From Cnuibacter physcomitrellae (GTDB lineage Bacteria > Actinomycetota > Actinomycetes > Actinomycetales > Microbacteriaceae), in NCBI RefSeq assembly GCF_014640535.1, contig NZ_BMHD01000001.1:310001-374000 (forward strand): a DNA stretch of 64,000 nt. The letters run 5' to 3'. The stretch's first letter is position 1. Each line of letters begins with the position of its first letter. A program made the translations under genes and the position numbers. Positions 1 through 64,000 of this stretch are shown here, in pieces. Under the pieces are notes generated by a model that saw only the letters and a program-made list of their open reading frames with translations, was not told where the DNA came from and did no database searches.

Positions 1-28
1 GATCGGGGGTCAGGAGACAGGAGCACGC

Positions 29-322
29 ATGGAGCTGGGAGAGCTGGGGGCGCAGGGTCTGCCCGCCGCCGTCGCGGAGGCCTACGGGGCGACCACGGTG
101 CAGGAGCTCGCCGACAGCCTCGGCGTGAGCACTCCGCCCGGGCCCGAGTTCTCCGCAGAGGCCGACGCGGCCTGGCGTGCTCTGAAGGCGGGCGACGTGA
201 CCCCGGCTCGCCGAGTGCTCGTCGAGCGGCTCGGCGTCAGCGAGGAGCGTGCCGACGAGGCGCTCGCCAAGGCGCCCGTGGCCGTCGCCGCGTTCTCCCG
301 ACCGGGCCGTCACGCCGCCTGA
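29..322 (+). CDS. Small hypothetical protein (97 aa)
   Basis: I do not recognise this protein. It is a short, soluble, mostly helical sequence rich in Ala, Glu and Val with no signal peptide or membrane segment. The ATG has a purine-rich stretch (AGGAGACAGGAG) just upstream, which supports the start. The segment around residues 49-85 (ADAAWRALKAGD, then LGVSEERADEAL) reads like two helical hairpins and could be a small binding domain. It lies convergent to the DUF2277 gene. The upstream context is cut off by the window edge, so operon membership is unknown. Confidence 0.55.
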   Translation: MELGELGAQGLPAAVAEAYGATTVQELADSLGVSTPPGPEFSAEADAAWRALKAGDVTPARRVLVERLGVSEERADEALAKAPVAVAAFSRPGRHAA

Positions 323-355
323 CGGGCCGCCCTTCCCGCCGGGCGATCCGCTCGA

Positions 356-652
356 TCAGGCCGTCGCGGTCCGGATGCGGACCTCGCGCTCCATGCGCTT
401 CTCGTGGCGCTCGCGACCCTTCACGGCCTCCCGCTCGCGGTCGCGTGGCGGCGCGTTCGTGACGAGCCCGTCGAGGAGCCTCCGTGTCGCTGCGGCGATC
501 TCGTCGATGGCCTGGTCGAACGCGGCGGCGTTCGCGCGCGAGGGATGCGTCGACCCGCTCACCTTCCGGACGAACTGCAGAGCGGCCTCCCGTACCTCGT
601 CGTCGCTCGTGGGCGGCTCGAAGTTGTGGAGCACTCGGATGTTCCTGCACAT
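356..652 (-). CDS. DUF2277 family protein
   Basis: The N-terminus MCRNIRVLHNFEPPTSDDEV followed by an AALQFVRKVSG segment is the hallmark of the DUF2277 family, small soluble proteins widespread in actinobacteria and proteobacteria. At 98 residues it is of about the usual length. Members start with Met-Cys-Arg-Asn-Ile, which fixes the start codon. The C-terminal third is very basic and charged (DREREAVKGRERHEKR) and probably disordered. The molecular function of the family is not established; the conserved Cys2 and Arg3 are suggestive but unproven. Confidence 0.88.
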   Translation of the reverse strand: MCRNIRVLHNFEPPTSDDEVREAALQFVRKVSGSTHPSRANAAAFDQAIDEIAAATRRLLDGLVTNAPPRDREREAVKGRERHEKRMEREVRIRTATA

Positions 653-735
653 GCGGCAGAGGATACCGCCGCGTGCTTCGGTGTCTCCCAGGCTCTGCGC
701 TCGCCAGGGGCGACGCTCGTCAGGCGCGGCTCTTG

Positions 736-1104
736 TCAGCCCCGGTCGTGGAGCGTCACGTGGTAGCCGTCAGGGTCCGCGAATGTGAAGGTGCGCCCGA
801 AGGGACCGTCGATCGGGGCGGCGACGATGGGGTGGCCGTCCGCGACGAGCGCGTCGTGGATCTCCTGGACGTCGGTGGCGTGGAGCCAGATCGCCGCGCC
901 GATCCCCGGACGGTCGACCGCGTCCAGATCCGTTCCGGGGACGATGTCCCTGAGGGCGAAGGCGATCGGGGCCGTCTGGAACACCACGGCGTGGGGCGGG
1001 CCCGCGGGGGAGCGCACGAGACCCAGGTACTGCTCGTAGAACGCCTGCGAGGCGGCGAGGTCACGGACCTGCAGCGAGATGAAGTCGGGGCCGGTGACGG
1101 GCAT
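736..1104 (-). CDS. VOC-superfamily (glyoxalase/bleomycin-resistance-like) protein
   Basis: A single vicinal-oxygen-chelate unit of 122 residues: the opening FISLQVRDLAASQAFYEQYL and the closing FADPDGYHVTLHD give the paired beta-alpha-beta-beta-beta modules of this fold. Such proteins are metal-dependent isomerases, dioxygenases or drug-binding resistance proteins, and usually work as dimers. A GAGGAG ribosome-binding site precedes the ATG. The gene is divergent from the MarR gene at 1177, and the 72-base gap holds two perfect dyads, so it is the probable regulatory target of that repressor. Substrate unknown. Confidence 0.85.
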   Translation of the reverse strand: MPVTGPDFISLQVRDLAASQAFYEQYLGLVRSPAGPPHAVVFQTAPIAFALRDIVPGTDLDAVDRPGIGAAIWLHATDVQEIHDALVADGHPIVAAPIDGPFGRTFTFADPDGYHVTLHDRG

Positions 1105-1134
1105 GGGGATCTCCTCGTGTCGATGCGCCTGCTG

Positions 1135-1178
1135 TGTCAGATTCCTGACATGAGGACTCTATGTCAGAATACTGACAT
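1135..1178. promoter_or_regulatory. Paired MarR-type operators (two TGTCAG-N4-CTGACA dyads)
   Basis: Two perfect inverted repeats occupy the gap between the VOC gene and the MarR gene. The first is TGTCAGATTCCTGACA (1135-1150); the second is TGTCAGAATACTGACA (1162-1177), extended by A at 1161 and T at 1178. The arms are identical in both copies and the centres are 27 bp apart. The second site overlaps the ATG of the regulator, so binding there would repress its own expression. That MarR proteins bind such 16-20 bp dyads between divergent genes is family knowledge. Confidence 0.8.
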
Positions 1179-1635
1179 GGTGCAAGACGGACCAGGGATC
1201 GAGCTCGAGACGTCGCTGGGATATCTCCTCAAGGAGGTGTCGAGCGTCCTCCGTGCCGAGATGGAGGAGGTCCTCCGTCCGCTCGGGATGACGGTGACGC
1301 ACTATTCGTGCCTCGAGCTGCTGGCGCAACGGCCCGGCCTGTCGAACTCGGAGCTCGCGCGGGGGACGTTCGTGACACGGCAGTCGATGAACGTGCTGCT
1401 CCAGTCGCTGGAGCGCGACGGGATCGTGACGCGGGCATCCGAGCCCGCGGTGGGCAAGGTCCTCCCCACGCGGCTGACGCCGCGGGGCCGCCGGAGTCTC
1501 GAGAAGGCCTCCGCCGCCGTGCGCTCAGTGGAGGACAGGATGCTCAGCGGCCTCAGCGTCGCCGAGCGATCCGAGGCCCTGCGGATCCTGAGGGGCATGG
1601 CCGGCTCCCTGAGGCAGCGCGAACCGGCGTCTTGA
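1177..1635 (+). CDS. MarR-family transcriptional regulator
   Basis: Winged-helix regulator of 152 residues. The core NSELARGTFVTRQSMNVLLQ is the recognition helix region, and the wing follows in the GIVTRASEPAVGKVLPTRLT segment. The flanking helices (ETSLGYLLKEVSSVLRAEME at the N-terminus, EALRILRGMAGSL at the C-terminus) form the dimer interface. I chose the ATG at 1177 because it gives the usual MarR length and sits in the second operator dyad; in-frame starts further upstream would place the operators inside the gene. It probably represses itself and the divergent VOC gene and is relieved by an aromatic or oxidant ligand (family inference). Confidence 0.88.
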   Translation: MVQDGPGIELETSLGYLLKEVSSVLRAEMEEVLRPLGMTVTHYSCLELLAQRPGLSNSELARGTFVTRQSMNVLLQSLERDGIVTRASEPAVGKVLPTRLTPRGRRSLEKASAAVRSVEDRMLSGLSVAERSEALRILRGMAGSLRQREPAS

Positions 1636-1711
1636 CCGCGCAGCGTCGCGTGGGACAGGGCTCCGCGAGGGGATCGGTGCGCTCGAGCGCTGGGCGGGCG
1701 CCGCGGCTGAG

Positions 1712-2308
1712 TCAGCGCGGCGAGGGGGTGGCGGCGGAGCCGGTCTCGCGTGAGGCGGCACGCGCGCGGGCGCGGATGCCGGCGATGACCTCGGTCTTCG
1801 CCTCCGCGTAGTCGTTCATGTCGTCCCATCGCCTCTCGAGGAGCGCCCTCTTCGTCTCCTCGTAGAGCGCGCGATCGGCCGCGTGCGAGCGCAGGCGATC
1901 GCGCAGGAGGAGGTACTCCTCCACCGCGGGATCGTCGTGCTCGTAGACGTGCACGTGGACGTCGCGAGCCGCTGTGCGCACGAGTCGGTGACGGGGCTCG
2001 CGGACTCGGAGCAGGTACCCCGCCTCGAGCAGCGGAGCGAGGTAGTCCTCCTCCGCGGTGATGTCGTCGACCGACACGACGATGTCGACGATGGGCTTCG
2101 CGGCCAGTCCGGGAACGGCCGTGGATCCGATGTGCTCCACGCCGAGCGCCGCCTGGCCCAGTGCTCCGCGGATGCGCTCCCGGTGCTGGCGGAAGATCAC
2201 CGGCCAGCGCTCGTCGTACTCGTGGAGCTGGAGCTCGAGGCGCTCCGGACCGCCGATGATGTCGACGTCCGTGACGTCGGGGCGGCGCGGGGTGCGGTTC
2301 GGGCTCAC
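1712..2308 (-). CDS. GrpB family (UPF0157) nucleotidyltransferase-fold protein
   Basis: The segment from LQLHEYDERWPVIFRQHRER through VEHIGSTAVPGLAAKPIVDI is the GrpB signature; the GSTAVPG...KPIVDI motif resembles the active-site strand of nucleotidyltransferases, and the same domain is found fused to dephospho-CoA kinase in some bacteria. It has 198 residues, normal for the family, and no signal or membrane segment. A GTG start is preceded by TGGAGAC. The biochemical role of stand-alone GrpB proteins is not settled. It is convergent with the upstream MarR gene. Confidence 0.88.
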   Translation of the reverse strand: MSPNRTPRRPDVTDVDIIGGPERLELQLHEYDERWPVIFRQHRERIRGALGQAALGVEHIGSTAVPGLAAKPIVDIVVSVDDITAEEDYLAPLLEAGYLLRVREPRHRLVRTAARDVHVHVYEHDDPAVEEYLLLRDRLRSHAADRALYEETKRALLERRWDDMNDYAEAKTEVIAGIRARARAASRETGSAATPSPR

Positions 2309-2623
2309 GTCTCCATTCTCGCGTGCGGCGTCGTGCTGATGCCGGAGACGGATGGCTGCGGGGCGTCGCGTCTCGTGCTTCCTCTCCGGGTCATGGCTGG
2401 GTCGGGAGGGTGGTCGCCGTCGGGTCGGGTTCGTGACGCAGGATGCGGGGAACGGATGGCTCTGTATGGTGGGTCGACCTGTGTGCAGTGTGTACGCGCG
2501 GCGGCCGTGCGGACGTACATGGTCTTCGCACCTGAATCGGCTTCCGGGGCTGGTGCATGGATTCGGGCGCGGCGGAGTGCCTGCGCCACGGGTCGGCAGG
2601 GCGGCGCCCGAAGGGCGGGCGGG
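2309..2623. other. Intergenic region (315 bp) between grpB-like gene and HNH gene
   Basis: No supported gene. Open frames here have no start with a ribosome-binding site and no recognisable protein. Just past the stop of the leftward HNH gene there is a small hairpin (arms CGCCC and GGGCG at 2605-2617, loop GAA); it is too short to be called a convincing terminator. The remaining sequence should contain the promoter of the leftward GrpB gene, but no clear -35/-10 pair was picked out. Confidence 0.4.
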
Positions 2624-4021
2624 TCAGTAGGGTGGCGGGCCGGTCGGTGGTGGGGTGTCGCGGATGCGCGCGAGGGTCTCCTGGGCGCGCCGGGTGCCGT
2701 CGAGGAGGGCTCGGGCGGCGGGATGTGTGGTGCTGGTGCGGCCGAGGGGGCTGGTCCAGGTGAGGGTGCGGTCGTCCTCCTGGGTGACGTCCCATCCGGT
2801 GGCCTGTTTCAGCCGGTGGTGGCCGCGGCAGAGGTGGCTGAGGTTGGTGGTCGCGGTCTCACCGTCGTACTGCCAGTCGAGCGTGTGGTCGGCGTCGCAC
2901 GCGGAGGCGGGACGACCGCAGCCGGGGAAGCGGCAGATCTCATCCTCGAGGCGGAGGCGCCGGCGCATCGCGGCGGGCACCCGGTAGGAGTCGCGGCCGA
3001 CGGAGACGATCTCGCCCGTGTCGGGTCTCGTGAGGATCCGCGTGAAGGTGGGGGCGAGACCGGCCAGTCGGCGAGCGGTGTCGGGGCAGATCGGGCCGTA
3101 TCCGCTGAGGGTGCCGGGCTCCTGTTCGACGCCGCCGCCGGCGCCGGCGCTGCGGGCCCCGTCGGGCGCGGCCGCGGCGGGGTCCGAGTCTGCGAGCGTG
3201 AGGGCGGGCACCGTGACCAGGAGGGCGACGGGGACCGTGCCCAGCGTGGCGGCGGGACCGCCGAGCAGCATGTCGACCGCGACGTCGACCCTGAGCTGCC
3301 CGATCGTACGGGGCTCGTCGACCGTGTTCAGCGCGCGGGCGTGCGCGTCGAGTCGCTGCTCGATGGCGTAGACGTTCTCGGCAGAGGTGGTCAGGTGCAG
3401 CGATGCCATCCCGTCCCAGCCCGGCTCGAGCCAGACGGAGCGTTCCCCGAACGCCTGTCGGGTCCGGGTGGTGATCGACTCGGGGTGAAGACGCTCGCGG
3501 AGGCGGGTGGCCGTCGTGTGGAACCGAGCAGGGGTGAGCGTCTCCGCGAGGGGGAGCACGGCGGCCTCGAACGCGGTGCGGGCGGCCCCCTCGGGAAGGG
3601 AGCAGGCCTGGGCGACGATCTTCCTGGCGTGCTGGCGCGAGACGGCGCCGGCGCTCAGAGCCTCCAGGGTGGTGGGGAGCTCGCGGACGAGGGTCTCGGC
3701 GTCGTCGACGTCGGCGTGCACGCTCCTCTCCGACACACGCAGCGCCGTCGCGATCTCCGCTGCCATCGAGCGGCGCTCCATCGCCCGACCCTCCACCGGT
3801 CGGTCGGGGTGGAGGAGGACCGCACCCCGATCGGTGAGAGTCGCGTACTCGGCCAGCACCCGCATCCGCTCCGCTTCGAGGGCGGCGGCCTCGCGGTGCA
3901 GCTCCTCCAGCCGCCTGAGGAGTCGCTCCTGCCCGCGCCGGACCTGGACCACGCCCGGATGGAAGGCGCGCGGAGCCTCGAACCGGGGCCCTCGGCCGAG
4001 CTCACTGCTCATCGCTTCCAT
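2624..4021 (-). CDS. DUF222 domain-containing HNH endonuclease
   Basis: 465 residues with a long helical DUF222 region (about residues 30-290) and a C-terminal HNH nuclease module. The nuclease shows the zinc and metal-binding pattern CRFPGCGRPASACDADHTLD followed by NLSHLCRGHHRLKQ, with the conserved D-H pair and the H-H near residues 380-410. DUF222/HNH proteins are a large paralogous family in actinobacteria, especially Microbacteriaceae and mycobacteria, often linked to mobile or intein-like elements. No repeats or integration scars flank this copy. Nuclease activity is inferred from the intact motif; the biological role is unknown. Confidence 0.92.
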   Translation of the reverse strand: MEAMSSELGRGPRFEAPRAFHPGVVQVRRGQERLLRRLEELHREAAALEAERMRVLAEYATLTDRGAVLLHPDRPVEGRAMERRSMAAEIATALRVSERSVHADVDDAETLVRELPTTLEALSAGAVSRQHARKIVAQACSLPEGAARTAFEAAVLPLAETLTPARFHTTATRLRERLHPESITTRTRQAFGERSVWLEPGWDGMASLHLTTSAENVYAIEQRLDAHARALNTVDEPRTIGQLRVDVAVDMLLGGPAATLGTVPVALLVTVPALTLADSDPAAAAPDGARSAGAGGGVEQEPGTLSGYGPICPDTARRLAGLAPTFTRILTRPDTGEIVSVGRDSYRVPAAMRRRLRLEDEICRFPGCGRPASACDADHTLDWQYDGETATTNLSHLCRGHHRLKQATGWDVTQEDDRTLTWTSPLGRTSTTHPAARALLDGTRRAQETLARIRDTPPPTGPPPY

Positions 4022-4108
4022 GAGAGAAACTCAACCACCCACCACCGACACCAGCCGCACCCGACGGCGACACGTCGAGGAGGGCGGGCGACGCGGCCCG
4101 CGCCGACG

Positions 4109-5011
4109 TCAGTGGGCGGCGGTGGTCGTGGCCGAGCGACCGCGCACGAGTCGCGAGATCCCGAGCACGATCCCGACGATGACGAGCCCGAGCAGCATCC
4201 CGAACACCGCCGAGTAGGCGGTGTCCGCGAGCCAGACGACGACGGGACCGGTGGCCTCGATCGCGTGGGTCACGACATGGAGCAGGTCGTAGGGTCCGGT
4301 CCACAGGGTCTCGGCGAGGTTCGCCACGACGAGGTGACCACCCACCCAGAGCATCGCCACGGTTCCCACCACGCTGATCACGCGGAACACGGCGGGCATC
4401 GAGGCGACGATGCGGACGCCGGTACGGCGCACCTTCCGCGCGGGGTTCTTCATCATCTGCAGGCCGATGTCGTCGATCTTCACGAGGAGGGCCACGGCGC
4501 CGTACACGAGGGCGGTCATGCCGAGCGCGATCACGGCGAGCGCCCCCAGCGTCCCCCAGAACCCGAGTCCGGTGTCGAGGCTGTCGAGCGCGATCAGCAT
4601 GATCTCGGTGCTGAGGATGAGGTCGGTGCGGATCGCTCCGAAGACCAGCTTGCGCTCGTCGCGCGCACCCTCCTCCGATTCCCCGGGTCCGTGGTGCAGC
4701 CCGAACCACTCGAGCACCTTCTCCGCGCCCTCGAAGCAGAGGTACGTCCCGCCGATGATCAGGAGGAAGGGCAGCACCCACGGCGCGAACGCGGTCAGCA
4801 GCAGCGCCACCGGGATGATGATGATGAACTTGTTGAACAGGCTCCCGAGCGCGATGTTGCGCACCACGGGCAGCTCGCGCGCCGGGGAGAGACCCTGGAC
4901 GTACTGGGGGGTCACCGCGGCATCGTCGATCACGACACCCGCCGTCTTCGCGCTCGCCTTGAGGGCTGCGGTCAGGATGTCATCCACCACCGCGAGCAGG
5001 CCGACCGACAT
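4109..5011 (-). CDS. DUF808 family integral membrane protein (YedI-like)
   Basis: The start MSVGLLAVVDDILTAALKAS and the segment GVVIDDAAVTPQYVQGL are diagnostic of DUF808. Five or more hydrophobic helices follow, for example IIIIPVALLLTAFAPWVLPF and IALGMTALVYGAVALLV, so it sits in the cytoplasmic membrane. The ATG at 5011 is preferred over an upstream start because it has a GAGGAG ribosome-binding site and matches the family start; this gives 300 residues, the usual length. Function of the family is unknown. It is divergent from the DNA polymerase IV gene with a 158-base gap. Confidence 0.9.
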   Translation of the reverse strand: MSVGLLAVVDDILTAALKASAKTAGVVIDDAAVTPQYVQGLSPARELPVVRNIALGSLFNKFIIIIPVALLLTAFAPWVLPFLLIIGGTYLCFEGAEKVLEWFGLHHGPGESEEGARDERKLVFGAIRTDLILSTEIMLIALDSLDTGLGFWGTLGALAVIALGMTALVYGAVALLVKIDDIGLQMMKNPARKVRRTGVRIVASMPAVFRVISVVGTVAMLWVGGHLVVANLAETLWTGPYDLLHVVTHAIEATGPVVVWLADTAYSAVFGMLLGLVIVGIVLGISRLVRGRSATTTAAH

Positions 5012-5169
5012 GATGGACTCCTCGAGCGCTGGGGACAGGGGGGGGGGATTCGTCACCTCGGGCGACGGTTCCACAGTACCGGGGTCGGCGCCCGCGCCGA
5101 CGCGCTGCCGGGGGGCCCGTGTCGGTGGTCGCTGCGACGATCCGTGTCATCGACACCGGGAGGCGACGC

Positions 5170-6363
5170 ATGAGGGGTGAGGCGACCGTCCTCCATGCCG
5201 ATCTTGACGCGTTCTACGCCTCGGTGGAGCAGCGCGACGCACCCGAGCTGCGCGGGCGACCCGTCATCGTCGGGGGAGGGGTGGTGCTCGCCGCGAGCTA
5301 TGAGGCCAAGGCCCGCGGGGTCCGCACGGCCATGGGCGGCAGGCAGGCCCGCGACCTCTGTCCCGACGCCGTCGTGGTGCCCCCGCGGATGGAGGCGTAC
5401 TCGGCGGCGAGCCGAGCGGTCTTCGCGATCTTCCGCGACACGACACCTCACGTCGAGGGGCTCTCCATCGACGAGGCGTTCCTCGAGGTCGGCGGGCTCC
5501 GCCGGCTCTCCGGCACTCCCGAGGAGATCGCGGTGCGACTGCGGCAGCGGGTCCGCGCCGAGGTGGGCCTCGCGATCTCGGTCGGCGTGGCACGGACGAA
5601 GTTCCTCGCCAAGGTGGCGAGCGCGGTGAGCAAGCCCGACGGGCTCCTGATCGTCGAGCCGGATCGCGAGCAGTCCTTCCTCCTCCCGCTCCCTGTCGAG
5701 CGCCTCTGGGGCGTGGGCGCGGTGACCGCCGAGAAGCTGCATCGGCTCGGCATCCGCACCGTGGGCGAGCTCGCCGAGCTGGAGGCCGCCACCGCGGAGC
5801 GTCTGCTCGGGCGCGCCGCCGGAGCCCATCTGCACGCCCTGGCGCGGCTGCGCGACCCGAGACCGGTCGACTCGACCCGCCGCCGGAGGTCGATCGGCTC
5901 GCAGCGCGCCCTCGGCAGCCGTCCCCGCACGGCCGACGAGCTCGACCTCATCCTGACCCAGATCGTCGATCGGCTGGCGCGTCGCCTCCGCGAGGGCGGG
6001 AGGGTGTGCCGCACCGTCGTCCTGCGTCTGCGCTTCGGCGACTTCGTGAAGGCGACGAGGTCCCACACGGTCCGACCGACCGACCGCACCTCCGTGGTGC
6101 TCGACGTCGCACGCACGCTCCTCGCCGCCGCAGGTCCGGAGATCGCGGAACGGGGCATCACCCTCATCGGGCTCTCCCTCGCCCAGCTCTCCCCGGCCGA
6201 CGGCCTCCACCCCGAGCTGCCGATCGAGTGGGGCGACGACGCCGGGCTCGACACGGTCCTCGACTCCGTCCGTCAGCGCTTCGGTGCCGAGTCGCTCTCC
6301 CGCGCCGCACAGCTCGGCCGTGACCCCGGGTGGTCCACACCCGTGCTCCCCGAGCACGAGTAG
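5170..6363 (+). CDS. dinB: DNA polymerase IV (Y-family translesion polymerase)
   Basis: Error-prone polymerase that copies across damaged template. The N-terminal palm begins HADLDAFYASVEQ (metal ligand Asp11), followed by SYEAKARGVRTAMGG in the fingers and LSIDEAFLEV with catalytic Asp101-Glu102. The thumb helix-hairpin-helix region lies at WGVGAVTAEKLHRLGIRTVG, and the little-finger domain follows from about residue 235. The ATG at 5170 has GGGAGGCGACGC upstream; an earlier GTG lacks support. The C-terminal beta-clamp motif is not obvious. No SOS (LexA) box of the Gram-positive type was recognised in the upstream gap. Confidence 0.93.
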   Translation: MRGEATVLHADLDAFYASVEQRDAPELRGRPVIVGGGVVLAASYEAKARGVRTAMGGRQARDLCPDAVVVPPRMEAYSAASRAVFAIFRDTTPHVEGLSIDEAFLEVGGLRRLSGTPEEIAVRLRQRVRAEVGLAISVGVARTKFLAKVASAVSKPDGLLIVEPDREQSFLLPLPVERLWGVGAVTAEKLHRLGIRTVGELAELEAATAERLLGRAAGAHLHALARLRDPRPVDSTRRRRSIGSQRALGSRPRTADELDLILTQIVDRLARRLREGGRVCRTVVLRLRFGDFVKATRSHTVRPTDRTSVVLDVARTLLAAAGPEIAERGITLIGLSLAQLSPADGLHPELPIEWGDDAGLDTVLDSVRQRFGAESLSRAAQLGRDPGWSTPVLPEHE

Positions 6364-6393
6364 GGAGGGGGCGTGCCGAGGGAGGATGGGGGA

Positions 6394-6837
6394 GTGAGCG
6401 AGAACGGACCCCTCTTCAGCATCGATCGGATGGACGTCGGCCCGGATGACCTGCCGGCGCAGCTGCCTGTCCGCGCGCGTCTCGTCCGGGTCATCGCGGG
6501 CCCGGATCGCCCGGACTACTGCCTCGCCGTGGCGGACCGGCCGCTCCGGCACCGGACCTCCCTCGAGCAGCTCCGCGCGGCAGGGGTCGATCCCGCGTCC
6601 GCGGATCCGCAGATGATCAAGGTGGACGAGGACGGAGCGGTCGACCTCCTCGTGTTCGGCCTGGTGCTCGCCGCCCGCGTGCAGGGCGAGCAGCTCCACG
6701 CCGGGATGCGGGGCCTCGCCGCCGGGCTCGCCTACGTCGTCGACAACACCCTCCTGCGCGACCCCGTCCTCGACCTCCGCAAGGCCCTCTACGTCGCTGT
6801 CGTCGACGTCACGGACCGCTCCGACGAGACCCCCTGA
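6394..6837 (+). CDS. Hypothetical protein downstream of dinB (147 aa)
   Basis: I do not recognise a family. The GTG at 6394 follows GGAGGATGGGGGA; a GTG at 6373 is the alternative and would add seven residues. The protein is soluble, has no signal peptide, and shows an alternating pattern of acidic and hydrophobic segments (ARLVRVIAGPDRPDYCLAVA; then VDLLVFGLVLAARVQGEQ). It starts 30 bases after dinB and is probably co-transcribed with it, but there is no sequence reason to assign it to DNA repair. Confidence 0.6.
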   Translation: MSENGPLFSIDRMDVGPDDLPAQLPVRARLVRVIAGPDRPDYCLAVADRPLRHRTSLEQLRAAGVDPASADPQMIKVDEDGAVDLLVFGLVLAARVQGEQLHAGMRGLAAGLAYVVDNTLLRDPVLDLRKALYVAVVDVTDRSDETP

Positions 6838-6912
6838 CGCCAGCCCCCGGCGCCGCGGGCCCCCACGCGGTCATCGGGAAACGGTCCACCGGGGTCGGTC
6901 GACGCCGTGGGG

Positions 6913-7110
6913 TCAGTAGTCCTCGCGGCGTTCGTCCTCGATGCCCAGCCGGGTCTCCGCCTCGGCCCATGCCTTCAGTGCGAGTGTCAGCTGGTCCCTG
7001 ACCCACTGCGGGGGAAGCGTCCCCTCCGCCTCGAGCTCGAGAAGCCGCTGCATCCGCTCGTCCGCCGAGCCGCTCAGGTCCTCCAAGGTGCCCTCCTCGA
7101 TCCCGTCCAT
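6913..7110 (-). CDS. Small acidic protein (65 aa), second gene of a two-gene unit
   Basis: A short helical, acidic protein beginning MDGIEEGTLEDLSGSADERM and ending in charged residues. Its ATG lies 7 bases after the stop of the 88-residue gene upstream on the same strand, so the two are surely co-translated. A central segment (LPPQWVRDQLTLALKAW) has an amphipathic helix. No family recognised. The arrangement of two tiny adjacent genes recalls a toxin-antitoxin module, which is speculation from layout and from a faint HicA-like look of the first gene. Confidence 0.6.
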   Translation of the reverse strand: MDGIEEGTLEDLSGSADERMQRLLELEAEGTLPPQWVRDQLTLALKAWAEAETRLGIEDERREDY

Positions 7111-7117
7111 CAGCCGC

Positions 7118-7384
7118 TCAGAGCAGCCCCTGGTCCTTGAACATCCGCCGGAGCTCGAGGATCGGTGCCTCCGCGACGACACCGCTGCGCGGACGTTCCA
7201 GGTCGACGCGGTCGTCTCCCATCCGGATGGTCGCCTTGGCGCCTCCGCCGCTCTCCTCGACGTCCGCGATCTCTCCGAGCATCGCCAGCAGTTCGTTCCA
7301 CGAAACCCCGTGCGTCGTCGGATGGAAGCGGATCTGGTCCAGCGTCCGTCGTGCGGCCGCGCTGAGGTCTTCGGGAAGTCGCAT
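7118..7384 (-). CDS. Small protein (88 aa), faintly HicA-like
   Basis: Starts at an ATG with GAGGAGAGTGAGAGC upstream. The order of elements - helix, HGVSWNELLAMLGEI, strand-turn-strand around GGGAKATIRMGDDRVDL, then helix LELRRMFKDQGLL - resembles the alpha-beta-beta-beta-alpha fold of HicA-type mRNA interferases. The catalytic His that HicA needs in the second strand is not present in the expected place (the only His residues lie at positions 21 and 24, before the strands), so activity is doubtful. It is the first gene of a pair with the 65-residue protein. Hypothetical protein is the safe label. Confidence 0.65.
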   Translation of the reverse strand: MRLPEDLSAAARRTLDQIRFHPTTHGVSWNELLAMLGEIADVEESGGGAKATIRMGDDRVDLERPRSGVVAEAPILELRRMFKDQGLL

Positions 7385-7492
7385 GCTCTCACTCTCCTCT
7401 GGGGATACAGAGGCTACCGACGGTGCGGGCCACGAGGTTAGGACGTCTGTCGAAGCTCCTGCAGCGGGTCGAGGGCGCGCGACGGAGCAAGA

Positions 7493-7529
7493 TCGACGGG
7501 GATAGTTCGACCAAGTAGCATTTCGAACT
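7493..7529 (+). promoter_or_regulatory. Promoter and dyad upstream of the first MmyB-type regulator
   Basis: An inverted repeat with arms AGTTCGA (7504-7510) and TCGAACT (7523-7529) and a 12-base spacer lies just before the XRE/MmyB gene at 7558. A -10-like TAGCAT (7516-7521) sits inside the dyad, with TCGACG (7493-7498) 17 bases upstream as a possible -35, so a protein bound here would block transcription. The octamer GTAGCATT recurs upstream of the neighbouring regulator gene (8423-8430). Autoregulation is inferred. Confidence 0.5.
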
Positions 7530-7557
7530 TGAAGGAGATCTCACCTGAGGAGGTGCA

Positions 7558-8361
7558 GTGCCGGTCACGCGTGCCAAGGCACTCGGCGACTACCTGCGAG
7601 CGCGCCGTCATCTCGTGTCGCCGGTGACCGTGGGCATCCCGGTGGAGCCCGGCAGGAAGGTCGCAGGACTCCGGCGCAGCGAGGTCGCGACGCTGGCCGG
7701 CGTCAGCGAGCAGTACTACCTCCGGCTCGAACAGGGCCACGACCAGCGACCCTCGGAGCAGGTCCTCCTCGCGCTCGGCAGGGCCCTCCAACTCGACGAG
7801 TACGCGCTCGACTACCTATTCAGAGTCGCCTACGCCGCGGAGGGGACGCCCGCCGTGGACCCCCTGGCGGAGGAGAGCATCACCGAGCTCCTCGAGCACT
7901 GGAGTCACAGCGCGGTGATCGTCAGCGACGGCAACCACGACATCGTCGCGGTGAACCGTCTCGCCCAGCAGCTCGGCCAGGGGATGCTCGAGGTGGGGGA
8001 CAACAGCGTCGTCGCCTACTTCTCCGATGAGGTCCGCGAGGTCACGGTCGACTGGGAGCACGGTGCGGCGAACACCGCGGCGTCGCTGCGCTTCCACAGC
8101 GATCCCCTCAGTCCCCGGCTGCAGGAGATCGTCGATCAGCTGACCGCATCCAGCCCCACATTCGCGAGACTCTGGCCGCGGCACGACGCCTGGCCCGTCG
8201 CCGACGGCAGGACGCAGATGCACGTCGAGGAGTTCGGGACCTTCGACGTGGAGTTCACGACCCTCGTCGTCCCCGGCCGTCCCCGTCACGTGCTCACGAT
8301 CATGTTCCCTCCGGCGGACTCCCCGGCGGCGGCCGTGTTCGCCTACCTCGCCGCGCGCTGA
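7558..8361 (+). CDS. XRE/MmyB-type transcriptional regulator
   Basis: 267 residues. An N-terminal helix-turn-helix (residues about 10-80; GLRRSEVATLAGVSEQYYLR with the RLEQGHDQRPSEQVLLALGR extension) precedes a PAS-like MmyB ligand domain (about 100-265; HSAVIVSDGNHDIVAVNRLA, then SLRFHSDPLSPRLQEIVDQL). Such regulators typically control a neighbouring dehydrogenase or reductase and may sense a fatty acid or other small molecule. GTG start with TGAGGAGGTGCA upstream. A second full-length relative is encoded at 9928-10908, and two ligand-domain-only relatives follow at 9485 and 12389. Confidence 0.9.
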   Translation: MPVTRAKALGDYLRARRHLVSPVTVGIPVEPGRKVAGLRRSEVATLAGVSEQYYLRLEQGHDQRPSEQVLLALGRALQLDEYALDYLFRVAYAAEGTPAVDPLAEESITELLEHWSHSAVIVSDGNHDIVAVNRLAQQLGQGMLEVGDNSVVAYFSDEVREVTVDWEHGAANTAASLRFHSDPLSPRLQEIVDQLTASSPTFARLWPRHDAWPVADGRTQMHVEEFGTFDVEFTTLVVPGRPRHVLTIMFPPADSPAAAVFAYLAAR

Positions 8362-8450
8362 CCCGACGCGATCCCGACGCGGCGGCGTCGGACGTCCGGC
8401 GACCCGGGCACGAATAATGGAGGTAGCATTCCAGAAAAGGGAGGGCGGCG

Positions 8451-9431
8451 ATGACGGGACGGACGGCAGAGGCGCCCAGACCCCGCGTCGGCATCCTCGT
8501 CTTCGACGGGGTCAAGCTCCTCGACTTCGTCGGTCCGGCCGAGGTGTTCCACGAGGCGTCCCAACGCTGTCCCGGCTACGAGCTCGTCGCCGTCTCGGTG
8601 GACGGACACGACGTCACCTCCTCGATGGGCGTGAGGATCGGCGTGCACCACTCGGTCGAGGAGATCGATGCCCTCGACACCCTCGTCGTCCCCGGGTCCG
8701 AGCGGGCCGTCGAGGTGTTCACCCCTCCGGTGCTCGATGCCGTCCGCACGCTCGCGGCTCGGTCCGATCGCGTGGCGTCGATCTGCACGGCCGCGTTCGC
8801 GCTGGCCTCGGTCGGCTTGCTCGACGGTCGGAAGACGACCACGCACTGGAAGTTCGCCGCGACCCTGGCCGCGGCGTTCCCGCGTGTCCGCGTCGAGAGC
8901 GATGCGATCTTCGTCAAGGACGGACGTCTGCACAGCTCGGCGGGTGTCGCCGCCGGGATCGACCTGGCGCTCGCCCTGCTCGAGGAGGACTACGGCGCCG
9001 ACGTCGCGAGGAGCGTCGCCCAGCTGCTCCTGGTCTACATGAAGCGATCGGGCTCGCAGTCCCAGTTCTCGGCGTCGCTCAAGGGCCCGGCCCCGCGGTC
9101 GACCCTGGCCCGCTCCATCACCGACCACATCCACGCCGACCCGACGCGAGACCATTCCGTGCAGGAGCTCGCCCGCCGCGTCAACGTCAGCCCCCGGCAC
9201 CTGACCCGCCTCATGCGGGAGGAGCTGGATGCGTCGCCGTCGGAGTACGTCAGCGCCATCCGTCTGGACCTCGTCATCGGTCACCTTGAATCCGGCACGA
9301 CCGTGTCGGAGGCCGCTCGCGCGACGGGCTACCGCTCGCCCGTGTCGCTGCGGCGAGCGTTCGTCTCCCGGTACGGGATCACGCCGTCGGAGTACCAGAG
9401 GCGATTCCAGACCAGCCGCTCGGCGGGCTGA
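8451..9431 (+). CDS. GlxA-family transcriptional regulator (DJ-1/PfpI domain + AraC HTH)
   Basis: The first 190 residues form a class I glutamine-amidotransferase-like (DJ-1/PfpI) domain: VGILVFDGVKLLDFVGPAEV at the start and VASICTAAFALASVGLLDGR at the nucleophile elbow (Cys in SICTAAF), which in this family is a sensing rather than catalytic domain. Residues about 220-320 are a two-HTH AraC domain (HSVQELARRVNVSPRHLTRL and TVSEAARATGYRSPVSLRRA). 326 residues is typical. It lies 89 bases after the MmyB-type regulator gene in the same direction with a GGGAGGGCGGCG ribosome-binding site. Ligand and targets unknown. Confidence 0.92.
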   Translation: MTGRTAEAPRPRVGILVFDGVKLLDFVGPAEVFHEASQRCPGYELVAVSVDGHDVTSSMGVRIGVHHSVEEIDALDTLVVPGSERAVEVFTPPVLDAVRTLAARSDRVASICTAAFALASVGLLDGRKTTTHWKFAATLAAAFPRVRVESDAIFVKDGRLHSSAGVAAGIDLALALLEEDYGADVARSVAQLLLVYMKRSGSQSQFSASLKGPAPRSTLARSITDHIHADPTRDHSVQELARRVNVSPRHLTRLMREELDASPSEYVSAIRLDLVIGHLESGTTVSEAARATGYRSPVSLRRAFVSRYGITPSEYQRRFQTSRSAG

Positions 9432-9472
9432 CCGGCGCCCGCAAGGGCCTTCCCCGCGGAAGCCGCAGAGCC

Positions 9473-9485
9473 TAGCCTTGCACCA
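9473..9485 (+). promoter_or_regulatory. Probable leaderless promoter (-10 TAGCCT)
   Basis: TAGCCT at 9473-9478 ends seven bases before the ATG at 9485, and there is no ribosome-binding site in between. This is the geometry of leaderless transcripts common in actinobacteria, with transcription starting at or next to the A of the start codon. No convincing -35 was picked out. Confidence 0.5.
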
Positions 9486-10036
9486 TGGATGCCAGCGCAG
9501 GTTCGCCGCAGCGACGAGCCCGCCAGGGTCGGGCCCTCGCCTTCTGGGAGACCGTGCCCACGATCCTCGTCGACCACCGCCTGGACGTCCTCGACTCCAA
9601 CGTGCTGGCGCAGGCCCTGTCGGAGGCGTTCCGACCGGGAGAGAACCTGGCCCTGTTCAGCTTCCTCTCGCCCGACCGCGACGCCTCCGATCCGCGGTGG
9701 AAGGAGATGTCGGCGGTCGTCGCGGGACTCCTCCGGGAGTCGCTCGACGAGCGCGACGAGGACCGGGGCTCCCAGCGCATCGTCGGCGAGCTGTCGAGCA
9801 AGTCGCGGGACTTCGCGGAGGTCTGGGCGTCGCCCGAGACGGTCGCCCGCACGAGGGGGGACATCGCCTTCGAGGGCACGCGAGCGGGGGACCTGCGGAT
9901 GAGCTATCAGATGCTGAGCGTCCTGGATCAGGACGACAGCGCCCTGATGGTGTTCGTGCCGTCCGACGAGGCCTCGCGGACGGCGTTGGACCGGCTGAGG
10001 TCGGATCTGGCCGTGAATGCGGTCGCGGCACCCTGA
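9485..10036 (+). CDS. Stand-alone MmyB-type ligand-binding domain protein (no HTH)
   Basis: The 183-residue protein aligns along its length with the C-terminal PAS-like domain of MmyB-type XRE regulators: WETVPTILVDHRLDVLDSNV, then the RESLDERDEDRGSQRIVGEL helix, SSKSRDFAEVWASPETV, and LRMSYQMLSVLDQDDSALMV. It has no DNA-binding domain; the residues before the Trp are too few for one. It may bind the same ligand as the full-length regulators next to it, or form mixed dimers with them (inference). Its 3' end overlaps the convergent MmyB-type gene by 109 bases. Confidence 0.8.
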   Translation: MDASAGSPQRRARQGRALAFWETVPTILVDHRLDVLDSNVLAQALSEAFRPGENLALFSFLSPDRDASDPRWKEMSAVVAGLLRESLDERDEDRGSQRIVGELSSKSRDFAEVWASPETVARTRGDIAFEGTRAGDLRMSYQMLSVLDQDDSALMVFVPSDEASRTALDRLRSDLAVNAVAAP

Positions 10037-10908
10037 CTCCACGACGCCGGGGCCGCGGGCCGCGCGGCGATGTAGGCGATCGCCCTGGCGGCGGGGGAGC
10101 CCGGTTCACCGAACAGAGCCGTGATGAACTGGCCGGCCGAGCGGGGGACCTCCAGCGTCTGGAACCGGAAGTCGATCCACCCGAGCGGCTCCACGTAGGC
10201 CCGCTTCGTGCCGTGGAGCTGAGGTCGGGCGAGATGCTCCGCCCAGACGGTGCGGAACAGCGGGTACCGGGCGGAGAGCATGCCGACGATCTCGTGGAGT
10301 CGCCGATCGTCGGGATCCGCGTGGAAGCGGAGCGAGGCGGTCAGCTCGCGCAGCGTCCCCTCCCACTCGCTCAGCTGGTGCGCATCGAGGAGGCGCTGAT
10401 CCGCGACCCCGGCGAGGTAGGCGTGATAGCCGGCGTAGGCCGAGACGAGCATGTTCGTCCCGGGCACCGCGATCCCCGGCGCGATGCCCGCCATGAGCGG
10501 GTTCACCGCGAGGACGTCGTGCTGCCCGTCGGAGACGTAGGCGGGGGTGTTCGACCACTGGTCCAGGAGCTGCAGCACGCTCGGGGCGACCGAGCCCTGC
10601 GCGGGCAGGCGGCGCACGAACGGTCGGGGTCGTGCCAGCTTCAGGAGGTACTGCCGGCTGTCCTCGTCGAGGAGCAGCGCGCGGGCCAAGGCGGTCAGGA
10701 CCTGCTCCGACGGACGCTGATCCCGCCCCTGCTCGAGGCGGAGGTAGTAGTCGGGGCTGACGCCGGCGAGCGAGGCCACCTCCTCGCGTCGGAGGCCGGG
10801 GACCCGCCTGCCGGGCTGGGGATCGATGCCGACCTGCTCCGGCTTCACCTGCTCGCGTCGAGCGCGGAGGAACTCCCCTAGGGGGGTGCTCCTCCGGGTC
10901 GCGGGCAT
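9928..10908 (-). CDS. XRE/MmyB-type transcriptional regulator with extended C-terminus
   Basis: 326 residues: HTH (GLRREEVASLAGVSPDYYLR; LEQGRDQRPSEQVLTALARA) then the MmyB ligand domain (NTPAYVSDGQHDVLAVNPLM; SEWEGTLRELTASLRFHADP; SARYPLFRTVWAEHLARPQL). The ATG at 10908 has AGAGGACCTGAG upstream and is preferred over a start 14 codons earlier. The related protein encoded at 7558 ends at a YLAAR motif; here the matching YIAAR is followed by about 43 extra residues, encoded almost entirely on the opposite strand of the neighbouring gene. That tail looks like read-through past a lost stop codon. Confidence 0.88.
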   Translation of the reverse strand: MPATRRSTPLGEFLRARREQVKPEQVGIDPQPGRRVPGLRREEVASLAGVSPDYYLRLEQGRDQRPSEQVLTALARALLLDEDSRQYLLKLARPRPFVRRLPAQGSVAPSVLQLLDQWSNTPAYVSDGQHDVLAVNPLMAGIAPGIAVPGTNMLVSAYAGYHAYLAGVADQRLLDAHQLSEWEGTLRELTASLRFHADPDDRRLHEIVGMLSARYPLFRTVWAEHLARPQLHGTKRAYVEPLGWIDFRFQTLEVPRSAGQFITALFGEPGSPAARAIAYIAARPAAPASWSQGAATAFTARSDLSRSNAVREASSDGTNTIRALSS

Positions 10909-11121
10909 CTCAGGTCCTCTCGCGGGTCGCGGCCAAGGCTCTCCTCCCATTCTGCGCGGCGGCCTCCGCCGGCACGGGACGGATCCCGCCGTCCGTGCGC
11001 CGTTTCAGGACATGTTCGTGATCCCGTCGAGCTCGACCCGCGGACGGTCCGCCGACCCGACCTCGACAAGCTCCACGGCGAGCCGGGCGGGGCGTCGACA
11101 CCCGGCCCGACGATCGCCGGA

Positions 11122-12174
11122 TCAGATGCGGCCGGTCGCCTCCCAGAAGCGCAGGAGCTTGAGGCAGATGTGCAGGGCGCTGCGGGACATCCCGTCCTCC
11201 AGCGCGGACCGCACGACCGGAGGCAGGTTGTCCAGGCGGTAGTAGAGCGTGGTGCGATGGATGTGGAGCTTCTCGCAGGCGTCCCGGACGCGCCCGCACG
11301 CATCCAGGAACGTCTCGACGGTCTCCAGCTGCAGCGCGTTGCCGTCCTGCCAGAGGGTGATGGCGGCGGGGGAGAAGGTGCCGACGATGCTGCCGTCGCC
11401 CGCGATGGAGTCCAGGAGCACCCAGGCCCCGAGTTGGGAGATGTCGGCGAGGCCGTCCAAATGCGGCAGCCAGGTCACGATCTCCGCAGCCCGTCTGGCC
11501 TGCTCGGCGGCCACGGCCAGGTCGTCGTCCCGTCGATCCAGGCGCGCGGACCCGATCCCCAGGAGGGGAAGCCCGCGAGCGCGCGCCTCGCGTCTGATGA
11601 CCTCGGCGACATCGTCAGCGTGCCCATCCGTGCCCTGGGAGGTCGGAGTCCGGCCGACGAAGTAGAGGATGCCGTCCCTCTGGCCGAGGAAGGTGAGGTC
11701 AACCCGCCGCGAGGAGCCGAGGTGGCGGCCGAACGAGAGCCGGTCGAGCACGCCGGTCCTGGTGTCCACGGAGACCGCCCGGACGAGGGACCTCTCACCT
11801 CGCTCCAGCCAGTGGCGCATGGTCGCGGCCGAGAACGCGCGACGGCGCGCGGCGGGATCCTCGGAGAGCAGGCGGGCCATGGTGGCGGCGTGCGAGGTGT
11901 CCTCGACGCCTCCGCTCTCCAGGGCCAGGATCTGCCGGACGGCTCCGGTCGCGACGTCGATGGCGGAGTACTGCGCGGAGGTCAGCGGCCGCTGGTCCTC
12001 CTCCGCCAACCACAGGGTGCCGAGCTGCCCGCCCTCGTCCCGGATGGGGACGGCGAGGGTGCGCTGCGCATCGCGGGGACCGCTCGCCGCGACGGTGACG
12101 TCATCGGTCCGATCGATGACGACGCTGCGGCCCAGCATCTGGGCGAGCTCGTCCACGACGTCTTGCAGGTTCAC
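11122..12174 (-). CDS. PucR/CdaR-type helix-turn-helix regulator
   Basis: 350 residues. The C-terminal HTH (LETVETFLDACGRVRDACEK, LHIHRTTLYYRLDNLPPVVR) is the PucR-type domain found in purine, sugar-acid and aromatic catabolism activators. The N-terminal half has a GAF/PAS-like fold (RTLAVPIRDEGGQLGTLWLA), probably the sensor. It follows the usual layout of the family: sensor, central GGDEF-like remnant, HTH. A GTG start is preceded by GGGGACTCCCG. It is divergent from the small MmyB-domain gene at 12389; no target operon is obvious next to it. Confidence 0.85.
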   Translation of the reverse strand: MNLQDVVDELAQMLGRSVVIDRTDDVTVAASGPRDAQRTLAVPIRDEGGQLGTLWLAEEDQRPLTSAQYSAIDVATGAVRQILALESGGVEDTSHAATMARLLSEDPAARRRAFSAATMRHWLERGERSLVRAVSVDTRTGVLDRLSFGRHLGSSRRVDLTFLGQRDGILYFVGRTPTSQGTDGHADDVAEVIRREARARGLPLLGIGSARLDRRDDDLAVAAEQARRAAEIVTWLPHLDGLADISQLGAWVLLDSIAGDGSIVGTFSPAAITLWQDGNALQLETVETFLDACGRVRDACEKLHIHRTTLYYRLDNLPPVVRSALEDGMSRSALHICLKLLRFWEATGRI

Positions 12175-12388
12175 CGGGAGTCCCCTCCCCGAGTCGAGTC
12201 CATGGTTCCGAGTCTCGTGGATGCAGGGTTCCCGGTGGATGACCCGGGCGAGACCTCCTTCCTTCCGCCCATCACGGGGAAGAGGCGCGAGCGAGGGGTC
12301 GATGCGCGTGCCGCCGTGCGCCGTGAGGGGGTGAGTGCCCCTGCCGTCCCCACTCTGGAGGAGCGATCAGCCCGCTATCGTGAGCGCC

Positions 12389-12928
12389 ATGAGTGCGAAG
12401 CCCCGCGGTGTGCCCCCGGAGCTCGAGGAGATGATCGATTCGTGGGCGGCGATCCCGGCGTTCATCCGCGACCGCTACCTCACGGTGGTCGCCGCGAACG
12501 GGCTCGCGCGGAGCGTCTCCCCGTCGTTCCATGAGGGTGTGAACCTGGTCCGCAGCACGTTCCTGGACTCCGACGTCCTGCACACGAGTCCGCACCCCCG
12601 GCTGATCGCCGAGCACGTCGCCGGGACCCTGCGGGAGTCCCTGTCCCGGCACGAGTCCGACGGCGACTTCGAGCAGATCGTCGAGGAGCTGTCGGCCGCG
12701 AGCACGCAGTTCGCTGCGGCGTGGAACGACGAGGAGGCCGTGCCAGGCGAGCAGGACACCTTCACCTTCCCTCACGACATCGTGGGAGCGCTGACCCTCG
12801 GATATCAGCAGCTGAGCATCCCCCGTCACTTCGACCTCACCCTCGTCGTCTGGCGACCGGCGGACGAGCCGTCCCGGACGGCGCTCGCCGAGCTGGCGGA
12901 GATCGCCTCAGGGGCGTCGGAGGCCTGA
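12389..12928 (+). CDS. Second stand-alone MmyB-type ligand-binding domain protein
   Basis: 179 residues matching only the ligand half of MmyB regulators: IDSWAAIPAFIRDRYLTVVA with ANGLARSVSP, the RESLSRHESDGDFEQIVEEL helix, SAASTQFAAAWNDEEAVPG, and LGYQQLSIPRHFDLTLVVWR. It lacks an HTH. The ATG at 12389 has no clear ribosome-binding site; a GTG three codons upstream (12380) is an alternative, and leaderless translation is possible. It resembles the protein encoded at 9485 in layout, so two such domain-only genes lie within 3.5 kb of two full-length regulators. Confidence 0.78.
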   Translation: MSAKPRGVPPELEEMIDSWAAIPAFIRDRYLTVVAANGLARSVSPSFHEGVNLVRSTFLDSDVLHTSPHPRLIAEHVAGTLRESLSRHESDGDFEQIVEELSAASTQFAAAWNDEEAVPGEQDTFTFPHDIVGALTLGYQQLSIPRHFDLTLVVWRPADEPSRTALAELAEIASGASEA

Positions 12929-13080
12929 CACCGAGCCTGCTCGACTCGTCGCAGTCGGTCTCGACGTCCGTCCGAGGCCGTGCTGCGGGTTGCTCATGGC
13001 GGCCACGGTAGGGCAGCCCGGGACGAACGGTGACGCTGGCCGCCCCCCCCGGGCACTCGGGCGGGAGGGCCGGAGGGGGG

Positions 13081-13197
13081 TCACTCCTCGGGTGCGGCCG
13101 TCTCGTCCTCGATGGCCGCGTCGTCGTCCGCAGCCTCGGCCGCCCCGGCGACGTCGAAGCCGTCGCCGTTCGGGTTGCTGTCGTAGGGGATGGTCAT
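13081..13197 (-). CDS. Very small acidic protein (38 aa)
   Basis: A short frame starting MTIPYDSNPNGDGFDVAG and ending in a run of Asp, Glu and Ala. A strong ribosome-binding site (AGGAGAGGAGCAC, three bases before the ATG) argues that it is translated. Longer starts exist upstream in the frame but lack such a site and would add a basic tail unlike the rest. Acidic and probably disordered, with no signal peptide. No family recognised; no modification enzyme is adjacent, so a peptide-precursor role is not supported. Confidence 0.55.
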   Translation of the reverse strand: MTIPYDSNPNGDGFDVAGAAEAADDDAAIEDETAAPEE

Positions 13198-13359
13198 GTC
13201 GTGCTCCTCTCCTGGGCGCCGGCGTCCACGCGGCGTCCTCACCCACGGTAGCGAGTCGCCGAGATGCCGGCGACGGGGGATCCTCGGCATGATTCGCGGG
13301 CAGTGCCCGGGGGTCAGTCGGGACGGCCGTTCGCGAGGCCGAGGCCGAGGCCGTGGCCG

Positions 13360-15105
13360 CTATCCGGTGACCGCACCCTCGCCGGGCGGCAGCATGGTCA
13401 GCATCGCCACCGCCGCGCTGAACCCCAGCAGGGAGGCGGGGTCGGTCAACGACCTCCCGGTCAGCTGCTCGATCCTCCGAAGGCGCTGGTTCACGGTGTT
13501 CGGATGGACGCGCATCACGGCTCCGGTGGCCGTCCGGTCCAGCCCGTTGTCCAGGTGGACGTGCAGGGTGCGCAGGAGATCCGACCCGCGCCGCGCGTCG
13601 TAGTCCAGCACGGCGCCCACCTGATCGGTCACGAACTCCCTCAGGGCCGAGGTGTTCTCCACCTGCAGCAGGACACCGACGACTCCGAGGGACGCCGGGG
13701 CGACGGGGGCGTCGACGCTCCGGCCGGAGGCGCGGACGAACGCGTGGGTCCCCCGGGCGATCCGCACGGCTTCGGGCAGCGACCGGCGCGCGCTCCCGGA
13801 GGAGGCGACCAGCACCTGACGAGAGGGCAGGCCCGCCGTCAACGTGCGGTGGCAGGCTTTGGCCGCCGTGTCGGCGTCGACGGTGTCCGGCCACATCGCG
13901 ACGAGGAGGCCCCGGTGGATCGCGACCAGCGGCGTGACCGTGACGCCGTCGACCGTCACCTGGGTCCGGGACAGCATCGACAGCGCCGAGAGGAGCCGGC
14001 CGTCGCTCATCGGCACGTCCTCCCGCTCCCGGCCGGCGATGTCGTCGGCGTGGGGCTCGCCTGCCGGGGCGAGCTCGAACGTCGCGACGACGGCGCAGGT
14101 CATGCGGTGCAGGTCTCGCCCGAGCGCCTCGGCGCGTCGGACGTTCTGCTCGGTCACCCCGAACAGCAGGACATCGCTCAGCAGGTCCCCGTGCAGGCGG
14201 AACTCCGCCTCGAGGGCCGTCCGCTCCCGCAGCAGCTCGAGCGCCAGGACCACCACCGCGTGACCGATGGCGAGCTCGTCCAGCTCATCCAGCCGCATCC
14301 CGTCGAGATCGCAGACGACGAGCGTCCCGACGACCTCCGCCTCGAGCCGCACGGGCGTGGCGAGCTCCCGCCCCTGGGTCTGCCATGTGCCTGCCTCGCC
14401 GATGATCTCGCCTTGGGAGTCCAGCAATCGCAGCGGCCGGTGGATGAGTCCCTGCGTGGCTTCGAGCACCCCGCCGATGCCGCGTGACTCCAGCGACACC
14501 TGCAGGAGGCTGTGGTGCATCGCCTGGCTGCGCTCCAGGCGGTCGCGCTGCTCCCGGAGGGACGCGTTGGCCAGGCGCAGCTGCTCCACCAGCCCCGCAG
14601 AGGCCAGGGCCGCGGCGGCGTGGTTGGCGAGCAGCGTCATCCGCTCGATCTCCTCCGCCGTGTGGTCGTGCGCCCGCGAGTGGTAGCCGTTGAGCGTGCC
14701 CAGGGCTCTGTCGGGGCCGCGCAGCGGGACCGAGATCATGGACCGATAGCCCTGCTCGTGGGCGACACCGCCCCAGGGGGCGAATCCCTGCTCGGTCTCG
14801 ATGTCGGCCACGGCGACGGGGGCGCCGGCGTGGAACGCCCGGCTGGACGGCGCCGTGCTGGCCAGCCCGACCGGGTTCCGTCGGTTGATGCCGTCCACGT
14901 ACTCGTCGGAGAGGCCGCTCCACCCCGCCAGCACGAGCGCCTGTCGGTCGGTGTCGGGGACCAGGACACCGCAGAAGTCGAAGCCGAGGAGGGTCCGTGC
15001 GGTCTCCGCGACGAGGGTGAGGGCCTCCGCGAGAGGCATGCCTCCCGACGCGACGTCGCTCAGGATCCTCAGGCGGTCCAGCCACACCGTGAGCTCGTCC
15101 GTCAT
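13360..15105 (-). CDS. GAF-domain PucR-type regulator of the adjacent catabolic operon
   Basis: 581 residues. The N-terminal GAF domain (about residues 15-165) spans VAETARTLLGFDFCGVLVPD to TLLANHAAAALASAGLVEQL; a short coiled coil (LANASLREQRDRLERSQAMH) links it to a middle domain and a C-terminal PucR HTH (DRTATGAVMRVHPNTVNQRL, RRIEQLTGRSL). GAF-PucR proteins usually activate divergent aromatic or purine catabolic operons, and here the aldehyde dehydrogenase operon starts 158 bases away in the opposite direction. I chose the ATG at 15105, giving MTDELTVWLDRL. A 14-bp palindrome lies just upstream of its start. Confidence 0.88.
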   Translation of the reverse strand: MTDELTVWLDRLRILSDVASGGMPLAEALTLVAETARTLLGFDFCGVLVPDTDRQALVLAGWSGLSDEYVDGINRRNPVGLASTAPSSRAFHAGAPVAVADIETEQGFAPWGGVAHEQGYRSMISVPLRGPDRALGTLNGYHSRAHDHTAEEIERMTLLANHAAAALASAGLVEQLRLANASLREQRDRLERSQAMHHSLLQVSLESRGIGGVLEATQGLIHRPLRLLDSQGEIIGEAGTWQTQGRELATPVRLEAEVVGTLVVCDLDGMRLDELDELAIGHAVVVLALELLRERTALEAEFRLHGDLLSDVLLFGVTEQNVRRAEALGRDLHRMTCAVVATFELAPAGEPHADDIAGREREDVPMSDGRLLSALSMLSRTQVTVDGVTVTPLVAIHRGLLVAMWPDTVDADTAAKACHRTLTAGLPSRQVLVASSGSARRSLPEAVRIARGTHAFVRASGRSVDAPVAPASLGVVGVLLQVENTSALREFVTDQVGAVLDYDARRGSDLLRTLHVHLDNGLDRTATGAVMRVHPNTVNQRLRRIEQLTGRSLTDPASLLGFSAAVAMLTMLPPGEGAVTG

Positions 15106-15113
15106 CCTGACAG

Positions 15114-15127
15114 TGTGCGCGCGCACA
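15114..15127. promoter_or_regulatory. Palindrome TGTGCGCGCGCACA in the regulator/operon gap
   Basis: A perfect 14-bp palindrome nine bases upstream of the GAF-PucR regulator start and about 135 bases from the divergent aldehyde dehydrogenase gene. Its position suits autorepression. CG alternation can arise by chance in such GC-rich DNA, so the assignment as an operator is tentative. Confidence 0.4.
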
Positions 15128-15263
15128 TCTCACGAGGTCAAGTGTGTCCTCAGAGACATTGAGCGACCGATGATGGCCCGGCACACTGGCTGAAGAGACG
15201 TCGCTCGATCGGACGATCGCATCGAGACGACACGACTCGACCTCACGAAGGAGTGATCCCCCG

Positions 15264-16760
15264 ATGACCGTCACCGCACCCGCCTCCGTCGACACGAGCC
15301 AGCCGTACGAGCGCGACGGGCGCCTCGTCCGCGACATCGTCGACCCCTCGACCGGCGCGACGATCGAGAGCGTCCCGGAGTTCACCGCGGCGGACGTCGA
15401 CGTCGCCGTCGAGCGTGCCGCGCGGGCGTTCGAGACCGGGGCGTGGCCGGCCCTGACGCCCACGCAGAGGGCGCGCATCCTCCTGCGGATCGCGGACGAG
15501 ATCGAGCAGTCCACGGAGGAGCTCTACCGTCTGGAGGCGGCCAACAACGGGCGTCCGGTCACCGAGACCCGGGCCCAGCTGTCCCGGGTGCCGGAGTGGT
15601 TCCGCTACAACGCGGGCCTGCTCGCGGCGGAACGCACCTCCGTGCTGCCGAGCGACGGCCCCTACCTCACGTACCAGCGCCGAGCGCCGCTGGGCGTGTG
15701 CGGGATCATCACGCCCTTCAACCATCCGATGCTCATCCTCGCCCGCAGCCTGTCCGCGGCTCTGGCCACCGGCAATACGGTCGTCATCAAGCCGAGCGAG
15801 CTCACCCCGCTGACCACCCTCGCCCTGATGCCGATCCTGGAGCGCGCCGGGGTCCCCGATGGTGTCGTGTCCGTCGTGACGGGCGCCGCCGAGACGGGCA
15901 AGCGGCTGACGGAGCACCCTCTGGTCGCGAAGATCACCCTCACCGGCGGGACCGAGACGGGCCGATCGGCTGCCGTGGCCACCGCACGACGCTTCGCGCG
16001 GATGACCGCCGAGCTCGGCGGGAAGACCCCCCTCCTCGTCTTCGACGACATCGACGCGAAGGTCGCCGCCGAGGGTGCGGCATTCGCCGCGTTCGTGGCC
16101 GCCGGCCAGTCCTGCGTCGCCGGATCCCGGTTCCTCGTCCAGCGCGACGTGTACGACGGGTTCGTCGCCCACCTCACCGACATCGCCTCCGCGATCCGGC
16201 TCGGCGACCCGAGCGAGGCGGCCACCCAGATGGGCCCGCTGATCAGCGAGCGCCAGCGCTCCAAGGTGGCCGCGCTCGTGGACTCAGCCCGTGAGGAGGG
16301 GGCCACGATCACCACCGGTGGGGTGGTGCCCGACCTGCCCGCGCCGCTGTCCGACGGGTTCTTCTACGCGCCGACCGTCATCGCCGACGCGAACATGGAC
16401 ATGCGGGTCGCGCGCGAGGAGATCTTCGGCCCCGTCGCGGTCGTCATCCCGTTCGACGACGAGGCGGAGGTGCTCGCGATGGCCAACGACAACCCCTACG
16501 GTCTCGGAGCCGGTGTGTGGACCCGCGACATCGCTCGGGGGCATCGGGTCGCGAACGGCATCAGGGCGGGGATGGTGTGGATCAACGATCACCACCGTCT
16601 CGAGCCGTCGCTGCCCTGGGGCGGCATCAAGGAGTCCGGGATCGGGAAGGACGCCGGCATCGAGTCCTTCCAGGAGTTCTCCTGGCTCAAGACCGTCGTC
16701 ACCCGGATCTCCGAGACCAGCGTCGACTGGTACGGCGGAGCCGACGAGCGACTGAACTGA
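15264..16760 (+). CDS. NAD(P)-dependent aldehyde dehydrogenase
   Basis: 498 residues, full-length class. The cofactor and active-site motifs are intact: the oxyanion-side ITPFNHPMLILARSLSAAL, the Rossmann turn TLTGGTETGRS, general base Glu250 in AELGGKTPLLVF, and nucleophile Cys284 in AAGQSCVAGSR, at the usual 34-residue spacing. It oxidises an aldehyde to the acid with NAD or NADP. First gene of a block of six rightward genes; the next gene, a transporter, starts 37 bases on. GAAGGAGTGATCCCCCG precedes the ATG. It could handle a semialdehyde from aromatic ring degradation; the exact substrate is not readable. Confidence 0.92.
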   Translation: MTVTAPASVDTSQPYERDGRLVRDIVDPSTGATIESVPEFTAADVDVAVERAARAFETGAWPALTPTQRARILLRIADEIEQSTEELYRLEAANNGRPVTETRAQLSRVPEWFRYNAGLLAAERTSVLPSDGPYLTYQRRAPLGVCGIITPFNHPMLILARSLSAALATGNTVVIKPSELTPLTTLALMPILERAGVPDGVVSVVTGAAETGKRLTEHPLVAKITLTGGTETGRSAAVATARRFARMTAELGGKTPLLVFDDIDAKVAAEGAAFAAFVAAGQSCVAGSRFLVQRDVYDGFVAHLTDIASAIRLGDPSEAATQMGPLISERQRSKVAALVDSAREEGATITTGGVVPDLPAPLSDGFFYAPTVIADANMDMRVAREEIFGPVAVVIPFDDEAEVLAMANDNPYGLGAGVWTRDIARGHRVANGIRAGMVWINDHHRLEPSLPWGGIKESGIGKDAGIESFQEFSWLKTVVTRISETSVDWYGGADERLN

Positions 16761-16797
16761 CCACGCACACGACGAGACAAGGAAGAAGGACACGTCA

Positions 16798-18165
16798 ATG
16801 GCGACGCAGATCCGCACCGCACCCCGGGTGGGATGGCGGCAGGAGATCACCAGGGCGCAGTGGCTGGTCCTGGCCGGCACGATGCTCGGCTGGGGGCTGG
16901 ACGGCTTCGCGGGCAGCCTCTACACGCTCGTCCTCGGACCGGCGATGGGGGAGCTGCTGCCGCACAGCGGCATCGAGGTGGGTCCCGCGACGATCGGGCT
17001 CTACGGCGGACTCACGGTGGCGCTGTTCCTGGCCGGCTGGGCCGTGGGCGGGATCCTCTTCGGGGTGCTCGCCGACTACCTCGGCCGGACCAGGATCCTC
17101 GCCGTCGGCGTCCTGGTCTACGCGGTGTTCACGGCCGCGGCGGCCTTCGCCGACACCTGGTGGCAGCTCGGCATCCTGCGGTTCATCGCGGGGCTCGGCT
17201 CGGGCGTCGAGGCGCCCGTGGGTGCAGCCCTCATCGCCGAGTCGTGGCGGAACCGCTACCGCGCCCGGGCCGGCGGCATCATGATGTCGGGCTATGCGGC
17301 GGGGTTCTTCGCCGCCGCCCTCGCCTTCGCCCTCCTCGGCGGGCTCGGATGGCGCTTCATGATGGGCCTCGCGGTGCTCCCCGCCATCCTCGTGTGGTTC
17401 ATCCGCCGGTTCGTGAAGGAGCCGCCGGAGTCGAAGGAGGCCATCCGCGCCCGCCGCGAGCGCAAGCGTGCCGGGATCCGGAGCAGCAAGGACGCCTTCG
17501 TCCTCCGGCGGCTGTTCATGAAGCCGCTGCTTCGACCGACGCTCGTCTGCACGGCCATCGCCACGGGAGCCCTGATCGTGTTCTGGTCGGTCACGACCTG
17601 GTACCCCCAGATCATCCGGCAGATGGGCACGGCCGAGTCGTGGACCGACGCGCAGACCGCTCAGAACGTCGCGCTCGCCTCCATGCTGTTCAACGCGGGC
17701 GGTGTCGTCGGATACGCGGCGTGGGGCTTCATCGCCGACAGGATCGGGCGGAGGCCCACGTTCCTCCTCACCTTCGGGGTCGCGGCCGTCGCGATCGGCT
17801 TCCTCTTCCCGTTCGCCCACACGTTCACGGTCTACGCCATCGTGATGCCCGTCCTCGGGTTCGCGCTGTTCGGATCCCTGTCCGGCGCGTTCATCTACAG
17901 CCCCGAGCTGTTCCCCACCAGCGTCCGCGCCACCGCCATCGCGTTCTGCAACAGCGTCGGCCGGATCTTCACCGCGGCCGGGCCGCTGGTCGCGGGGGTC
18001 ATCGCCGCCTCGTGGTTCGCGGGCGACCTGGGCATCGCCACGACGGTCATCTCGGCCTTGGGGATCATCGGGCTCGTCGGCGTCGCGTTCGCCCGGGAGA
18101 CCAAGGGGAGCCCGCTGCCCACGGACGAGCCCTCGGCGCAGCCGATCCCGGCCACCACGGCGTGA
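16798..18165 (+). CDS. MFS transporter, aromatic-acid/sugar-type
   Basis: 455 residues with about twelve membrane helices and the MFS signatures of the proton-symporter group: LADYLGRTRILAVGVLVYAV between helices 2 and 3 (D-x-x-G-R-x-R-like) and FIADRIGRRPTFLL between helices 8 and 9. The sixth-loop PPESKEAIRARRERKRA and ARETKGSPL near the end resemble the metabolite:H+ symporters. It probably imports the substrate of the enzymes encoded around it (inference from position between the dehydrogenase and the monooxygenase). Confidence 0.88.
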   Translation: MATQIRTAPRVGWRQEITRAQWLVLAGTMLGWGLDGFAGSLYTLVLGPAMGELLPHSGIEVGPATIGLYGGLTVALFLAGWAVGGILFGVLADYLGRTRILAVGVLVYAVFTAAAAFADTWWQLGILRFIAGLGSGVEAPVGAALIAESWRNRYRARAGGIMMSGYAAGFFAAALAFALLGGLGWRFMMGLAVLPAILVWFIRRFVKEPPESKEAIRARRERKRAGIRSSKDAFVLRRLFMKPLLRPTLVCTAIATGALIVFWSVTTWYPQIIRQMGTAESWTDAQTAQNVALASMLFNAGGVVGYAAWGFIADRIGRRPTFLLTFGVAAVAIGFLFPFAHTFTVYAIVMPVLGFALFGSLSGAFIYSPELFPTSVRATAIAFCNSVGRIFTAAGPLVAGVIAASWFAGDLGIATTVISALGIIGLVGVAFARETKGSPLPTDEPSAQPIPATTA

Positions 18166-18208
18166 CGTGGACTCCCTCACGGCAGAGCACGAAGAACAGG
18201 ACGACACC

Positions 18209-19504
18209 ATGACACTCCGCACGACGCACCCCCGCACCACCCGTCCCCGCACCGCGGCCCCCGCGAGCGACACCTACCGAGGCAGGCGCGCCGTCGTCAT
18301 CGGCGGTTCCATCGGCGGCCTGACCGCGGGGCTGCTCCTGCGCGACATCGGCTTCGACGTCGACGTGTACGAGCGGGCCGGCACCGCTCTGCACGGTCGC
18401 GGGAGCGGGATCGTCCTGCAGCCGGACACCCTCCGCTGGTTCGTGGAGCGCAGCGACGCCGATCCCTCGGCCCTGGCCACCTCGACCTCGTGGGTGCAGT
18501 ACCTCGACCGGGAGGACCGCATCCTCTCGCGGGATCAGCGGACGTGGCAGTACACCTCCTGGGGCACCTTCTATCGCGCCCTGCTGGCCGACTTCGGCAC
18601 CGAGCACTACCACTTCGATGCTGCCGCCGTGGACTTCACCCCCGGTCCGACCGAGTCCTCCGTCGTGTTCGCGGACGGGCACTCCGAGACCGCGGACCTC
18701 GTCGTGTTCGCCGACGGCATCGGATCGATCGCCCGCGACCGCTTCGATCCGCAGGCGCTCAGCCGGTACTCGGGCTATGTCGGCTGGCGGGGCACGGTGC
18801 CCCTCCGCGATCTGTCCGACGGCACGAGGGACCTGATGAGCGACGCCATCAGCTACTCGGTCGTCCCCCACTCGCACATCACGCTCTATCCGATCCCCGG
18901 CGAGGACGGGACAGGGCCGGACGAGCAGCTGATGAACTACGTCTGGTACCGGAACGTGGAGGAGGGCGCTGCGCTGAACGAGCTGCTCACCACCCGGACC
19001 GGACGGACCGGCACGGTGTCGGTCCCGCCCGGCCAGGTGCAGGAGGCGTTCCTCGCCGAACTGCGTGCGACCGCCCTCGACCAGCTCGCGCCCGCCGCCG
19101 CGGAGGTCGTGGTGAAGACCGCCGATCCGTACCTGCAGGTCGTCATCGACACCCGGTCGTCGCGGATGGTGGTCGGGACCTCGGTGCTCCTCGGCGACGC
19201 CGCCTGCAGCGCTCGACCCCATGCCGCCGCCGGCACGGCGAAGGCGGCCGCCGACGCCTGGGCGCTCCGCGACGCGCTCCTGGCCGCCGATGGAGACATC
19301 CCCGGGGCTCTCCGTGTCTGGGAGCCGCCGCAGCTGCAGATGAGCGAGGCCCTGCTGACCAGGGTGGTCGAGATGGGGGAGCGGTCCCAGTTCCTGGGGA
19401 CCTGGTACCCCGGCGACCCGACCCTCCGGTTCGGCCTCTACGGGTCGGGGATCACCGAGCCGGAGACCCAGCCGGACTACTCCGCCTTGGCCGCGACCGC
19501 CTGA
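18209..19504 (+). CDS. FAD-dependent aromatic monooxygenase
   Basis: 431 residues. N-terminal dinucleotide fold RAVVIGGSIGGLTAGLLLRD (GxGxxG variant), GRGSGIVLQPDTLRWF, and the second FAD motif VLLGDAACSARPHAAAGTAK. The G-D-A-A-x-x-x-R-P-H pattern is shared with 2,6-dihydroxypyridine 3-monooxygenase and relatives, so hydroxylation of a pyridine or phenol ring is a fair guess. The ATG at 18209 follows CAGGACGACACC; a GTG at 18167 would add 14 residues. It sits between the transporter and a cupin in the catabolic block. Confidence 0.87.
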   Translation: MTLRTTHPRTTRPRTAAPASDTYRGRRAVVIGGSIGGLTAGLLLRDIGFDVDVYERAGTALHGRGSGIVLQPDTLRWFVERSDADPSALATSTSWVQYLDREDRILSRDQRTWQYTSWGTFYRALLADFGTEHYHFDAAAVDFTPGPTESSVVFADGHSETADLVVFADGIGSIARDRFDPQALSRYSGYVGWRGTVPLRDLSDGTRDLMSDAISYSVVPHSHITLYPIPGEDGTGPDEQLMNYVWYRNVEEGAALNELLTTRTGRTGTVSVPPGQVQEAFLAELRATALDQLAPAAAEVVVKTADPYLQVVIDTRSSRMVVGTSVLLGDAACSARPHAAAGTAKAAADAWALRDALLAADGDIPGALRVWEPPQLQMSEALLTRVVEMGERSQFLGTWYPGDPTLRFGLYGSGITEPETQPDYSALAATA

Positions 19505-19554
19505 CCGGCACCGATCTCGCGGCAGACACCACAGAACACCGACAGGAGAACACC

Positions 19555-19989
19555 ATGAGCGACTTCCTCGCAGACCTGCCCCTGGCAGGCACCCTCATCG
19601 CCACCGGGTTCGAGGGCTGGTCCGACGAGCTGAAGGACGAGTTCGCCGACCACGCCTTCGACGGCGCCGTCGGATCCCGGCTGCTGAGCGAGACGCCCCG
19701 CGCACGGATCTGGGAGATCCGGCTCGCGCCCGGGGAGCGCTGGCACGCCCACCGGCATGTGCTGGACTACTTCTGGACGGCGATCAACGCTGGCACCAGC
19801 CGCCAGCACACGTTCGACGGGACCACCCGCGACGTGTCCTACCACGCCGGCGAGACCCGGTACTTCCACTTCGGCCCCGGCGAGTACCTCCTGCACGACA
19901 TCCAGAACGTCGGCGACACCGAGCTGATCTTCACCACCGTCGAGCACCTCGACAGCGACAACGAGCCGCTCCCGCTGGAGCGCTCATGA
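19555..19989 (+). CDS. Small cupin-domain protein
   Basis: 144 residues forming one cupin barrel. The first cupin motif is in APGERWHAHRHVLDYFWTAI (His residues for the metal), the second around HFGPGEYLLHDIQNVGDTEL. Single-domain cupins of this kind act as dioxygenases, isomerases or decarboxylases of small acids. An AGGAGAACACC site precedes the ATG. Its TGA overlaps the ATG of the amidohydrolase by four bases (ATGA), so the two are translationally coupled and likely act on consecutive intermediates. Confidence 0.88.
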   Translation: MSDFLADLPLAGTLIATGFEGWSDELKDEFADHAFDGAVGSRLLSETPRARIWEIRLAPGERWHAHRHVLDYFWTAINAGTSRQHTFDGTTRDVSYHAGETRYFHFGPGEYLLHDIQNVGDTELIFTTVEHLDSDNEPLPLERS

Positions 19990-20957
19990 CGTTCACCCTC
20001 CGTCCGGGCCCGGTCGACGTGCATGCCCACTGGCTGCCGAGGGAGCTGTTCGGACTCCCGCCCGGCGCGCCGTTCGGGGCCATCACCGACCGCGACGGCG
20101 AGCTCCACGTCGGCGAGACGCCGCTGTCCATCCAGACGCGCCTGATGAGCGACGTCGACGCCATCCGCGTGGACATGGACAGGGCGGGGATAGGAGCGCG
20201 GGTGCTCTCGGCCCCGCCGTTCGCGTTCGCTCGCGACGACCTCGACGGCGCGACCGACTACGTGGCCTCCTTCAACGACGCGCTGGCCCGCGTCGTGCGC
20301 GACGGCGGAGGAGCGTTCGGCGGATTCGGTTCCGTCACCCTCGCCGACCCCGACGTCGCGCGTCGCGAGATCGAGGTGCTCGCCGCCTCGGAGGGCATCT
20401 ACGGGATCGCGATCCCGCCCGTCCTCGCCGACTCGTCGCTCGACTCCGAACCGCTGGTGTCGGTGCTGGCGGCCGCGGCGGAGAACGACCTGGCGGTGCT
20501 CGTGCACCCGATGCAGCTGCCGTCGCCGACCCTCGCCGCGCACTACCTGGTCAACCTCCTCGGCAACCCCGTCGAGACCGCGACCGCCATCGCGTCCCTC
20601 CTCCTCGGCGGGATCGCCGAGAGGCTCCCGGATCTCAGGATCTGCTTCGTGCACGGCGGCGGATGCGCCCCGGACCTGCTCGGCCGATGGGATCACGCCT
20701 GGCGGGCCCGCGCCGACGTCTCCCGCTCCTCGAGCACACCGCCTAGCGAGGGGTTCACGCGGATCTTCCTGGACACCGTCACCCACGACGAGGATGCGTT
20801 CCGCCTGCTGGCGCAGAAGGCGGGCGAGCACCGGATCGTGCTCGGCAGCGACTATCCGTTCGACATGGCGGACGGTGACCCGGTCGCCCACGCGCTGTCG
20901 TGGGGTGCGGACGAGGCCGCACTCGCCAGAGCGGCGAGGGAGCTCCTCGGCCTGTAG
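19986..20957 (+). CDS. ACMSD-like amidohydrolase/decarboxylase
   Basis: 323 residues, TIM-barrel metal enzyme of the amidohydrolase 2 group. Metal ligands are visible: His13 and His15 in VDVHAHW, His in AVLVHPMQLP, His in CFVHGGGCAPDL and Asp in LGSDYPFDM. This set is typical of 2-amino-3-carboxymuconate-6-semialdehyde decarboxylase and of gamma-resorcylate-type decarboxylases, which remove CO2 from aromatic or ring-opened acids without a cofactor. In a block with an FAD hydroxylase and an aldehyde dehydrogenase, a step of aromatic or N-heterocycle breakdown is likely; the exact reaction is not determined. Confidence 0.88.
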   Translation: MTFTLRPGPVDVHAHWLPRELFGLPPGAPFGAITDRDGELHVGETPLSIQTRLMSDVDAIRVDMDRAGIGARVLSAPPFAFARDDLDGATDYVASFNDALARVVRDGGGAFGGFGSVTLADPDVARREIEVLAASEGIYGIAIPPVLADSSLDSEPLVSVLAAAAENDLAVLVHPMQLPSPTLAAHYLVNLLGNPVETATAIASLLLGGIAERLPDLRICFVHGGGCAPDLLGRWDHAWRARADVSRSSSTPPSEGFTRIFLDTVTHDEDAFRLLAQKAGEHRIVLGSDYPFDMADGDPVAHALSWGADEAALARAARELLGL

Positions 20958-21087
20958 CAGGGGTCGCGGGCAGGCGAGCGCCGCGGTGTCGGACCGATCT
21001 GGACGATTGTCGATTGCACTCGACCTCCGGCGTGCTGTGTCATCAGAGGTGAACGCCGTCGGCGATGACACGGTCGGAGGAGAAGCC

Positions 21088-22299
21088 ATGGACAGCGACG
21101 AGACCATTCCACACCACGAGACACCGACGTTCGGTGACCCCGACCTGCCGCCCGAAGGCGAGTCGAACACCGTCGACGACCAGGCGGCCCTGACGATGAC
21201 GGGACCGCAGAACCCCGTCATCGCGAGCCAGTTCCCCAACCAGATCGACGCTCCCGGCACCGACATCAGCACCCAGGCGTTCTTCTGGTCCTCCTTCAAC
21301 ATCTCGCCCCGTCGTGTGCAGCGCGGAGGGTGGGCCAGGGAGCTGACCAAGGCCGACTTCGCGATCTCGGATGAGATCGCCGGCGTCAACATGTACCTCG
21401 AGAGCGGCGGCATCCGCGAGCTCCACTGGCACCAGACCGCGGAGTGGGCCGTCATGACCCGGGGGAGGTGCCGGGTGACGACGATCAGCCGCGCGGGGCT
21501 GCCCAGCGTCGAGGACGTCGAGGAGGGCGACCTCTGGTACTTCCCCGCGGGGACGCCTCACTCGCTGCAGGGTCTCGGCCCGGACGGAGCCGAGTTCGTC
21601 CTGGCGTTCGACGACGGCGCGCAGTCGGAGTCGAACACGCTGCTGCTCACCGACTGGTTCGCCCACACGCCGCCGGAGGTGCTGGCGAAGAACTTCGGGG
21701 TGGCGCAGGAGACGTTCAAGGACATCCCGCTCCACAACCTGTGGATCTTCCCCGGCGACGAGCCGGGTGAGCTCGAGAAGGACCAGGCCGACGCGAACGT
21801 GACCTGGGGTGCGGCCGAGCCGATCATCTTCCGGCTCTCGCGGTCGCAGCCCGTGCACTCCAACAGCGGCGGCAGCATCCGCATCGCCGACAGCACGAAC
21901 TTCCCGCTCTCCAGCACCGTCGCGGCGGCGCTGGTGACAATCGAGCCGGGATCGATGCGAGAGCTGCACTGGCACCCCAACGCCGACGAATGGCAGTACT
22001 ACCTCCGGGGGTCGGCGCGGATGACCGTCTTCAACACCGGACCGCACGCCAACACGACCGACTTCCGCGCCGGCGACGTCGGTGTCGTGAAGCGCAACTA
22101 CGGTCACTACGTCGAGAACACCGGCGATGACGTGCTGCAGTTCCTCGAGGTGTTCAAGGCCGACAGGTACGAGGAGGTCTCGCTCGCGAACTGGCTGTCG
22201 CACGTCCCGCCGTCGCTCGTGGCCGCGCACCTGAACGTGCCCGAGGACGTGATCGCGACGTTCCCGCGCGGAGCCCAGGGCATCACGCCGATCCGCTGA
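21088..22299 (+). CDS. Oxalate decarboxylase-like bicupin
   Basis: 403 residues with two cupin domains. The first manganese site is in RELHWHQTAEWAVMTRG, the second in RELHWHPNADEWQYYLRG, each H-x-H...E. Oxalate decarboxylase converts oxalate to formate and CO2; the active-site lid of the B. subtilis enzyme reads SENST, and here the matching place reads SESNT (in FDDGAQSESNTLLLTDW), which keeps the catalytic Glu. ATG with CGGAGGAGAAGCC upstream, 130 bases after the amidohydrolase, so it may have its own promoter. No Tat or Sec signal is visible, so it acts in the cytoplasm. Confidence 0.9.
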   Translation: MDSDETIPHHETPTFGDPDLPPEGESNTVDDQAALTMTGPQNPVIASQFPNQIDAPGTDISTQAFFWSSFNISPRRVQRGGWARELTKADFAISDEIAGVNMYLESGGIRELHWHQTAEWAVMTRGRCRVTTISRAGLPSVEDVEEGDLWYFPAGTPHSLQGLGPDGAEFVLAFDDGAQSESNTLLLTDWFAHTPPEVLAKNFGVAQETFKDIPLHNLWIFPGDEPGELEKDQADANVTWGAAEPIIFRLSRSQPVHSNSGGSIRIADSTNFPLSSTVAAALVTIEPGSMRELHWHPNADEWQYYLRGSARMTVFNTGPHANTTDFRAGDVGVVKRNYGHYVENTGDDVLQFLEVFKADRYEEVSLANWLSHVPPSLVAAHLNVPEDVIATFPRGAQGITPIR

Positions 22300-22332
22300 C
22301 GGCGGTGACTCGGCTGACGGCAGTGACGTGAC

Positions 22333-22370
22333 GGAGAAGGGTCCCGGTGCGGTGCTCGGGACCCTTCTCC
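22333..22370. terminator. Bidirectional terminator between oxalate decarboxylase and MFS genes
   Basis: A perfect 13-bp stem, GGAGAAGGGTCCC (22333-22345) with GGGACCCTTCTCC (22358-22370), and a 12-base loop. It sits between the converging bicupin gene and the leftward transporter gene and should end both transcripts. The TTC after the right arm is a short T-rich tail at best. Confidence 0.85.
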
Positions 22371-22380
22371 TTCGGGGTGC

Positions 22381-23691
22381 TCAGGCCTTCACGCCGAGGG
22401 CGGCCTTGGTCGTGCGGAAGGTCTCGGGCGCGAACACCGCCACCAGGGAGGAGACGATCGACGCTCCGCCGCAGAGCAGGATCGCGGGCCACCAGTTCGT
22501 CCCGCCGGCACCGAAGCCCTGCGCGATCGCCGGTGCGAACCCGGCGAGCAGGATGCCGAGCATCAGGCCGACCGCCATGCCCGTGTACCGCACCTGCGCG
22601 GGGAACTGCTCCGGGTACCAGGTCGCCCCGACGGTGATGGGGATGCAGTAGAAGATGCCGATGCCGATGACCCCGGTCAGGTACACCATCGGGATGTTCC
22701 CGGCGTCGATCGCGACGAACAGCAGGGCCATGGATGCGCTCGCGCCGAGAGATCCGACGATGAACAGCGGCCGGCGTCCGAACCGGTCGGAGAGCAGCCC
22801 CGACAGGGGAGCGGCGACGACGGCGACGAGGTTCCCGAGGGACACCACGGCGAGCATCACGGCGCTGGGGATCCCGTTCTGCGTGCCGTAGGCGAGGGCG
22901 AAGACGTTGAAGATGGTGCCGACGATGTTGACGGTGCTGAGGAACAGCACCCGCACGGTGGTGCGCCAGTGGTCCTTCAGGAGCACGGCGATGGGCAGCT
23001 TGGCGCGGGACTCGTCCGCCTTCATGGCAGTGAACGTGTCGGGCTCGTCGAGCTTGCGCCGCAGCAGATACGCCACGACGGTGAAGACGCCGCTGATCAG
23101 GAACGGGATGCGCCATCCCCAGCTGTACAGCGCCTCCTCGGGCAGCAGGGCCACCGGGATGAACACCAGGCTGCCGAGGGCGATGCCGAACTGCATGCCG
23201 CTCATGGTGAAGCTGGTGTACCAGGCTCGTCTGCCCTCGGGGGCGTGCTCGACCGTCAGCGACGTCGAGCCGGGCGACTCCCCTCCCGCCGACAGCCCCT
23301 GGACCAGTCGGAGGAGGACGAGGAGGGCCGATGCGGCGTAGCCGATGGCCTGGAACGTCGGGAGCGCTCCGATCAGGAACGTCGCGATCCCCATCAGGGC
23401 GATGGTGAGCACGAGCGCTCGGCGACGACCGAACCGGTCGCCGATGTGTCCCCACAGGACCGCGCCGAGCGGACGGACGACGTAGGCGACACCGAACGTC
23501 GCGATGGAGAGGAACGTGGCGGCCGCGCCCGACTCGGGGAAGAACAGCTTCCCGAAGATCAGCGCGGACGCGGAGCCGTAGACCAGGAAGTCGTAGTACT
23601 CCAGCGCGCTTCCGAAGAAGCCCGAGACGGCGGCACGACGGACTCTCCGTCGGGCCGTGATGACGGTGTCGGCGTCGAGGATGGCGGACAT
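22381..23691 (-). CDS. MFS transporter, metabolite:H+ symporter group
   Basis: 436 residues, about twelve membrane helices. The opening FFGSALEYYDFLVYGSASAL and the loop GHIGDRFGRRRALVLTIALM are typical of the MHS group (shikimate, alpha-ketoglutarate, proline/betaine and dicarboxylate importers), as is RLVQGLSAGGESPGSTSLTV in helix 4-5. Likely imports an organic acid. It is the last gene of the leftward MarR-VOC-MFS group and faces the catabolic block across a strong terminator. Substrate cannot be read from sequence. Confidence 0.9.
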   Translation of the reverse strand: MSAILDADTVITARRRVRRAAVSGFFGSALEYYDFLVYGSASALIFGKLFFPESGAAATFLSIATFGVAYVVRPLGAVLWGHIGDRFGRRRALVLTIALMGIATFLIGALPTFQAIGYAASALLVLLRLVQGLSAGGESPGSTSLTVEHAPEGRRAWYTSFTMSGMQFGIALGSLVFIPVALLPEEALYSWGWRIPFLISGVFTVVAYLLRRKLDEPDTFTAMKADESRAKLPIAVLLKDHWRTTVRVLFLSTVNIVGTIFNVFALAYGTQNGIPSAVMLAVVSLGNLVAVVAAPLSGLLSDRFGRRPLFIVGSLGASASMALLFVAIDAGNIPMVYLTGVIGIGIFYCIPITVGATWYPEQFPAQVRYTGMAVGLMLGILLAGFAPAIAQGFGAGGTNWWPAILLCGGASIVSSLVAVFAPETFRTTKAALGVKA

Positions 23692-23722
23692 GTGATCTCC
23701 AAGGGGAATGGTAGGGCGCCGG

Positions 23723-24430
23723 TCACGAGAACTGGGGCTGAAGGGTGATGGGGGAGAGCCGGATCTCCTGCGGACCGGCGGTGGAGTCGAAGCCGACGGC
23801 GTAGAGTCCGTCGCTTCGCCCGTTGAAGCGGAGGTCGACGCCGAGCCCTGAGATGTCGATGTCGCCCAGCCAGTCGCGGAGGTCGTCCTCCGTGCCGCCG
23901 AGTTCCAGGGACGTGACTCCGAGCCCCTCGACCTCGCCGGTGCCCGGCTGAGGCGCCAGCAGGCTGGAGTGGCTGTCGAGATCCGAGACGTAGTAGATGT
24001 TCGGCTTGCCCAGGAGCCAGGAGTGGAGGAAGTCCGGGGCGTGGGCGGCCTTGCCGCGCTTCTGGCCGGGCACCATCAGCACCTTGCCGCCGGCGATCTC
24101 CGTCGACACCTCCACTCCCCGGTGAGCGGCGAACGCCTCGATCTCGGCCATGTCGTCGCTGCGCAGGCAGAGGCCCGCGAAGCAGTCCCCGGCTGCGGTC
24201 TGGCGCTCCAGCTCGAGCGCGACCGGGTGGCCGTCGAGGATGTTCCGGTGGTCGACGATGCTCTCGATCTCGACGTAGACGGTGCCACCCAGCGAGAGGA
24301 TCTTCTGGCCGAGACCGAGACCCGGGAACCAGCCCCCGTCCGCGCTTCCGATGCCGGTCTCGCGGCTGAGCTCCACGGTCGTGCGGTACAGGTTCCCGGA
24401 CCAGATCGCGATGTGGTCGAGTGCAATCAT
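23723..24430 (-). CDS. VOC/glyoxalase-like protein
   Basis: 235 residues. The start IALDHIAIWSGNLYRTTVEL and VYVEIESIVDHRNILDG are VOC-type; the protein is the length of a two-module glyoxalase-like protein. GAGGGAGCATGC precedes the ATG at 24430, which I prefer to a start 22 codons upstream. Some VOC proteins of this size are extradiol-type ring-cleavage enzymes, others act on small carbonyls; metal ligands could be His5 and Glu, but this is not certain. The gene sits between a MarR regulator and an organic-acid importer, so it is probably part of the same catabolic function. Confidence 0.75.
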   Translation of the reverse strand: MIALDHIAIWSGNLYRTTVELSRETGIGSADGGWFPGLGLGQKILSLGGTVYVEIESIVDHRNILDGHPVALELERQTAAGDCFAGLCLRSDDMAEIEAFAAHRGVEVSTEIAGGKVLMVPGQKRGKAAHAPDFLHSWLLGKPNIYYVSDLDSHSSLLAPQPGTGEVEGLGVTSLELGGTEDDLRDWLGDIDISGLGVDLRFNGRSDGLYAVGFDSTAGPQEIRLSPITLQPQFS

Positions 24431-24519
24431 GCATGCTCCCTCTGATGCGGAAGTCGCAGATCCGGCCTCGACGCTGTCCTCGGCAGGGGAGGGCATCGAC
24501 GCCCGGGTCTCCGACTTAT

Positions 24520-24589
24520 TTCAAATTCGAAGATAGAACCCACACGTTACCGCAGAACGCGTCTTTTGTTTCAAATTTGTAAAGACGCG
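24520..24589. promoter_or_regulatory. Operator region upstream of the VOC gene (two TTTCAAATT copies, one inside a large dyad)
   Basis: TTCAAATTCGAA (24520-24531, one mismatch from a palindrome) and TTTCAAATTTGTAA (24569-24582, core CAAATTTG a perfect palindrome) have centres 50 bp apart. The second lies in the loop of a 9-bp inverted repeat, arms CGCGTCTTT (24558-24566) and AAAGACGCG (24581-24589). AT-rich near-palindromes of this kind are typical MarR sites, and the MarR gene lies directly upstream. The outer dyad could also act as a terminator for the MarR transcript, though no T-run follows. Confidence 0.65.
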
Positions 24590-24632
24590 AGGGAGACCTC
24601 GCCCTAGGCGAGGTCGGCGACTCGGGCGCCCG

Positions 24633-25124
24633 TCAGGAAGCGGGCGGCGCGAGATCCGGGGTCATGCCGCCGGTCTCCTCGCCGCGCAGGTGGATCTGGA
24701 GCGCACCCAGCGCCCGGTAGGTCGCCTCCACCTGCGCCCGCGACAACGGCGCGATGGTGGCCTCGACGATCATGTCGTTCTGGGTCTGGGAGACGTCGCG
24801 GAGCATCTGCCTGCCCTCGTCCGTGATGCGGGCCAGGACTCCCCGCTCGTCATCCGGGGCGACGACACGGGTGACCAGACCGGCCTTCTCGAGCTGCGAG
24901 ACCTGGTAGGTCAGGGCGCTCGGGGTGCTGACCAGCTTGTTCGCCAGCTCCGTCATCCGGATCTCCCCGCCGGCGTTGCGCAAACGGATCAGCACCTCGT
25001 ACTGGGAGTACTTGATCCCCGTGTGCTCGCGAGTCGCTCGGTCCGCGCGACGTTCCAGCAGCTTCCCCACGTCGATCAGTCGCTCGAACAGGGCGAGCTC
25101 GGTAGGGCTCAGCTTCTCAGCCAC
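24633..25124 (-). CDS. MarR-family transcriptional regulator
   Basis: 163 residues. Winged-helix core GEIRMTELANKLVSTPSALTYQVSQ with wing KAGLVTRVVAPDDERGVLAR, preceded by the dimer helix LLERRADRATREHTGIKYSQ. The D-D-E-R-G wing tip is typical of MarR proteins. It is transcribed towards the VOC and transporter genes, which follow in the same direction after a 200-base gap containing two candidate operators. It therefore probably controls those genes, responding to a phenolic or carboxylic acid (family inference). Confidence 0.9.
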   Translation of the reverse strand: MAEKLSPTELALFERLIDVGKLLERRADRATREHTGIKYSQYEVLIRLRNAGGEIRMTELANKLVSTPSALTYQVSQLEKAGLVTRVVAPDDERGVLARITDEGRQMLRDVSQTQNDMIVEATIAPLSRAQVEATYRALGALQIHLRGEETGGMTPDLAPPAS

Positions 25125-25315
25125 GGTGTCCTCCCGCTCGTCGGCTCCACGACATGGTACCCACCGGCGGCGCGGCCGGCAGGGACTGGACGAATGTCTG
25201 AGGATCGGGCTCCGTCATCCGGCTACTGTGAACGGGCTCGCCTCACCCGCGGGGAGCACACCACCTGATCGTCGTCCGGGCACGCCCCGGCTCGACACCG
25301 AACTGGAGGCCGACC

Positions 25316-26152
25316 ATGCCATTCGTCACCACGGAAGACGGCGCTGAGATCTTCTACAAGGACTGGGGCCCGAAGGATGCCCAGCCGATCATGTTCCATC
25401 ACGGTTGGCCGTTGTCGTCGGATGACTGGGATGCGCAGATGCTGTTCTTCCTGCAGCACGGGTACCGTGTGGTCGCCAGCGATCGTCGTGGGCATGGCCG
25501 GTCGTCGCAGATCGACACCGGGCATGACATGGACCACTACGCCAGCGACGCCGACGCGGTCGTGCAGCACCTGGACCTGACGAACGCGATCCACATCGGC
25601 CACTCCACCGGTGGCGGTCAGGTCGCCCGGTATGTCGCGAAGTACGGGGAGCCGCAGGGTCGGGTGGCGAAGGCGGTGCTGGTGGCGTCGGTGCCGCCGC
25701 TGATGGTGCAGACCGACGCGAACCCGGAGGGTACCCCGATCTCGGTGTTCGACGGGTTCCGCAGCGCGTTGGCGGCGAACCGGGCGCAGTTCTTCCGTGA
25801 TGTCGCGGCGGGTCCGTTCTACGGGTTCAACCGGGAGGGTGCGGAGGTGTCGGTGCCGGTGATCGACAACTGGTGGCGTCAGGGCATGACCGGGAGTGCG
25901 CTGGCGCACTACGAGGGCATCAAGGCGTTCTCGGAGACCGATCAGACCGAGGATCTGAAGGCGATCAGTGTGCCGGTGCTGGTGACGCAGGGTGATGATG
26001 ACCAGATCGTGCCCTACAAGGACGCGTCGCTGAAGCAGCACGAGCTGCTGCAGAACTCGACGTTGAAGATCTACGAGGGCTACCCCCACGGCATGCTCAC
26101 CACCCACGCCGATGTCCTGAACCCCGACCTCCTCGCCTTCATCCAGGCCTAG
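25316..26152 (+). CDS. Alpha/beta hydrolase, non-heme chloroperoxidase/arylesterase type
   Basis: 278 residues. HHGWPLSSDDWDAQM gives the oxyanion strand; the nucleophile elbow is GHSTGGG; the acid is in TQGDDDQIVPYKDA and the catalytic His in GYPHGMLTTHADVLN. This is the cofactor-free haloperoxidase/arylesterase group, which hydrolyses esters and in vitro forms peracids. GGAGGCCGACC precedes the ATG. Its codon choice leans to GGT, CGT, GTG and GCG, unlike the C-ending choice of its neighbours, suggesting a separate origin or different expression level. It stands alone between a MarR gene and a convergent operon. Confidence 0.9.
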   Translation: MPFVTTEDGAEIFYKDWGPKDAQPIMFHHGWPLSSDDWDAQMLFFLQHGYRVVASDRRGHGRSSQIDTGHDMDHYASDADAVVQHLDLTNAIHIGHSTGGGQVARYVAKYGEPQGRVAKAVLVASVPPLMVQTDANPEGTPISVFDGFRSALAANRAQFFRDVAAGPFYGFNREGAEVSVPVIDNWWRQGMTGSALAHYEGIKAFSETDQTEDLKAISVPVLVTQGDDDQIVPYKDASLKQHELLQNSTLKIYEGYPHGMLTTHADVLNPDLLAFIQA

Positions 26153-26176
26153 GACCAGACCACCCACGAACCGAAG

Positions 26177-26209
26177 CGGCGCGGCAGGAGAGACCCTCCT
26201 GCCGCGCCG
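26177..26209. terminator. Bidirectional terminator between hydrolase and aldo/keto reductase genes
   Basis: A 14-bp stem: left arm CGGCGCGGCAGGAG (26177-26190), right arm CTCCTGCCGCGCCG (26196-26209), loop of five bases. It lies in the 75-base gap between two converging genes, so it should end both transcripts. The T residues after the right arm are few. Confidence 0.85.
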
Positions 26210-26227
26210 TTCGTCGTGGGAGCCGCG

Positions 26228-27202
26228 TCAGCGCGGGTCGGGGACGAGGCCCTCGTCGTCGAGCTCCCGCCACATCTCCTCCGGGATCTCGGTCGCGGCG
26301 CGCGACACCGTGCTCCGGACGTGGTCCGGGGTGCGGCAGCCGAGCACGACCGAGGCGACCGCAGGGTGACGGAGGGCGTACTGGACCGCGGCATCAGGCA
26401 GGGTGACGCCGTGACGGTCGCAGACGCGGGCGACCGCCCGCGCACGCTGGACTACGGAGGCCGGCGCCGGTCCGTAGTCGAACACCGCATCGTCCGGCAC
26501 GACGGCCGAGCTGAGCAGGCCCGAGTTGTAGGCCGCAGCGGCGACCACGCTCACCCCTCGCTCGAGCGCGAGGGGGAGCAGCTCCTGCAGCGCGGTCTGA
26601 TCGACGAGCGTCAGCCGGCCCGCCACCATGACGACGTCGACGTCGGTGCGCCGGACGAACTCGGTGAGCATCGCCGCCTGGTTCATGCCCGCCCCGATGG
26701 CGCCGACGACCCCCTGGTCCCTGAGCTCCACGAGCGTGTCGACACCGGTCGTGGATGCGGCGTCCCAGTGCTCGTCGGGGTCGTGGAGATAGACGACGTC
26801 CACGCGGTCGAGGCCCAGTCGCTCGAGGCTGCCCTCGAGCGATCGGAGGATGCCGTCGCGGCTGAAGTCCCACCGCCGCCGGAGGGTCGCGGGCACCACG
26901 AACCCCTCGTCGTCCTGGCGGCCGGACCCCGACGGGTCCGGCTCGAGGAGGCGCCCCACCTTCGTGGACAGCACGTACTCGGTGCGGGGTCTCGCGTGGA
27001 GCGCGTGGCCCAGTCGCCGCTCCGACAGGCCCAGGCCGTAGTGCGGGGCGGTGTCGAAGTACCGGATCCCCGCGTCCCAGGCCGTGTCGACCGCCGCCTG
27101 GGAGGTCGCGTCGTCCGTCTCCCGGAACAGGTTGCCCAGCTGCGCGGCGCCGAAGCCGATCTCGGTCAGGCTCTCTCCCGTGCGGAGCGCGCGATGCCTC
27201 AC
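26228..27202 (-). CDS. Aldo/keto reductase (sugar dehydrogenase-type)
   Basis: 324 residues, TIM-barrel NADP-dependent oxidoreductase. Catalytic tetrad pieces are visible: Asp and Tyr in IRYFDTAPHYGLGLSERRLG, Lys in VLSTKVGRL, His in VVYLHDPDEHW. The overall pattern is that of the D-threo-aldose/L-fucose 1-dehydrogenase group, which oxidises aldoses to lactones. A GTG start at 27202 overlaps the stop of the ABC ATPase gene (GTGA), so it is the last, translationally coupled gene of the carbohydrate operon. With the enolase-superfamily enzyme it would fit a non-phosphorylating sugar-acid route. Confidence 0.87.
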   Translation of the reverse strand: MRHRALRTGESLTEIGFGAAQLGNLFRETDDATSQAAVDTAWDAGIRYFDTAPHYGLGLSERRLGHALHARPRTEYVLSTKVGRLLEPDPSGSGRQDDEGFVVPATLRRRWDFSRDGILRSLEGSLERLGLDRVDVVYLHDPDEHWDAASTTGVDTLVELRDQGVVGAIGAGMNQAAMLTEFVRRTDVDVVMVAGRLTLVDQTALQELLPLALERGVSVVAAAAYNSGLLSSAVVPDDAVFDYGPAPASVVQRARAVARVCDRHGVTLPDAAVQYALRHPAVASVVLGCRTPDHVRSTVSRAATEIPEEMWRELDDEGLVPDPR

Positions 27203-28719
27203 GCGGGGACCTCCTCTCCCGAGTGGATGAGCCGGATGATCTCGTGGCTCATCCGGTCGTAGTCGTGGGAGTTCGCGAGCTCTCCGGTGATGACGAACCG
27301 GTCCATCACGGCGACGCGGTCGGCGAGCGTGACCATCTCGGCCAGGTCGCTGGAGATGAGGAGGATGGCCATGCCCTGCTCGGCGAGCCGCCAGATCAGC
27401 TCGTAGAACGATCGTTTGGTCCGCAGGTCGATGCCCACCGTCGGCTCGTCGATGATGAGGATGCGCGGATCCGCCGCGAGCCACTTGGCCAGCGACACCT
27501 TCTGCTGGTTGCCGCCCGAGAGACGGCCGACCAGCTGCTCGTGAGACGAGATCCGGATGTCGAGCTCGTCGACCCAGCGCTGGGACAGCGCACGCTCGCG
27601 TCGTCCGCTCACGAGGCCCGGCACGCGGGTGAGGGTGGACCAGACGGTCACCGCGATGTTCCGGGCGATGTCCTGCTCGAGGAAGACGCCCTCCTCCTTG
27701 CGGTTCTCGGTGACGTAGCTGAGGCGGTAGCGGTGCAGGGCCTGTCGCACGGATCGGATCCGGGCCGGCTCGCCGCCGACGAGGAGCTCGCCCTCCGTGA
27801 TCCGCTCCAGGCCGACGATGGAGCGTGCCAGCTCGGTCCGTCCCGCCCCGACGAGCCCGTAGAGCCCGACGATCTCACCGGGGCGCACGGCGAGGGAGAC
27901 ATCCCGGTGACCGGCGGCGGTGGTCACTCCCCGGAGCTCGAGGATCGGTGCGCTGTCCGGGCGCGACGCCCTGGACGGGACCGTGAGCGATCCGAGGGCA
28001 CGGCCCACCATGGTGTCGACGATCTCGTCGTGGGGATGCTCGGACAGCGGCTGCGACTCCAGGACCGAACGGCCGTCGCGGAGCACGGTCACCGTGTCGC
28101 AGTGCGCGTAGACCTCCTCGAGCTTGTGGCTGACGAACAGCACCGCGGCGCCCTCCTCGCGGAGCCGATCCACCACGCGGAACAGACGGTCGCCCTCGGC
28201 GGCGCTGATGGAGGCGGTCGGCTCGTCCAGGAGCAGGACCTTCGTCTCGGTGTAGAGGGCTCGAGCGATCTCCACCAGCTGCATCTGCGCGGAGGAGAGC
28301 TCGCTGATGGGCGTCGACGGGTCCAGGTCGACGTCCAGCATGTCGAGGCAGCGGGCGGCCTCGCGCTTCACGCCGCCCCAATCGATGCGTCCGGCCCGCC
28401 GGGGCATCCGACCGAGGACGATGTTCTCCCCGACGGTGAAGCCGCGGATGACGTTGCGCTCCTGGTGCACGACCCCGATGCCCGCGTCCCGTGCGTCCGC
28501 CGGGGAGTCGAGCGAGAGGGGCGTGCCGGCGACGAGGATGCGTCCCGAGTCCGGCTGATGCACCCCGGTGAGCGCCTTGATGAGAGTCGACTTCCCCGCG
28601 CCGTTCTCGCCGAGGAGGGCGTGCACCGTCCCGGACTCGAGGCGGAGCGACACCGAGTCGAGCGCCTTGACGCCGGGGAACGTCTTCGTGAGGCCGACGG
28701 CCTCCAGCAGCATGGTCAT
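27199..28719 (-). CDS. Sugar ABC transporter ATP-binding protein (two ATPase domains)
   Basis: 506 residues with two tandem ABC domains as in the ribose/xylose/galactose importers. First domain: Walker A GENGAGKST (residues 38-46), signature ELSSAQMQLVEIARA, Walker B KVLLLDEPTASI. Second: degenerate Walker A GLVGAGRTEL, signature LSGGNQQKVSLAKWLA, Walker B ILIIDEPTVGID. The ATG at 28719 overlaps the stop of the permease gene by ATGA. It powers import through the two permeases encoded just upstream; sugar type unknown. Confidence 0.95.
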   Translation of the reverse strand: MTMLLEAVGLTKTFPGVKALDSVSLRLESGTVHALLGENGAGKSTLIKALTGVHQPDSGRILVAGTPLSLDSPADARDAGIGVVHQERNVIRGFTVGENIVLGRMPRRAGRIDWGGVKREAARCLDMLDVDLDPSTPISELSSAQMQLVEIARALYTETKVLLLDEPTASISAAEGDRLFRVVDRLREEGAAVLFVSHKLEEVYAHCDTVTVLRDGRSVLESQPLSEHPHDEIVDTMVGRALGSLTVPSRASRPDSAPILELRGVTTAAGHRDVSLAVRPGEIVGLYGLVGAGRTELARSIVGLERITEGELLVGGEPARIRSVRQALHRYRLSYVTENRKEEGVFLEQDIARNIAVTVWSTLTRVPGLVSGRRERALSQRWVDELDIRISSHEQLVGRLSGGNQQKVSLAKWLAADPRILIIDEPTVGIDLRTKRSFYELIWRLAEQGMAILLISSDLAEMVTLADRVAVMDRFVITGELANSHDYDRMSHEIIRLIHSGEEVPA

Positions 28720-29768
28720 CGGGCCGCCTCCACGGTGGTCTCGGTTCCGGAGGGGGTTCGGGCGGCGGTCGGTGGGCGACCGGCGGCGCGGGCGCGGTCG
28801 GCTCCCCGGCGTCGCTCGGCGCGCGTGTGCCGCACGCGGTCGAGTGCGACCGTGCCGAGCACGACCGCGCCGATGACGAAGTTCACCCACGCGGGTGCCA
28901 GCTGGAACTCGGCGCGAGCGGTGTCCACCAGCCGCACGACGGTCGCGGCGAGGACGGTGCCGAGCACGGCGACGGTGCCCCCGGTGAGCGAGACCCCGCC
29001 GATGATCGGAGCGGCGAAGCTCGGGAGCAGCCAGTCGCCGCCGACGCTCTGGTTGATGCCGGGCAGCGACGCGACGCTGACGAGCGCGGCCACTCCGCAC
29101 AGCAGGCCGGACGCGGTGTGCGCCACGATCACGCTGCGGTCGTTCGAGATCCCGGCCAGGCGAGCGGCCTCGGGATTGTCGCCGCTGGCCAGCAGCTGTC
29201 GTCCGGTCACCGTGTAGCGGAACGCCAGGGCGACCGCGATCGCCACGACGACCGCGAGGAGGAACATCACGGGGATGCCCAGCACGCTGGCCCTGCCGAG
29301 GTCGGCGAGCGGGGCCCAGGACGTGGGCGCCACGGTCCGTGTGTTGACGAGGGCGTACTGCGCGCCGAGGAGGATGGTCATGGTCGCCAACGTGACGATG
29401 AAGCCGTTGATGCGGGTGAGGACCACGAGCCAGCCGTTCGCGAGTCCCGCCAGGGCTCCCACGACCAGCGGGACGAGGGCGCCGAGCCAGACGGGCAGGC
29501 CGGCATCCGCCATGAGGACCGCGGACAGAGCGGAGGCGACGCCTCCGATGGCGCCGACCGCGAGGTTGAGCTGACCGACCGCGACCGTGATCATCTGCGC
29601 CAGGCCGATGAGGATGGGGACGGCGAGGAACTGGAAGAACGTGCGGAGGCCGACGGGGGAGAAGAGGTCTCCACCGGAGACGATGCCCAGCACCACGGTG
29701 CCCGCCACGATGATCAGCACCAGCGTGGTGCTCTGCGACCGGAGGAGCCGCCTGGTCAGGTGCGTCAT
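28716..29768 (-). CDS. Sugar ABC transporter permease (RbsC-like) B
   Basis: 350 residues, eight to ten membrane helices, with the branched-chain/ribose permease motif GQLNLAVGAIGGVASALSAV and the cytoplasmic coupling loop GDNPEAARLAGISNDRSVI (the EAA-like loop that contacts the ATPase). The tail (RHTRAERRRGADRARAAGR) is basic and cytoplasmic. The ATG overlaps the stop of permease A and its stop overlaps the start of the ATPase gene, both by four bases. The two permeases most likely form a heterodimer. Confidence 0.93.
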   Translation of the reverse strand: MTHLTRRLLRSQSTTLVLIIVAGTVVLGIVSGGDLFSPVGLRTFFQFLAVPILIGLAQMITVAVGQLNLAVGAIGGVASALSAVLMADAGLPVWLGALVPLVVGALAGLANGWLVVLTRINGFIVTLATMTILLGAQYALVNTRTVAPTSWAPLADLGRASVLGIPVMFLLAVVVAIAVALAFRYTVTGRQLLASGDNPEAARLAGISNDRSVIVAHTASGLLCGVAALVSVASLPGINQSVGGDWLLPSFAAPIIGGVSLTGGTVAVLGTVLAATVVRLVDTARAEFQLAPAWVNFVIGAVVLGTVALDRVRHTRAERRRGADRARAAGRPPTAARTPSGTETTVEAAR

Positions 29769-30946
29769 GCGCGGACCCCCTCGGACTCGGTCTCGACGTC
29801 GTCGCGGGTGTCGACCACGGCGGTCGAGGTGTCCGGGGTCCTGCCTCGACGGAGCCGGATCTCCCGCACCCGATCGGCGGACAGGGCCACCAGCAGGATG
29901 ATGCCGAGCAGGACGTTCAGGGTCTCGATGCCCACCCCGAACAGCTCGAGGCCCTTCCTGATCACCAGCGTCAGGGTGATGCCGAGGACCGTCCCGACCA
30001 CGGAGACGTACCCGCCGGCGAGCAGGGTGCCGCCGAGGATCGGACCGACGAACGACTGCAGCATGAACTCGTCCCCGATGGCGGGGGTGAACGAGCCGAT
30101 GCTGCAGGCGAGGAGGATCCCGGCGGCGGTCGCGAGCAGACCCGACAGGGTGTGCGCGAGCACGATCCGGCGGGCGGTGGGGATGCCGGAGAGCTCGGCC
30201 GCCTTGACGTTGCTGCCGGTGAGCAGGAACTCCCGGCCGTACCGCGTCCTGGAGTAGAGGACGCCCACGGCGGCGAGCACGATCAGGACGGGGACGACCA
30301 TGATCGGGATCGCGGAGGGACCGCAGTAGCCGAGGAGGCAGACCTGGGCGAAGGTGTTCCGGCCGAGGACGTCGAATCCGTCGGGTTTGACCGTGAACGC
30401 GGATCCGGTGCTGAGGGCGGCGTAGACCGTGGGCACGAGGCCGAGGAGGGCGAAGCTCATCGCCAGCGTCACGATGAACGAGTTCACGCCCGTCCTCGCG
30501 ATGATCCAGCCCGTGAACGCCCCGATGAGCGCACCGCCGACGAGCCCGGCCGCGATCCCGAGCACGAGGGGGAAGGACAGGAGGTCGAACGTGATGCCCG
30601 TGATCATCGCCCCGAACGCGGCCATGTTGCCCACCGCGATGTTCATGTGGCCGATGGACAGGACGACCATCTGCGCCACCCCGACCACGGCGAAGATCGA
30701 GATGCTCGTGAGCAGCGGGGCGATGACGAACGGGCCGTTCAGGAACGAGGGCTTCACCAGCACCAGCACCACGACGAGGACCGCGATGATGACGACGAGC
30801 ACGAAGCGCGGTGTCGCGACGGAGCGTCTGAGCAGCGAGGGGCCGTGTCCAGCCGGTGTGCTGACGCCAGTGGCCGACGCCGTGACACGTCTGCCCGGGT
30901 TCATCGGATCACTCGGCGGACGCCCGGGATCACGTGATGCGCTCAT
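29765..30946 (-). CDS. Sugar ABC transporter permease (RbsC-like) A
   Basis: 393 residues; N-terminal basic/Pro-rich tail of about 45 residues, then membrane helices beginning FVLVVIIAVLVVVLVLVKPS. The motif SIGHMNIAVGNMAAFGAMIT and the loop GSNVKAAELSGIPTARRIV match the ribose-type permease family. Start at 30946 overlaps the enolase-superfamily gene stop (ATGA); the stop overlaps the next permease start in the same way. The N-terminal extension is longer than usual for RbsC, and the start may lie further in (Met15). Confidence 0.92.
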   Translation of the reverse strand: MSASRDPGRPPSDPMNPGRRVTASATGVSTPAGHGPSLLRRSVATPRFVLVVIIAVLVVVLVLVKPSFLNGPFVIAPLLTSISIFAVVGVAQMVVLSIGHMNIAVGNMAAFGAMITGITFDLLSFPLVLGIAAGLVGGALIGAFTGWIIARTGVNSFIVTLAMSFALLGLVPTVYAALSTGSAFTVKPDGFDVLGRNTFAQVCLLGYCGPSAIPIMVVPVLIVLAAVGVLYSRTRYGREFLLTGSNVKAAELSGIPTARRIVLAHTLSGLLATAAGILLACSIGSFTPAIGDEFMLQSFVGPILGGTLLAGGYVSVVGTVLGITLTLVIRKGLELFGVGIETLNVLLGIILLVALSADRVREIRLRRGRTPDTSTAVVDTRDDVETESEGVRA

Positions 30947-32031
30947 GCGACCACGCGGGCATCGATCGCGTCCCGGTCCCACTCGATCCCGAGCCCGGGC
31001 CGCTGGGGCGCGAGGGCATGGCCGTCGACGATCTCCATCTCCGTGCGGGTGATCGCCCGGAGCTGAGGGATGTGCTCGACCCAGCGTCCGTTCGGCACGG
31101 CGGCCGCCAGGCTCACGTGCAGCTCCATGAGGAAGTGGGGGCACACCGAGACGTTGAAGGCCTCGGCCAGATGCGCCACCTTCAGCCAGGGCGTGATCCC
31201 GCCGATGCGGGCCACGTCGACCTGCACGATGCCGGCAGCGCCCCGCTGGAGGTACTCGCGGAACTGCGCGATCGAGTACATCGACTCTCCCACGGCGACC
31301 GGGATGGACGTGGACCGAGCGAGCGCGGCGTGCCCGGCGATGTCGTCGGCGGGGAGCGGCTCCTCGAACCAGGCGAGGTCGAGCGATTCGAAGGCGCGAG
31401 CACGCCGGACCGCCTCGGCGCCCGTCATCGACTGGTTCGCATCGACCATGACGTCCACCCGGTCCCCGACGGCGTCGCGGACGGCTCTGAGGCGTTCGAC
31501 GTCGTCGGCGATGCGCGGGGAGCCCACCTTGATCTTGAGGCCTCCCCAGCCCTCGTCCACCGACCGGCGGGCGCCCGCGACGAGCTCGTCGACGGACAGG
31601 TGCAGCCATCCGCCCTCGGTGTCGTACAGCGGGACCTCGCGTCGGAACCCGCCCGCCGTCTTCCACAGGGGGGCGTCGGCGCGGAGGGCCTTGAGGTCCC
31701 ACAGGGCCGTGTCGACGGCCGCGAGCGCGAGCGAGGTGATCGCCCCCGTGGTCGTCGCCCGGGTCGAGGCGAACAAGGTCATCCAGACGGACTCGATGCG
31801 TTCCGCATCCTGCCCGGGGAGCAGGGGGAGCAGGTGGTCGCGCAGCATGGAGAGCACCGCGCGACCACCGGTCCCGATGGTGTAGGAGTAGCCGGTGCCC
31901 ACCAGCCCGTCGTCCGTGGTGATCTCGACGAAGATCGTCTCCTGCTTGACGAAGCTCTGGACGGCGTCGGTGCGGACGGTTTCGACCTCGAGGTCGACGA
32001 GCGAAGCGCGGGCGTGGGTGATGGTGGGCAA
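30943..32031 (-). CDS. Enolase-superfamily sugar-acid dehydratase/racemase (mandelate racemase group)
   Basis: 362 residues. N-terminal capping domain, then the barrel with KxK motif GGLKIKVGSPR, metal ligands in DVMVDANQSM, LAWFEEPLPAD and PVAVGESMYS, and the HxD/CPHF-type base in VSVCPHFLMELHVS. Enzymes of this set abstract the alpha proton of a carboxylate; many dehydrate aldonic acids. The start codon is TTG at 32031 (AGGAGACCGCC just upstream). It follows the binding-protein gene by 43 bases and overlaps the next permease start. A role in sugar-acid breakdown is inferred; substrate not readable. Confidence 0.9.
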   Translation of the reverse strand: MPTITHARASLVDLEVETVRTDAVQSFVKQETIFVEITTDDGLVGTGYSYTIGTGGRAVLSMLRDHLLPLLPGQDAERIESVWMTLFASTRATTTGAITSLALAAVDTALWDLKALRADAPLWKTAGGFRREVPLYDTEGGWLHLSVDELVAGARRSVDEGWGGLKIKVGSPRIADDVERLRAVRDAVGDRVDVMVDANQSMTGAEAVRRARAFESLDLAWFEEPLPADDIAGHAALARSTSIPVAVGESMYSIAQFREYLQRGAAGIVQVDVARIGGITPWLKVAHLAEAFNVSVCPHFLMELHVSLAAAVPNGRWVEHIPQLRAITRTEMEIVDGHALAPQRPGLGIEWDRDAIDARVVA

Positions 32032-32074
32032 GGCGGTCTCCTGGGTTCGTGACGAGCGGGTGTTGGGGGACGTT

Positions 32075-33124
32075 CTACGAGCAGGTGAGGTACTCGTCGT
32101 CGAAGTCCTTGAGGAGCTGATCGCTCGCCGCCTTCCGCTCGTCGTCGTACGTGGCGACGTTGTCCTTGGTGACGATGAACGAGCCGGAGTCGACGACCAC
32201 GCCGGGGTCGGACATGGTGCACTCCTTGCTGGCGAGCTTCGCCAAGGCGTAGCTGCCCACGTAGGCCTGACCGGTCGGGTTCTGGGCGACGGTGGCGTAG
32301 ACCGTGCCGTCCTGGATCGCCTTGATGATCGTCTCGTCGTCGTCGATGGCGACGAGCTTGATGGGGAGTCCCGATTCGGCGACGGCGGTCGCCGCGGCCA
32401 CCGCCGGGTTGTACGCCGTCGAGACGATGCCGGTGATCTGGCTGCCCTGCGAGGCGAGGAGGTCCGCGACTGCCTTCTGAGCCGTGGTCAGGTCGGTGTC
32501 GATGTCGGTGACGTCGGGCAGCAGCGTGACGGCGCCGTTCGTCTCGGCGACGGCCTTCTTCACCCCGGCGATGCGGCGCTGGGTGTTCGAGTCGACGTTG
32601 ATGCCGGTGAGGTGGGCGAGAACGCCCTTCCCGCCCATGGCCTCGATGGTCGCCTTCGCCGCCTTGTAGGCCGCCTCCTCCGTGTCGGTGGAGAGGCAGA
32701 AGTCGGCGTCGTTCGTGTCGCCGGCCGGGCACGAGCCCAGCGCCGCGGTGGCGATGCCGTTCTGCTTGAGGTTCTGGAAGGTGGAGTTGATGTCCGTGGG
32801 GCTCACCCCGAACACGCCGAAGCCCGTGTAGCCGTTGGCGACGAGGGAGTTGATGACGTCGTTCTGCTTCGTCTGGTCCCAGCCGGCGGTCTCGTTGAAG
32901 GTGACGTCCCCCAGGCCGAAGGTGCTCTTCGCCTCCTCGCCGGCGGCGATCCAGGGCTGGAAGTACGGGTGCGGTCCACCGGGGACGAGGGCCACCTTCA
33001 CGGTGTCCATGCTCGCGGCCTGTCCGCCGCCGGAGGTGTCGCTCTGCGGCGTGCATCCGCTGAGCAGGAGTGCCGCGGTGGCGACCGTGGCCATCGCGAA
33101 GGGGAGGAAGGTGCTGCGTCTCAT
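32075..33124 (-). CDS. Sugar ABC transporter substrate-binding lipoprotein
   Basis: 349 residues. Lipoprotein signal with lipobox LLLSGC (Cys about residue 24), then a periplasmic-binding-protein type 1 fold: VKVALVPGGPHPYFQPWIAA, NGYTGFGVFGVSPTDINST, PIKLVAIDDDETIIKAIQDG and VYATVAQNPTGQAYVGSYAL, as in ribose/xylose binders. It captures the sugar outside the membrane and delivers it to the two permeases. First gene of the operon, with the divergent GntR gene and two dyads immediately upstream. Confidence 0.94.
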   Translation of the reverse strand: MRRSTFLPFAMATVATAALLLSGCTPQSDTSGGGQAASMDTVKVALVPGGPHPYFQPWIAAGEEAKSTFGLGDVTFNETAGWDQTKQNDVINSLVANGYTGFGVFGVSPTDINSTFQNLKQNGIATAALGSCPAGDTNDADFCLSTDTEEAAYKAAKATIEAMGGKGVLAHLTGINVDSNTQRRIAGVKKAVAETNGAVTLLPDVTDIDTDLTTAQKAVADLLASQGSQITGIVSTAYNPAVAAATAVAESGLPIKLVAIDDDETIIKAIQDGTVYATVAQNPTGQAYVGSYALAKLASKECTMSDPGVVVDSGSFIVTKDNVATYDDERKAASDQLLKDFDDEYLTCS

Positions 33125-33193
33125 CGTTGAGCCTCTCTGAGCCAGGAGTCGTGGCGCCGGGAATCGTGACGCCCGGAATGGTGGCGGGTCAGG

Positions 33194-33237
33194 ATCCTAT
33201 TGGATTTCCCTATAGGATTTTCCACATCGTGCACGAT
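33194..33237. promoter_or_regulatory. FadR/GntR-type operator region of the carbohydrate operon
   Basis: Two dyads lie in the gap between the divergent binding-protein and GntR genes. One has arms ATCCTAT (33194-33200) and ATAGGAT (33212-33218) with an 11-base spacer. The other is the perfect palindrome ATCGTGCACGAT (33226-33237), which contains T-N-G-T-N-N-A-C-N-A, the signature of operators for the FadR branch of GntR regulators. The regulator gene starts 35 bases later. Binding here would control both directions. Confidence 0.75.
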
Positions 33238-33271
33238 AGATTGGGTCGTGTCAATCGGCGCAGGGAGGCGA

Positions 33272-33943
33272 ATGCTCGAAGGCAGCTTCATCGGGGCCCT
33301 GCAGCCGGCCCTCGACGGCCCGCGCCCCACGGAGGCCCATCAGCGACTGCGCGCGCTCATCATGGCGGGGGTCATCCCGCCCGGGCAGCGCATCAACATC
33401 GAGGACGCCGCCCGTCAGCTCGGTGTCTCACCCACGCCCGTCCGCGAGGCCCTGGCGGGCCTCGAATCCGAGGGGCTCGTCGTGAAGGTGCCGCTCAGGG
33501 GGTACCGCACCACCGAGCTGCTGACGCGGGACGAGCTCGTCGAGCTCTACGAGCTGCGGAACGTCCTCGAACCCCACGCCGCCGCCGCGGCGGCGCGCAG
33601 ACGGGACCCCGGCTCGGTGCAGGCGCTGGGGGAGGAGCTGGCCACCATGGCCACACGTCCCGCGCCGCTTCCCGCGATCGAGCTGTCCGCCCACGACGAG
33701 CGGCTCCACACGCTGATCTTCGAGGGGGCCGGCAACGGCTTGATCACCCGGACCTACGGGCGGACCCACTGCCACCTGCACATCTTCCGCCTCTCGTACT
33801 CCGGGACGTACGGGCACCACACCGTCGACGAGCACGCGGTCGTCGTCGAGGCGATCGAGGCCGGTGACGCGCTCGCCGCCGAGGCAGCGATGCGCGACCA
33901 CCTCGACCGGTCCCTCGCCCGCGTGCTCGACGTCTTCGCCTGA
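33272..33943 (+). CDS. GntR-family regulator, FadR subfamily
   Basis: 223 residues. N-terminal winged helix (PPGQRINIEDAARQLGVSPTPVREALAG is the family signature region, residues about 35-75) and an all-helical FCD ligand domain from about residue 90, with metal/carboxylate-binding residues in ELRNVLEPHAAAAAARR, SAHDERLHTLIFE and DEHAVVVEAIEAGDALAAEA. Start ATG at 33272 follows GGGAGGCGA. FCD-domain repressors usually sense an acidic sugar or fatty acyl ligand, which fits the sugar-acid operon it faces. Confidence 0.93.
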   Translation: MLEGSFIGALQPALDGPRPTEAHQRLRALIMAGVIPPGQRINIEDAARQLGVSPTPVREALAGLESEGLVVKVPLRGYRTTELLTRDELVELYELRNVLEPHAAAAAARRRDPGSVQALGEELATMATRPAPLPAIELSAHDERLHTLIFEGAGNGLITRTYGRTHCHLHIFRLSYSGTYGHHTVDEHAVVVEAIEAGDALAAEAAMRDHLDRSLARVLDVFA

Positions 33944-33993
33944 GCGCCCACGCGGGCGAGTGTCGGATCCGCGGGGCCCGCGACGCTCGGGGC

Positions 33994-34272
33994 TCAGATC
34001 TCGGCGAGGAACGTGTCGATGGACGACCAGGTGGCGTCGGGGTTCTCGAGGTGCGGCAGGTGCCCCGCAGCCGGGATCAGGACGAACCGGGCGCCCGGGA
34101 TGGCGTCGGCGACCGCTCGCCCGTAGTCGGGGGTGACGACGCGATCGCTCTCGCCGTAGAGGACGAGAGCCGGCACGTCCACCGCCCCCAGACGGGCGAG
34201 AAGCGTCGGGTCGCTCATGGCCCTTCCCGCCAGCGTCGCCATGGCCCGCCCGTTGGACTGCTGGATGGCTCT
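33994..34272 (-). pseudogene. Alpha/beta hydrolase, C-terminal fragment
   Basis: The frame keeps the last part of an alpha/beta hydrolase: the acid strand VPALVLYGESDRVVTPDYG and the catalytic His in AAGHLPHLENPDATW. The nucleophile elbow and the N-terminal two-thirds are absent; upstream sequence on this strand soon loses similarity. An ATG at 34242 would give 82 residues, too short to be active. Read as a relic left by a deletion that brought the gene next to the membrane-protein gene at 34360. Confidence 0.75.
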
Positions 34273-34310
34273 GGCCGGCCGTCTCCGGGGTCTCGTCGCC
34301 GGAGGGCCGC

Positions 34311-34324
34311 GGGACCTAGGTCCG
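34311..34324. promoter_or_regulatory. DosR-like box A (GGGACCTAGGTCCG)
   Basis: GGGAC-CTAG-GTCCG, containing the perfect 12-bp palindrome GGACCTAGGTCC (34312-34323). It lies 36 bases upstream of the small membrane-protein gene at 34360. It is one of six similar sites in the window (see 34791, 39850, 60080, 60107, 61563) that resemble the GGGAC-N4-GTCCC core of DosR/DevR sites. Function is inferred from pattern and position. Confidence 0.45.
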
Positions 34325-34359
34325 TCTCCCGGGCCCCGCGGGCCTGGACGCTGGTGACC

Positions 34360-34779
34360 ATGATCTCGTCCCGCCCTCTCCGGATCGTTCTGATCGCGCT
34401 GCTGGTCTTCGGAACGGCCTCCGCCCTCCTCGGCGCCGTGATGGGAGTGCTGTTCGACGGGGCGGGGGTCCCGGTGGAGTACCTCACGGGGAGTCTGTTC
34501 ACCAGCTACCTGGTGCCCGGGCTGATCCTCGGTGTCGTCGTCGGCGGCTCGCAGGCCATCGCGGCGCTGGCGCTGATCCGGCGGGCGCGATCGGCGCTGA
34601 TGGCGTCGGCCGTCGCCGGGTTCGGGATGCTGATCTGGATCTTCGCCGAGCTGGCGATCATCGGCGAGTACTCCTGGTTGCAGACCCTCTACTTCTCTCT
34701 CGGCGCGCTGCAGGTGATCGCGGTGCTGGCGCTGCTGGGCATCGCCCCGCGGATCGTCCGCGCCGACGGGGCGGGCTGA
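34360..34779 (+). CDS. Small integral membrane protein (139 aa)
   Basis: Four predicted membrane helices: IVLIALLVFGTASALLGAVM, then SYLVPGLILGVVVGGSQAIA, SAVAGFGMLIWIFAELAII, and LYFSLGALQVIAVLALLGIA. No charged catalytic motif and no family name that I can give with certainty. The ATG has no clear ribosome-binding site; a GTG two codons upstream is possible. It lies between the hydrolase relic and a histidine kinase, with DosR-like boxes on both sides, so it may share regulation with them. Confidence 0.75.
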   Translation: MISSRPLRIVLIALLVFGTASALLGAVMGVLFDGAGVPVEYLTGSLFTSYLVPGLILGVVVGGSQAIAALALIRRARSALMASAVAGFGMLIWIFAELAIIGEYSWLQTLYFSLGALQVIAVLALLGIAPRIVRADGAG

Positions 34780-34790
34780 CGCCGAGGCGG

Positions 34791-34834
34791 TGGACCCAGG
34801 TCCCTTGAGCGTCGTGACGCGTGCACCCTAGGCT
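34791..34834 (+). promoter_or_regulatory. DosR-like box B and -10 element of the histidine kinase gene
   Basis: TGGAC-CCAG-GTCCC (34791-34804; on the other strand GGGAC-CTGG-GTCCA) followed by a -10 element TAGGCT (34829-34834). The kinase GTG is at 34844, ten bases after the -10, so the transcript has almost no leader. The box centre is about 44 bases upstream of the expected transcription start, a position from which NarL-type regulators commonly activate. Site use is inferred. Confidence 0.45.
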
Positions 34835-34843
34835 CGGGCTGAG

Positions 34844-36637
34844 GTGAGCGGGCGGATGGCACGGACGGCGCAGGCGAGCACAGGCGGGCGCCCTCCGACG
34901 AGCCCGGACCGTCCGCCCGGGTCGGCGAGCCCCGAGGCCCGCCGGACCGGCGGGCTGGGGCCGGCCCTCCTCCTCCTCGCCGTGTTCGCGCTCGCGTTCG
35001 GCGCCCTGCAGCTCGCCGCCGGGACGCTGGCTCCGGTGCCGTACTGGGTGCCGCTCGCCTTCACTCTCGTGTACTCGATCTGGGCTGCGGCCGGCATCAT
35101 CGCCTGGTGGCGGCGTCCGCTGAGCGGGACGGGCGGGCTCCTGCTCGTGGGCGCGCTGGCCGTCTTCCTGGGCGGCGCCGGCAACCTCGGCCTCCCCGGG
35201 CTCGTCGAGCTGAGCACGGTCTTCGCCACCGCGATCCTGGGCGTGACCGTCCACCTGCTCCACGCCTTCCCAAGCGGCAGGCTGCACGGCGCGCTCTCCG
35301 TGACGACGGTCGCAGTCGGCTACGGCGTCACGTTCCTGCTGCAGATGCCGCTCTACCTCCTCCCACCAGACGCATCCGGGCTGCGGATCGCCGCCCAGTG
35401 GGTGCAGAGCATCACCGGCCTCGCGGTGATGGTGGTGACCGCCGTGGTGCTCGCGCGGCGGCTGCGCTCGGCCGACCCGAGGAACCTGCGGGTGCTCCTC
35501 CCGCTCTACGCCTACGGCATCCTCGCCGTGCTGCTCATCCCGCTCTCCGCGAACCTCCTCGGTCTCCTGGGCGGCGACTCGAGCGCGGTGGGCGTCGTGC
35601 AGCTCGTCGTCCTGGCGGGTGTGCCCGTCGCCTTCCTCGCGGGCGTGCTGCTCGGGGGCTACGCCCAGACGGCCGACGTGGATGTGCTGAGCGCCTGGCT
35701 CGGCACGGCCACTCCCACGAGGACCTCGGTCGGGTCGGTGCTCTCCCGGTCGCTCGGCGACGACTCGCTGCGGGTCGCGTACTGGTCGGAGGAGCGGGAG
35801 CTCTTCATCGACGAGGACGGTGAGCCCACGGACGTCCGCGACCAGCTCCCTCCCCGCCTGTGGGAGGAGGTCCGGGTGGAGTCGAGGCTCGTCGGCGCCA
35901 TCAGCTACGACGGGCGGATGATCGGCGACCGCGAGTCGGTGCGCCGCGCCGGCCGCGTGCTCGGCATCGCCCTCGACCGGGAGCGGCTCACCGCGGCGCT
36001 GCTCGCGAGCAACGAGGCGCTGCTGCGCTCGCGGCTCCGTCTCGTCGAGACCGCCGACCGGGAGCGCGGACGCATCGCCCGCGACCTCCACGACGGTCTC
36101 CAGGTGCAGCTGGTGCTGCTCGCCCTCGAGGCCCAGCAGATCGCGAACGCCGACGATGCCCACCCGTCCACGACCGAGGCCGCCACGGCGCTCCGCCATC
36201 GCATCGACGAGGCGGCCGCTCAGCTGCGTCGACTCGTCCACGCGGTGCTCCCGTCGGCGCTGGTCGAGCGCGGGCTCACGGCCGCCACCGAGGACCTCGT
36301 CGACCGGCTCGACATCCCCGCGACCCTGACGAGCGACGTCGACGACCGCGCCCTCGAACCCGCCCTCGCGCAGTCGGCCTACCTCATCGTCGCCGAGGCG
36401 CTCACCAACGCCGTGAAGCACTCGCGGGCGCGATCGGTCGCGGTGGAGCTTCGACGGGAGGACACCGCCCTCGGGGTCCGTGTCGTCGACGATGGAGCGG
36501 GCGGGGCGTCGCTCGAGAACGGCACGGGGCTGAAGGGCCTCGCGGATCGCGTCGACGCCCTCGGCGGATCCTTCGTCGTCACGTCTCCGGTGGGCGGGGG
36601 CACCGAGGTGAGAGTGGAGCTGCCGTGCGGGTCGTGA
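34844..36637 (+). CDS. Membrane sensor histidine kinase (NarL-type partner)
   Basis: 597 residues. About seven to eight membrane helices occupy residues 35-280 (for example LGPALLLLAVFALAFGALQL and VVQLVVLAGVPVAFLAGVLL), then a cytoplasmic linker, the HisKA_3 phosphoacceptor helix (RIARDLHDGLQVQLVLLAL, His416), and an ATPase domain with AEALTNAVKHSRARSVAVEL and VVDDGAGGASLENGTGLKGL. The ordering matches kinases that pair with LuxR-type regulators. The regulator gene overlaps the end of this gene by 13 bases. Signal unknown; a membrane-embedded sensor suggests envelope stress. Confidence 0.92.
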   Translation: MSGRMARTAQASTGGRPPTSPDRPPGSASPEARRTGGLGPALLLLAVFALAFGALQLAAGTLAPVPYWVPLAFTLVYSIWAAAGIIAWWRRPLSGTGGLLLVGALAVFLGGAGNLGLPGLVELSTVFATAILGVTVHLLHAFPSGRLHGALSVTTVAVGYGVTFLLQMPLYLLPPDASGLRIAAQWVQSITGLAVMVVTAVVLARRLRSADPRNLRVLLPLYAYGILAVLLIPLSANLLGLLGGDSSAVGVVQLVVLAGVPVAFLAGVLLGGYAQTADVDVLSAWLGTATPTRTSVGSVLSRSLGDDSLRVAYWSEERELFIDEDGEPTDVRDQLPPRLWEEVRVESRLVGAISYDGRMIGDRESVRRAGRVLGIALDRERLTAALLASNEALLRSRLRLVETADRERGRIARDLHDGLQVQLVLLALEAQQIANADDAHPSTTEAATALRHRIDEAAAQLRRLVHAVLPSALVERGLTAATEDLVDRLDIPATLTSDVDDRALEPALAQSAYLIVAEALTNAVKHSRARSVAVELRREDTALGVRVVDDGAGGASLENGTGLKGLADRVDALGGSFVVTSPVGGGTEVRVELPCGS

Positions 36638-37299
36638 TCGGCGAGGACGAGGTGCTGCTGCGCGAGGGGCTCGTGCACCTGCTCGAGAAGGACGGGATCG
36701 AGGTGGTGGCTGCCGTCGGCACGGCGGTCGAGCTCGAGACGGAGGTCGACCGCCTGAGCCCCGATCTGGTGGTCACCGACATCCGCATGCCGCCCTCGCA
36801 CACCGACGAGGGTCTGCTCGCCGCCCTCCGCATCCGACAGGCCCACCCGGCCGTCGCGGTGGTGGTGCTCTCCCAGTACGTGCAGCGCCGCTATGCCACC
36901 GAGCTGCTCGAGCAGCGAGACGGCGGGGTGGGCTATCTGCTGAAGCAGCGCATCGCCGACGTACGCACCTTCACCGCCGACCTCCGGCGGGTGCAGCAGG
37001 GCGGCACCGCGCTCGACCCGGACGTCGTCGCCGTGCTCGTCTCGCGCGCGAGCAAGGCGGGAGAGGCGCTGAGCGGTCTCACCCCGCGTCAGCTCGAGGT
37101 GCTCGGACTGATGGCCGAGGGACGCAGCAACGCGCACATCGCCGCCCGGCTCGGCACCTCGGAGAAGGCGGTGGTGCAGCACACCTCCCGCATCTACGAC
37201 GCCTTCGGGCTGCCCGTCGCCGCCGACGACCACAGGCGGGTGCTCGCGGTCATCCGCTACCTGGCGGCCGCGGGCAACGGCGGCGCGCCCCCTCAGTAG
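36625..37299 (+). CDS. NarL/LuxR-type response regulator
   Basis: 224 residues. Receiver with acidic pocket Glu7-Asp8, phosphoacceptor Asp52 (in VVTDIRMPP) and Lys near SQYVQ...YLLKQR; C-terminal LuxR HTH LTPRQLEVLGLMAEGRSNAH, IAARLGTSEKAVVQHTSRIY. GTG start with GGAG upstream, overlapping the kinase gene. The last HTH helix and tail (DAFGLPVAADDHRRVLAVIR) are typical of the group partnered with membrane kinases of this type. Its 3' end overlaps the convergent serine-hydrolase gene by 7 bases. Confidence 0.92.
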   Translation: MRVVIGEDEVLLREGLVHLLEKDGIEVVAAVGTAVELETEVDRLSPDLVVTDIRMPPSHTDEGLLAALRIRQAHPAVAVVVLSQYVQRRYATELLEQRDGGVGYLLKQRIADVRTFTADLRRVQQGGTALDPDVVAVLVSRASKAGEALSGLTPRQLEVLGLMAEGRSNAHIAARLGTSEKAVVQHTSRIYDAFGLPVAADDHRRVLAVIRYLAAAGNGGAPPQ

Positions 37300-38537
37300 A
37301 GGCTCATGATGAGCGCCTTCGCGATCTCCGCCGCCGGACCCTGGCCGTTCGCCGCGGGCGCGAGGTTCGCCCACACGACGAGGGTGGCGTCGTCGGTCGG
37401 GTCGTAGCCCATGAAGGAGTTGTAGCCCGGGAGCTCGCCGCTGTGCCCGTAGAAGGCGCCGAACCTCGCGATGTTCCAGCCGTAGGCGGCGGAGGACGGG
37501 TCGTCGGGATCGGTCGGCACGGCGCTGTCGAGGCGCTCCTGCTGCAGCTCGGGGCTGAGCAGGGTCCCTCCCTTGCCGCCGAGCGCCTCCACCCAGTCGG
37601 CGAGATCACCGGCCGTCGAGATGCCCGCGCCTGCGGACCAGGCCCAGGACGGGTTGTCGAGAGTGCCGTCGGTGGGGGAGAAGGAGCCGTCCTCCGCGCC
37701 GGCCAGCAGGTCGGGAGGGAGCTTCGAGGAGCCGAGCGTCCCCACGTTGGTCCACCAGTAGTACCCGTCGGAGTAGGGCGCCGGCAGGCTGCTGTCGTCG
37801 AGCGCGGGGAACGAGGTCTCGGTGAGGCCGAGGGGGGTGAACAGCCTGTCCTGGTAGATCTGGGCGAGCGGCTTGCCGTCGAGCTGCTCGGCGATGAGGC
37901 CGAGCAGCACCGTGTTGGTGTTCGAGTAGTGGTAGCCCTCTCCCGGCGCGAAGTCGGGCGGCAGCGCGAGACCCATGGCGAGCAGCTCCTCGGGCTGCCA
38001 GACCCGCTGAGGATCGGCGTCGAGTCCCGCGTTGAGCTCGTACGTCTCGGTGTAGTTCGCGAGCCCGCTGCGCATCATGAGCAGCTGCTCGATGGTGATG
38101 TCGTCGCCGTTCGGGACGTCCGGGCGGTAGGTGGACACCGGGTCGTCGAGCGCGATCCTCCCCTCCTGGACGAGCTGCAGGATGACCGTGCCCGTCCAGG
38201 TCTTCGTGTTCGAGCCGATGCGGATGTGGTCGTCGACCGACACCGGCGTCGAGCCTCCCGGGCTGGTCACCCCATAGGTCGCGGTGATCTCGCCCGCGGG
38301 GGAGCGCAGCAGCATCACCGCACCCGGCTGACCGTACTCCGCCGCCTTCTGCTCGAAGAGCGCGGTCAGCGCCGCCTCGTCGATCGGCCCCATGGTGGGC
38401 GATTCCGCCGCGTCGGAGGGGACGTCCGAGGAGGTGGATGTGGGTGCCGGCGCGGGCTGGCCGGTGCAGGCGGAGAGGCCCACCATGGCCAGCAGCAACC
38501 CGCCTGTCGCGATGGTCGTGATCGTCCGTGACCGCAT
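37293..38537 (-). CDS. Secreted serine hydrolase / class C beta-lactamase-like lipoprotein 1
   Basis: 414 residues. Lipoprotein signal (LAMVGLSACT, Cys24), a short linker rich in Pro/Ser/Thr, then the penicillin-binding-type fold with Ser109-x-x-Lys112 (GSNTKTW), Tyr-x-Asn (YHYSNTNTVLLG) and H-x-G (YGHSGELPGYNSFM). Members are D-aminopeptidases, esterases or DD-peptidases rather than true resistance enzymes; most act in the cell wall. It is one of a tandem pair with the next gene, 12 bases apart, facing the two-component system. Confidence 0.92.
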   Translation of the reverse strand: MRSRTITTIATGGLLLAMVGLSACTGQPAPAPTSTSSDVPSDAAESPTMGPIDEAALTALFEQKAAEYGQPGAVMLLRSPAGEITATYGVTSPGGSTPVSVDDHIRIGSNTKTWTGTVILQLVQEGRIALDDPVSTYRPDVPNGDDITIEQLLMMRSGLANYTETYELNAGLDADPQRVWQPEELLAMGLALPPDFAPGEGYHYSNTNTVLLGLIAEQLDGKPLAQIYQDRLFTPLGLTETSFPALDDSSLPAPYSDGYYWWTNVGTLGSSKLPPDLLAGAEDGSFSPTDGTLDNPSWAWSAGAGISTAGDLADWVEALGGKGGTLLSPELQQERLDSAVPTDPDDPSSAAYGWNIARFGAFYGHSGELPGYNSFMGYDPTDDATLVVWANLAPAANGQGPAAEIAKALIMSLY

Positions 38538-38548
38538 CCGTCTTCTCC

Positions 38549-39751
38549 TCACGAGGTGGCGGCGTCCGTGAGCACCGCGGCCAGTGCCCGGAAGGCCGCG
38601 TCGGCGGGATGGACCCCAGGGATGTTCGATTCGTTCATGTAGACGACGATGCTCGCGCCGGTCTCGGGGTCGTAGAAGGTGGCCGCTGTGAACCCGACGC
38701 CCTCGCCGTTGTGGCCCCACCAGCCGTTCGTCTCTCCGATGCCCACGGCGTACAGGTCGTAGGGCGGTCGGGGGATCTCGTGGCCGACCTCGCGGAGCTC
38801 CTGGGTCTCGGGCTTCACCAGGGCGCCCGAGCCGAGGGTGTCGGCCCACACCCGCCCGTCGTCGAGGGTGGAGAACAGCGACCCCGCCGGGCCGAGGATC
38901 GACGGGTTCTCCTGCTGCGGCTGGAGCGTCCCGTCGGCCTGGACGTAACCGGTCGGATGGGGGCCCGTCCAGTCGTCGACGTCGGTGATGTACCGGGTCC
39001 CGGTCTGGCCGAGCGGGTCCAGGATCCGCTCCCGCAGGGCGTCTGCGTAGGGCTGCCCGGTGACCTTCTCGATCACCGCGCCGAGCAGGTTCGTGTTGGC
39101 GTTCGTGTACAGGTAGTCGGTACCCGGCTCGAACTGGGCGGGCTGCCCGACGACGAAGGCGTTGAGCTCGTCGAGCGTGTACACCTTGCCGGGGTCCTTC
39201 TGGAAGTCGTCGAGGAAGGCCTCGCCAACGTAGTCGGCATTGCCGCTCGACATGTTCGCCAGCTCGAGCAGGGTGATGCGGTCGCCGTCCGTGATGCCGT
39301 CGACGTACTGGTCGATCGTGTCGTCGAGCGAGAGCCTCCCCTCGTCGGCGAGTCGGAGGATGAGGGAGACGGTGTACGACTTCGTGACGCTCCGGATGGG
39401 CCAGCTCATGTCCGTGGTCACCGGCACGTTCCCGGCCACGTCGGCCACGCCGATCGCCGTCGTCCACGAGCCCTTCCCGGGGATCCACACCCCGGCTGCC
39501 GCCCCCGGGACGTCGTACTCGGCCATGACCCCCTCCACGGCGCTCTGCAGCCGCGTCTGCAGCTCGGTCGGCAGCTCGCCCTCGGGGGCCGCCGGTCGCG
39601 TCAGCGCGGGGGCGGCCGAGGGTGGCGCCGACGGGCTCGAGCCGCCCTCGCCGCCGGCGCTCGTGCACCCGGCGAGGAGGACGGTCGACGCCGCCGCGAG
39701 GACGAGGAGGAGCCGCGAACGTCGTGGGATCTGCGGTGGACGGTGCGGCAT
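38549..39751 (-). CDS. Secreted serine hydrolase / class C beta-lactamase-like lipoprotein 2
   Basis: 400 residues. Signal with lipobox VLLAGC (Cys29), a low-complexity linker, and the same fold: Ser121-x-x-Lys124 (RSVTKSY), Tyr-x-Asn (YLYTNANTNLLGAV) and GHNGEGVGF in the place of the H-x-G motif, His-Asn-Gly. It is a paralogue of the following gene, and the two are co-transcribed leftward. A GAGGAACG site precedes the ATG. The pair may trim peptidoglycan or cleave D-amino-acid peptides. A hairpin is present in the leader (39807-39834). Confidence 0.92.
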   Translation of the reverse strand: MPHRPPQIPRRSRLLLVLAAASTVLLAGCTSAGGEGGSSPSAPPSAAPALTRPAAPEGELPTELQTRLQSAVEGVMAEYDVPGAAAGVWIPGKGSWTTAIGVADVAGNVPVTTDMSWPIRSVTKSYTVSLILRLADEGRLSLDDTIDQYVDGITDGDRITLLELANMSSGNADYVGEAFLDDFQKDPGKVYTLDELNAFVVGQPAQFEPGTDYLYTNANTNLLGAVIEKVTGQPYADALRERILDPLGQTGTRYITDVDDWTGPHPTGYVQADGTLQPQQENPSILGPAGSLFSTLDDGRVWADTLGSGALVKPETQELREVGHEIPRPPYDLYAVGIGETNGWWGHNGEGVGFTAATFYDPETGASIVVYMNESNIPGVHPADAAFRALAAVLTDAATS

Positions 39752-39806
39752 CGTTCCTCATTCCCCACGTGCCGCGGGTGCGGCCGGAGACGGGCACGGT
39801 GGAGCA

Positions 39807-39834
39807 CGCCTCGGTCACCAGGCTGACCGAGGCG
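39807..39834. promoter_or_regulatory. 11-bp hairpin upstream of the serine-hydrolase operon
   Basis: Perfect stem CGCCTCGGTCA (39807-39817) and TGACCGAGGCG (39824-39834) with a six-base loop, 56 bases before the start of the leftward hydrolase gene and 120 bases before the rightward arsenate reductase gene. It is not followed by a T-run, so a terminator reading is weak. It may be a leader structure or a protein site. Confidence 0.45.
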
Positions 39835-39849
39835 CCCATCCCCGGGCAA

Positions 39850-39863
39850 TAGACCTGGGTCCC
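39850..39863. promoter_or_regulatory. DosR-like box C (TAGACCTGGGTCCC)
   Basis: TAGAC-CTGG-GTCCC, differing from GGGAC-N4-GTCCC at two bases of the left arm. It lies between the serine-hydrolase operon and the arsenate reductase gene. A -10 element TACGAT (39917-39922) is visible on the rightward strand about 60 bases later. Assignment is by similarity to the other boxes in the window. Confidence 0.4.
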
Positions 39864-39953
39864 CATCGTCGGGTCGGGGAGTTCACGCGCGGAGCGGATC
39901 GTTCACCGCGACCCTCTACGATCGTCTCCGTCCGCCCCACCCGGAAAGCGACC

Positions 39954-40364
39954 ATGACCACTACCGAACGACCCGCCGTGCTCTTCGTCTGCGTCCACAA
40001 CGCCGGACGCTCCCAGATGGCCGCGGGCTACCTCACAGCCCTTGCCGGCGATCGAGTCGACGTGTTCTCCGCCGGAAGCGAGCCCGGCGATGAGGTCAAC
40101 CCGACCGCCGTCGCCGTCATGGCGGAGGAGGGCATCGACATCGCAGGCGCCACGCCCCGCATCCTCACCACCGACGCCGTGCGACAGGCCGACGTGGTGA
40201 TCACGATGGGATGCGGCGACGCCTGCCCGATCTTCCCGGGCAAGAGGTACGAGGACTGGGAGCTCACCGACCCCGCCGGCCAGCCCGTCGAGGTCGTCCG
40301 CGCCGTCCGCGACGACATCCGCGCGCGTGTCGAGGAGCTCATCTCGGAGATCGCGCCCCGCTAG
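39954..40364 (+). CDS. arsC: Arsenate reductase, low-molecular-weight phosphatase family
   Basis: 136 residues. Reduces arsenate to arsenite with thiol cofactors (mycothiol or thioredoxin type in actinobacteria). The P-loop is Cys13-VHNAG-Arg19 with Ser20; further conserved pieces are MAEEGIDIAG, VITMGCGDACPIFPGKRYED and DWELTDPAGQPVEVVRAVRD, matching the actinobacterial ArsC group closely. No arsR, arsenite pump or other ars gene lies nearby, so it is an isolated copy. Start ATG after GGAAAGCGACC. Its stop overlaps the end of the convergent LuxR gene by four bases. Confidence 0.9.
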   Translation: MTTTERPAVLFVCVHNAGRSQMAAGYLTALAGDRVDVFSAGSEPGDEVNPTAVAVMAEEGIDIAGATPRILTTDAVRQADVVITMGCGDACPIFPGKRYEDWELTDPAGQPVEVVRAVRDDIRARVEELISEIAPR

Positions 40365-42925
40365 GGTCGCCCGGTCGCCGGAGGTTCCCGTCGTGCGGGG
40401 GTGGCGATCCGCGGCGATGCGTCGTGCAGCGGGCCGGGCGCCGGTCTCGCGCTGTCACCGATGGCCCGGCGCAGGTCGGCACGCTGGCGGATCCCGGTCT
40501 TCCGGAAGACCCGGAGGAGGTGCGTCTCGACGGTCCTGACCGAGATGACGAGGTGGTCCGCGATCTCGCGGTTGGACAGGCCCAGGACGGCCAGCTCGGC
40601 GATCTCGAGCTCGCGGTCCGAGAGCTCGCGGGTCGCGTCGTGGCGGGTGCCGAACCATTCGCTGCCGCAGAGAGCCGTCTGCTCCGCTCCGAGCCTGCTC
40701 GCCGCGGCCGCCGCTCGCGCGTCTCCAGCTGCCGTGTGCAGCTCGGCGGCGGTCGCGTACGACTGGGCGGCGTGCCCGCGCATCCCGAGCCGGACGGCGG
40801 TGTCGGCGATGGCCTCGAACTCGGCGACGAGGCCCTCCGTCGCTCCGGTCTCACGGCGCGCGAGGGCCCGTGCCTGCCGCACCAGGAGGGCGATGCACTC
40901 GCCCTCGACGAGGCCGGCGAGCTCGTCGACCTGATCGATGACCCGTGCGGCCGCGCCCGCGCGCGCGGCCCCGCTGAGGGCGATCATCTGGAACAGCGGA
41001 TAGCCGTATCCCGCGTGGACGGCGGCGGCGTCGATGAACGACCGGGCCGCGGCCTCGGGCTCACCGGCGCTGAGCTGCATCCAGCCCTTCGCGTCGTCCA
41101 GCCAGCCGGCCACGAGAGGGCCGCCTCCTGCCTCGAGCACGGGCGCGAGGACGTCGGTCGCGGCGGCGTGGTGGCCGGCGAGGGCCAGCGCCTTGGCGAG
41201 TGACACGTGCGCGAGCAGGGCGGGTTCGGCGAATCCCTGCTGCTCGAGCGCTGCCAGGGCGCTGCGCAGCACGGGGATGGCCTCGGAGACCCGACCGGAG
41301 TGCTGAAGCCCCAGGCCGGTGCACCAGCGACAGAGCGCCTCCTGGTCCGACCGTCCGAGACTGGCGGCCTCATCGCCCAGGAATTCCAGCTCGAGGAGGG
41401 TGCGGTCGAAGGACTGGTCCCACATCCGCGTGTAGATCCGGCCCCAGCGCACTCGGAAGGTGTCGGCGCCCGCGTCGCGCAGCATCCCCTCGGCCTCGAC
41501 GAGCAGATCGACCGCGGCGCCGGTGCGTCCCTTCATCGCCATCACGGCGGCGTCGAACCCCATCCGCTCACCACGCAGGACGATCGCCTCATCGGCCCAC
41601 ACGCCCGCACCGATCGGCGGATCCGGCCGGGACAGCGCGGCCAGCTCGGCGTCGTCGGCCGGAGCGCCCTCGACGCCGTCCCGCTCCTGTGCGGCGAGGG
41701 ACGGGACGTTCCACTGGGACGTGGGATCGTCCCGCCGTGCTCGGAGCAGCCGGACCAGCTCGCGAAGGGTGCGGTCGTGTCGGGGGAGCAGCCGCGACGG
41801 ATCGAGCTCCTCGAGCCGCTTCAGGGCGACGGCGGACCGTCCCGACTGGGACTCCGCGACCGCCAGGACGAACGTGGCCTCGACGGGCGCCCCTTTCATG
41901 AGCGCCGCCGTGGCCAGATGCTCGGCGAGGCGCGTGCGAGAGGCACGCAACGCGGTCTCCGCTGCTCGGGCGAGGGTGGTCCCGTCGAGCTCCCACCCGA
42001 GAGGCAGGGCGAGCCGCGCGAGGCAGACGAGCTCGGCGTCCGTCGCGTCGCCGGGCGACCGCGTCGTCAGGTCGGCGACGATGGCATTGCTCAGCCGCCG
42101 ACGTCGAAGGCGCGCCATGCTGCGGACCAGCATCAGCTCGCTGACGGGATCATGGACCCGGGAGACCGCGCCGTCCGGGTGATCCACGATGTCGAGGAGG
42201 CCCCGTTCTGCGAGCATCTCGATCGTCGGGCGCGGGTCGATGCCGAGGATCTGCTCGAGCACGATCCGTGTGCGGTCCGTCCCGAGCTCAGGCGCCAGGG
42301 CCACCACGTCGATGACCGTCTCGACCGGATCGACGGGGTCCTCGAAGCCCATCCGGGAGAAGATGAGTCGGCGGAGGCTCTCGATCGGGGGGATGGGCGC
42401 TTCGAGCCTCCACTGTCCGTCACGGTCGACGAGGGATCCCACGGCCTGCAGGTCGTGCAGGGCCTCTCGGAGCACGACGAGATCACCCCCGTCCCGAGCC
42501 GGTATCAACGCCGGCACGATCTGGGGATCGAGCGGCCCGCCGAGGAAGCGGTGGCTCAGCCTCAGCATCGCCTCCCGTCCCCACGGAGCGAGACGGACGC
42601 GAGCGAGTCCGTTCTCGTCGACGAGGCGGCGGAGCCACCCGTCGAGCGGGGTGCTCGTCGACTCGATGACGACGGGGACGACCAGTCCCCGGGCCACGGC
42701 CTCGGCCGCGCGACGGCGGCCGGCGGCGTCCGTGGATCGATCCTGATCGTGGACCCGGATCCGACGACGCACCGGCTCGGCCAGGCCCGCGACTACCGTG
42801 CGCACGAGGTGGGACCGACCGGATCCGGGCGGGCCGGAGACCACGATCCCGCGGCCCGACTCGAGGGCCTCCCGGACCACTCGAACCGACTCGTCGCGAT
42901 CGACGTCGAGCTCGATGTCACTCAT
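40361..42925 (-). CDS. Large LuxR-type regulator with N-terminal ATPase
   Basis: 854 residues. Walker A GPPGSGRS (residues 31-38), a Walker-B region, a long helical middle with TPR-like spacing (for example DQEALCRWCTGLGLQHSGRV and LAHVSLAKALALAGHHAAAT), and a C-terminal LuxR HTH: LSDRELEIAELAVLGLSNRE, IADHLVISVRTVETHLLRVF. This is the layout of STAND/MalT-like regulators that oligomerise on ligand and nucleotide binding. It is divergent from the Tat-dependent dioxygenase-like gene 203 bases away and is a candidate controller of that cassette. Confidence 0.9.
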   Translation of the reverse strand: MSDIELDVDRDESVRVVREALESGRGIVVSGPPGSGRSHLVRTVVAGLAEPVRRRIRVHDQDRSTDAAGRRRAAEAVARGLVVPVVIESTSTPLDGWLRRLVDENGLARVRLAPWGREAMLRLSHRFLGGPLDPQIVPALIPARDGGDLVVLREALHDLQAVGSLVDRDGQWRLEAPIPPIESLRRLIFSRMGFEDPVDPVETVIDVVALAPELGTDRTRIVLEQILGIDPRPTIEMLAERGLLDIVDHPDGAVSRVHDPVSELMLVRSMARLRRRRLSNAIVADLTTRSPGDATDAELVCLARLALPLGWELDGTTLARAAETALRASRTRLAEHLATAALMKGAPVEATFVLAVAESQSGRSAVALKRLEELDPSRLLPRHDRTLRELVRLLRARRDDPTSQWNVPSLAAQERDGVEGAPADDAELAALSRPDPPIGAGVWADEAIVLRGERMGFDAAVMAMKGRTGAAVDLLVEAEGMLRDAGADTFRVRWGRIYTRMWDQSFDRTLLELEFLGDEAASLGRSDQEALCRWCTGLGLQHSGRVSEAIPVLRSALAALEQQGFAEPALLAHVSLAKALALAGHHAAATDVLAPVLEAGGGPLVAGWLDDAKGWMQLSAGEPEAAARSFIDAAAVHAGYGYPLFQMIALSGAARAGAAARVIDQVDELAGLVEGECIALLVRQARALARRETGATEGLVAEFEAIADTAVRLGMRGHAAQSYATAAELHTAAGDARAAAAASRLGAEQTALCGSEWFGTRHDATRELSDRELEIAELAVLGLSNREIADHLVISVRTVETHLLRVFRKTGIRQRADLRRAIGDSARPAPGPLHDASPRIATPARREPPATGRP

Positions 42926-43128
42926 CGTTCCGCCTGACCACCCGCACCCTCGTCAGCTCATGGGATCCACGCCAGGATACGGACTCCTCAGCCGGGGGTG
43001 GAGGACGCGGGTGTCATAGGGGATGCACAGGGCTTCATGGACTGCCCATGGACGAGTCCTAGCCGGCGCTGGGATCCGCCGGAGACAGTCGATGTCGTCA
43101 CCCCACGAAATCCGACGAAAGGTCTCCC

Positions 43129-44136
43129 ATGAAGCGCATCCCCGACCCGGAGCCGACACCCGACGGCCCCGCCTACGAGGGTCGCCTGCTCGACCACGCA
43201 GACGAGCCGGTGGTCGATCAAGGCGCCGCCTTCGACATCCGCACCCTCATCAGCCGGCGCGGCGTGCTGAGCCTCGTCGGTCTCGGGGTCGGCGCGGTGG
43301 CCCTCGCAGCGTGCACCTCCACGACCACCGGCGGATCCTCGAGCGGCAGCGGCGGATCGGCCGGGGGCACCTCGACGGGGACGGCGACTCCGTCCACGGG
43401 AGGCGGCTCGTCAACGCTCCCGGCCGGTGAGATCCCCGACGAGACGGCCGGGCCCTACCCGGGCGACGGATCGAACGGCCCCGACGTCCTGGAGCAGTCC
43501 GGCATCGTCCGCAGCGACATCCGATCCAGTCTCGACGGCGGCGCCACCGCGACAGGAGTGCCGATGACCCTCACGCTCACCCTCACCGACATGGCGAACG
43601 GCGACGCGCCCTTCGAGGGGGTCGCGGTCTACGTCTGGCACTGCGACGCCCAGGGCCGCTACTCGATGTACTCGGAGGAGATCGAGGGCGAGACCTACCT
43701 GCGCGGCGTGCAGGTGGCGGATGCGAACGGCCAGGTCTCCTTCACCTCCGTCTTCCCGGCGTGCTACTCGGGACGGTGGCCGCACATCCACTTCGAGGTG
43801 TACCCCGACGTCGGCTCGATCACCGACTCCACCAAGGCGATCGCCACCTCGCAGGTGGCCCTGCCGCAGAGCACTTGCGAGGACGTCTACGCCCTGTCGG
43901 AGTACTCCGGCTCGTCGTCGAACCTCGCGCAGGTGAGCCTCGACAGCGACAACGTCTTCGGCGACGACGGTGGCGCGCTCGAGCTCGCCACCGTCTCGGG
44001 CGACACCGGCGCCGGCTACCTCGTGTCGCTCGCGGTCCGCGTCGACACCGCCACCACCCCCACCGCAGGCGCCGCCCCCTCCGGGGGACCCGGCGGTGGC
44101 GGCACCGGTCCGGGCGGCACGCCGCCCCAGCGCTGA
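43129..44136 (+). CDS. Tat-exported intradiol dioxygenase-like lipoprotein
   Basis: 335 residues. A twin-arginine signal ([20 protein letters not shown], Arg43-Arg44) ends in a lipobox with Cys62, then a Ser/Gly/Thr linker of about 40 residues, then an intradiol-ring-cleavage fold. Candidate iron ligands are Tyr in [11 protein letters not shown], Tyr in [17 protein letters not shown] and the two His of HIH; together they give the Tyr-Tyr-His-His set. Known intradiol enzymes are mostly cytoplasmic; extracytoplasmic lipoprotein relatives are common in actinobacteria but little studied. The N-terminal 40 residues before the RR motif are unusually long. It is followed by its own tatA-tatC-tatB. 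Confidence 0.88.
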
Positions 44137-44147
44137 TCCAGCCGCTG

Positions 44148-44260
44148 CCACCTCACTCCGCCCCACCCCCACCTCACTCCGCCCCACCCCCACCTCACTC
44201 CGCCCCACCTCACCTCACCTCACCTCACCTCACCTCACCTCACCTCACCTCACCTCACCT
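44148..44260. repeat. 21-bp and CACCT tandem repeat array
   Basis: Three near-identical 21-bp units (44148-44168, 44169-44189, 44190-44210; each begins CCACCTCACTCCGCCCCACC) run straight into eleven perfect tandem copies of CACCT (44206-44260). The array fills most of the gap between the dioxygenase-like gene and tatA, starting 12 bases after the stop and ending 46 bases before the tatA ATG. On the other strand it reads AGGTG. The unit number is likely to vary by slipped-strand events (inference). Confidence 0.93.
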
Positions 44261-44306
44261 CGGGTCCGCTGCCGGATGGGCTGCGAACCCGCCTCGAAAG
44301 GACATC

Positions 44307-44597
44307 ATGGGCTTCTTCCAGAACCTCACGGGATGGCACGCGCTCATCCTCCTCGCCGTCGTGCTGCTGCTCTTCGGCGCCGCCAAGCTACCCGCCCTCG
44401 CCCGGAGCGCCGGCCAGTCCATGCGGATCTTCCGCTCCGAGATCAAGGATCCCGATGCCTCGGGGAAGCACCCGGGCGAGGCGTCCGAGGCCGAGACCGA
44501 GACCGGGGTGGTCGCCACTTCGCCGTCGGCATCCGCCCCCGCCACCCGGCAGGGGCGTGACGCGGCGGCGCTGGGCGGCGGGAGCGCATCCGCATGA
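44307..44597 (+). CDS. tatA: Accessory Sec-independent translocase subunit TatA
   Basis: 96 residues. One N-terminal membrane helix ([20 protein letters not shown]) with the hallmark [20 protein letters not shown] hinge and amphipathic helix, then an acidic, Ser/Ala-rich tail. TatA oligomers form the export path for folded proteins. GAAAGGACATC precedes the ATG. Its stop overlaps the tatC start (ATGA). In most actinobacteria tatA and tatC lie beside WYL-regulator and helicase genes and tatB lies elsewhere; here all three are together, downstream of a Tat substrate gene, which argues for an accessory system. Confidence 0.93.
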
Positions 44598-45382
44598 CCG
44601 CCGCCCCCGCGCCGGCGGAGGCCGGGGCGCCGCCGAGCGCTCCCGCCGGTCGGCGGATGCCGCTCGGATCACACCTCCGCGAGGCGCGGCGGCGCCTCCT
44701 GGTCGCGGCGATCTCGATCGCGGCCGGAGTGGTCGCGGGCTGGTTCCTCGCGGATCCGGTGCTCGACGTGCTGCGGGCTCCCATCACCGCGCTGGCCGGG
44801 ACGCGCTCGGCGAGTCTCAACTACGACAGCGTGAGCGGCGCGTTCGAGCTGAGGATGCGCGTCGCGCTCCTCACGGGCGTCGTGCTCGCGGCTCCGGTCT
44901 GGCTGCACCAGGTCTTCGCGTTCGTGATGCCCGGGCTCACCCGCCGCGAGCGCCGCTACACGCTCGGGTTCACCCTCGCCGCGCTGCCGTTGTTCCTCGC
45001 CGGATGCGCCACGGGCCTCAGCATCTTCCCGCACATGGTCGAGCTGCTGGCCGGCTTCGTCCCGAGCGAGGACACGAGCATCCTGCAGGCGTCCGACTAC
45101 GTCGACTTCGTGCTGAAGCTCGTCGTCGCGGCGGGGGTGGCCTACGTCCTCCCCGCACTCGTGGTGCTGCTGAACCTCGCCGGCGTCCTCCCGGCGGTCC
45201 GCATCCGGGCCGGATGGCGCTGGATCCTGCTCGCGATCGTGCTGTTCAGCGCGATCGCCACGCCGTCCGCCGACGTCGTGTCGATGCTGCTGCTCGCGGC
45301 ACCGATGACCCTGCTGTTCGCGGCCGCAGCGGTCGTCGCCCACCTGCACGACCGGGCGATCGTGCGCCGCCTCGCCCGCTGA
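44594..45382 (+). CDS. tatC: Accessory Sec-independent translocase subunit TatC
   Basis: 262 residues with six membrane helices. The N-terminal signal-recognition surface reads [20 protein letters not shown]; the first periplasmic loop and helix 2 follow, then the conserved cytoplasmic loop [17 protein letters not shown] (Glu that contacts the twin-arginine motif). It binds the RR signal of the cargo. The gene is in the same transcript as tatA and tatB, coupled to tatA by a four-base overlap. The N-terminus before the first helix is about 20 residues longer than in housekeeping TatC. Confidence 0.94.
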
Positions 45383-45406
45383 CCGCCCTCCCCGAAAGGA
45401 CACGCC

Positions 45407-45796
45407 GTGTTCGGACTCAGCCTCGAGAAGCTCGTCGTGCTCGCCCTCATCGCCGCCCTCGTCCTCGGCCCGCACCGTCTGCCGCACTATGCGCACCGCC
45501 TCGGCGAGCTCGTACGGTCGCTGCGCGACCTCCTCGACGTCGCCCGGGACAGCGCTCGGGCCGAGATCGGCGGCGAGCTCTCCCTCGACGAGTGGCGTCG
45601 ACTCGACCCGCGCAGGTACCATCCCCGCTCCCTCGTGCGCGAGGCCCTCGCCGACGACACCGCCCCGGCCGGAGGCACCCCCGCGGACCCGCATACGTCG
45701 CGCGAGAGTGCCACGCCCCCAGACGCGATCGCGCCGTCCGTGCCGCGCCGCCCGCGCTACGACAGCGCGGGCAGGGCCCTCCGCACGCCGCTCTGA
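45407..45796 (+). CDS. tatB: Accessory Sec-independent translocase subunit TatB
   Basis: 129 residues. Short membrane helix (LEKLVVLALIAALVLGPHRL) with the TatB-type G-P-x-R-L-P hinge, then a long amphipathic helix (HRLGELVRSLRDLLDVARDS) and a Pro-rich cytoplasmic tail. It works with TatC in substrate reception. GTG start preceded by GAAAGGACACGCC, nearly the same ribosome-binding site as tatA (GAAAGGACATC). The gene starts 24 bases after tatC. Confidence 0.92.
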   Translation: MFGLSLEKLVVLALIAALVLGPHRLPHYAHRLGELVRSLRDLLDVARDSARAEIGGELSLDEWRRLDPRRYHPRSLVREALADDTAPAGGTPADPHTSRESATPPDAIAPSVPRRPRYDSAGRALRTPL

Positions 45797-45840
45797 GCGG
45801 GGATGTCTCGCGGCGTAGGCTCGACCTCCGGGGGTGGAGG

Positions 45841-46419
45841 ATGACCGACAGTGCTCCGCTGGACATCCCGGAGATCGTGGGACGGCTCCGCCGGTTCGGT
45901 GTGGTGGTCGAGCCGGGGCTGTCTGCGAACGAGCTCAGTGCGTCGGAACGACGGTATGGCGTCACGTTCAACCCTGAACATCGGTGGTTCCTCTCGCAGA
46001 TCTCACCTCGGGGGCGCGGGTGGTGGGACTGGAGATCCGACACACCGGCCCTGCGGCAGGCCATCTCCCGTCCCGTCGACGACATCCTGAGATCGGTGAA
46101 CGACGGGGTCTTCTGGTCACCCGAGTGGGGAGTCCGTCCCGAGACCACCGCGGAGCGCAACGAGGTGGCCAGGTCCGAGAGCGCGGGCTGGGCCCGGCTC
46201 GTCCCGCTCGTGGGACGCCGCTACGTTCCGGAACACATCGGCGGCGAGCACTCGCCCGTCTTCTCGATCGTCGACGACGACATGATCCTCTACGGACGAT
46301 CGCTGCGCGAGTTCTTCGACAACGAGTACGGCGGCATCGCGCTACCCGCGGTCGCACGCGACGATGACGCGGCATCCCCGCTCTACGCCCCCTGGTCGAG
46401 GTGGGTGTTCAGTCCGTGA
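45841..46419 (+). CDS. SMI1/KNR4 (SUKH)-like protein
   Basis: 192 residues. The N-terminal LRRFGVVVEPGLSANELSAS and the Trp-rich GRGWWDWRSDTPALRQA, followed by ending strands VFSIVDDDMILYGRSLREFF, fit the SUKH fold. In bacteria such proteins are often immunity proteins of polymorphic toxins, or stand-alone. No toxin gene is next to it, so it is an orphan. The ATG at 45841 follows GGGGGTGGAGG, with a -10 TAGGCT upstream. It is 44 bases after tatB, but its own promoter suggests separate transcription. Confidence 0.75.
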   Translation: MTDSAPLDIPEIVGRLRRFGVVVEPGLSANELSASERRYGVTFNPEHRWFLSQISPRGRGWWDWRSDTPALRQAISRPVDDILRSVNDGVFWSPEWGVRPETTAERNEVARSESAGWARLVPLVGRRYVPEHIGGEHSPVFSIVDDDMILYGRSLREFFDNEYGGIALPAVARDDDAASPLYAPWSRWVFSP

Positions 46420-46489
46420 TGCAGGGCTCGGCCGGCCGGAAGGCTCTCCGGGCCCGGCTGCGCGCCGATAGGAGGGGCGACTGACGCAC

Positions 46490-46505
46490 TCACCCTGCAG
46501 GGTGA
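46490..46505. promoter_or_regulatory. Perfect 16-bp palindrome TCACCCTGCAGGGTGA upstream of the kinase gene
   Basis: Perfect palindrome immediately before the kinase start region. The same arms, TCACCC and GGGTGA with four bases between, recur at 48350-48365, upstream of the CPBP protease gene. Two copies flanking the two-component operon suggest a binding site for the regulator encoded there, acting on its own operon and on the protease gene. Confidence 0.65.
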
Positions 46506-46506
46506 C

Positions 46507-47712
46507 GTGATTGCGGCGGACGGCTGGCACGATGGGGGAGTGGTCGGTCGCTGGGACGCGTGGCGGAGGGTCGCCGTCGTCTCCCAGCCCGTCCTGGTCG
46601 TGGCGAGTGCGCTCGTGGTCGTCGCGATGGTGCAAGCGGGATCGCCGGTCGCGATGATCGGCGTCGTCGTGGTCATGGCGGTGGCGCTCCACGTCGCGCT
46701 GTACGTCGCGGCTCGGCGGGTGGTGCTGGCGTTCGTCATCGCCTCCGTCGCGATGGTGGGCCTCGCGATCGTGCCGATGCCCGGCTGGTCGACCGGGGTC
46801 CTGCTTCCTTCCGCAGGGTGCTTCCTGCTCGTCGGCTGGCGGCTGGTCACCACGGCCGCGCCGCCGTGGCCGGTCCTCACCCTCGTGGTCGGGATCGCCG
46901 GTGTCGTCCTGGCGGAGTGCTGTGCGGTCGCGCGCCTCACCGACGCCCGCGTCGACGGCGTGCAGCTGCTCGAAGCGCTGACGCTCCTGACGATCGTCGC
47001 CGGCGTCTGGGCGGCCGCGCGTCGCAGCCGGGCTCGAGCCGACGCGATCGAGGCGGACGAGCGGGCTCGTGTCGACGCAGCGAGGCGGGCGGAGCGGGCG
47101 AACATCCGGCGGGATCTCCACGATGTCATCGGGCATTCGCTCGCTCTGATGGTCGCTCAGGCCGAGGCCGCCCGCATCGGAGCCCGCGACGAGGCCACTC
47201 GGGAGTCGATCGGGCAGATCGCGGAGACGGGGCGCGGGGCTCTCGCGGGGCTCCGCGCGATGCTGCCGATGCTCGACGCGACCTCGCTCGGCACCTCGAC
47301 CGTCCCCTCTCTCGAGACGCTCCCCTCCCTGGTCGACGCGGCATCGACGCCGATGCACGCGGTGACGTTCGTCGAGGCCGGCACGCGCGGCGCGGTCGCG
47401 GCCGACGCCGAGCTGGCGCTCGTGCGTGTCGCGCAGGAGGGGATCACGAACGCGCTCCGGCATCTCCTCGCTCCGGTGACCGTGGCCGTCCGACTCACGT
47501 GGTCAGCCGGTGCAGCGACGCTCGAGGTGCACGACGACGGGGGAGTCGGGCACCAGCCGAGCGTCGGCGCGGGCTCGGGCTTGATCGCCCTCGCCGAACG
47601 AGTGGCCGCCGCAGGCGGCACGTTCGACGTCGAGCGCGACGCCGCCGGCTGGCGTCTGCGCGCCACGGTGCCCGCGCGGACCAGCTCGGCGGTGACGGCG
47701 GACTCGTCATGA
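46507..47712 (+). CDS. Sensor histidine kinase (NarL-type partner)
   Basis: 401 residues. Four to six N-terminal membrane helices within residues 15-170 (for example VVVVMAVALHVALYVAARRV and VLTLVVGIAGVVLAECCAVA), then a cytoplasmic HisKA_3 region with NIRRDLHDVIGHSLALMVAQ (His205) and an ATPase core (RVAQEGITNALRHL; DDGGVGHQPSVGAGSGLIAL). The start is uncertain: GTG 46507 or GTG 46540 (MVGRWDAW). The stop overlaps the response regulator start by ATGA. Similar pairs respond to membrane-active compounds and control neighbouring membrane proteins. Confidence 0.87.
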   Translation: MIAADGWHDGGVVGRWDAWRRVAVVSQPVLVVASALVVVAMVQAGSPVAMIGVVVVMAVALHVALYVAARRVVLAFVIASVAMVGLAIVPMPGWSTGVLLPSAGCFLLVGWRLVTTAAPPWPVLTLVVGIAGVVLAECCAVARLTDARVDGVQLLEALTLLTIVAGVWAAARRSRARADAIEADERARVDAARRAERANIRRDLHDVIGHSLALMVAQAEAARIGARDEATRESIGQIAETGRGALAGLRAMLPMLDATSLGTSTVPSLETLPSLVDAASTPMHAVTFVEAGTRGAVAADAELALVRVAQEGITNALRHLLAPVTVAVRLTWSAGAATLEVHDDGGVGHQPSVGAGSGLIALAERVAAAGGTFDVERDAAGWRLRATVPARTSSAVTADSS

Positions 47713-48365
47713 CACCGGTGCGAGTCCTGATCGTCGACGATCAGGCCCTCCTGCGCACCTCGCTGGCGACGGTGCTCGGCGCCGACCCCCGGATCGACGT
47801 CGTCGGCGAGGCGGGGGACGGGTTCGAGGCGCTGGAGATCCTCCGCTCGCACCGTGTCGACGTCGCCCTCATGGACATCAGGATGCCCGGGCTCGACGGC
47901 ATCCAGGCGACACGACGGATCGCGCGACTGTGGCCCTCCACCCGGGTCCTCATCCTCACCACCTTCGACGCGGACGACCTCGTGATGGGCGCGCTCCGCG
48001 CCGGCGCGAGCGGGTTCCTCACGAAGGACGCCCGGCCCGAGGCGCTCGTCGGGGCCCTCTGCGACGTGGCGAACGGGACGTCGGTCCTGGCTCCGCAGGT
48101 CGTCAGCGCAGTCATCGAACACGCACGTCGACGGCCGACGCCCGACCTGGACGTGCTCGCGTCGCTGTCTCCGCGTGAGGTCCAGGTGCTCGACCTCCTC
48201 GCCGCCGGATGCTCCAACGCCGAGATCGGCGAGCGACTGCACCTCGCCTACGACACCGTGAAGACGCACGTGCGGGCCGTGCTGACGAAGCTCGGGCTGC
48301 GCGACCGCGTGCACGCCGTGATCTTCGCCTACGAGCACGGCCTCGTCCCTCACCCTCGGGGGTGA
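47709..48365 (+). CDS. NarL/LuxR-type response regulator
   Basis: 218 residues. Receiver domain with acidic pocket Asp10-Asp11, phosphoacceptor Asp56 (in ALMDIRMPGLDG), Thr in ILTTFDADD and Lys in GFLTKDARPE; then a LuxR HTH (LSPREVQVLDLLAAGCSNAE, IGERLHLAYDTVKTHVRAVL). Coupled to the kinase by a four-base overlap. Its own stop codon lies inside a TCACCC-N4-GGGTGA dyad, so a candidate operator for the next gene overlaps the 3' end of this one. Confidence 0.93.
   Translation: MTPVRVLIVDDQALLRTSLATVLGADPRIDVVGEAGDGFEALEILRSHRVDVALMDIRMPGLDGIQATRRIARLWPSTRVLILTTFDADDLVMGALRAGASGFLTKDARPEALVGALCDVANGTSVLAPQVVSAVIEHARRRPTPDLDVLASLSPREVQVLDLLAAGCSNAEIGERLHLAYDTVKTHVRAVLTKLGLRDRVHAVIFAYEHGLVPHPRG
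48350..48365. promoter_or_regulatory. Second TCACCC-N4-GGGTGA dyad (TCACCCTCGGGGGTGA)
   Basis: Same six-base arms as the perfect palindrome at 46490. It overlaps the last codons of the response-regulator gene and lies 92 bases before the GTG of the CPBP protease gene. A T-G mismatch in the centre is the only break in symmetry. Possible binding site of the adjacent regulator. Confidence 0.55.
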
Positions 48366-48457
48366 CCCAGAACCCCTCGGGCGGGCGATGCCTGCCGCGA
48401 TCACGCGCGAAAGACTTCAGTCGCGGCGACGCGCGCCGTTCAGCCCGAGGAGCCACC

Positions 48458-49327
48458 GTGAACGACCCAGTCCGCACCGCCGAAGCATCGGCGGCCGTCA
48501 CGAGCGACCGTCTCGGTCTCGTCGATCGCCGCGCGTTCGCCTGGTTCCTGGGTGTGCTGGCTGCCCTCACCACGGCGGTGCTGGCGCCGCTGTGGCTGAC
48601 CGGAGCCGACGCCGACACGTTCAACGCCGTGGTGCCCGCACTCTCCTGGGCCCCCGCGCTCTCCGCCCTCGCCGCTCACCTGCTCGCCCGTCGCCGCGCA
48701 TCCTTCATCAGGTGGGCCGCGATCCGCCCCTTCGCGTCTCGGCGCATCCTGGGCACGTGGGCCCTCATGCTCGGGGTCTTCCTCGTCATCCCGGCCGCGT
48801 CGACCGGCCTCGGCGTGGCCACCGGCGTCGTCGCCTGGCAACCCTCGGCCGACGCGTGGAGCTTGGTTCCGCTCATCCTGCCCTTCGCGCTCCTCGGCCT
48901 GCTCACCGTCACGGGCGAGGAGATCGGTTGGCGCGGGGCGCTGCAGTCGACCCTCGCGCCGTGGGGAGCGTTCCGCGCGAGCGCGGTCATCGCGCTGCTC
49001 TGGATGGTGTGGCACCTCCCGCTCACCCTCGGGTACGCCTCGAGCGGCGACCTCGCACTCCGCGAGGTCGGCGCGACGAGCATCGATCTGCTCATCATCG
49101 GCTTCGTGCTCTCCGCAGCGCGGATCATGTCCTCGTCGATGTGGCCGGCCGCGTGGGCCCACGCTCTCATGAACTCGACGCTGGTCTTCGCGGAGTCCGC
49201 CCTCACCACCCCGACACGGGAGCTCGCCGACGGGCCGTTCTGGGCGATGCAGGCCATCACCTGGGCGGTCGCTGCCCTGGCCGCGCTGGCCACGATGCTC
49301 ATCGCGACGAGGGCGACGCGCAGCTGA
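48458..49327 (+). CDS. CPBP-family intramembrane metalloprotease
   Basis: 289 residues with about eight membrane helices. The three CPBP motifs are present: Glu154-Glu155 in TGEEIGWRG, His in LLWMVWHLPLT, and His/Asn in WAHALMNS. Such enzymes are CAAX-like proteases with roles in prenyl-protein processing in eukaryotes and in bacteriocin immunity or membrane stress in bacteria. GTG start with GAGGAGCCACC. Together with the upstream two-component system and the shared dyad it forms a likely membrane-stress module. Confidence 0.9.
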   Translation: MNDPVRTAEASAAVTSDRLGLVDRRAFAWFLGVLAALTTAVLAPLWLTGADADTFNAVVPALSWAPALSALAAHLLARRRASFIRWAAIRPFASRRILGTWALMLGVFLVIPAASTGLGVATGVVAWQPSADAWSLVPLILPFALLGLLTVTGEEIGWRGALQSTLAPWGAFRASAVIALLWMVWHLPLTLGYASSGDLALREVGATSIDLLIIGFVLSAARIMSSSMWPAAWAHALMNSTLVFAESALTTPTRELADGPFWAMQAITWAVAALAALATMLIATRATRS

Positions 49328-49426
49328 CGCTCCCCGCCCGGCGGTCGGGCGGGGGACCGGCGAACCCTTCACGCGGCTCGCGGCCCGCAGGGCGGCGGAA
49401 TGATGATTGCGTTTTCGCCGGTCATC

Positions 49427-49440
49427 TGACAACGTTGTCA
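49427..49440. promoter_or_regulatory. LacI-type operator TGACAACGTTGTCA
   Basis: A perfect 14-bp palindrome with the central CG of LacI-family operators, 50 bases before the GH92 start. In actinobacteria operators of this type control sugar-polymer genes and are bound by LacI-type repressors released by a sugar. No LacI-family gene is in the window, so the regulator must be elsewhere. Confidence 0.7.
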
Positions 49441-49490
49441 TGAACCCGCTGGCAGGACTGCCGACGGGACACCGATCTGGAGATGCCTCG

Positions 49491-52400
49491 ATGATGAGAT
49501 CCCGCACGCTGATCGGCGCGCTCGCCGCCGCCGTGCTCGGCGGTGCAGCAGCACTCGTGCCGATGACGAGCGCCGTGGCCGCGGAGCCAGCCCTGGTGGA
49601 CGACCCGGTGCAGTACGTCGACACGCTCAACGGCACGGGCACCGGAGGGGAGTCGGTGGGGTCGATCAACAACTTTCCCGGGGCCACCGTGCCGTTCGGG
49701 ATGGTGCAGTACTCGCCCGATACGACCAGCACCTATGCCGGCTACCACCACGACAACGACCGCTCGACCGGGTTCAGCATGACCCACGCCTCCGTCGGCT
49801 GCAGTGCGTTCGGCGACATCCCGATGCTGCCGACGACCACGCCGATCGGCTCCGACCCGTGGAGCGCGTCGGAGCGCATCGCGCACGACGACACCGAGGT
49901 CGGCACCGCCGGCTACTACACCGTCCGGTTCCCCGATACCGGAGTCTCGGCTGAGCTGACGTCCACGACCCGCACGGGCATCGGCGACTTCGACTACCCC
50001 GACGACGGCCGCCCGGCCCTGCTCCACATCCGCTCGGCCGGCTCTCTCGCCGGCAACTCGGACGCGAGCATCGCCATCGCCGAGGACGGCACGGTCACCG
50101 GGTCGGCCACCACCGGCAACTTCTGCGGCAAGGGCAACACCTACACGGTGTACTTCGCGATGCGGTTCTCGCAGCCGGTCCAGGCGTTCGGCACGTGGGA
50201 GGGGCAGACGGTCACGCCCGGAGCCCGTGCCGCAGACGGCAACCGCAGCGGCGGCTGGGTCGAGTTCGCGTCCGGCAGCGACGTCGAGGTGCAGACGGCG
50301 CTCTCCTACGTCAGCGTCGACGGCGCGATCGCCAACCTCGATGCCGAGACCAGCGGGTTCGACGCCGCACGCGCCGCGGCGACCACGCAGTGGAAGGACG
50401 CGCTCTCGCGGATCGCGGTCGCGGGAACGGATGCCGGTGACCTCGAGACGTTCTACACCTCGCTCTACCGCTCGCTCCTGCATCCGAACACCTTCGACGA
50501 CGCCGACGGACGCTACATCGGCTTCGACGGCGCGATCCACTCGGTCGAGCCGGGCCACTCGCAGTACGCGAACTTCTCCGACTGGGACACCTACCGCTCG
50601 CTCGCACCTCTGCAGGGGATGCTCTTCCCGGCCCAGGCGAGCGATATGGCGCAGTCGCTCGTGAACGATGCCGTGCAGAGCGGGTCGTACCCGCGCTGGG
50701 GCCTCGCCAACTCGGCGACCGGGCAGATGACGGGCGACAGCGTCGTGCCGCTCATCGCCAACCTCCACGCCTTCGGTGCCGACGACTTCGACCTCGACAC
50801 CGCCCTGCAGTACATGGTGAAGAGCGCGACCGAGGGCGGCGCGGGTCTGAACGGGTACGTGGAACGGCCGGGCATCGCGTCCTACCTCGAGCGCGGATAC
50901 GCGCCCCAGACGCAGGAGTTCCGTGGCGACCATCGTGTCGTCGGCGCCTCGATCACGCTCGAGTGGTCGATCGACGACTTCGCGATCTCGCAGTTCGCGG
51001 CCGCGCTGGACGACGACGCCACGGCCGATGCGTTCGCCGACCGGGCGCAGTACTGGCAGAACCTCTTCAACCCCACCACCGGATACATCTCGCCGCGCAG
51101 CGCCGCGGGCGCGTTCCCCGACGGCCCCGGCTTCGTCGAACCCACCTCGGGCTTCGGGCAGGACGGCTTCGACGAGGGCAACGCCGCCCAGTACCTCTGG
51201 CTCGTGCCGCAGGACGTGTCCGGCCTCGTCACCGCCCTCGGCGGCCGCGACGCAGCAGCCGCGCGGCTCGACGACTTCGTCACGAAGCTCAACGTCGGCC
51301 CGAACGAGCCCTACCTGTGGGCGGGCAACGAGCCGGACTTCGGGGTTCCCTGGCTCTACGACTACCTCGGCCAGCCGTGGAAGACGCAGCAGCTCGTCGA
51401 CCGCATCCGCACCGAGCTGTTCGCCCCGACGCCCAACGGCGAACCGGGCAACGACGACCTCGGCGCCCAGTCGAGCTGGTACGTCTGGGCGGCCCTCGGC
51501 CTCTACCCGGCCACACCGGGCACGACCGTGCTCGCGGTCAACACCCCCGCGTTCGATCAGGCCAGGATCAGCCTCGGCGACGGCGCGACGATCGACATCT
51601 CCGCTCCCGGAGCGTCCGGCCCCGACTGCGCCCGCTACATCGCGGGCCTCTCCGTCGACGGCGCGCCCACCGGCACCTCGCTGCCGGCCTCGATCGTCAC
51701 CACCGGCGGCTCGGTCGACTTCACGCTCTCCGGCACCCCCGACACGACCTGGGGCACCGAGGTCTCGGCCGCCCCGCCGTCGTGGAGCGACCGCGGGACC
51801 CCGGTGACCGCCAACGCCTCCCCGTCGAACCTCGCCGTCGCACCGGGTGCCTCCGGCGCACTCGACGTGGACGTGCAGGCCATGCGCGGCGGAGTGACCG
51901 ACTTCACCGCATCCGGAACCTCGGTTCAGCCGGGGATCACCGTCGGCACCGCCGCCGGGTCGGTCGACGCCACCGGCTCGGGTCACGCGGCGATCTCCGT
52001 GAACGTCGACTCCTCGGTGCCGGACGGCTTCTACCCGGTCGACGTCACCGTCTCAGCGGCGGGCGTGGAGAGGGTGTCGACGGTGATCGTCGACACCTCG
52101 CGTCCGGGTGGTCTGGCGTCGTACTACGACGTCGTCGGGACTGCTCCGGAGGCGGACGCCGCCGTGGCCGACTTCGACGGAGCCGGCAACAGCTACTCCC
52201 GTGAGCAGCTCGCGCTGCACGGCGTGACGCCGGGCGCGTCGATCCCGGTGGGATCCACGGCGTTCACCTGGCCGTCATCGCCCGTCGGGCTTCCGGATGC
52301 GGTCATCCCGGCTGGGCAGGAGATCACCGTCCCGTACTCGCCCACGCAGCTGAGCTTCATCGGCGCCTCGCGCGACGGCGGCTCCGAGGGGGATGCGACC

Positions 52401-53264
52401 GTCACGCTGGACGACGGATCGGTCGAGGTCGTGCACGTCGGCCTCGGGGACTGGGTGCTCCCGTCGTCCGACGGCAGCCCGGTCTACGGCGATTCGGTGG
52501 TCGCGAAGATGGCCGAGCGCAACGCGAACTCCAGCGTGCACGGCGCCTACGTCTTCGCCAGCCCGATCTGGACGGTGCCCACGGGCCGGACCATCGTGTC
52601 CGTCACCCTGCCGCAGCAGGAGCGCATGCGACTGTTCGCGCTGGCGACCGACGGAGTGGCTCCGACCCCGGAGCCCACCTCGGTGGTGCTCTCGTCGCGC
52701 ACGGTCGACCCGACCGTGGGATCGGAGCTGTCCCTGTCGGCATCGGTGACGCCGGCTCAGGCGGCGGGGACGGTCGAGTTCTTCGACGGAGACGAGCGGA
52801 TGGGGGCCGTCGTGATCGGTGCAGTGGCGCCGGCGTCGCTGGTCGCGGATCCGACGTCGCGCGTCGCGGCGGCGGCCGGCGCGGCTGAGCTCGTCGTCGT
52901 GCCGGAGGCGGAGGGCTCGCACGTGTACACGGCTCGCTTCACGCCGACGGATCCGGATGCGTTCGATGCGTCGGTGTCGGAGCCGCTCGTGGTGGTCGTC
53001 GCGCCGGCTGACCCGGGGACGCCGGGTGAGCCGGGGACGCCGGGGACGCCGGGGACGCCGGGGACGCCGGGGAACCCTGGGACGCCCGGGGGGCCTGGCG
53101 CGGGTGGGCCTGGCGCGGGCTCGGGGTCCAGCACCTCGGGGCAGGCCGGCCTCGCCGCCACCGGCACGGATGGCGCGCCGCTCCTGGCCCTGGGCGGGTT
53201 CGCCGCCCTGCTGGCTGCGGCGGGCGCGGCCGTGCTCGTCGCGACCCGCCGGCGCCGCGCCTGA
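49491..53264 (+). CDS. Large secreted GH92 alpha-mannosidase with sortase anchor
   Basis: 1257 residues. Sec signal ([20 protein letters not shown] to TSAVAAEP). Catalytic GH92 region about residues 35-730: [20 protein letters not shown] near the start, [48 protein letters not shown], and the calcium/catalytic stretch [21 protein letters not shown] (about 650-675). GH92 enzymes are calcium-dependent exo-mannosidases, mainly alpha-1,2 and alpha-1,3. Then Ig-like domains, a collagen-like Gly-Thr-Pro-Gly linker, and a C-terminal LAATG, membrane helix and RRRRA, the class E (LAxTG) sortase pattern. Start at ATG 49491 (CTGGAGATGCCTCG). It likely releases mannose from mannans of yeast or plant glycans. 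Confidence 0.93.
53013..53096 (+). repeat. Collagen-like short repeat in the GH92 gene
   Basis: The DNA carries a run of nine-base units (CCGGGGACG) coding for Pro-Gly-Thr, so the protein has a Pro-Gly-Thr/Glu/Asn-rich linker of about 28 residues between the Ig-like domains and the sortase signal. It likely spans the cell wall. Such tracts expand and contract easily. Confidence 0.8.
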
Positions 53265-53354
53265 CGGTGCGGTCGTCATGACGGCGGATCGCGCGGCGCC
53301 GGTAGGGGAGAGGAAGGGGCGGCCGGGCCGCCGGCGTCGTGGAACGATGGAAGC

Positions 53355-53894
53355 ATGTCGGCCCTGATCGTCGCGGTCCACCGCAGCGCCTCGCATGGTT
53401 TCAGCAAGACGACGCGCGGTTCGGTCACGCTTCTCGAGGGGCTGGGCGTCGAAGGCGATGCCCACTGTGGGGTGACGGTCCAGCATCGGTCGCGGGTCGC
53501 CGCCGATCCGTCGCAACCCAATCTGCGGCAGGTGCACCTCATCCACGAAGAGCTCTTCGACGCACTCCGTGAGAGCGGGTACTCGGTGGCGCCCGGGGAC
53601 CTCGGGGAGAACATCACGACACGCGGCATCGATCTGCTCTCGCTTCCGGTGGGCGCACGACTGACCCTCGGCACCGCGGTGGTGACGATCACAGGACTGC
53701 GGAACCCCTGCCAGCAGATCAACGAGTTCCAGCCCGGCCTGCTCAAGCACGTGGTGCGCTCGGAGGGAGACGGGCGCGTCGTCCGCCTCGCCGGCGTCAT
53801 GGGGATCGTCTCTCGTGGCGGGCGGGCAGCCGCCGGAGACCCCATCGACGTGCAGCTGCCCCCGGAACCGCATCTCCCGCTGACCCGCGTCTGA
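53355..53894 (+). CDS. MOSC domain protein
   Basis: 179 residues. VHRSASHGFSKTTRGSVTLL at the start is the strand pattern seen in these proteins, then GLGVEGDAHCGVTVQHRS, PGDLGENITTRGIDLLSLPV and GLRNPCQQINEFQPGLLKHV. The conserved Cys in NPCQQI is the MOSC (molybdenum cofactor sulfurase C-terminal) ligand. YiiM/YuaD-type stand-alone MOSC proteins handle molybdenum-linked detoxification of N-hydroxylated compounds. Start ATG at 53355 shortly after a GGAACGATGGAAGC stretch. It stands alone. Confidence 0.88.
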   Translation: MSALIVAVHRSASHGFSKTTRGSVTLLEGLGVEGDAHCGVTVQHRSRVAADPSQPNLRQVHLIHEELFDALRESGYSVAPGDLGENITTRGIDLLSLPVGARLTLGTAVVTITGLRNPCQQINEFQPGLLKHVVRSEGDGRVVRLAGVMGIVSRGGRAAAGDPIDVQLPPEPHLPLTRV

Positions 53895-53987
53895 GCGTGC
53901 TAGGAGGCTGCGTGCGTGATGCCGCAGTCGAGACCTCGTGACTGCGGTGCATCACGGCAGAGGGCGCTGCTCTTGGCACGACGTCAG

Positions 53988-54120
53988 TCACCCCCGCAGT
54001 GTTCCTGTCTGGGGCTTCGGGGCGGTGCGGCGGGGTGGGATGGCGATGCCCAGTCCCAGCAGCGCGGCGACGGCGAGCACGATGACCTGGGCGGTGCCGT
54101 CGGCCGGGGTCACGTGGTCG
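53988..54120 (-). pseudogene. C-terminal fragment of a membrane protein
   Basis: Read on the minus strand, the frame ending at the TGA at 53988 encodes DHVTPADGTAQVIVLAVAAL and a membrane-helix-like continuation LLGLGIAIPPRRTAPKP. It has no start codon and abuts the broken epimerase at its upstream end, so it is the tail of a lost gene joined by a deletion. Family not identified. Confidence 0.4.
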
Positions 54121-54415
54121 AGGCCACGATCGACAGCAGCACGTGGTGGCCGACACCCGTGGTCTGCTCGGCCGCCAGCATCCGTTCCGTGGTGCCCCGG
54201 AAGAACGCCGTCGCGGCCGCGGCATCCATCTCGGCCGTGTTGAGCACGTCCACGACCACATCCGCTCCGGACATCGCCTCGCCGAGGCCCTCGCCCGTCA
54301 CCGCATCGACACCGTTCTGCCGCGAGCCGATCCGCAGGGTGTGCCCGAGTTCCCGCAGTCTCGCGCCGAGGCGGCGTCCGACATGTCCGTTGCCGCCGAC
54401 GATGAGGATCTCCAT
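54110..54415 (-). pseudogene. Truncated NAD(P)-binding epimerase/NmrA-like protein
   Basis: The frame starts MEILIVGGNGHVGRRLGARL, continues with RIGSRQNGVDAVTGEGLGEA and VVVDVLNTAEMDAAAATAFF and stops after VGHHVLLSIVASTT (101 residues). Full-length relatives have about 250 residues and continue with a GYYRGK-like active-site helix and substrate domain, which are missing. The sequence past the stop codes for an unrelated membrane segment in another frame, so a deletion has fused two gene remnants. The Rossmann half alone is unlikely to work. Confidence 0.75.
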
Positions 54416-54483
54416 GACTGTCCCTTCCCTGGCCGATTCGTGCCGGTCACAGGGATGACGATGCAGGTTCGCCGGGTGTGAGG

Positions 54484-54702
54484 TCAGTGCGCGGGGAGCC
54501 AGGCGGTGAGCTTCTGCGGATCGACCTGCAGCCGCACGTCGGTGACGCGGCCGCCGTGCACGTTGACGTTCACCACGGCGCGCACCTCGCCGCCGTCCAA
54601 GGCGGTGAAGGCGACGCCGTCGCCCGTACGATGCTGCTCGAGCGCGAAGGCGGGGCTCTTGCGCGTCGAGGGCCTGCCGGACGCCGCCGCTCCGAACTCT
54701 CA
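54484..54702 (-). pseudogene. C-terminal remnant of an ECF41-like sigma factor
   Basis: The minus-strand frame ends VNVNVHGGRVTDVRLQVDPQ followed by KLTAWLPAH, matching the SnoaL-like C-terminal extension of ECF41 sigma factors, whose conserved motif is NPDKL (DPQKL here). Only about 70 residues remain; a stop (TGA) cuts the frame upstream and the sigma-2 and sigma-4 domains are absent. ECF41 genes normally sit next to an epimerase, oxidoreductase or carboxymuconolactone decarboxylase gene, and the truncated epimerase is 69 bases downstream, so this was such a pair. Confidence 0.65.
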
Positions 54703-54785
54703 TCGCAGAGATGCCGCCGAGCCGCGCACGCGCTTTCCGCTAGGGTGATCCCGTAGATCCGCGTCGAACCCCGGGGGAAGAGTCG

Positions 54786-55355
54786 ATGAAGCACGTCGTG
54801 AGGGCAGCCTGCGTCTTGGGGACGGCAGGTGTCCTCGTTCTTGCGCTGGGAGGATGCGCCAGCGGTGGTGCGGAGGACCCGATGGCTGCTGAGGCGACAT
54901 CCCTTGCGGACCCGACAGGGACGACGGCGCCCGTCGAGGAGGAGGTCGTCGCCGAGGAGACCGAAGCGGAGACCGACGCTGACACGGTCTGCGGGTACTA
55001 CTTCCCGGCTCAGATGAAGATCGCCGCGCTGCAGCCCGAGAGCATCGAAGACACGTCGTCGGTGGCGACGGTGGGCGGGGTTGCGCTTCCTGCTCCCGAC
55101 TGCGCGATGCGCATCACCCTCGGCAACGGCGCCACGCAGATCAATCTCGGATGGGACTCCATCGAACATGCAGCGATCGGCGGCCCGTTCCTGTCGGCCG
55201 GTTACACGGACGGCTACGCCGGGTATGAGAAGACCGCCGATGAGGCCAGCTACAACATCGAAGGAGACGGGGTCGTCGTCGCCAGCATCGACGCGGGCCT
55301 TTCGATCGACCCGAACGTCCGTCCTGGAAGCGTCATCCTCTCCTACGTTCCCTGA
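54786..55355 (+). CDS. Small lipoprotein (189 aa)
   Basis: Lipoprotein signal with lipobox LALGGC (Cys24), an acidic low-complexity linker (PVEEEVVAEETEAETDADTV), then a domain of about 130 residues with two cysteines (VCGYYFPAQMKIAAL and ALPAPDCAMRITLG) that may pair. The mature protein is acidic and secreted. No family recognised. The ATG has GGGGGAAGAGTCG upstream and a -10 TAGGGT about 40 bases before. The next gene is another small lipoprotein with a faintly similar motif (tyrosine-rich YF...SQIAI), perhaps a diverged relative. Confidence 0.75.
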   Translation: MKHVVRAACVLGTAGVLVLALGGCASGGAEDPMAAEATSLADPTGTTAPVEEEVVAEETEAETDADTVCGYYFPAQMKIAALQPESIEDTSSVATVGGVALPAPDCAMRITLGNGATQINLGWDSIEHAAIGGPFLSAGYTDGYAGYEKTADEASYNIEGDGVVVASIDAGLSIDPNVRPGSVILSYVP

Positions 55356-55479
55356 TGCTCCGGCGAGGGACCACAGGAGTGCGCGCCCTCGTCGGCGGCT
55401 CGGGATGTCCCGGCCGCGTCTCTCACGACCTGTACGATCTCGTCAAGCCCGTCCACCGTGGGACGGGCGCTCTGGGGGA

Positions 55480-55779
55480 GTGACAACGTTGATCGGTGCA
55501 AAGGTAAGCAAGACCAGGTGGAGTGCGGCCGCAGGCGCGATCGTAGGGGCGGCGGCGGTGCTGCCCTTGCTTACCGGGTGCACCGTGACGTTCGGAGGAA
55601 CGCCGGAGCCGGAGCGAACCGCTATGGCGAGCGATCAGGTGGCCGGCTACTTCCTCGACATCTACTGCCCGTCGCAGATCGCGATCTCTCAGGGCCCCTC
55701 CAGCATCAGCGCCCAGTCCAACCTGTCTCAGAAGCTTGGAGTCGACATCGGCAGTTCTGAGAGCTGCGAGGGTCGCTGA
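55480..55779 (+). CDS. Small lipoprotein (99 aa), possibly truncated
   Basis: GTG start after CTGGGGGA; signal VTTLIGAKVSKTRWSAAAGA with lipobox LLTGCT (Cys34). The mature part is short (65 residues): SDQVAGYFLDIYCPSQIAIS and LSQKLGVDIGSSESCEGR. It has two Cys besides the lipid Cys. Compared with the neighbouring lipoprotein it looks as if it ends early; a shift of one frame after the stop continues into RAARVADALVLEW, so a frameshift is possible but not shown. Function unknown. Confidence 0.6.
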   Translation: MTTLIGAKVSKTRWSAAAGAIVGAAAVLPLLTGCTVTFGGTPEPERTAMASDQVAGYFLDIYCPSQIAISQGPSSISAQSNLSQKLGVDIGSSESCEGR

Positions 55780-56156
55780 CGCCCTGGTGCTGGAGTGGGG
55801 GAGTGGCATCGGACGTAGCGCCACGGCGCACGAGCAGAAACGAGCGAGAGCCCTCGAACGATGCTTGGGCACAAGGCCTGACGCATCTTCAGCTCGTTGA
55901 GCGCGGCTGGTCTGCGACGAGCTCGGCCTGGAATTCGGCGACGTCCTCAAGTCAGCACACATCCGCGGAGCCTGGTTTCATCCAGGCAACCAAAGCCACT
56001 CAAGTTCCCGAACTTCAGTGCTCGCAGCGTGTTGTCCCGCGTGGGCTGCTTAGGGCCGCTTCTTGGGCCGATATCAGGGTCCGGGAGAAGTCGATTATGC
56101 GGCTGTTGACATAATGTGCATTATCAGCGCTTCGGCGACGGCCGCGGGCGGGCGGA
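55780..56156. other. 377-bp stretch with no supported gene
   Basis: A rightward frame at 55803-56114 starts MASDVAPRRTSRNEREPSND but has atypical codon use, no family and no good ribosome-binding site. Base composition is lower in GC here and stop codons occur in all frames, in contrast to the neighbouring genes. The stretch looks like decayed coding DNA next to the lipoprotein and MarR genes. Confidence 0.5.
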
Positions 56157-56600
56157 TCAGAGCGGCGCGGGACCGAGCATCCGCTCGAGCAGGACGCGCA
56201 GCGCGTCGCGATCTGCTGCGTCGAGTCGTCGGATGATCGGCTCCACGGCGAGGCGGACGTCGTTCTCGATGCGGCGGGCCGCGGATTCGCCGTCGGGTGT
56301 CAGTGTGACCTCGACGACACGCTTGTCGGATTCGCTCGGACGCCTCTGGACGACGCCTCGGCGCTCGGCGCGATCGATCAGGCCCGACAGCGTCGACTTC
56401 TCCAGGCCCAGGTGGTCGGCCAGGCGCTTCATCTGGGGAGAACGTCCGCGGAGCGTTCCCAGGAGACGCAGCTGCGTGATCGAGAGGTCGTTGTCGGCTG
56501 CGATGCGGTTGAGCGCGCTCGTGAGCACGAACGCCGTCTGGGCCAGGGCGTCGACGAGAGCATCCTGGTCCTCGTCCTGGGCGGGCGACGATTCCTGCAT
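56157..56600 (-). CDS. MarR-family transcriptional regulator
   Basis: 147 residues. Dimer helix LVDALAQTAFVLTSALNRIA, HTH in QMKRLADHLGLEKSTLSGLI and wing RAERRGVVQRRPSESDKRVV. The P-S-E-S-D-K-R wing tip is typical of the family. It is divergent from a frameshifted alcohol dehydrogenase-like gene, 67 bases away, and a dyad-rich AT-rich operator lies between them (56612-56655). It presumably repressed that gene. Confidence 0.9.
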   Translation of the reverse strand: MQESSPAQDEDQDALVDALAQTAFVLTSALNRIAADNDLSITQLRLLGTLRGRSPQMKRLADHLGLEKSTLSGLIDRAERRGVVQRRPSESDKRVVEVTLTPDGESAARRIENDVRLAVEPIIRRLDAADRDALRVLLERMLGPAPL

Positions 56601-56611
56601 CGATCCTCCTT

Positions 56612-56655
56612 GTAGTTCGCACTACGAATTACTATAGTTCGTGATACCAACTATA
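56612..56655. promoter_or_regulatory. Dyad-rich operator between MarR gene and oxidoreductase
   Basis: GTAGT-TCGC-ACTAC (56612-56625) and arms TATAGTT (56633-56639) with AACTATA (56649-56655) are inverted repeats; TAGTTCG also recurs as a direct repeat at 56613 and 56635, 22 bases apart. The segment is markedly more AT-rich than its surroundings. Such clusters are usual for divergent MarR gene pairs. Confidence 0.65.
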
Positions 56656-56667
56656 CCAGGAGGAGCC

Positions 56668-57592
56668 ATGCACGCCGCCGTCGTCACCGATCTCGATCAG
56701 GTCCCCCAGTACCTCGACGCGCCCGATCCGGAGCCCGCCGGCCCGGAGCAGTCCGTCGTCGAGGTGCTCGCCTCCGCGCTGCATCCGCGCGTCCGATCCC
56801 AGGCGGACGGGTCGCACTACACCGAGACCCTCCCCCTCCCCTTCGTGCCCGGGATCGACGGCGTGGGGCGGGATGCGGAGGGCCGTCTGCTCTACTTCGT
56901 CGTCGACGGGGGTGCCATGGCCGAACGCGCGGTGATCGATCGGCGCGCGAGCGTCGTCCTCTCCCCCGCCATCGACCCGGTCCGCGTGGCCGCGGCCATG
57001 AACCCGGCGATGTCGTCGTGGATCGCCCTCCGTCGCCGCATCGTCCTCCCCGCCGAGGCGCACGTCGCGATCCTCGGAGCGTCAGGGAGCGCCGGACGGC
57101 TGGCCATCGAGGTCGCGCGGCATCTGGGAGCGGCCCGCGTCTCCGCCGTCGCTCGCGACGTCGCGTCCTTCGACGACCTCCGTGCCCTCGGAGCCGACGA
57201 CACGGTGACGTTCGAGGAGAGCTCGACCATCTCCTCCGCCGACGTCGTGCTCGACTACGTGTGGGGGTGCTCCCGCGGCGGGCGCCATGAAGGCGATCGT
57301 CCAGGCCCGCCCCGACCGTGGAGCAGCGTTCTCCTGGGTCCAGATCGGCTCCGTCGCGGGCGCCGAGGCGCCCATCCCCTCCGCAGCGCTGCGGGCGTCC
57401 GGGCTGCGGATCGTCGGGAGCGGACAGGGCTCGGTGAGCACGCGCGACATCGTGGCGGAGCTCCCCTCGCTGGCCGAGTTCATCATGTCCGGGACGCCCC
57501 ACGTCTCGGCCCGAGCCGTGCCGCTCCGCGACGTGGAGAGCGAGTGGTCCGGTCCCCGATCGGCCGCGGCCCGCACGGTCCTGGTCCCCTAG
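56668..57592 (+). pseudogene. Frameshifted zinc-type/quinone oxidoreductase (MDR family)
   Basis: The 5' frame (ATG at 56668 after CAGGAGGAGCC) encodes a medium-chain dehydrogenase: MHAAVVTDLDQVPQYLDAPD, VPGIDGVGRDAEGRLLYFVV, AILGASGSAGRLAIEVARHL (Rossmann fold) up to DVVLDYVWG. A run of five G (57263-57267) then shifts the frame; the next frame continues naturally as GAPAAGAMKAIVQARPDRG and SVAGAEAPIPSAALRASGLR to the stop at 57592. One extra G explains the break. It is a pseudogene or a sequencing error in a homopolymer; the MarR gene and operator beside it are intact. Confidence 0.87.
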
Positions 57593-57620
57593 GCGCGGGA
57601 GGTGGCCCGGAGACCCGGGA

Positions 57621-58619
57621 TCAGGTAGCGGGGATGAGCTCCCTCGTGATCCGGCGACGGAAGACCCAGTAGGTCCAGGCCTGGTAGGCGAGGACGACCG
57701 GCAGGGCGATGGCCGCCACCCAGGTCATCACGGTGAGCGTGTACGGGGTGCTCGACGCGTTCGCGATGGTCAGCGAGTTCGCCGGGTCGTTCGACGCGGG
57801 CATGACGTCCGGGAACAGGGCCGAGAACAGGGCGAGCACCGCCACGCCGATCGTCGCCGCGGTCAAGCCGAAGGCGGTGCGCTCCGCGGCCCGGGCGTTG
57901 GCGAGCACCGCGGCGATGAGCAGGACCGCGGCGACCGCCGAGAGCAGCCACGACGCGAGCGTGCCGTGGGCGAGATCCGTCCAGAGGAGGAACGCCGCGG
58001 CCGCGACGATCGTCACGAGGCCGGCGCGGGTGGCGAGGCGCCGCGCTCGGCTCCGGATCTCGCCGTCCGTCTTCAGCGCGACGAACACCACGCCGTGGGT
58101 GAAGAACAGCAGCAGGGTCGTCGCCCCGCCGAGGAGCGCATAGGGGTTCAGCAGGTCGAGGAGCGTGCCGAGGTAGGTGTGGTCCGCATCCATCGGCACG
58201 CCCTGCACGATGTTCGCGAACGCGACACCCCAGAGCAGGGCCGGCACCGCCGACCCGACCACGATCATCCCGTCGAACCACCGCGTCCACCTCAGGCCCT
58301 TGCCCTGATGCCGGTACTCGAACGACACCCCACGGGCGATGAGCGCGAGCAGGATGAGGAGCAGCGGCAGGTAGAAGCCCGAGAACAGCGTGGCGTACCA
58401 CTCGGGGAACGCGGCGAAGAGCGACGCGCCGGCGACGATGACCCAGGTCTCGTTGAGGTCCCAGACCGGGCCGATGGTGTTGATGAGCACACGACGGTCG
58501 GTGTCGTCCCTGCCGAGGAAGGGCAGCGACATCCCGACGCCGAAGTCGAAGCCGTCGAGCACGAAGTAGCCGATGAAGAAGAATCCGACGATCCAGAACC
58601 AGAGGGTGGCGAGATCCAT
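57621..58619 (-). CDS. cydB: Cytochrome bd ubiquinol oxidase subunit II
   Basis: 332 residues, eight membrane helices. The start MDLATLWFWIVGFFFIGYFV with VLDGFDFGVGMSLPFLGRDD is the CydB signature; FWIVGFFFIGYFVLDGFDFG gives the first helix. It pairs with CydA to form the high-affinity terminal oxidase, which reduces oxygen to water without pumping protons and works at low oxygen. It follows cydA by 9 bases. No cydD or cydC gene for assembly is in the window. Confidence 0.95.
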   Translation of the reverse strand: MDLATLWFWIVGFFFIGYFVLDGFDFGVGMSLPFLGRDDTDRRVLINTIGPVWDLNETWVIVAGASLFAAFPEWYATLFSGFYLPLLLILLALIARGVSFEYRHQGKGLRWTRWFDGMIVVGSAVPALLWGVAFANIVQGVPMDADHTYLGTLLDLLNPYALLGGATTLLLFFTHGVVFVALKTDGEIRSRARRLATRAGLVTIVAAAAFLLWTDLAHGTLASWLLSAVAAVLLIAAVLANARAAERTAFGLTAATIGVAVLALFSALFPDVMPASNDPANSLTIANASSTPYTLTVMTWVAAIALPVVLAYQAWTYWVFRRRITRELIPAT

Positions 58620-58628
58620 GGGTGTCTC

Positions 58629-60044
58629 CTAGTAGACCGTGGTCGTGAGCGAGGGGCTGTCCTGCGAGGCGTCGTCGTCCGACGGATCCGGACCGGGACC
58701 CTTCCTGATGGCCTTGACGATGAGCCGGAACTCCACGACGGCGAGCGCGCCGTAGACCAGGGTGAAGGCGACGAGCGACGCCACCACGTCCCATCCGTTG
58801 ATGCCGGGCGACACCGCATCCTGGGTCTTCAGCAGTCCGAAGACGATCCAGGGCTGCCGACCCATCTCGGTGAAGATCCAGCCGACCGACATCGCGGCCA
58901 GCGGGAGCGGGAAGGCCCACACTCCGATGCGCCATATCCAGGTCCGGCGAGGAGCCCGCCCCCGACGGGTCAGCCACAGCCCCGCGATCGCGATCAGGAT
59001 CGAGACGACGCCCAGCCCGATCATCCACCGGAAGGCCCAGTAGGTGATCCAGACGGTGGGCATGTAGTCCCCGGGCCCGTAGAGCTGCACGTACTGCGCC
59101 TGGAGGTCGTTGAGCCCCTCGACGGTCCCGTCCAGGGTGTGCGTCGACAGGAACGAGAGCAGGTAGGGGATGCGGATCGAGAACAGCTCGCTGGATCCGT
59201 CCGGAGTGCCCCATGTGAACAGCGAGAAGGAGGCGTTCGCGCCGGAGGCCGTGTTGTACAGGGCCTCCGCCGCCGCCATCTTCATCGGCTGGGTGTCGAC
59301 CATCACGAGCCCCAGCTGGTCCCCCGACAGCACCGTCCCGACGCCCGCGATCACCATCATCCACAGGCCCACCTTGAGGATCGGGCGCATGGTGTCCTCG
59401 CCTCGGTTCCTCGCCAGGTGCCAGCAGGCGGCGGCGATCAGCAGGGCCGCCGTGACCATGAACGCGCCGAAGATCGTGTGCGGGAACGAGGCGAGCGAGA
59501 CCGGATTGGTGAGGACGGCGCCGATGTCCGTCAGCTCGGCCCTCCCCCGGGCCTCGTCGAGCTGGTAGCCCACCGGGTTCTGCATGAAGGCGTTGGCCGC
59601 GAGGATGAAGTACGCCGACAGCACCGTCGCAGCCGCGGTGAGCCAGATCGAGGCCAGGTGGACGCGCTTCGGGAGCTTGTCCCAGCCGAAGATCCACACG
59701 CCGATGAAGGTCGCCTCGAGGAAGAAGGCGAGGAGGCCCTCCATCGCCAGGGGCGCTCCGAAGATGTCTCCGACGAACCGCGAGTAGTCGGACCAGTTCA
59801 TGCCGAACTGGAACTCCTGCACGATCCCCGTCACGACGCCCATCGCGAAGTTGATCAGGAACAGCTTCCCGATGAACCGCGTGATCTGCAGGTACCGCGC
59901 CTTCCCGGTCCGCACCCACGCCGTCTGGAACAGCGCGACCGTGGTCGCCAGGCCGATCGTGAGAGGGACGAAGAGGAAGTGGTAGATCGTCGTCAGCCCG
60001 AACTGCCAACGCGACAGGAGAAGAGGATCGAGGAGGTCGGTCAC
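58629..60044 (-). CDS. cydA: Cytochrome bd ubiquinol oxidase subunit I
   Basis: 471 residues with nine membrane helices. Quinol and heme ligands are visible: His22 in TTIYHFLFVPLTIG (heme b595), FPHTIFGAFMVTAALL, and the Q-loop region between helices 6 and 7 (for example QPMKMAAAEALYN); GRQPWIVFGLLKTQDAVSPG is the conserved GRQPW motif. It carries hemes b558, b595 and d. The short Q-loop suggests the short-loop type common in actinobacteria. First gene of the leftward pair, 110 bases from the divergent flavodoxin-like gene; two DosR-like boxes lie between. Confidence 0.95.
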   Translation of the reverse strand: MTDLLDPLLLSRWQFGLTTIYHFLFVPLTIGLATTVALFQTAWVRTGKARYLQITRFIGKLFLINFAMGVVTGIVQEFQFGMNWSDYSRFVGDIFGAPLAMEGLLAFFLEATFIGVWIFGWDKLPKRVHLASIWLTAAATVLSAYFILAANAFMQNPVGYQLDEARGRAELTDIGAVLTNPVSLASFPHTIFGAFMVTAALLIAAACWHLARNRGEDTMRPILKVGLWMMVIAGVGTVLSGDQLGLVMVDTQPMKMAAAEALYNTASGANASFSLFTWGTPDGSSELFSIRIPYLLSFLSTHTLDGTVEGLNDLQAQYVQLYGPGDYMPTVWITYWAFRWMIGLGVVSILIAIAGLWLTRRGRAPRRTWIWRIGVWAFPLPLAAMSVGWIFTEMGRQPWIVFGLLKTQDAVSPGINGWDVVASLVAFTLVYGALAVVEFRLIVKAIRKGPGPDPSDDDASQDSPSLTTTVY

Positions 60045-60079
60045 GAGGATCAGGATGTCGGTCCGGTGACCGCGCGGAC

Positions 60080-60120
60080 GGGACCAAAGACCTGCGGGGA
60101 TCCGACGGGACCTATGTCAC
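60080..60120. promoter_or_regulatory. Two DosR-like boxes in the cydA / flavodoxin-like gap
   Basis: GGGAC-CAAA-GACCT (60080-60093) and GGGAC-CTAT-GTCAC (60107-60120), centres 27 bp apart, in the shared gap of the divergent cydA and flavodoxin-like genes. The DosR/DevR consensus core is GGGAC-N4-GTCCC. A DevS/DevR-like pair is encoded 1.5 kb away. Binding would let low oxygen switch on both genes; this is inferred. Confidence 0.55.
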
Positions 60121-60154
60121 CTCCTGACGGGCCCGACGTCGGCAGGGTCGAGAC

Positions 60155-60685
60155 ATGGACTGCGTGATCCTCTTCGACGCCGCCTCCCCTCCCACGGAGC
60201 CGCTCGCTCGGGCGATGGCCGAGGCCATCCCCGGCGCCGACGTCACCGTGCTCGACATCGACCGCGCGGCCTCCCTGCGGTGCGATCTGCTCATCGTCGG
60301 GGCGGGCGTGCGGAGGCGTTCCGGGCGGGCCCACCGGGATTCCGGGTCTGGCCGTCCGGAGGCGGGCGGAGATCCGGTCGCGGCCGTGATCGGATCGGTC
60401 GCCGGCCTCACGGCGCGCGGTGTCGAGGGGCACTGGTACGGCGCGTTCGATACCCGGAGGTGGTCGCTGCTGCCCACCCTCTGGACGCTGAGCGAGAAGG
60501 TCGACACCGCTCTGTTCCGTCAGGGCATGAGGCCGGTGCTGCCCGCTCGGAGCTTCTCGCTCGCGAATCCTTCGGCGCCCTCCTCGGCCGAGCTGGCCGA
60601 CGCCGCGGCCTGGGCAGGAGAGCTGTCCGCGGCGACGCGCGCCCGACTGCGGACCCTGGCGCGGGTCGTCCGTCCGACGGCGTGA
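60155..60685 (+). CDS. Flavodoxin-like protein
   Basis: 176 residues. The pattern DCVILFDAASPPTEPLARAM, DLLIVGAGVRRRSGRAHRDS, GAFDTRRWSLLPTLWTLSEK and MRPVLPARSFSLANPSAPSS follows flavodoxin-type folds of the kind found in dormancy/low-oxygen regulons. The first loop (SPPTEP), which should hold FMN phosphate as S/T-x-T-G-x-T, is altered, so flavin binding is uncertain. Start ATG at 60155, close to the DosR-like boxes. It ends 8 bases from the convergent stress-protein gene. Confidence 0.65.
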   Translation: MDCVILFDAASPPTEPLARAMAEAIPGADVTVLDIDRAASLRCDLLIVGAGVRRRSGRAHRDSGSGRPEAGGDPVAAVIGSVAGLTARGVEGHWYGAFDTRRWSLLPTLWTLSEKVDTALFRQGMRPVLPARSFSLANPSAPSSAELADAAAWAGELSAATRARLRTLARVVRPTA

Positions 60686-60692
60686 GAGGACC

Positions 60693-61511
60693 TCAGGGCC
60701 GCGCGGCCCTCTCGCGTGGAGCGTCGAACGGGATCACCGCGACCGGCCCGCCCGGGTTCATCAGCAGGTCCATGCCCGTGGCGCCGAGTGGAAGGGGCGC
60801 GTCGTCGCGCCGTCGCCCCACCACCGTGAGCTCGGCGGACTCCGACGCCACGGCGAGGCTCTCCCCCGCCGGGGCCGACGTCCGCCGTGCGCGCACGGTG
60901 AGTCCGGGCATCGTCCTCCGCGCGATCGCGACGGCACCCTCCAGACGTCGCGACTCCTCCACGTCGTCCGGTCCGGACCCGGCGCGGAGGACGACGAGCT
61001 CGTGACCGGAGTGGGAGGCCGCGTGTGCGGCGAACTCCACCGCCGCCGTCTCCCCGGCATCTCCGAGGCCCACCACGACTCGGCGGCGCTGGCGCCGGCC
61101 TTCCGTCGGGATGACGATGAGCGGTCTCGTGACGAGCGGGGCCAACCGGAGACCGAGCGATCCGAACACCCGTCCCTGGGCGAATCCGGTCTTGTGCGTG
61201 CCCACGACGAGAGCGGATGCCGACCGGGCGGCCTCGGCCAGCCGGGTGACCGGGTGGCCGTGGAGCAGGCGGCACGCCACCTCGACCTCGGTCGGGCCCG
61301 TGCGCGCGTGCTCCGTCTCGCGGGCGAGGAGGCCAGCGGCCCGCTCGCGCCGGTCGCGGAGCACGCTCGCTCCGAGCCGGCCCCGGTCGTCGTCGACCAC
61401 GTGCACCAGCTCCACGCTCTGCCCGTGCGTCCGCGCCCAGCCCAGCGCCCATCCGAGCGCCGTCCGACCGGCCAGCGTGCCGTCCACTCCGACCAGCATC
61501 GTGCCGCCCAT
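60693..61511 (-). CDS. Tandem universal stress protein
   Basis: 272 residues containing two Usp domains. First: MLVGVDGTLAGRTALGWALG ... VVGTHKTGFAQGRVFGSLGL. Second: RVVVGLGDAGETAAVEFAAH ... VVGRRRDDAPLPLGATGMDL. Each keeps a G-x-x-G-x9-G-like nucleotide site in part (GTHKTG and GRRRDD-like variants), so ATP binding is possible but not perfect. Usp proteins accumulate under stress, hypoxia and dormancy. A DosR-like box (61563-61576) lies 52 bases before its start, on the side of the divergent kinase gene. Confidence 0.87.
   Translation of the reverse strand: MGGTMLVGVDGTLAGRTALGWALGWARTHGQSVELVHVVDDDRGRLGASVLRDRRERAAGLLARETEHARTGPTEVEVACRLLHGHPVTRLAEAARSASALVVGTHKTGFAQGRVFGSLGLRLAPLVTRPLIVIPTEGRRQRRRVVVGLGDAGETAAVEFAAHAASHSGHELVVLRAGSGPDDVEESRRLEGAVAIARRTMPGLTVRARRTSAPAGESLAVASESAELTVVGRRRDDAPLPLGATGMDLLMNPGGPVAVIPFDAPRERAARP
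60695..60710. terminator. Palindrome at the convergent ends of the flavodoxin-like and Usp genes
   Basis: AGGGCC-GCGC-GGCCCT (60695-60710), a perfect 16-bp palindrome at the meeting of two converging genes, with GAGAGG and CCTCTC outer segments. It overlaps the last codons of the stress-protein gene. Its position suits a shared terminator, though no T-run follows. Confidence 0.4.
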
Positions 61512-61562
61512 CGCACCTCCTCGAGTCCGCTCCGATGCTCGCCCGATCGGAGCCGCCGTCGT

Positions 61563-61626
61563 GGGTCGTAGGTCCCGTCGCCTCGCGCTCGAGCCCCCTG
61601 AGGGGTGCGCGGGGCGGTGCTAGCCT
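61563..61626. promoter_or_regulatory. DosR-like box E and -10 element of the GAF kinase gene
   Basis: GGGTC-GTAG-GTCCC (61563-61576; other strand GGGAC-CTAC-GACCC) in the gap between the divergent stress-protein and GAF-kinase genes. The rightward -10 is TAGCCT (61621-61626), followed by GGGAGGGCCGCG before the kinase ATG. Its closeness to both starts fits shared control by the DevR-like regulator encoded next. Confidence 0.5.
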
Positions 61627-61656
61627 GGTCGACGACGTGAGCGTGGGAGGGCCGCG

Positions 61657-63399
61657 ATGAGCGACGAGACCTCTCTCGATCCCCACGGGCACGGGTCCCG
61701 GTCGCCAGGGGTCGGGGGCCGCTCGCAGCACCGTCGTCCTGACGCCGGCACTCGTGCGCACGACGTCGTCGACCGTGCGGAGCAGGTGCTCCGGGCGCAG
61801 GAGCGGCTCCGATCGCTTCTCCGCGCGAGTGCGGCGGTGAGCGCCGAGATCGACCTCACCGCGGTCCTGCAGCAGATCGTCGACTCCGCGGCCGAGCTCG
61901 TGGACGCGGAGTACGCCGCTCTCGGTGTCATCTCCCCCACCGGCGGACTGGAGTCCTTCATCCACACCGGGATGTCCGCCGACCTGGTGGCCCGCATCGG
62001 GCACCTGCCGGAAGGACACGGCCTGCTCGGCGCGGTCATCGAGGAGGCGAGCCCCATCCGTCTCGATGACCTCGCGTCCGACCCGCGCTCCTCCGGCTTC
62101 CCCGCCCACCACCCAGACATGCACGGGTTCCTCGGGGTGCCCGTGAGGGTCGGCGACACCGTCTACGGGAACCTGTACCTCGGGAACCGGCGCGGGGGCG
62201 GCTTCTCCGCCGAGGACGAGGAGCTCGTCTCCGCGCTGGCGGTGACGGCCGGGAACGCGATCCGCAACGCCCGCCTGTTCCGCGAGACGCACCTGCGCGA
62301 GCAATGGATGCGGGTCACCGCGCGGCTGACTCCGATGCTGCTGGGCGCCGAGGAGGACGACGCGCTCGGTCTGATCGTCGACGAGCTGTTCGCCGAGTCC
62401 GGCGCGGAGCGTGTCGTCCTGCTCGTGCCCGGCCCGGATCCGCTCACCGTCCGGGTCGCTGCCGTCCGCGGCGTCGGGGAGGACGCCCTGCTCGACGAGG
62501 TCGTCCCCGCCGCGTCGACGGTGGCGGGCATCGTGCTGGAGAGCGGCGAATCGCGCCTGTCAGTCGGAGGAAGGCTCAGCGGACCGGCCGATCCGCTCGC
62601 CCTCGTCTCGGGAGGCGAGATCGGCGCCACCGTGTTCGTGCCCTTCACCACCCGGGATCGGACCTGGGGCGTCCTCGGCATCGCGAGGGCTCCCCGCGCG
62701 GGACAGTACGGCGAGGTCGAGAGGACGGTCGTGTCGGATGTCGCCGCGCGGCTGAGCCTCGCCCTCGAGCTCGCTCGTGCCCGTGAGGCCGAGCAGCGCG
62801 GTCTGCTGCTCGAGGACCGCGCCCGGATCGCCCGCGACCTGCACGACCACGTCATCCAGCTGCTGTTCGCGACCGGTCTCGACCTCCACAACCTGGCCGC
62901 GCGGCCGCACGATCCGGCCGAGACGGCTCTGCTCGAGCAGTCGATCTCGCGCCTGGACGAGAGCATCACGAAGATCCGGACGATCGTCTTCGCCATCAAC
63001 CCGCCTGCCCAGCACGGCGCGCCCCTCGCTCGGCACCTCCTCGTCGACCTCGCAGCGGAGGCGTCGAAGCTGGTCCCGCGATCGGTCGACGTCGCCTTCG
63101 CCGGGCCCGTCGACATCATCATCACCGGCGAGCTCCTGAACGACGTCACCGCCGCGGCCCGGGAGATGCTGAGCAACGTCGTCCGGCACGCTCGTGCCAC
63201 CACGGTCGACCTGTCGGTGACGGTCGGCGAGACCCGGATCGACGTCACCGTCCGCGACGACGGCGTGGGCTTCGACTCCACCCGTCGCAGCGGCGGGCTC
63301 AAGAACCTCGGTGATCGTGCCCATGCCCGCGGCGGGGACGTCTCGGTCACGAGCGCCCCCGGTGCGACGACGGTCCGATGGACCGTGCCCGTGCCGTGA
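61657..63399 (+). CDS. GAF-domain sensor histidine kinase (DevS/DosT-like)
   Basis: 580 residues. Two GAF domains (about residues 45-205 and 220-375): SAEIDLTAVLQQIVDSAAEL, GVISPTGGLESFIHTGMSAD, GFLGVPVRVGDTVYGNLYLG; then SLALELARAREAEQRGLLLE and the HisKA_3 box RIARDLHDHVIQLLFATGLD (His396) and an ATPase domain (AREMLSNVVRHARATTVDLS, DDGVGFDSTRRSGGLKNLGD). This layout is that of DevS/DosT, which sense oxygen, NO or CO through a heme in the first GAF. The proximal heme His could not be pinned by eye. Cytoplasmic, no membrane helix. The regulator gene is 72 bases on. Confidence 0.92.
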   Translation: MSDETSLDPHGHGSRSPGVGGRSQHRRPDAGTRAHDVVDRAEQVLRAQERLRSLLRASAAVSAEIDLTAVLQQIVDSAAELVDAEYAALGVISPTGGLESFIHTGMSADLVARIGHLPEGHGLLGAVIEEASPIRLDDLASDPRSSGFPAHHPDMHGFLGVPVRVGDTVYGNLYLGNRRGGGFSAEDEELVSALAVTAGNAIRNARLFRETHLREQWMRVTARLTPMLLGAEEDDALGLIVDELFAESGAERVVLLVPGPDPLTVRVAAVRGVGEDALLDEVVPAASTVAGIVLESGESRLSVGGRLSGPADPLALVSGGEIGATVFVPFTTRDRTWGVLGIARAPRAGQYGEVERTVVSDVAARLSLALELARAREAEQRGLLLEDRARIARDLHDHVIQLLFATGLDLHNLAARPHDPAETALLEQSISRLDESITKIRTIVFAINPPAQHGAPLARHLLVDLAAEASKLVPRSVDVAFAGPVDIIITGELLNDVTAAAREMLSNVVRHARATTVDLSVTVGETRIDVTVRDDGVGFDSTRRSGGLKNLGDRAHARGGDVSVTSAPGATTVRWTVPVP

Positions 63400-63471
63400 C
63401 CACCGCGCCGGGACCGCGCCGCTGTGACCCCGAGAACCCTCCGCCACGAACGTCGATCTGAGAGGACTGCG

Positions 63472-64000
63472 ATGATCCGGATCTTCCTCGTCGATGACCA
63501 CGAGCTCGTGCGCCGTGGGGTGGCCGACATGCTCGAGGTCGAGGACGACCTCACCATCGTCGGCGAGGCGGGGAGCATCGCGCAGGCTCTCGCACGGCTC
63601 GACGCCGTCATGGCCGACGTGGCGATCCTCGACGTCCGTCTGCCCGATGGCAGCGGCATCGACCTCTGCCGGCAGATCCGATCGAAGCACCCGGAGCTGC
63701 GGTGCCTGATGCTCACCGCCTACGACGACGACGAGGCCACGATGAGCGCGGTGATGGCGGGAGCGGCGGGATACGTGCTGAAGGACGTGCGGGGGCCGGA
63801 CCTCGCTCGTGACGTCCGCCAGGTCGCCGCCGGTCGACGGCTCCTCCACGCCGCGGCCGTCACGAAGCTCGAGTCCACGCTGTCGCAGCCGGAGTCCGCG
63901 GATCCGAGGTTCGGGTCCCTCGGACTCCGGGAGCGGCAGATCCTCGCCCTCATCGGTCAGGGGATGACGAACCGGCAGATCGGAGAGCAGCTGGGACTGG
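63472..64000 (+). CDS. DevR/NarL-type response regulator (cut off at the window end)
   Basis: The visible 176 residues show a receiver with Asp8-Asp9, phosphoacceptor Asp54 (AILDVRLPDGSG), Thr/Tyr in LMLTAYDDDEATM and Lys in YVLKDVRGPDLARD, then the start of a LuxR HTH (LGLRERQILALIGQGMTNRQ IGEQLGL) at the window edge. DevR proteins are the partners of GAF kinases of the upstream type. The start ATG at 63472 follows GAGAGGACTGCG. DosR-like boxes upstream of nearby genes are its candidate targets. Confidence 0.9.
   Translation, partial: MIRIFLVDDHELVRRGVADMLEVEDDLTIVGEAGSIAQALARLDAVMADVAILDVRLPDGSGIDLCRQIRSKHPELRCLMLTAYDDDEATMSAVMAGAAGYVLKDVRGPDLARDVRQVAAGRRLLHAAAVTKLESTLSQPESADPRFGSLGLRERQILALIGQGMTNRQIGEQLGL

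Follow-up and report, generated by a model that had tools for sequence, protein, structure and literature searches.

An optional TatACB cassette directly behind the gene for a predicted intradiol-dioxygenase-family Tat lipoprotein in Microbacteriaceae

In Bacillus subtilis, the gene for PhoD, a phosphodiesterase induced by phosphate starvation, lies directly upstream of TatAdCd, a second Tat set without TatB that is co-induced with it, and another Tat set is encoded elsewhere (PMC3068169, PMC6708511). Bacillus TatAc and Escherichia coli TatE are extra TatA proteins, encoded at separate loci, that are able to pair with another TatC (PMC6708511). The mite Tetranychus urticae secretes intradiol dioxygenases that cleave many aromatic compounds from plants (PMC9167512). 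For Microbacterium testaceum, Table 2 of a paper that counts tatC loci gives two (PMC3827258), and the word dioxygenase is absent from the main text of that paper. A search made mostly outside subscription journals returned no paper in which a dioxygenase is connected with an accessory Tat set.

Here we analyze a 64,000-nucleotide stretch of the Cnuibacter physcomitrellae genome (the window), in which a gene for a predicted Tat lipoprotein, hereafter the cargo, is followed in the same direction by tatA, tatC and a tatB-like gene (43129–45796; Table 1). The original prediction had described this order from the letters of the window, together with nearly identical RBS sequences of tatA and the tatB-like gene and an ATGA overlap of tatA and tatC (44594–44597), and all three descriptions hold. 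The ATGA start of tatC is possibly not used, because the conserved part of TatC begins at a second ATG at 44657. The gap between cargo gene and tatA is 170 bp in the window and 3–101 bp at the 23 other loci measured; co-transcription of the two genes is plausible and not certain, because the gap in the window runs across tandem repeats. RNA structure in the gap was not detected (z 0.33), and a sigma-70 promoter and terminator scan gave no match, which is about as expected and says little here. A LuxR-type gene is divergent, as predicted (40361–42925, minus strand), and clusters with no gene in 41 other loci compared (L003, L016–L055); no LuxR regulator was found next to the cargo gene in the relatives compared. 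As it lacks a clustering partner in these loci, we rejected the LuxR-type gene as a conserved regulator and do not treat it as a member of the unit.

Table 1. Features of the cargo gene and Tat cassette in the window
Feature	Position	Strand	Basis or remark
Cargo RBS-like GAAAGG	43117..43122	+	sequence
Cargo: predicted intradiol-dioxygenase-family Tat lipoprotein, 335 aa	43129..44136	+	PF00775, fold, residues
Cargo long n-region, residues 1–42 before twin arginines	43129..43254	+	unusual conservation from residue 16
Cargo twin arginine, residues 43–44	43255..43260	+	Arg at both in 156/158 homologs, gap in 2
Cargo lipobox cysteine, residue 62	43312..43314	+	157/158 homologs, gap in 1
Cargo–tatA tandem repeats, 21 bp x 3.4; CACCT x 14.2	44148..44261	+	
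tatA RBS-like GAAAGGACA	44296..44304	+	sequence
tatA, 96 aa	44307..44597	+	TIGR01411, PF02416 above cut-off
tatC, 262 aa from ATGA overlap	44594..45382	+	TIGR00945, PF00902 above cut-off
tatB-like gene RBS-like GAAAGGACA	45394..45402	+	sequence
tatB-like gene, GTG start, 129 aa	45407..45796	+	PF02416 marginally above cut-off; top NCBIfam matches are TatB models, below cut-off

The iron ligands of intradiol ring-cleavage dioxygenases are two tyrosines and two histidines. In an alignment with 5vg2, cargo residues Tyr178, Tyr213, His219 and His221 lie at the expected ligand places and are kept in 157, 158, 158 and 158 of 158 homologs, a set obtained from 174 loci with an assigned state by removing 15 duplicate, partial or truncated entries and one short protein (L147). 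The cargo scores 40.8 bits against PF00775 (cut-off 27.3) over profile positions 19–97 of 182, about half of the profile, and its nearest solved folds are the secreted T. urticae dioxygenases (5vg2, Z 22.6; 6bdj) and Streptomyces SACTE_2871 (4ilt, Z 17.8; 4ilv), at 20–27% identity in structure alignments. Profile, fold and ligand residues place the cargo in the intradiol ring-cleavage dioxygenase family as a predicted enzyme, in agreement with the fold first proposed; as a proteobacterial or actinobacterial catechol 1,2-dioxygenase equivalog it falls short (TIGR02439, 32.1 of 392; TIGR02438, 24.4 of 404.4). The twin arginine at residues 43–44, the hydrophobic stretch and the lipobox Cys62 mark it as a predicted Tat-exported lipoprotein, and the two motifs named in the original prediction recur in nearly all homologs.

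The n-region ahead of the twin arginines was considered as a signature of the cassette. Among cargo proteins with linked Tat genes, identity over 946 pairs is 83.7% in residues 16–42 and 69.9% in the catalytic part, and among those without, it is 62.2% and 63.8% over 6105 pairs, heavily gapped pairs being omitted; at matched catalytic identity, linked pairs remain higher in most bins. In many Microbacteriaceae that lack the cassette, signal peptide and n-region are almost the same as in those that have it, and we dropped the signature because kinship confounds the comparison. Docking of the n-region on the enzyme domain was likewise dropped after a control: the first 40 residues reach block means of pLDDT 73–88 in the full-length model, and residues 1–62 modeled alone reach 80–97, so the enzyme domain is not the source of this confidence.

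Two of the three cassette products match the profile of their own Tat subunit. TatA reaches 56.5 bits against TIGR01411 (cut-off 53.9) and passes PF02416, while lying below the stricter PRK00575.1 cut-off (67.6 of 72), and TatC reaches 159 bits against TIGR00945 (cut-off 132.7) and passes PF00902. The third product scores 21.4 bits against PF02416 (cut-off 21) and is under the cut-offs of the TatB models PRK01371.1-4 (71 of 96) and TIGR01410 (34.1 of 56.5), as are three cassette TatB proteins of relatives. These cut-offs do not decide the matter, because the genome's other tatB-like gene also falls short (76 of 96 and 44.5 of 56.5 for the same models, and 18.3 of 21 for PF02416), and we call the third gene tatB-like by its position and best profile match.

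Comparison with the rest of the genome supports the window set as an accessory, second Tat set. The original prediction had proposed looking for another tatA-tatC pair beside WYL genes and a tatB elsewhere, and both are present: a tatA-tatC pair adjoins two WYL genes about 29 kb from the cassette (G000:C1, 384.8–385.8 kb), in a WYL/helicase setting common to relatives, and the other tatB-like gene lies at 864.4 kb. Neither observation named as counting against the prediction was made, namely a genome with no other Tat locus or a cargo gene lying elsewhere in most cassette-bearing relatives. In gene order, the locus therefore shares the PhoD–TatAdCd-type arrangement: the cargo gene immediately precedes an additional Tat set, and another set lies elsewhere. 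It differs from PhoD–TatAdCd in its predicted lipoprotein dioxygenase cargo, its A-C-B order with a TatB-like gene, its frequent absence and its reduction to tatA or tatA-tatB in some relatives. Records of M. testaceum StLB037 carry the cassette (L125, L074), and the two tatC loci tabulated for this species probably include one of the window type (PMC3827258).

Among 398 genomes of the family, 83 encode the cargo and 82 are readable behind it (in G530 the contig ends 500 bp downstream). The cargo gene is followed by tatA-tatC-tatB in 19 of these, by tatA-tatB in 8, by tatA alone in 10 and by no Tat gene in 45, and all four states occur within one genus. All 18 partial sets keep tatA and have no tatC; AC, C, B, CB or any other subset or order was seen in none of the 82 genomes. 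The TatA-TatC pair, which is sufficient in Bacillus, is never the remnant in these genomes. Since the same order recurs in 19 of the 82, chance does not explain the adjacency. Ten pairs of relatives were compared, and in six of them the flanks on either side are collinear and the pair differs at the cassette place (L125 and L074 compared to L075, L073 and L061 to L078, L108 to L068, and L024 to L026); in the other four a match of the flanks on both sides is not seen, and two of these involve short stretches.

These states qualify the proposal of a dedicated export system for the cargo. One half of it stands, since the cassette is an accessory set that follows the cargo gene; the other half does not, since of 82 cargo genes 45 are not linked to any Tat gene and a further 18 are without the cassette TatC. 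The cargo therefore seems able to do without a translocase of its own, and exclusivity is unproven. In the 45 genomes without a linked Tat gene, the cargo generally has the same twin-arginine signal. A strict form of dedication, in which TatACB recognises only the cargo lipoprotein and the cargo cannot leave by the housekeeping Tat system, has three points in its favor: the constant linkage of cassette TatC to the cargo gene, the strict dependence of PhoD on TatAdCd (PMC3068169), and a residue next to the conserved N-terminal glutamate of TatC that is Ala in 30 of 33 cassette proteins and Leu in 21 of 23 others, as in Aquifex TatC (4b4a). We nevertheless judge strict dedication improbable in view of the 45 and 18 genomes just described and of the n-region, which cassette-free Microbacteriaceae keep too.

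When TatC proteins of the 398 genomes were ranked by score against a cassette profile, the first 18 were all encoded directly beside the cargo gene. This ranking is not exhaustive: G590 (L221) has a cassette TatC with a lower score, which was located by way of its cargo. The 34 cassette TatC proteins form one clade, separated from 28 other TatC by a branch with support 100/99. For this tree we removed four small loci carrying the window's own gene, a copy of the genome's own housekeeping TatC and one near-copy, added six rows and trimmed N-ends. The tree includes further TatC from genomes without the cassette (G016, G030, G035, G059, G077, G101, G124 and G140); another 30 genomes with a further TatC lie outside it, and in these a TatC of the cassette clade might be encoded apart from the cargo. 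The cassette might instead supply general extra Tat capacity to all Tat cargos, its linkage being a matter of history, and the frequency of the cargo without the cassette fits this, as do a further nine extra TatC analyzed in the family, which adjoin other genes. However, none of the 28 other TatC falls within the cassette clade, partial sets remain directly behind the cargo gene, and in an initial comparison of eight full-set loci the flanks differ around a constant cargo gene, apart from L021 and L022, which share flanks; we hold this explanation to be quite improbable.

For 33 full loci, the tree of the cargo and that of TatC have 12 of 30 splits in common, compared to a mean of 0.16 and a maximum of 2 in 200 trials with shuffled names; the other 18 splits are not shared. 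An unrooted count gives 16 state changes, of which 8 are forced by well-supported branches, and does not settle gain versus loss of the cassette. Single-clade tests of TatA and TatB gave AU p values of 0.148 and 0.372, from trees too short to show one clade.

The partial sets bear on which subunit matters. Full-set genomes have at least two TatC matches in 19 of 19 cases and tatA-tatB or tatA-only genomes have one in 18 of 18, with at most six candidates scored per genome, so that a very divergent second TatC could escape. Linked TatA (and TatB) in these 18 genomes, if active, must work with that one TatC. In this respect tatA-only loci resemble TatAc and TatE, whose genes stand at separate loci, whereas the orphan tatA keeps its place immediately downstream of a single cargo gene. 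Orphan tatA is under purifying selection, with dN/dS values, calculated from 44 codons with few changes, of 0.03–0.27 in 10 Pseudoclavibacter pairs, 0.10 in one Herbiconiux pair and 0.16 in one Microbacterium pair; values are also low among Plantibacter species, which have tatA-tatB. Partial sets could alternatively be functionless, decaying remnants whose graded states say nothing about mechanism, a reading compatible with a booster role for the full set. Total absence is common at the same site, and the tatA-only genes of Herbiconiux, in which the usually conserved GQS.RI segment is changed, are looser in comparison with full-set relatives (dN/dS 0.33–0.71). Decay is nonetheless unlikely in our estimation, as each orphan tatA gene inspected has an uninterrupted reading frame and keeps the conserved core, dN/dS is low in Pseudoclavibacter and Plantibacter, and the survivors are always tatA or tatA-tatB and not a random subset. 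We tentatively raise a further possibility, to which we give somewhat less than even credence, that TatA and not TatC is limiting for the cargo, and that evolution shrinks the cassette to a TatA, alone or together with TatB, that is coupled to the cargo and joins the housekeeping TatC.

Overall, we consider it likely that the cassette is an optional Tat booster coupled to the cargo, with a single origin and frequent loss, whole or partial. As motifs and family suggest, the lipoprotein dioxygenase would fold and take up iron in the cytoplasm, cross by Tat through its Arg-Arg signal, be lipidated at Cys62 and stay on the membrane's outer face. Linkage suggests that the tatA-tatC-tatB set is made together with the cargo and would add translocation capacity for it. 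The booster would have had a single origin with the cargo followed by many whole or partial losses, presumably by loss rather than transfer, and in partial sets TatA, sometimes with TatB, would work with the genome's one other TatC.

This locus adds actinobacteria to the small number of known examples in which a Tat set and its cargo are encoded together. Closely related bacteria provide a natural series around one cargo, from TatACB through TatAB and TatA to none, and this graded series allows tests of whether Tat export is limited by the supply of TatA and of which subunit, TatA or TatC, determines cargo preference. If TatA proves to be limiting, a cell would raise the export of one folded enzyme by co-making pore-forming subunits with it.

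Behind the cargo gene, which encodes a predicted Tat lipoprotein of the intradiol-dioxygenase family, lies a cassette of tatA, tatC and a tatB-like gene (see table), and the ATGA overlap and repeated GAAAGGACA described in the original prediction are both present in the sequence. The tatB-like protein finds its best NCBIfam matches in TatB models, under cut-off, as does the other tatB-like gene of this 4.35-Mb genome, in which the window occupies positions 310001-374000 of contig C1. The prediction had also proposed a dedicated TatACB system additional to a housekeeping one, and the rest of the genome bears out this accessory status: two TatC are encoded, the non-cassette tatC lying with a tatA downstream of two WYL-domain genes and ahead of a DEAD/DSHCT helicase gene and an LNT-type gene, a WYL/tatA-tatC/helicase arrangement that recurs in many other loci fetched. 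The second tatB-like gene falls under the Pfam cut-off yet reaches 166 bits when scored with a TatB profile made in this analysis. The alternative that the genome has no other Tat locus fails because of this second tatA-tatC and second tatB-like gene. The cargo–tatA gap spans 170 bp compared to 3-101 bp in 23 other loci measured and contains tandem repeats; no RNA structure was found within it (z 0.33), and tatA expression could shift if the repeat tract grew or shrank.

Coordinates of cassette, cargo and related features in the window, elsewhere in its genome (contig C1 of G000) and in fetched loci of relatives
Feature	Sequence	Position	Strand	Remarks
Low-molecular-weight phosphatase-like gene	window	39978-40364		PF01451; near cassette
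Cargo gene	window	43129-44136		335-residue protein; PF00775 match over about half of profile
Signal-peptide residues 16-42	window	43174-43254		
Tandem repeats, cargo–tatA gap	window	44148-44261		21-bp unit x 3.4 and CACCT x 14.2
tatA	window	44307-44597	same as cargo	over curated cut-off
tatC	window	44594-45382	same as cargo	over curated cut-off
tatB-like gene	window	45407-45796	same as cargo	PF02416 general cut-off only
Non-cassette tatC	G000:C1	384.8-385.5 kb		with tatA
Second tatB-like gene	G000:C1	864.4 kb		
Two neighbouring PF00775 genes (L008, L009)	G000:C1	3237675-3238833		
Low-molecular-weight phosphatase-like gene	L018	11477-12731		near cassette
Low-molecular-weight phosphatase-like gene	L021	9445-9840		near cassette
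Low-molecular-weight phosphatase-like gene	L022	7820-8221		near cassette
Two Ferritin_2 genes, then tatA, tatC, tatB-like	L050 (G016)	5725-9320		PF13668; Tat-like signals
tatA-tatC, then ferritin-like-cluster gene	L045 (G077)	5880-8144		extra tat set
tatA-tatC, then ferritin-like-cluster gene	L047 (G140)	6326-8570		extra tat set

We surveyed 398 sampled genomes of the family and found the cargo, called at E <= 1e-60, in 83. The downstream side could be read in 82 (in one the contig ends too soon), revealing 19 with tatA-tatC-tatB, 8 with tatA-tatB, 10 with tatA only and 45 with no linked tat gene; wherever a locus read contained tatC, both tatA and tatB accompanied it, and no locus read departed from this gene order. 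With at most six candidates scored per genome, all 19 full-set genomes have at least two TatC matches and all 18 partial-set genomes have one. When family TatC proteins were ranked by cassette-TatC profile score, the first 18 all adjoin the cargo. Ranks 19-21 come from members of a single genus that have no other TatC and in which no cargo was detected, and these three lie outside the cassette clade; the nineteenth cassette TatC (locus L221 of genome G590) is divergent, scores lower and was found via its cargo. Full sets also occur outside the family in Brevibacterium and Actinotalea, and among 60 loci retrieved through an order-level search, a few of them from the same family, 6 carry the full set and 54 none. 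The expectation that tatACB and cargo travel together therefore holds for the top-ranked TatC but not for the cargo, which lacks linked tat genes in 45 of 82 genomes and has a partial set in 18.

A tree of 62 TatC proteins places 34 cassette members on one side of a single branch (support 100/99), with housekeeping TatC and nine other extra TatC on the other. For 33 full loci, the cargo tree and the TatC tree have 12 of 30 splits in common (with shuffled names, mean 0.16 and maximum 2). On an unrooted cargo tree of 158 proteins built by a quick method, accounting for cassette presence takes no fewer than 16 changes, and well-supported branches force 8 of these. Six of ten pairs of relatives compared have collinear flanks on both sides and differ just at the cassette place. 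In one of these pairs the span between collinear blocks is 1624 bp in locus L108 versus 129 bp in L068; Microbacterium testaceum records L125 and L075 likewise differ there, L075 having ~840 bp of other DNA. The remaining four pairs showed no flank match on both sides, in part from the short stretches used. One genus, Herbiconiux, contains all four states (full, G011, G092 and G601; tatA-tatB, G443; tatA only, G674 and G491; none, G628). Together, the TatC clade, shared splits, collinear pairs and coexisting states favor one origin and many losses, on unrooted counts, with transfer a possible route for cassette distribution.

TatA from partial loci tends to be placed beside the cassette TatA of close relatives, such as L085 beside L066 (99/87), but the 71 columns of the TatA alignment are too few to show one clade (AU p 0.148; for TatB, 0.372). 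Most orphan tatA genes seem to be kept and some may be fading, because reading frames are open in those looked at and dN/dS is low in ten Pseudoclavibacter pairs (0.03-0.27) and six pairs of tatA-tatB Plantibacter (0.00-0.18), yet Herbiconiux A-only tatA is looser against full-set Herbiconiux (0.33-0.71).

Other extra tat sets occur in the family. Locus L050, an independent parallel, has the gene order of the cassette behind ferritin-like genes and a TatC from another lineage, and at L045 and L047 the extra tatA-tatC and the gene behind it may be a further cargo-linked pairing. No adjacent Tat cargo was recognized by eye among the neighbors at L038, L040, L043, L049 and L052; L043 has a twin-arginine-type start ~4 kb off on the other strand.

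The cargo sequence reads as Arg43-Arg44, a hydrophobic stretch, Cys62 and a Ser/Gly/Thr-rich linker. Its structure model (mean pLDDT 74.6) is closest to 5vg2, an intradiol dioxygenase secreted by Tetranychus (Z 22.6, rmsd 2.4, 192 aligned), and also matches Streptomyces SACTE_2871 (4ilt; Z 17.8). Among 158 homologs, Tyr178 is conserved in 157 and Tyr213, His219 and His221 in all, the expected iron-ligand positions of the family. The cargo scores far under the cut-offs of catechol 1,2-dioxygenase equivalog profiles; by analogy with the mite enzymes (PMC9167512), cleavage of plant or soil catechols would be a guess at its activity.

Cassette TatC proteins carry Ala beside the conserved N-terminal Glu in 30 of 33 sequences, versus Leu in 21 of 23 other TatC and in Aquifex TatC (4b4a), along with several further residue shifts. 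Glu119, present in all 16 sequences aligned, is the counterpart of the signal-peptide-site Glu in the first cytoplasmic loop. From residue 16 on, the cargo n-region shows striking conservation: all 45 cargos aligned keep Asp30, Gly32, Asp36 and Thr39. In cassette-linked cargos it follows a motif around D-Q-G-x-x-F-D-x-x-T-L-x-x-R-R, and it is predicted confidently when modelled apart from the enzyme. In those cargos residues 16-42 are more strongly conserved than the enzyme domain, though as part of the signal peptide they should be discarded. Many cassette-free cargos share this conservation, which leaves no ground for reading the n-region as a key to the cassette translocase alone.

A Tat set beside its own cargo is already known from Bacilli, and two tatC loci were counted in M. 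testaceum in 2013 (PMC3827258), a report whose main text makes no mention of a dioxygenase. As far as the literature searched reaches, what is new, at the level of sequence, is the coupling of an A-C-B set to a lipoprotein dioxygenase in actinobacteria, together with its single TatC clade and ordered states. We propose that the enzyme would fold and load iron inside the cell, leave by Tat and be anchored outside through lipidation; the Tat genes beside it would raise its export when cargo is made. The model is Bacillus PhoD-TatAdCd (PMC3068169, PMC6708511): phoD precedes tatAd-tatCd, the three genes are induced together and PhoD depends on this pair; in E. coli, TatAc makes an active translocase with either TatCd or TatCy, though in Bacillus itself it cannot replace TatAd or TatAy; and under high salt TatAd aids YwbN export alongside TatAy and TatCy. 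A 2026 review mentions a reported role of the PhoD-specific TatA in substrate targeting (PMC13186574). By analogy with a Bacillus TatA copy pairing with another TatC, the A-only and tatA-tatB loci would be the same idea kept beside one cargo.
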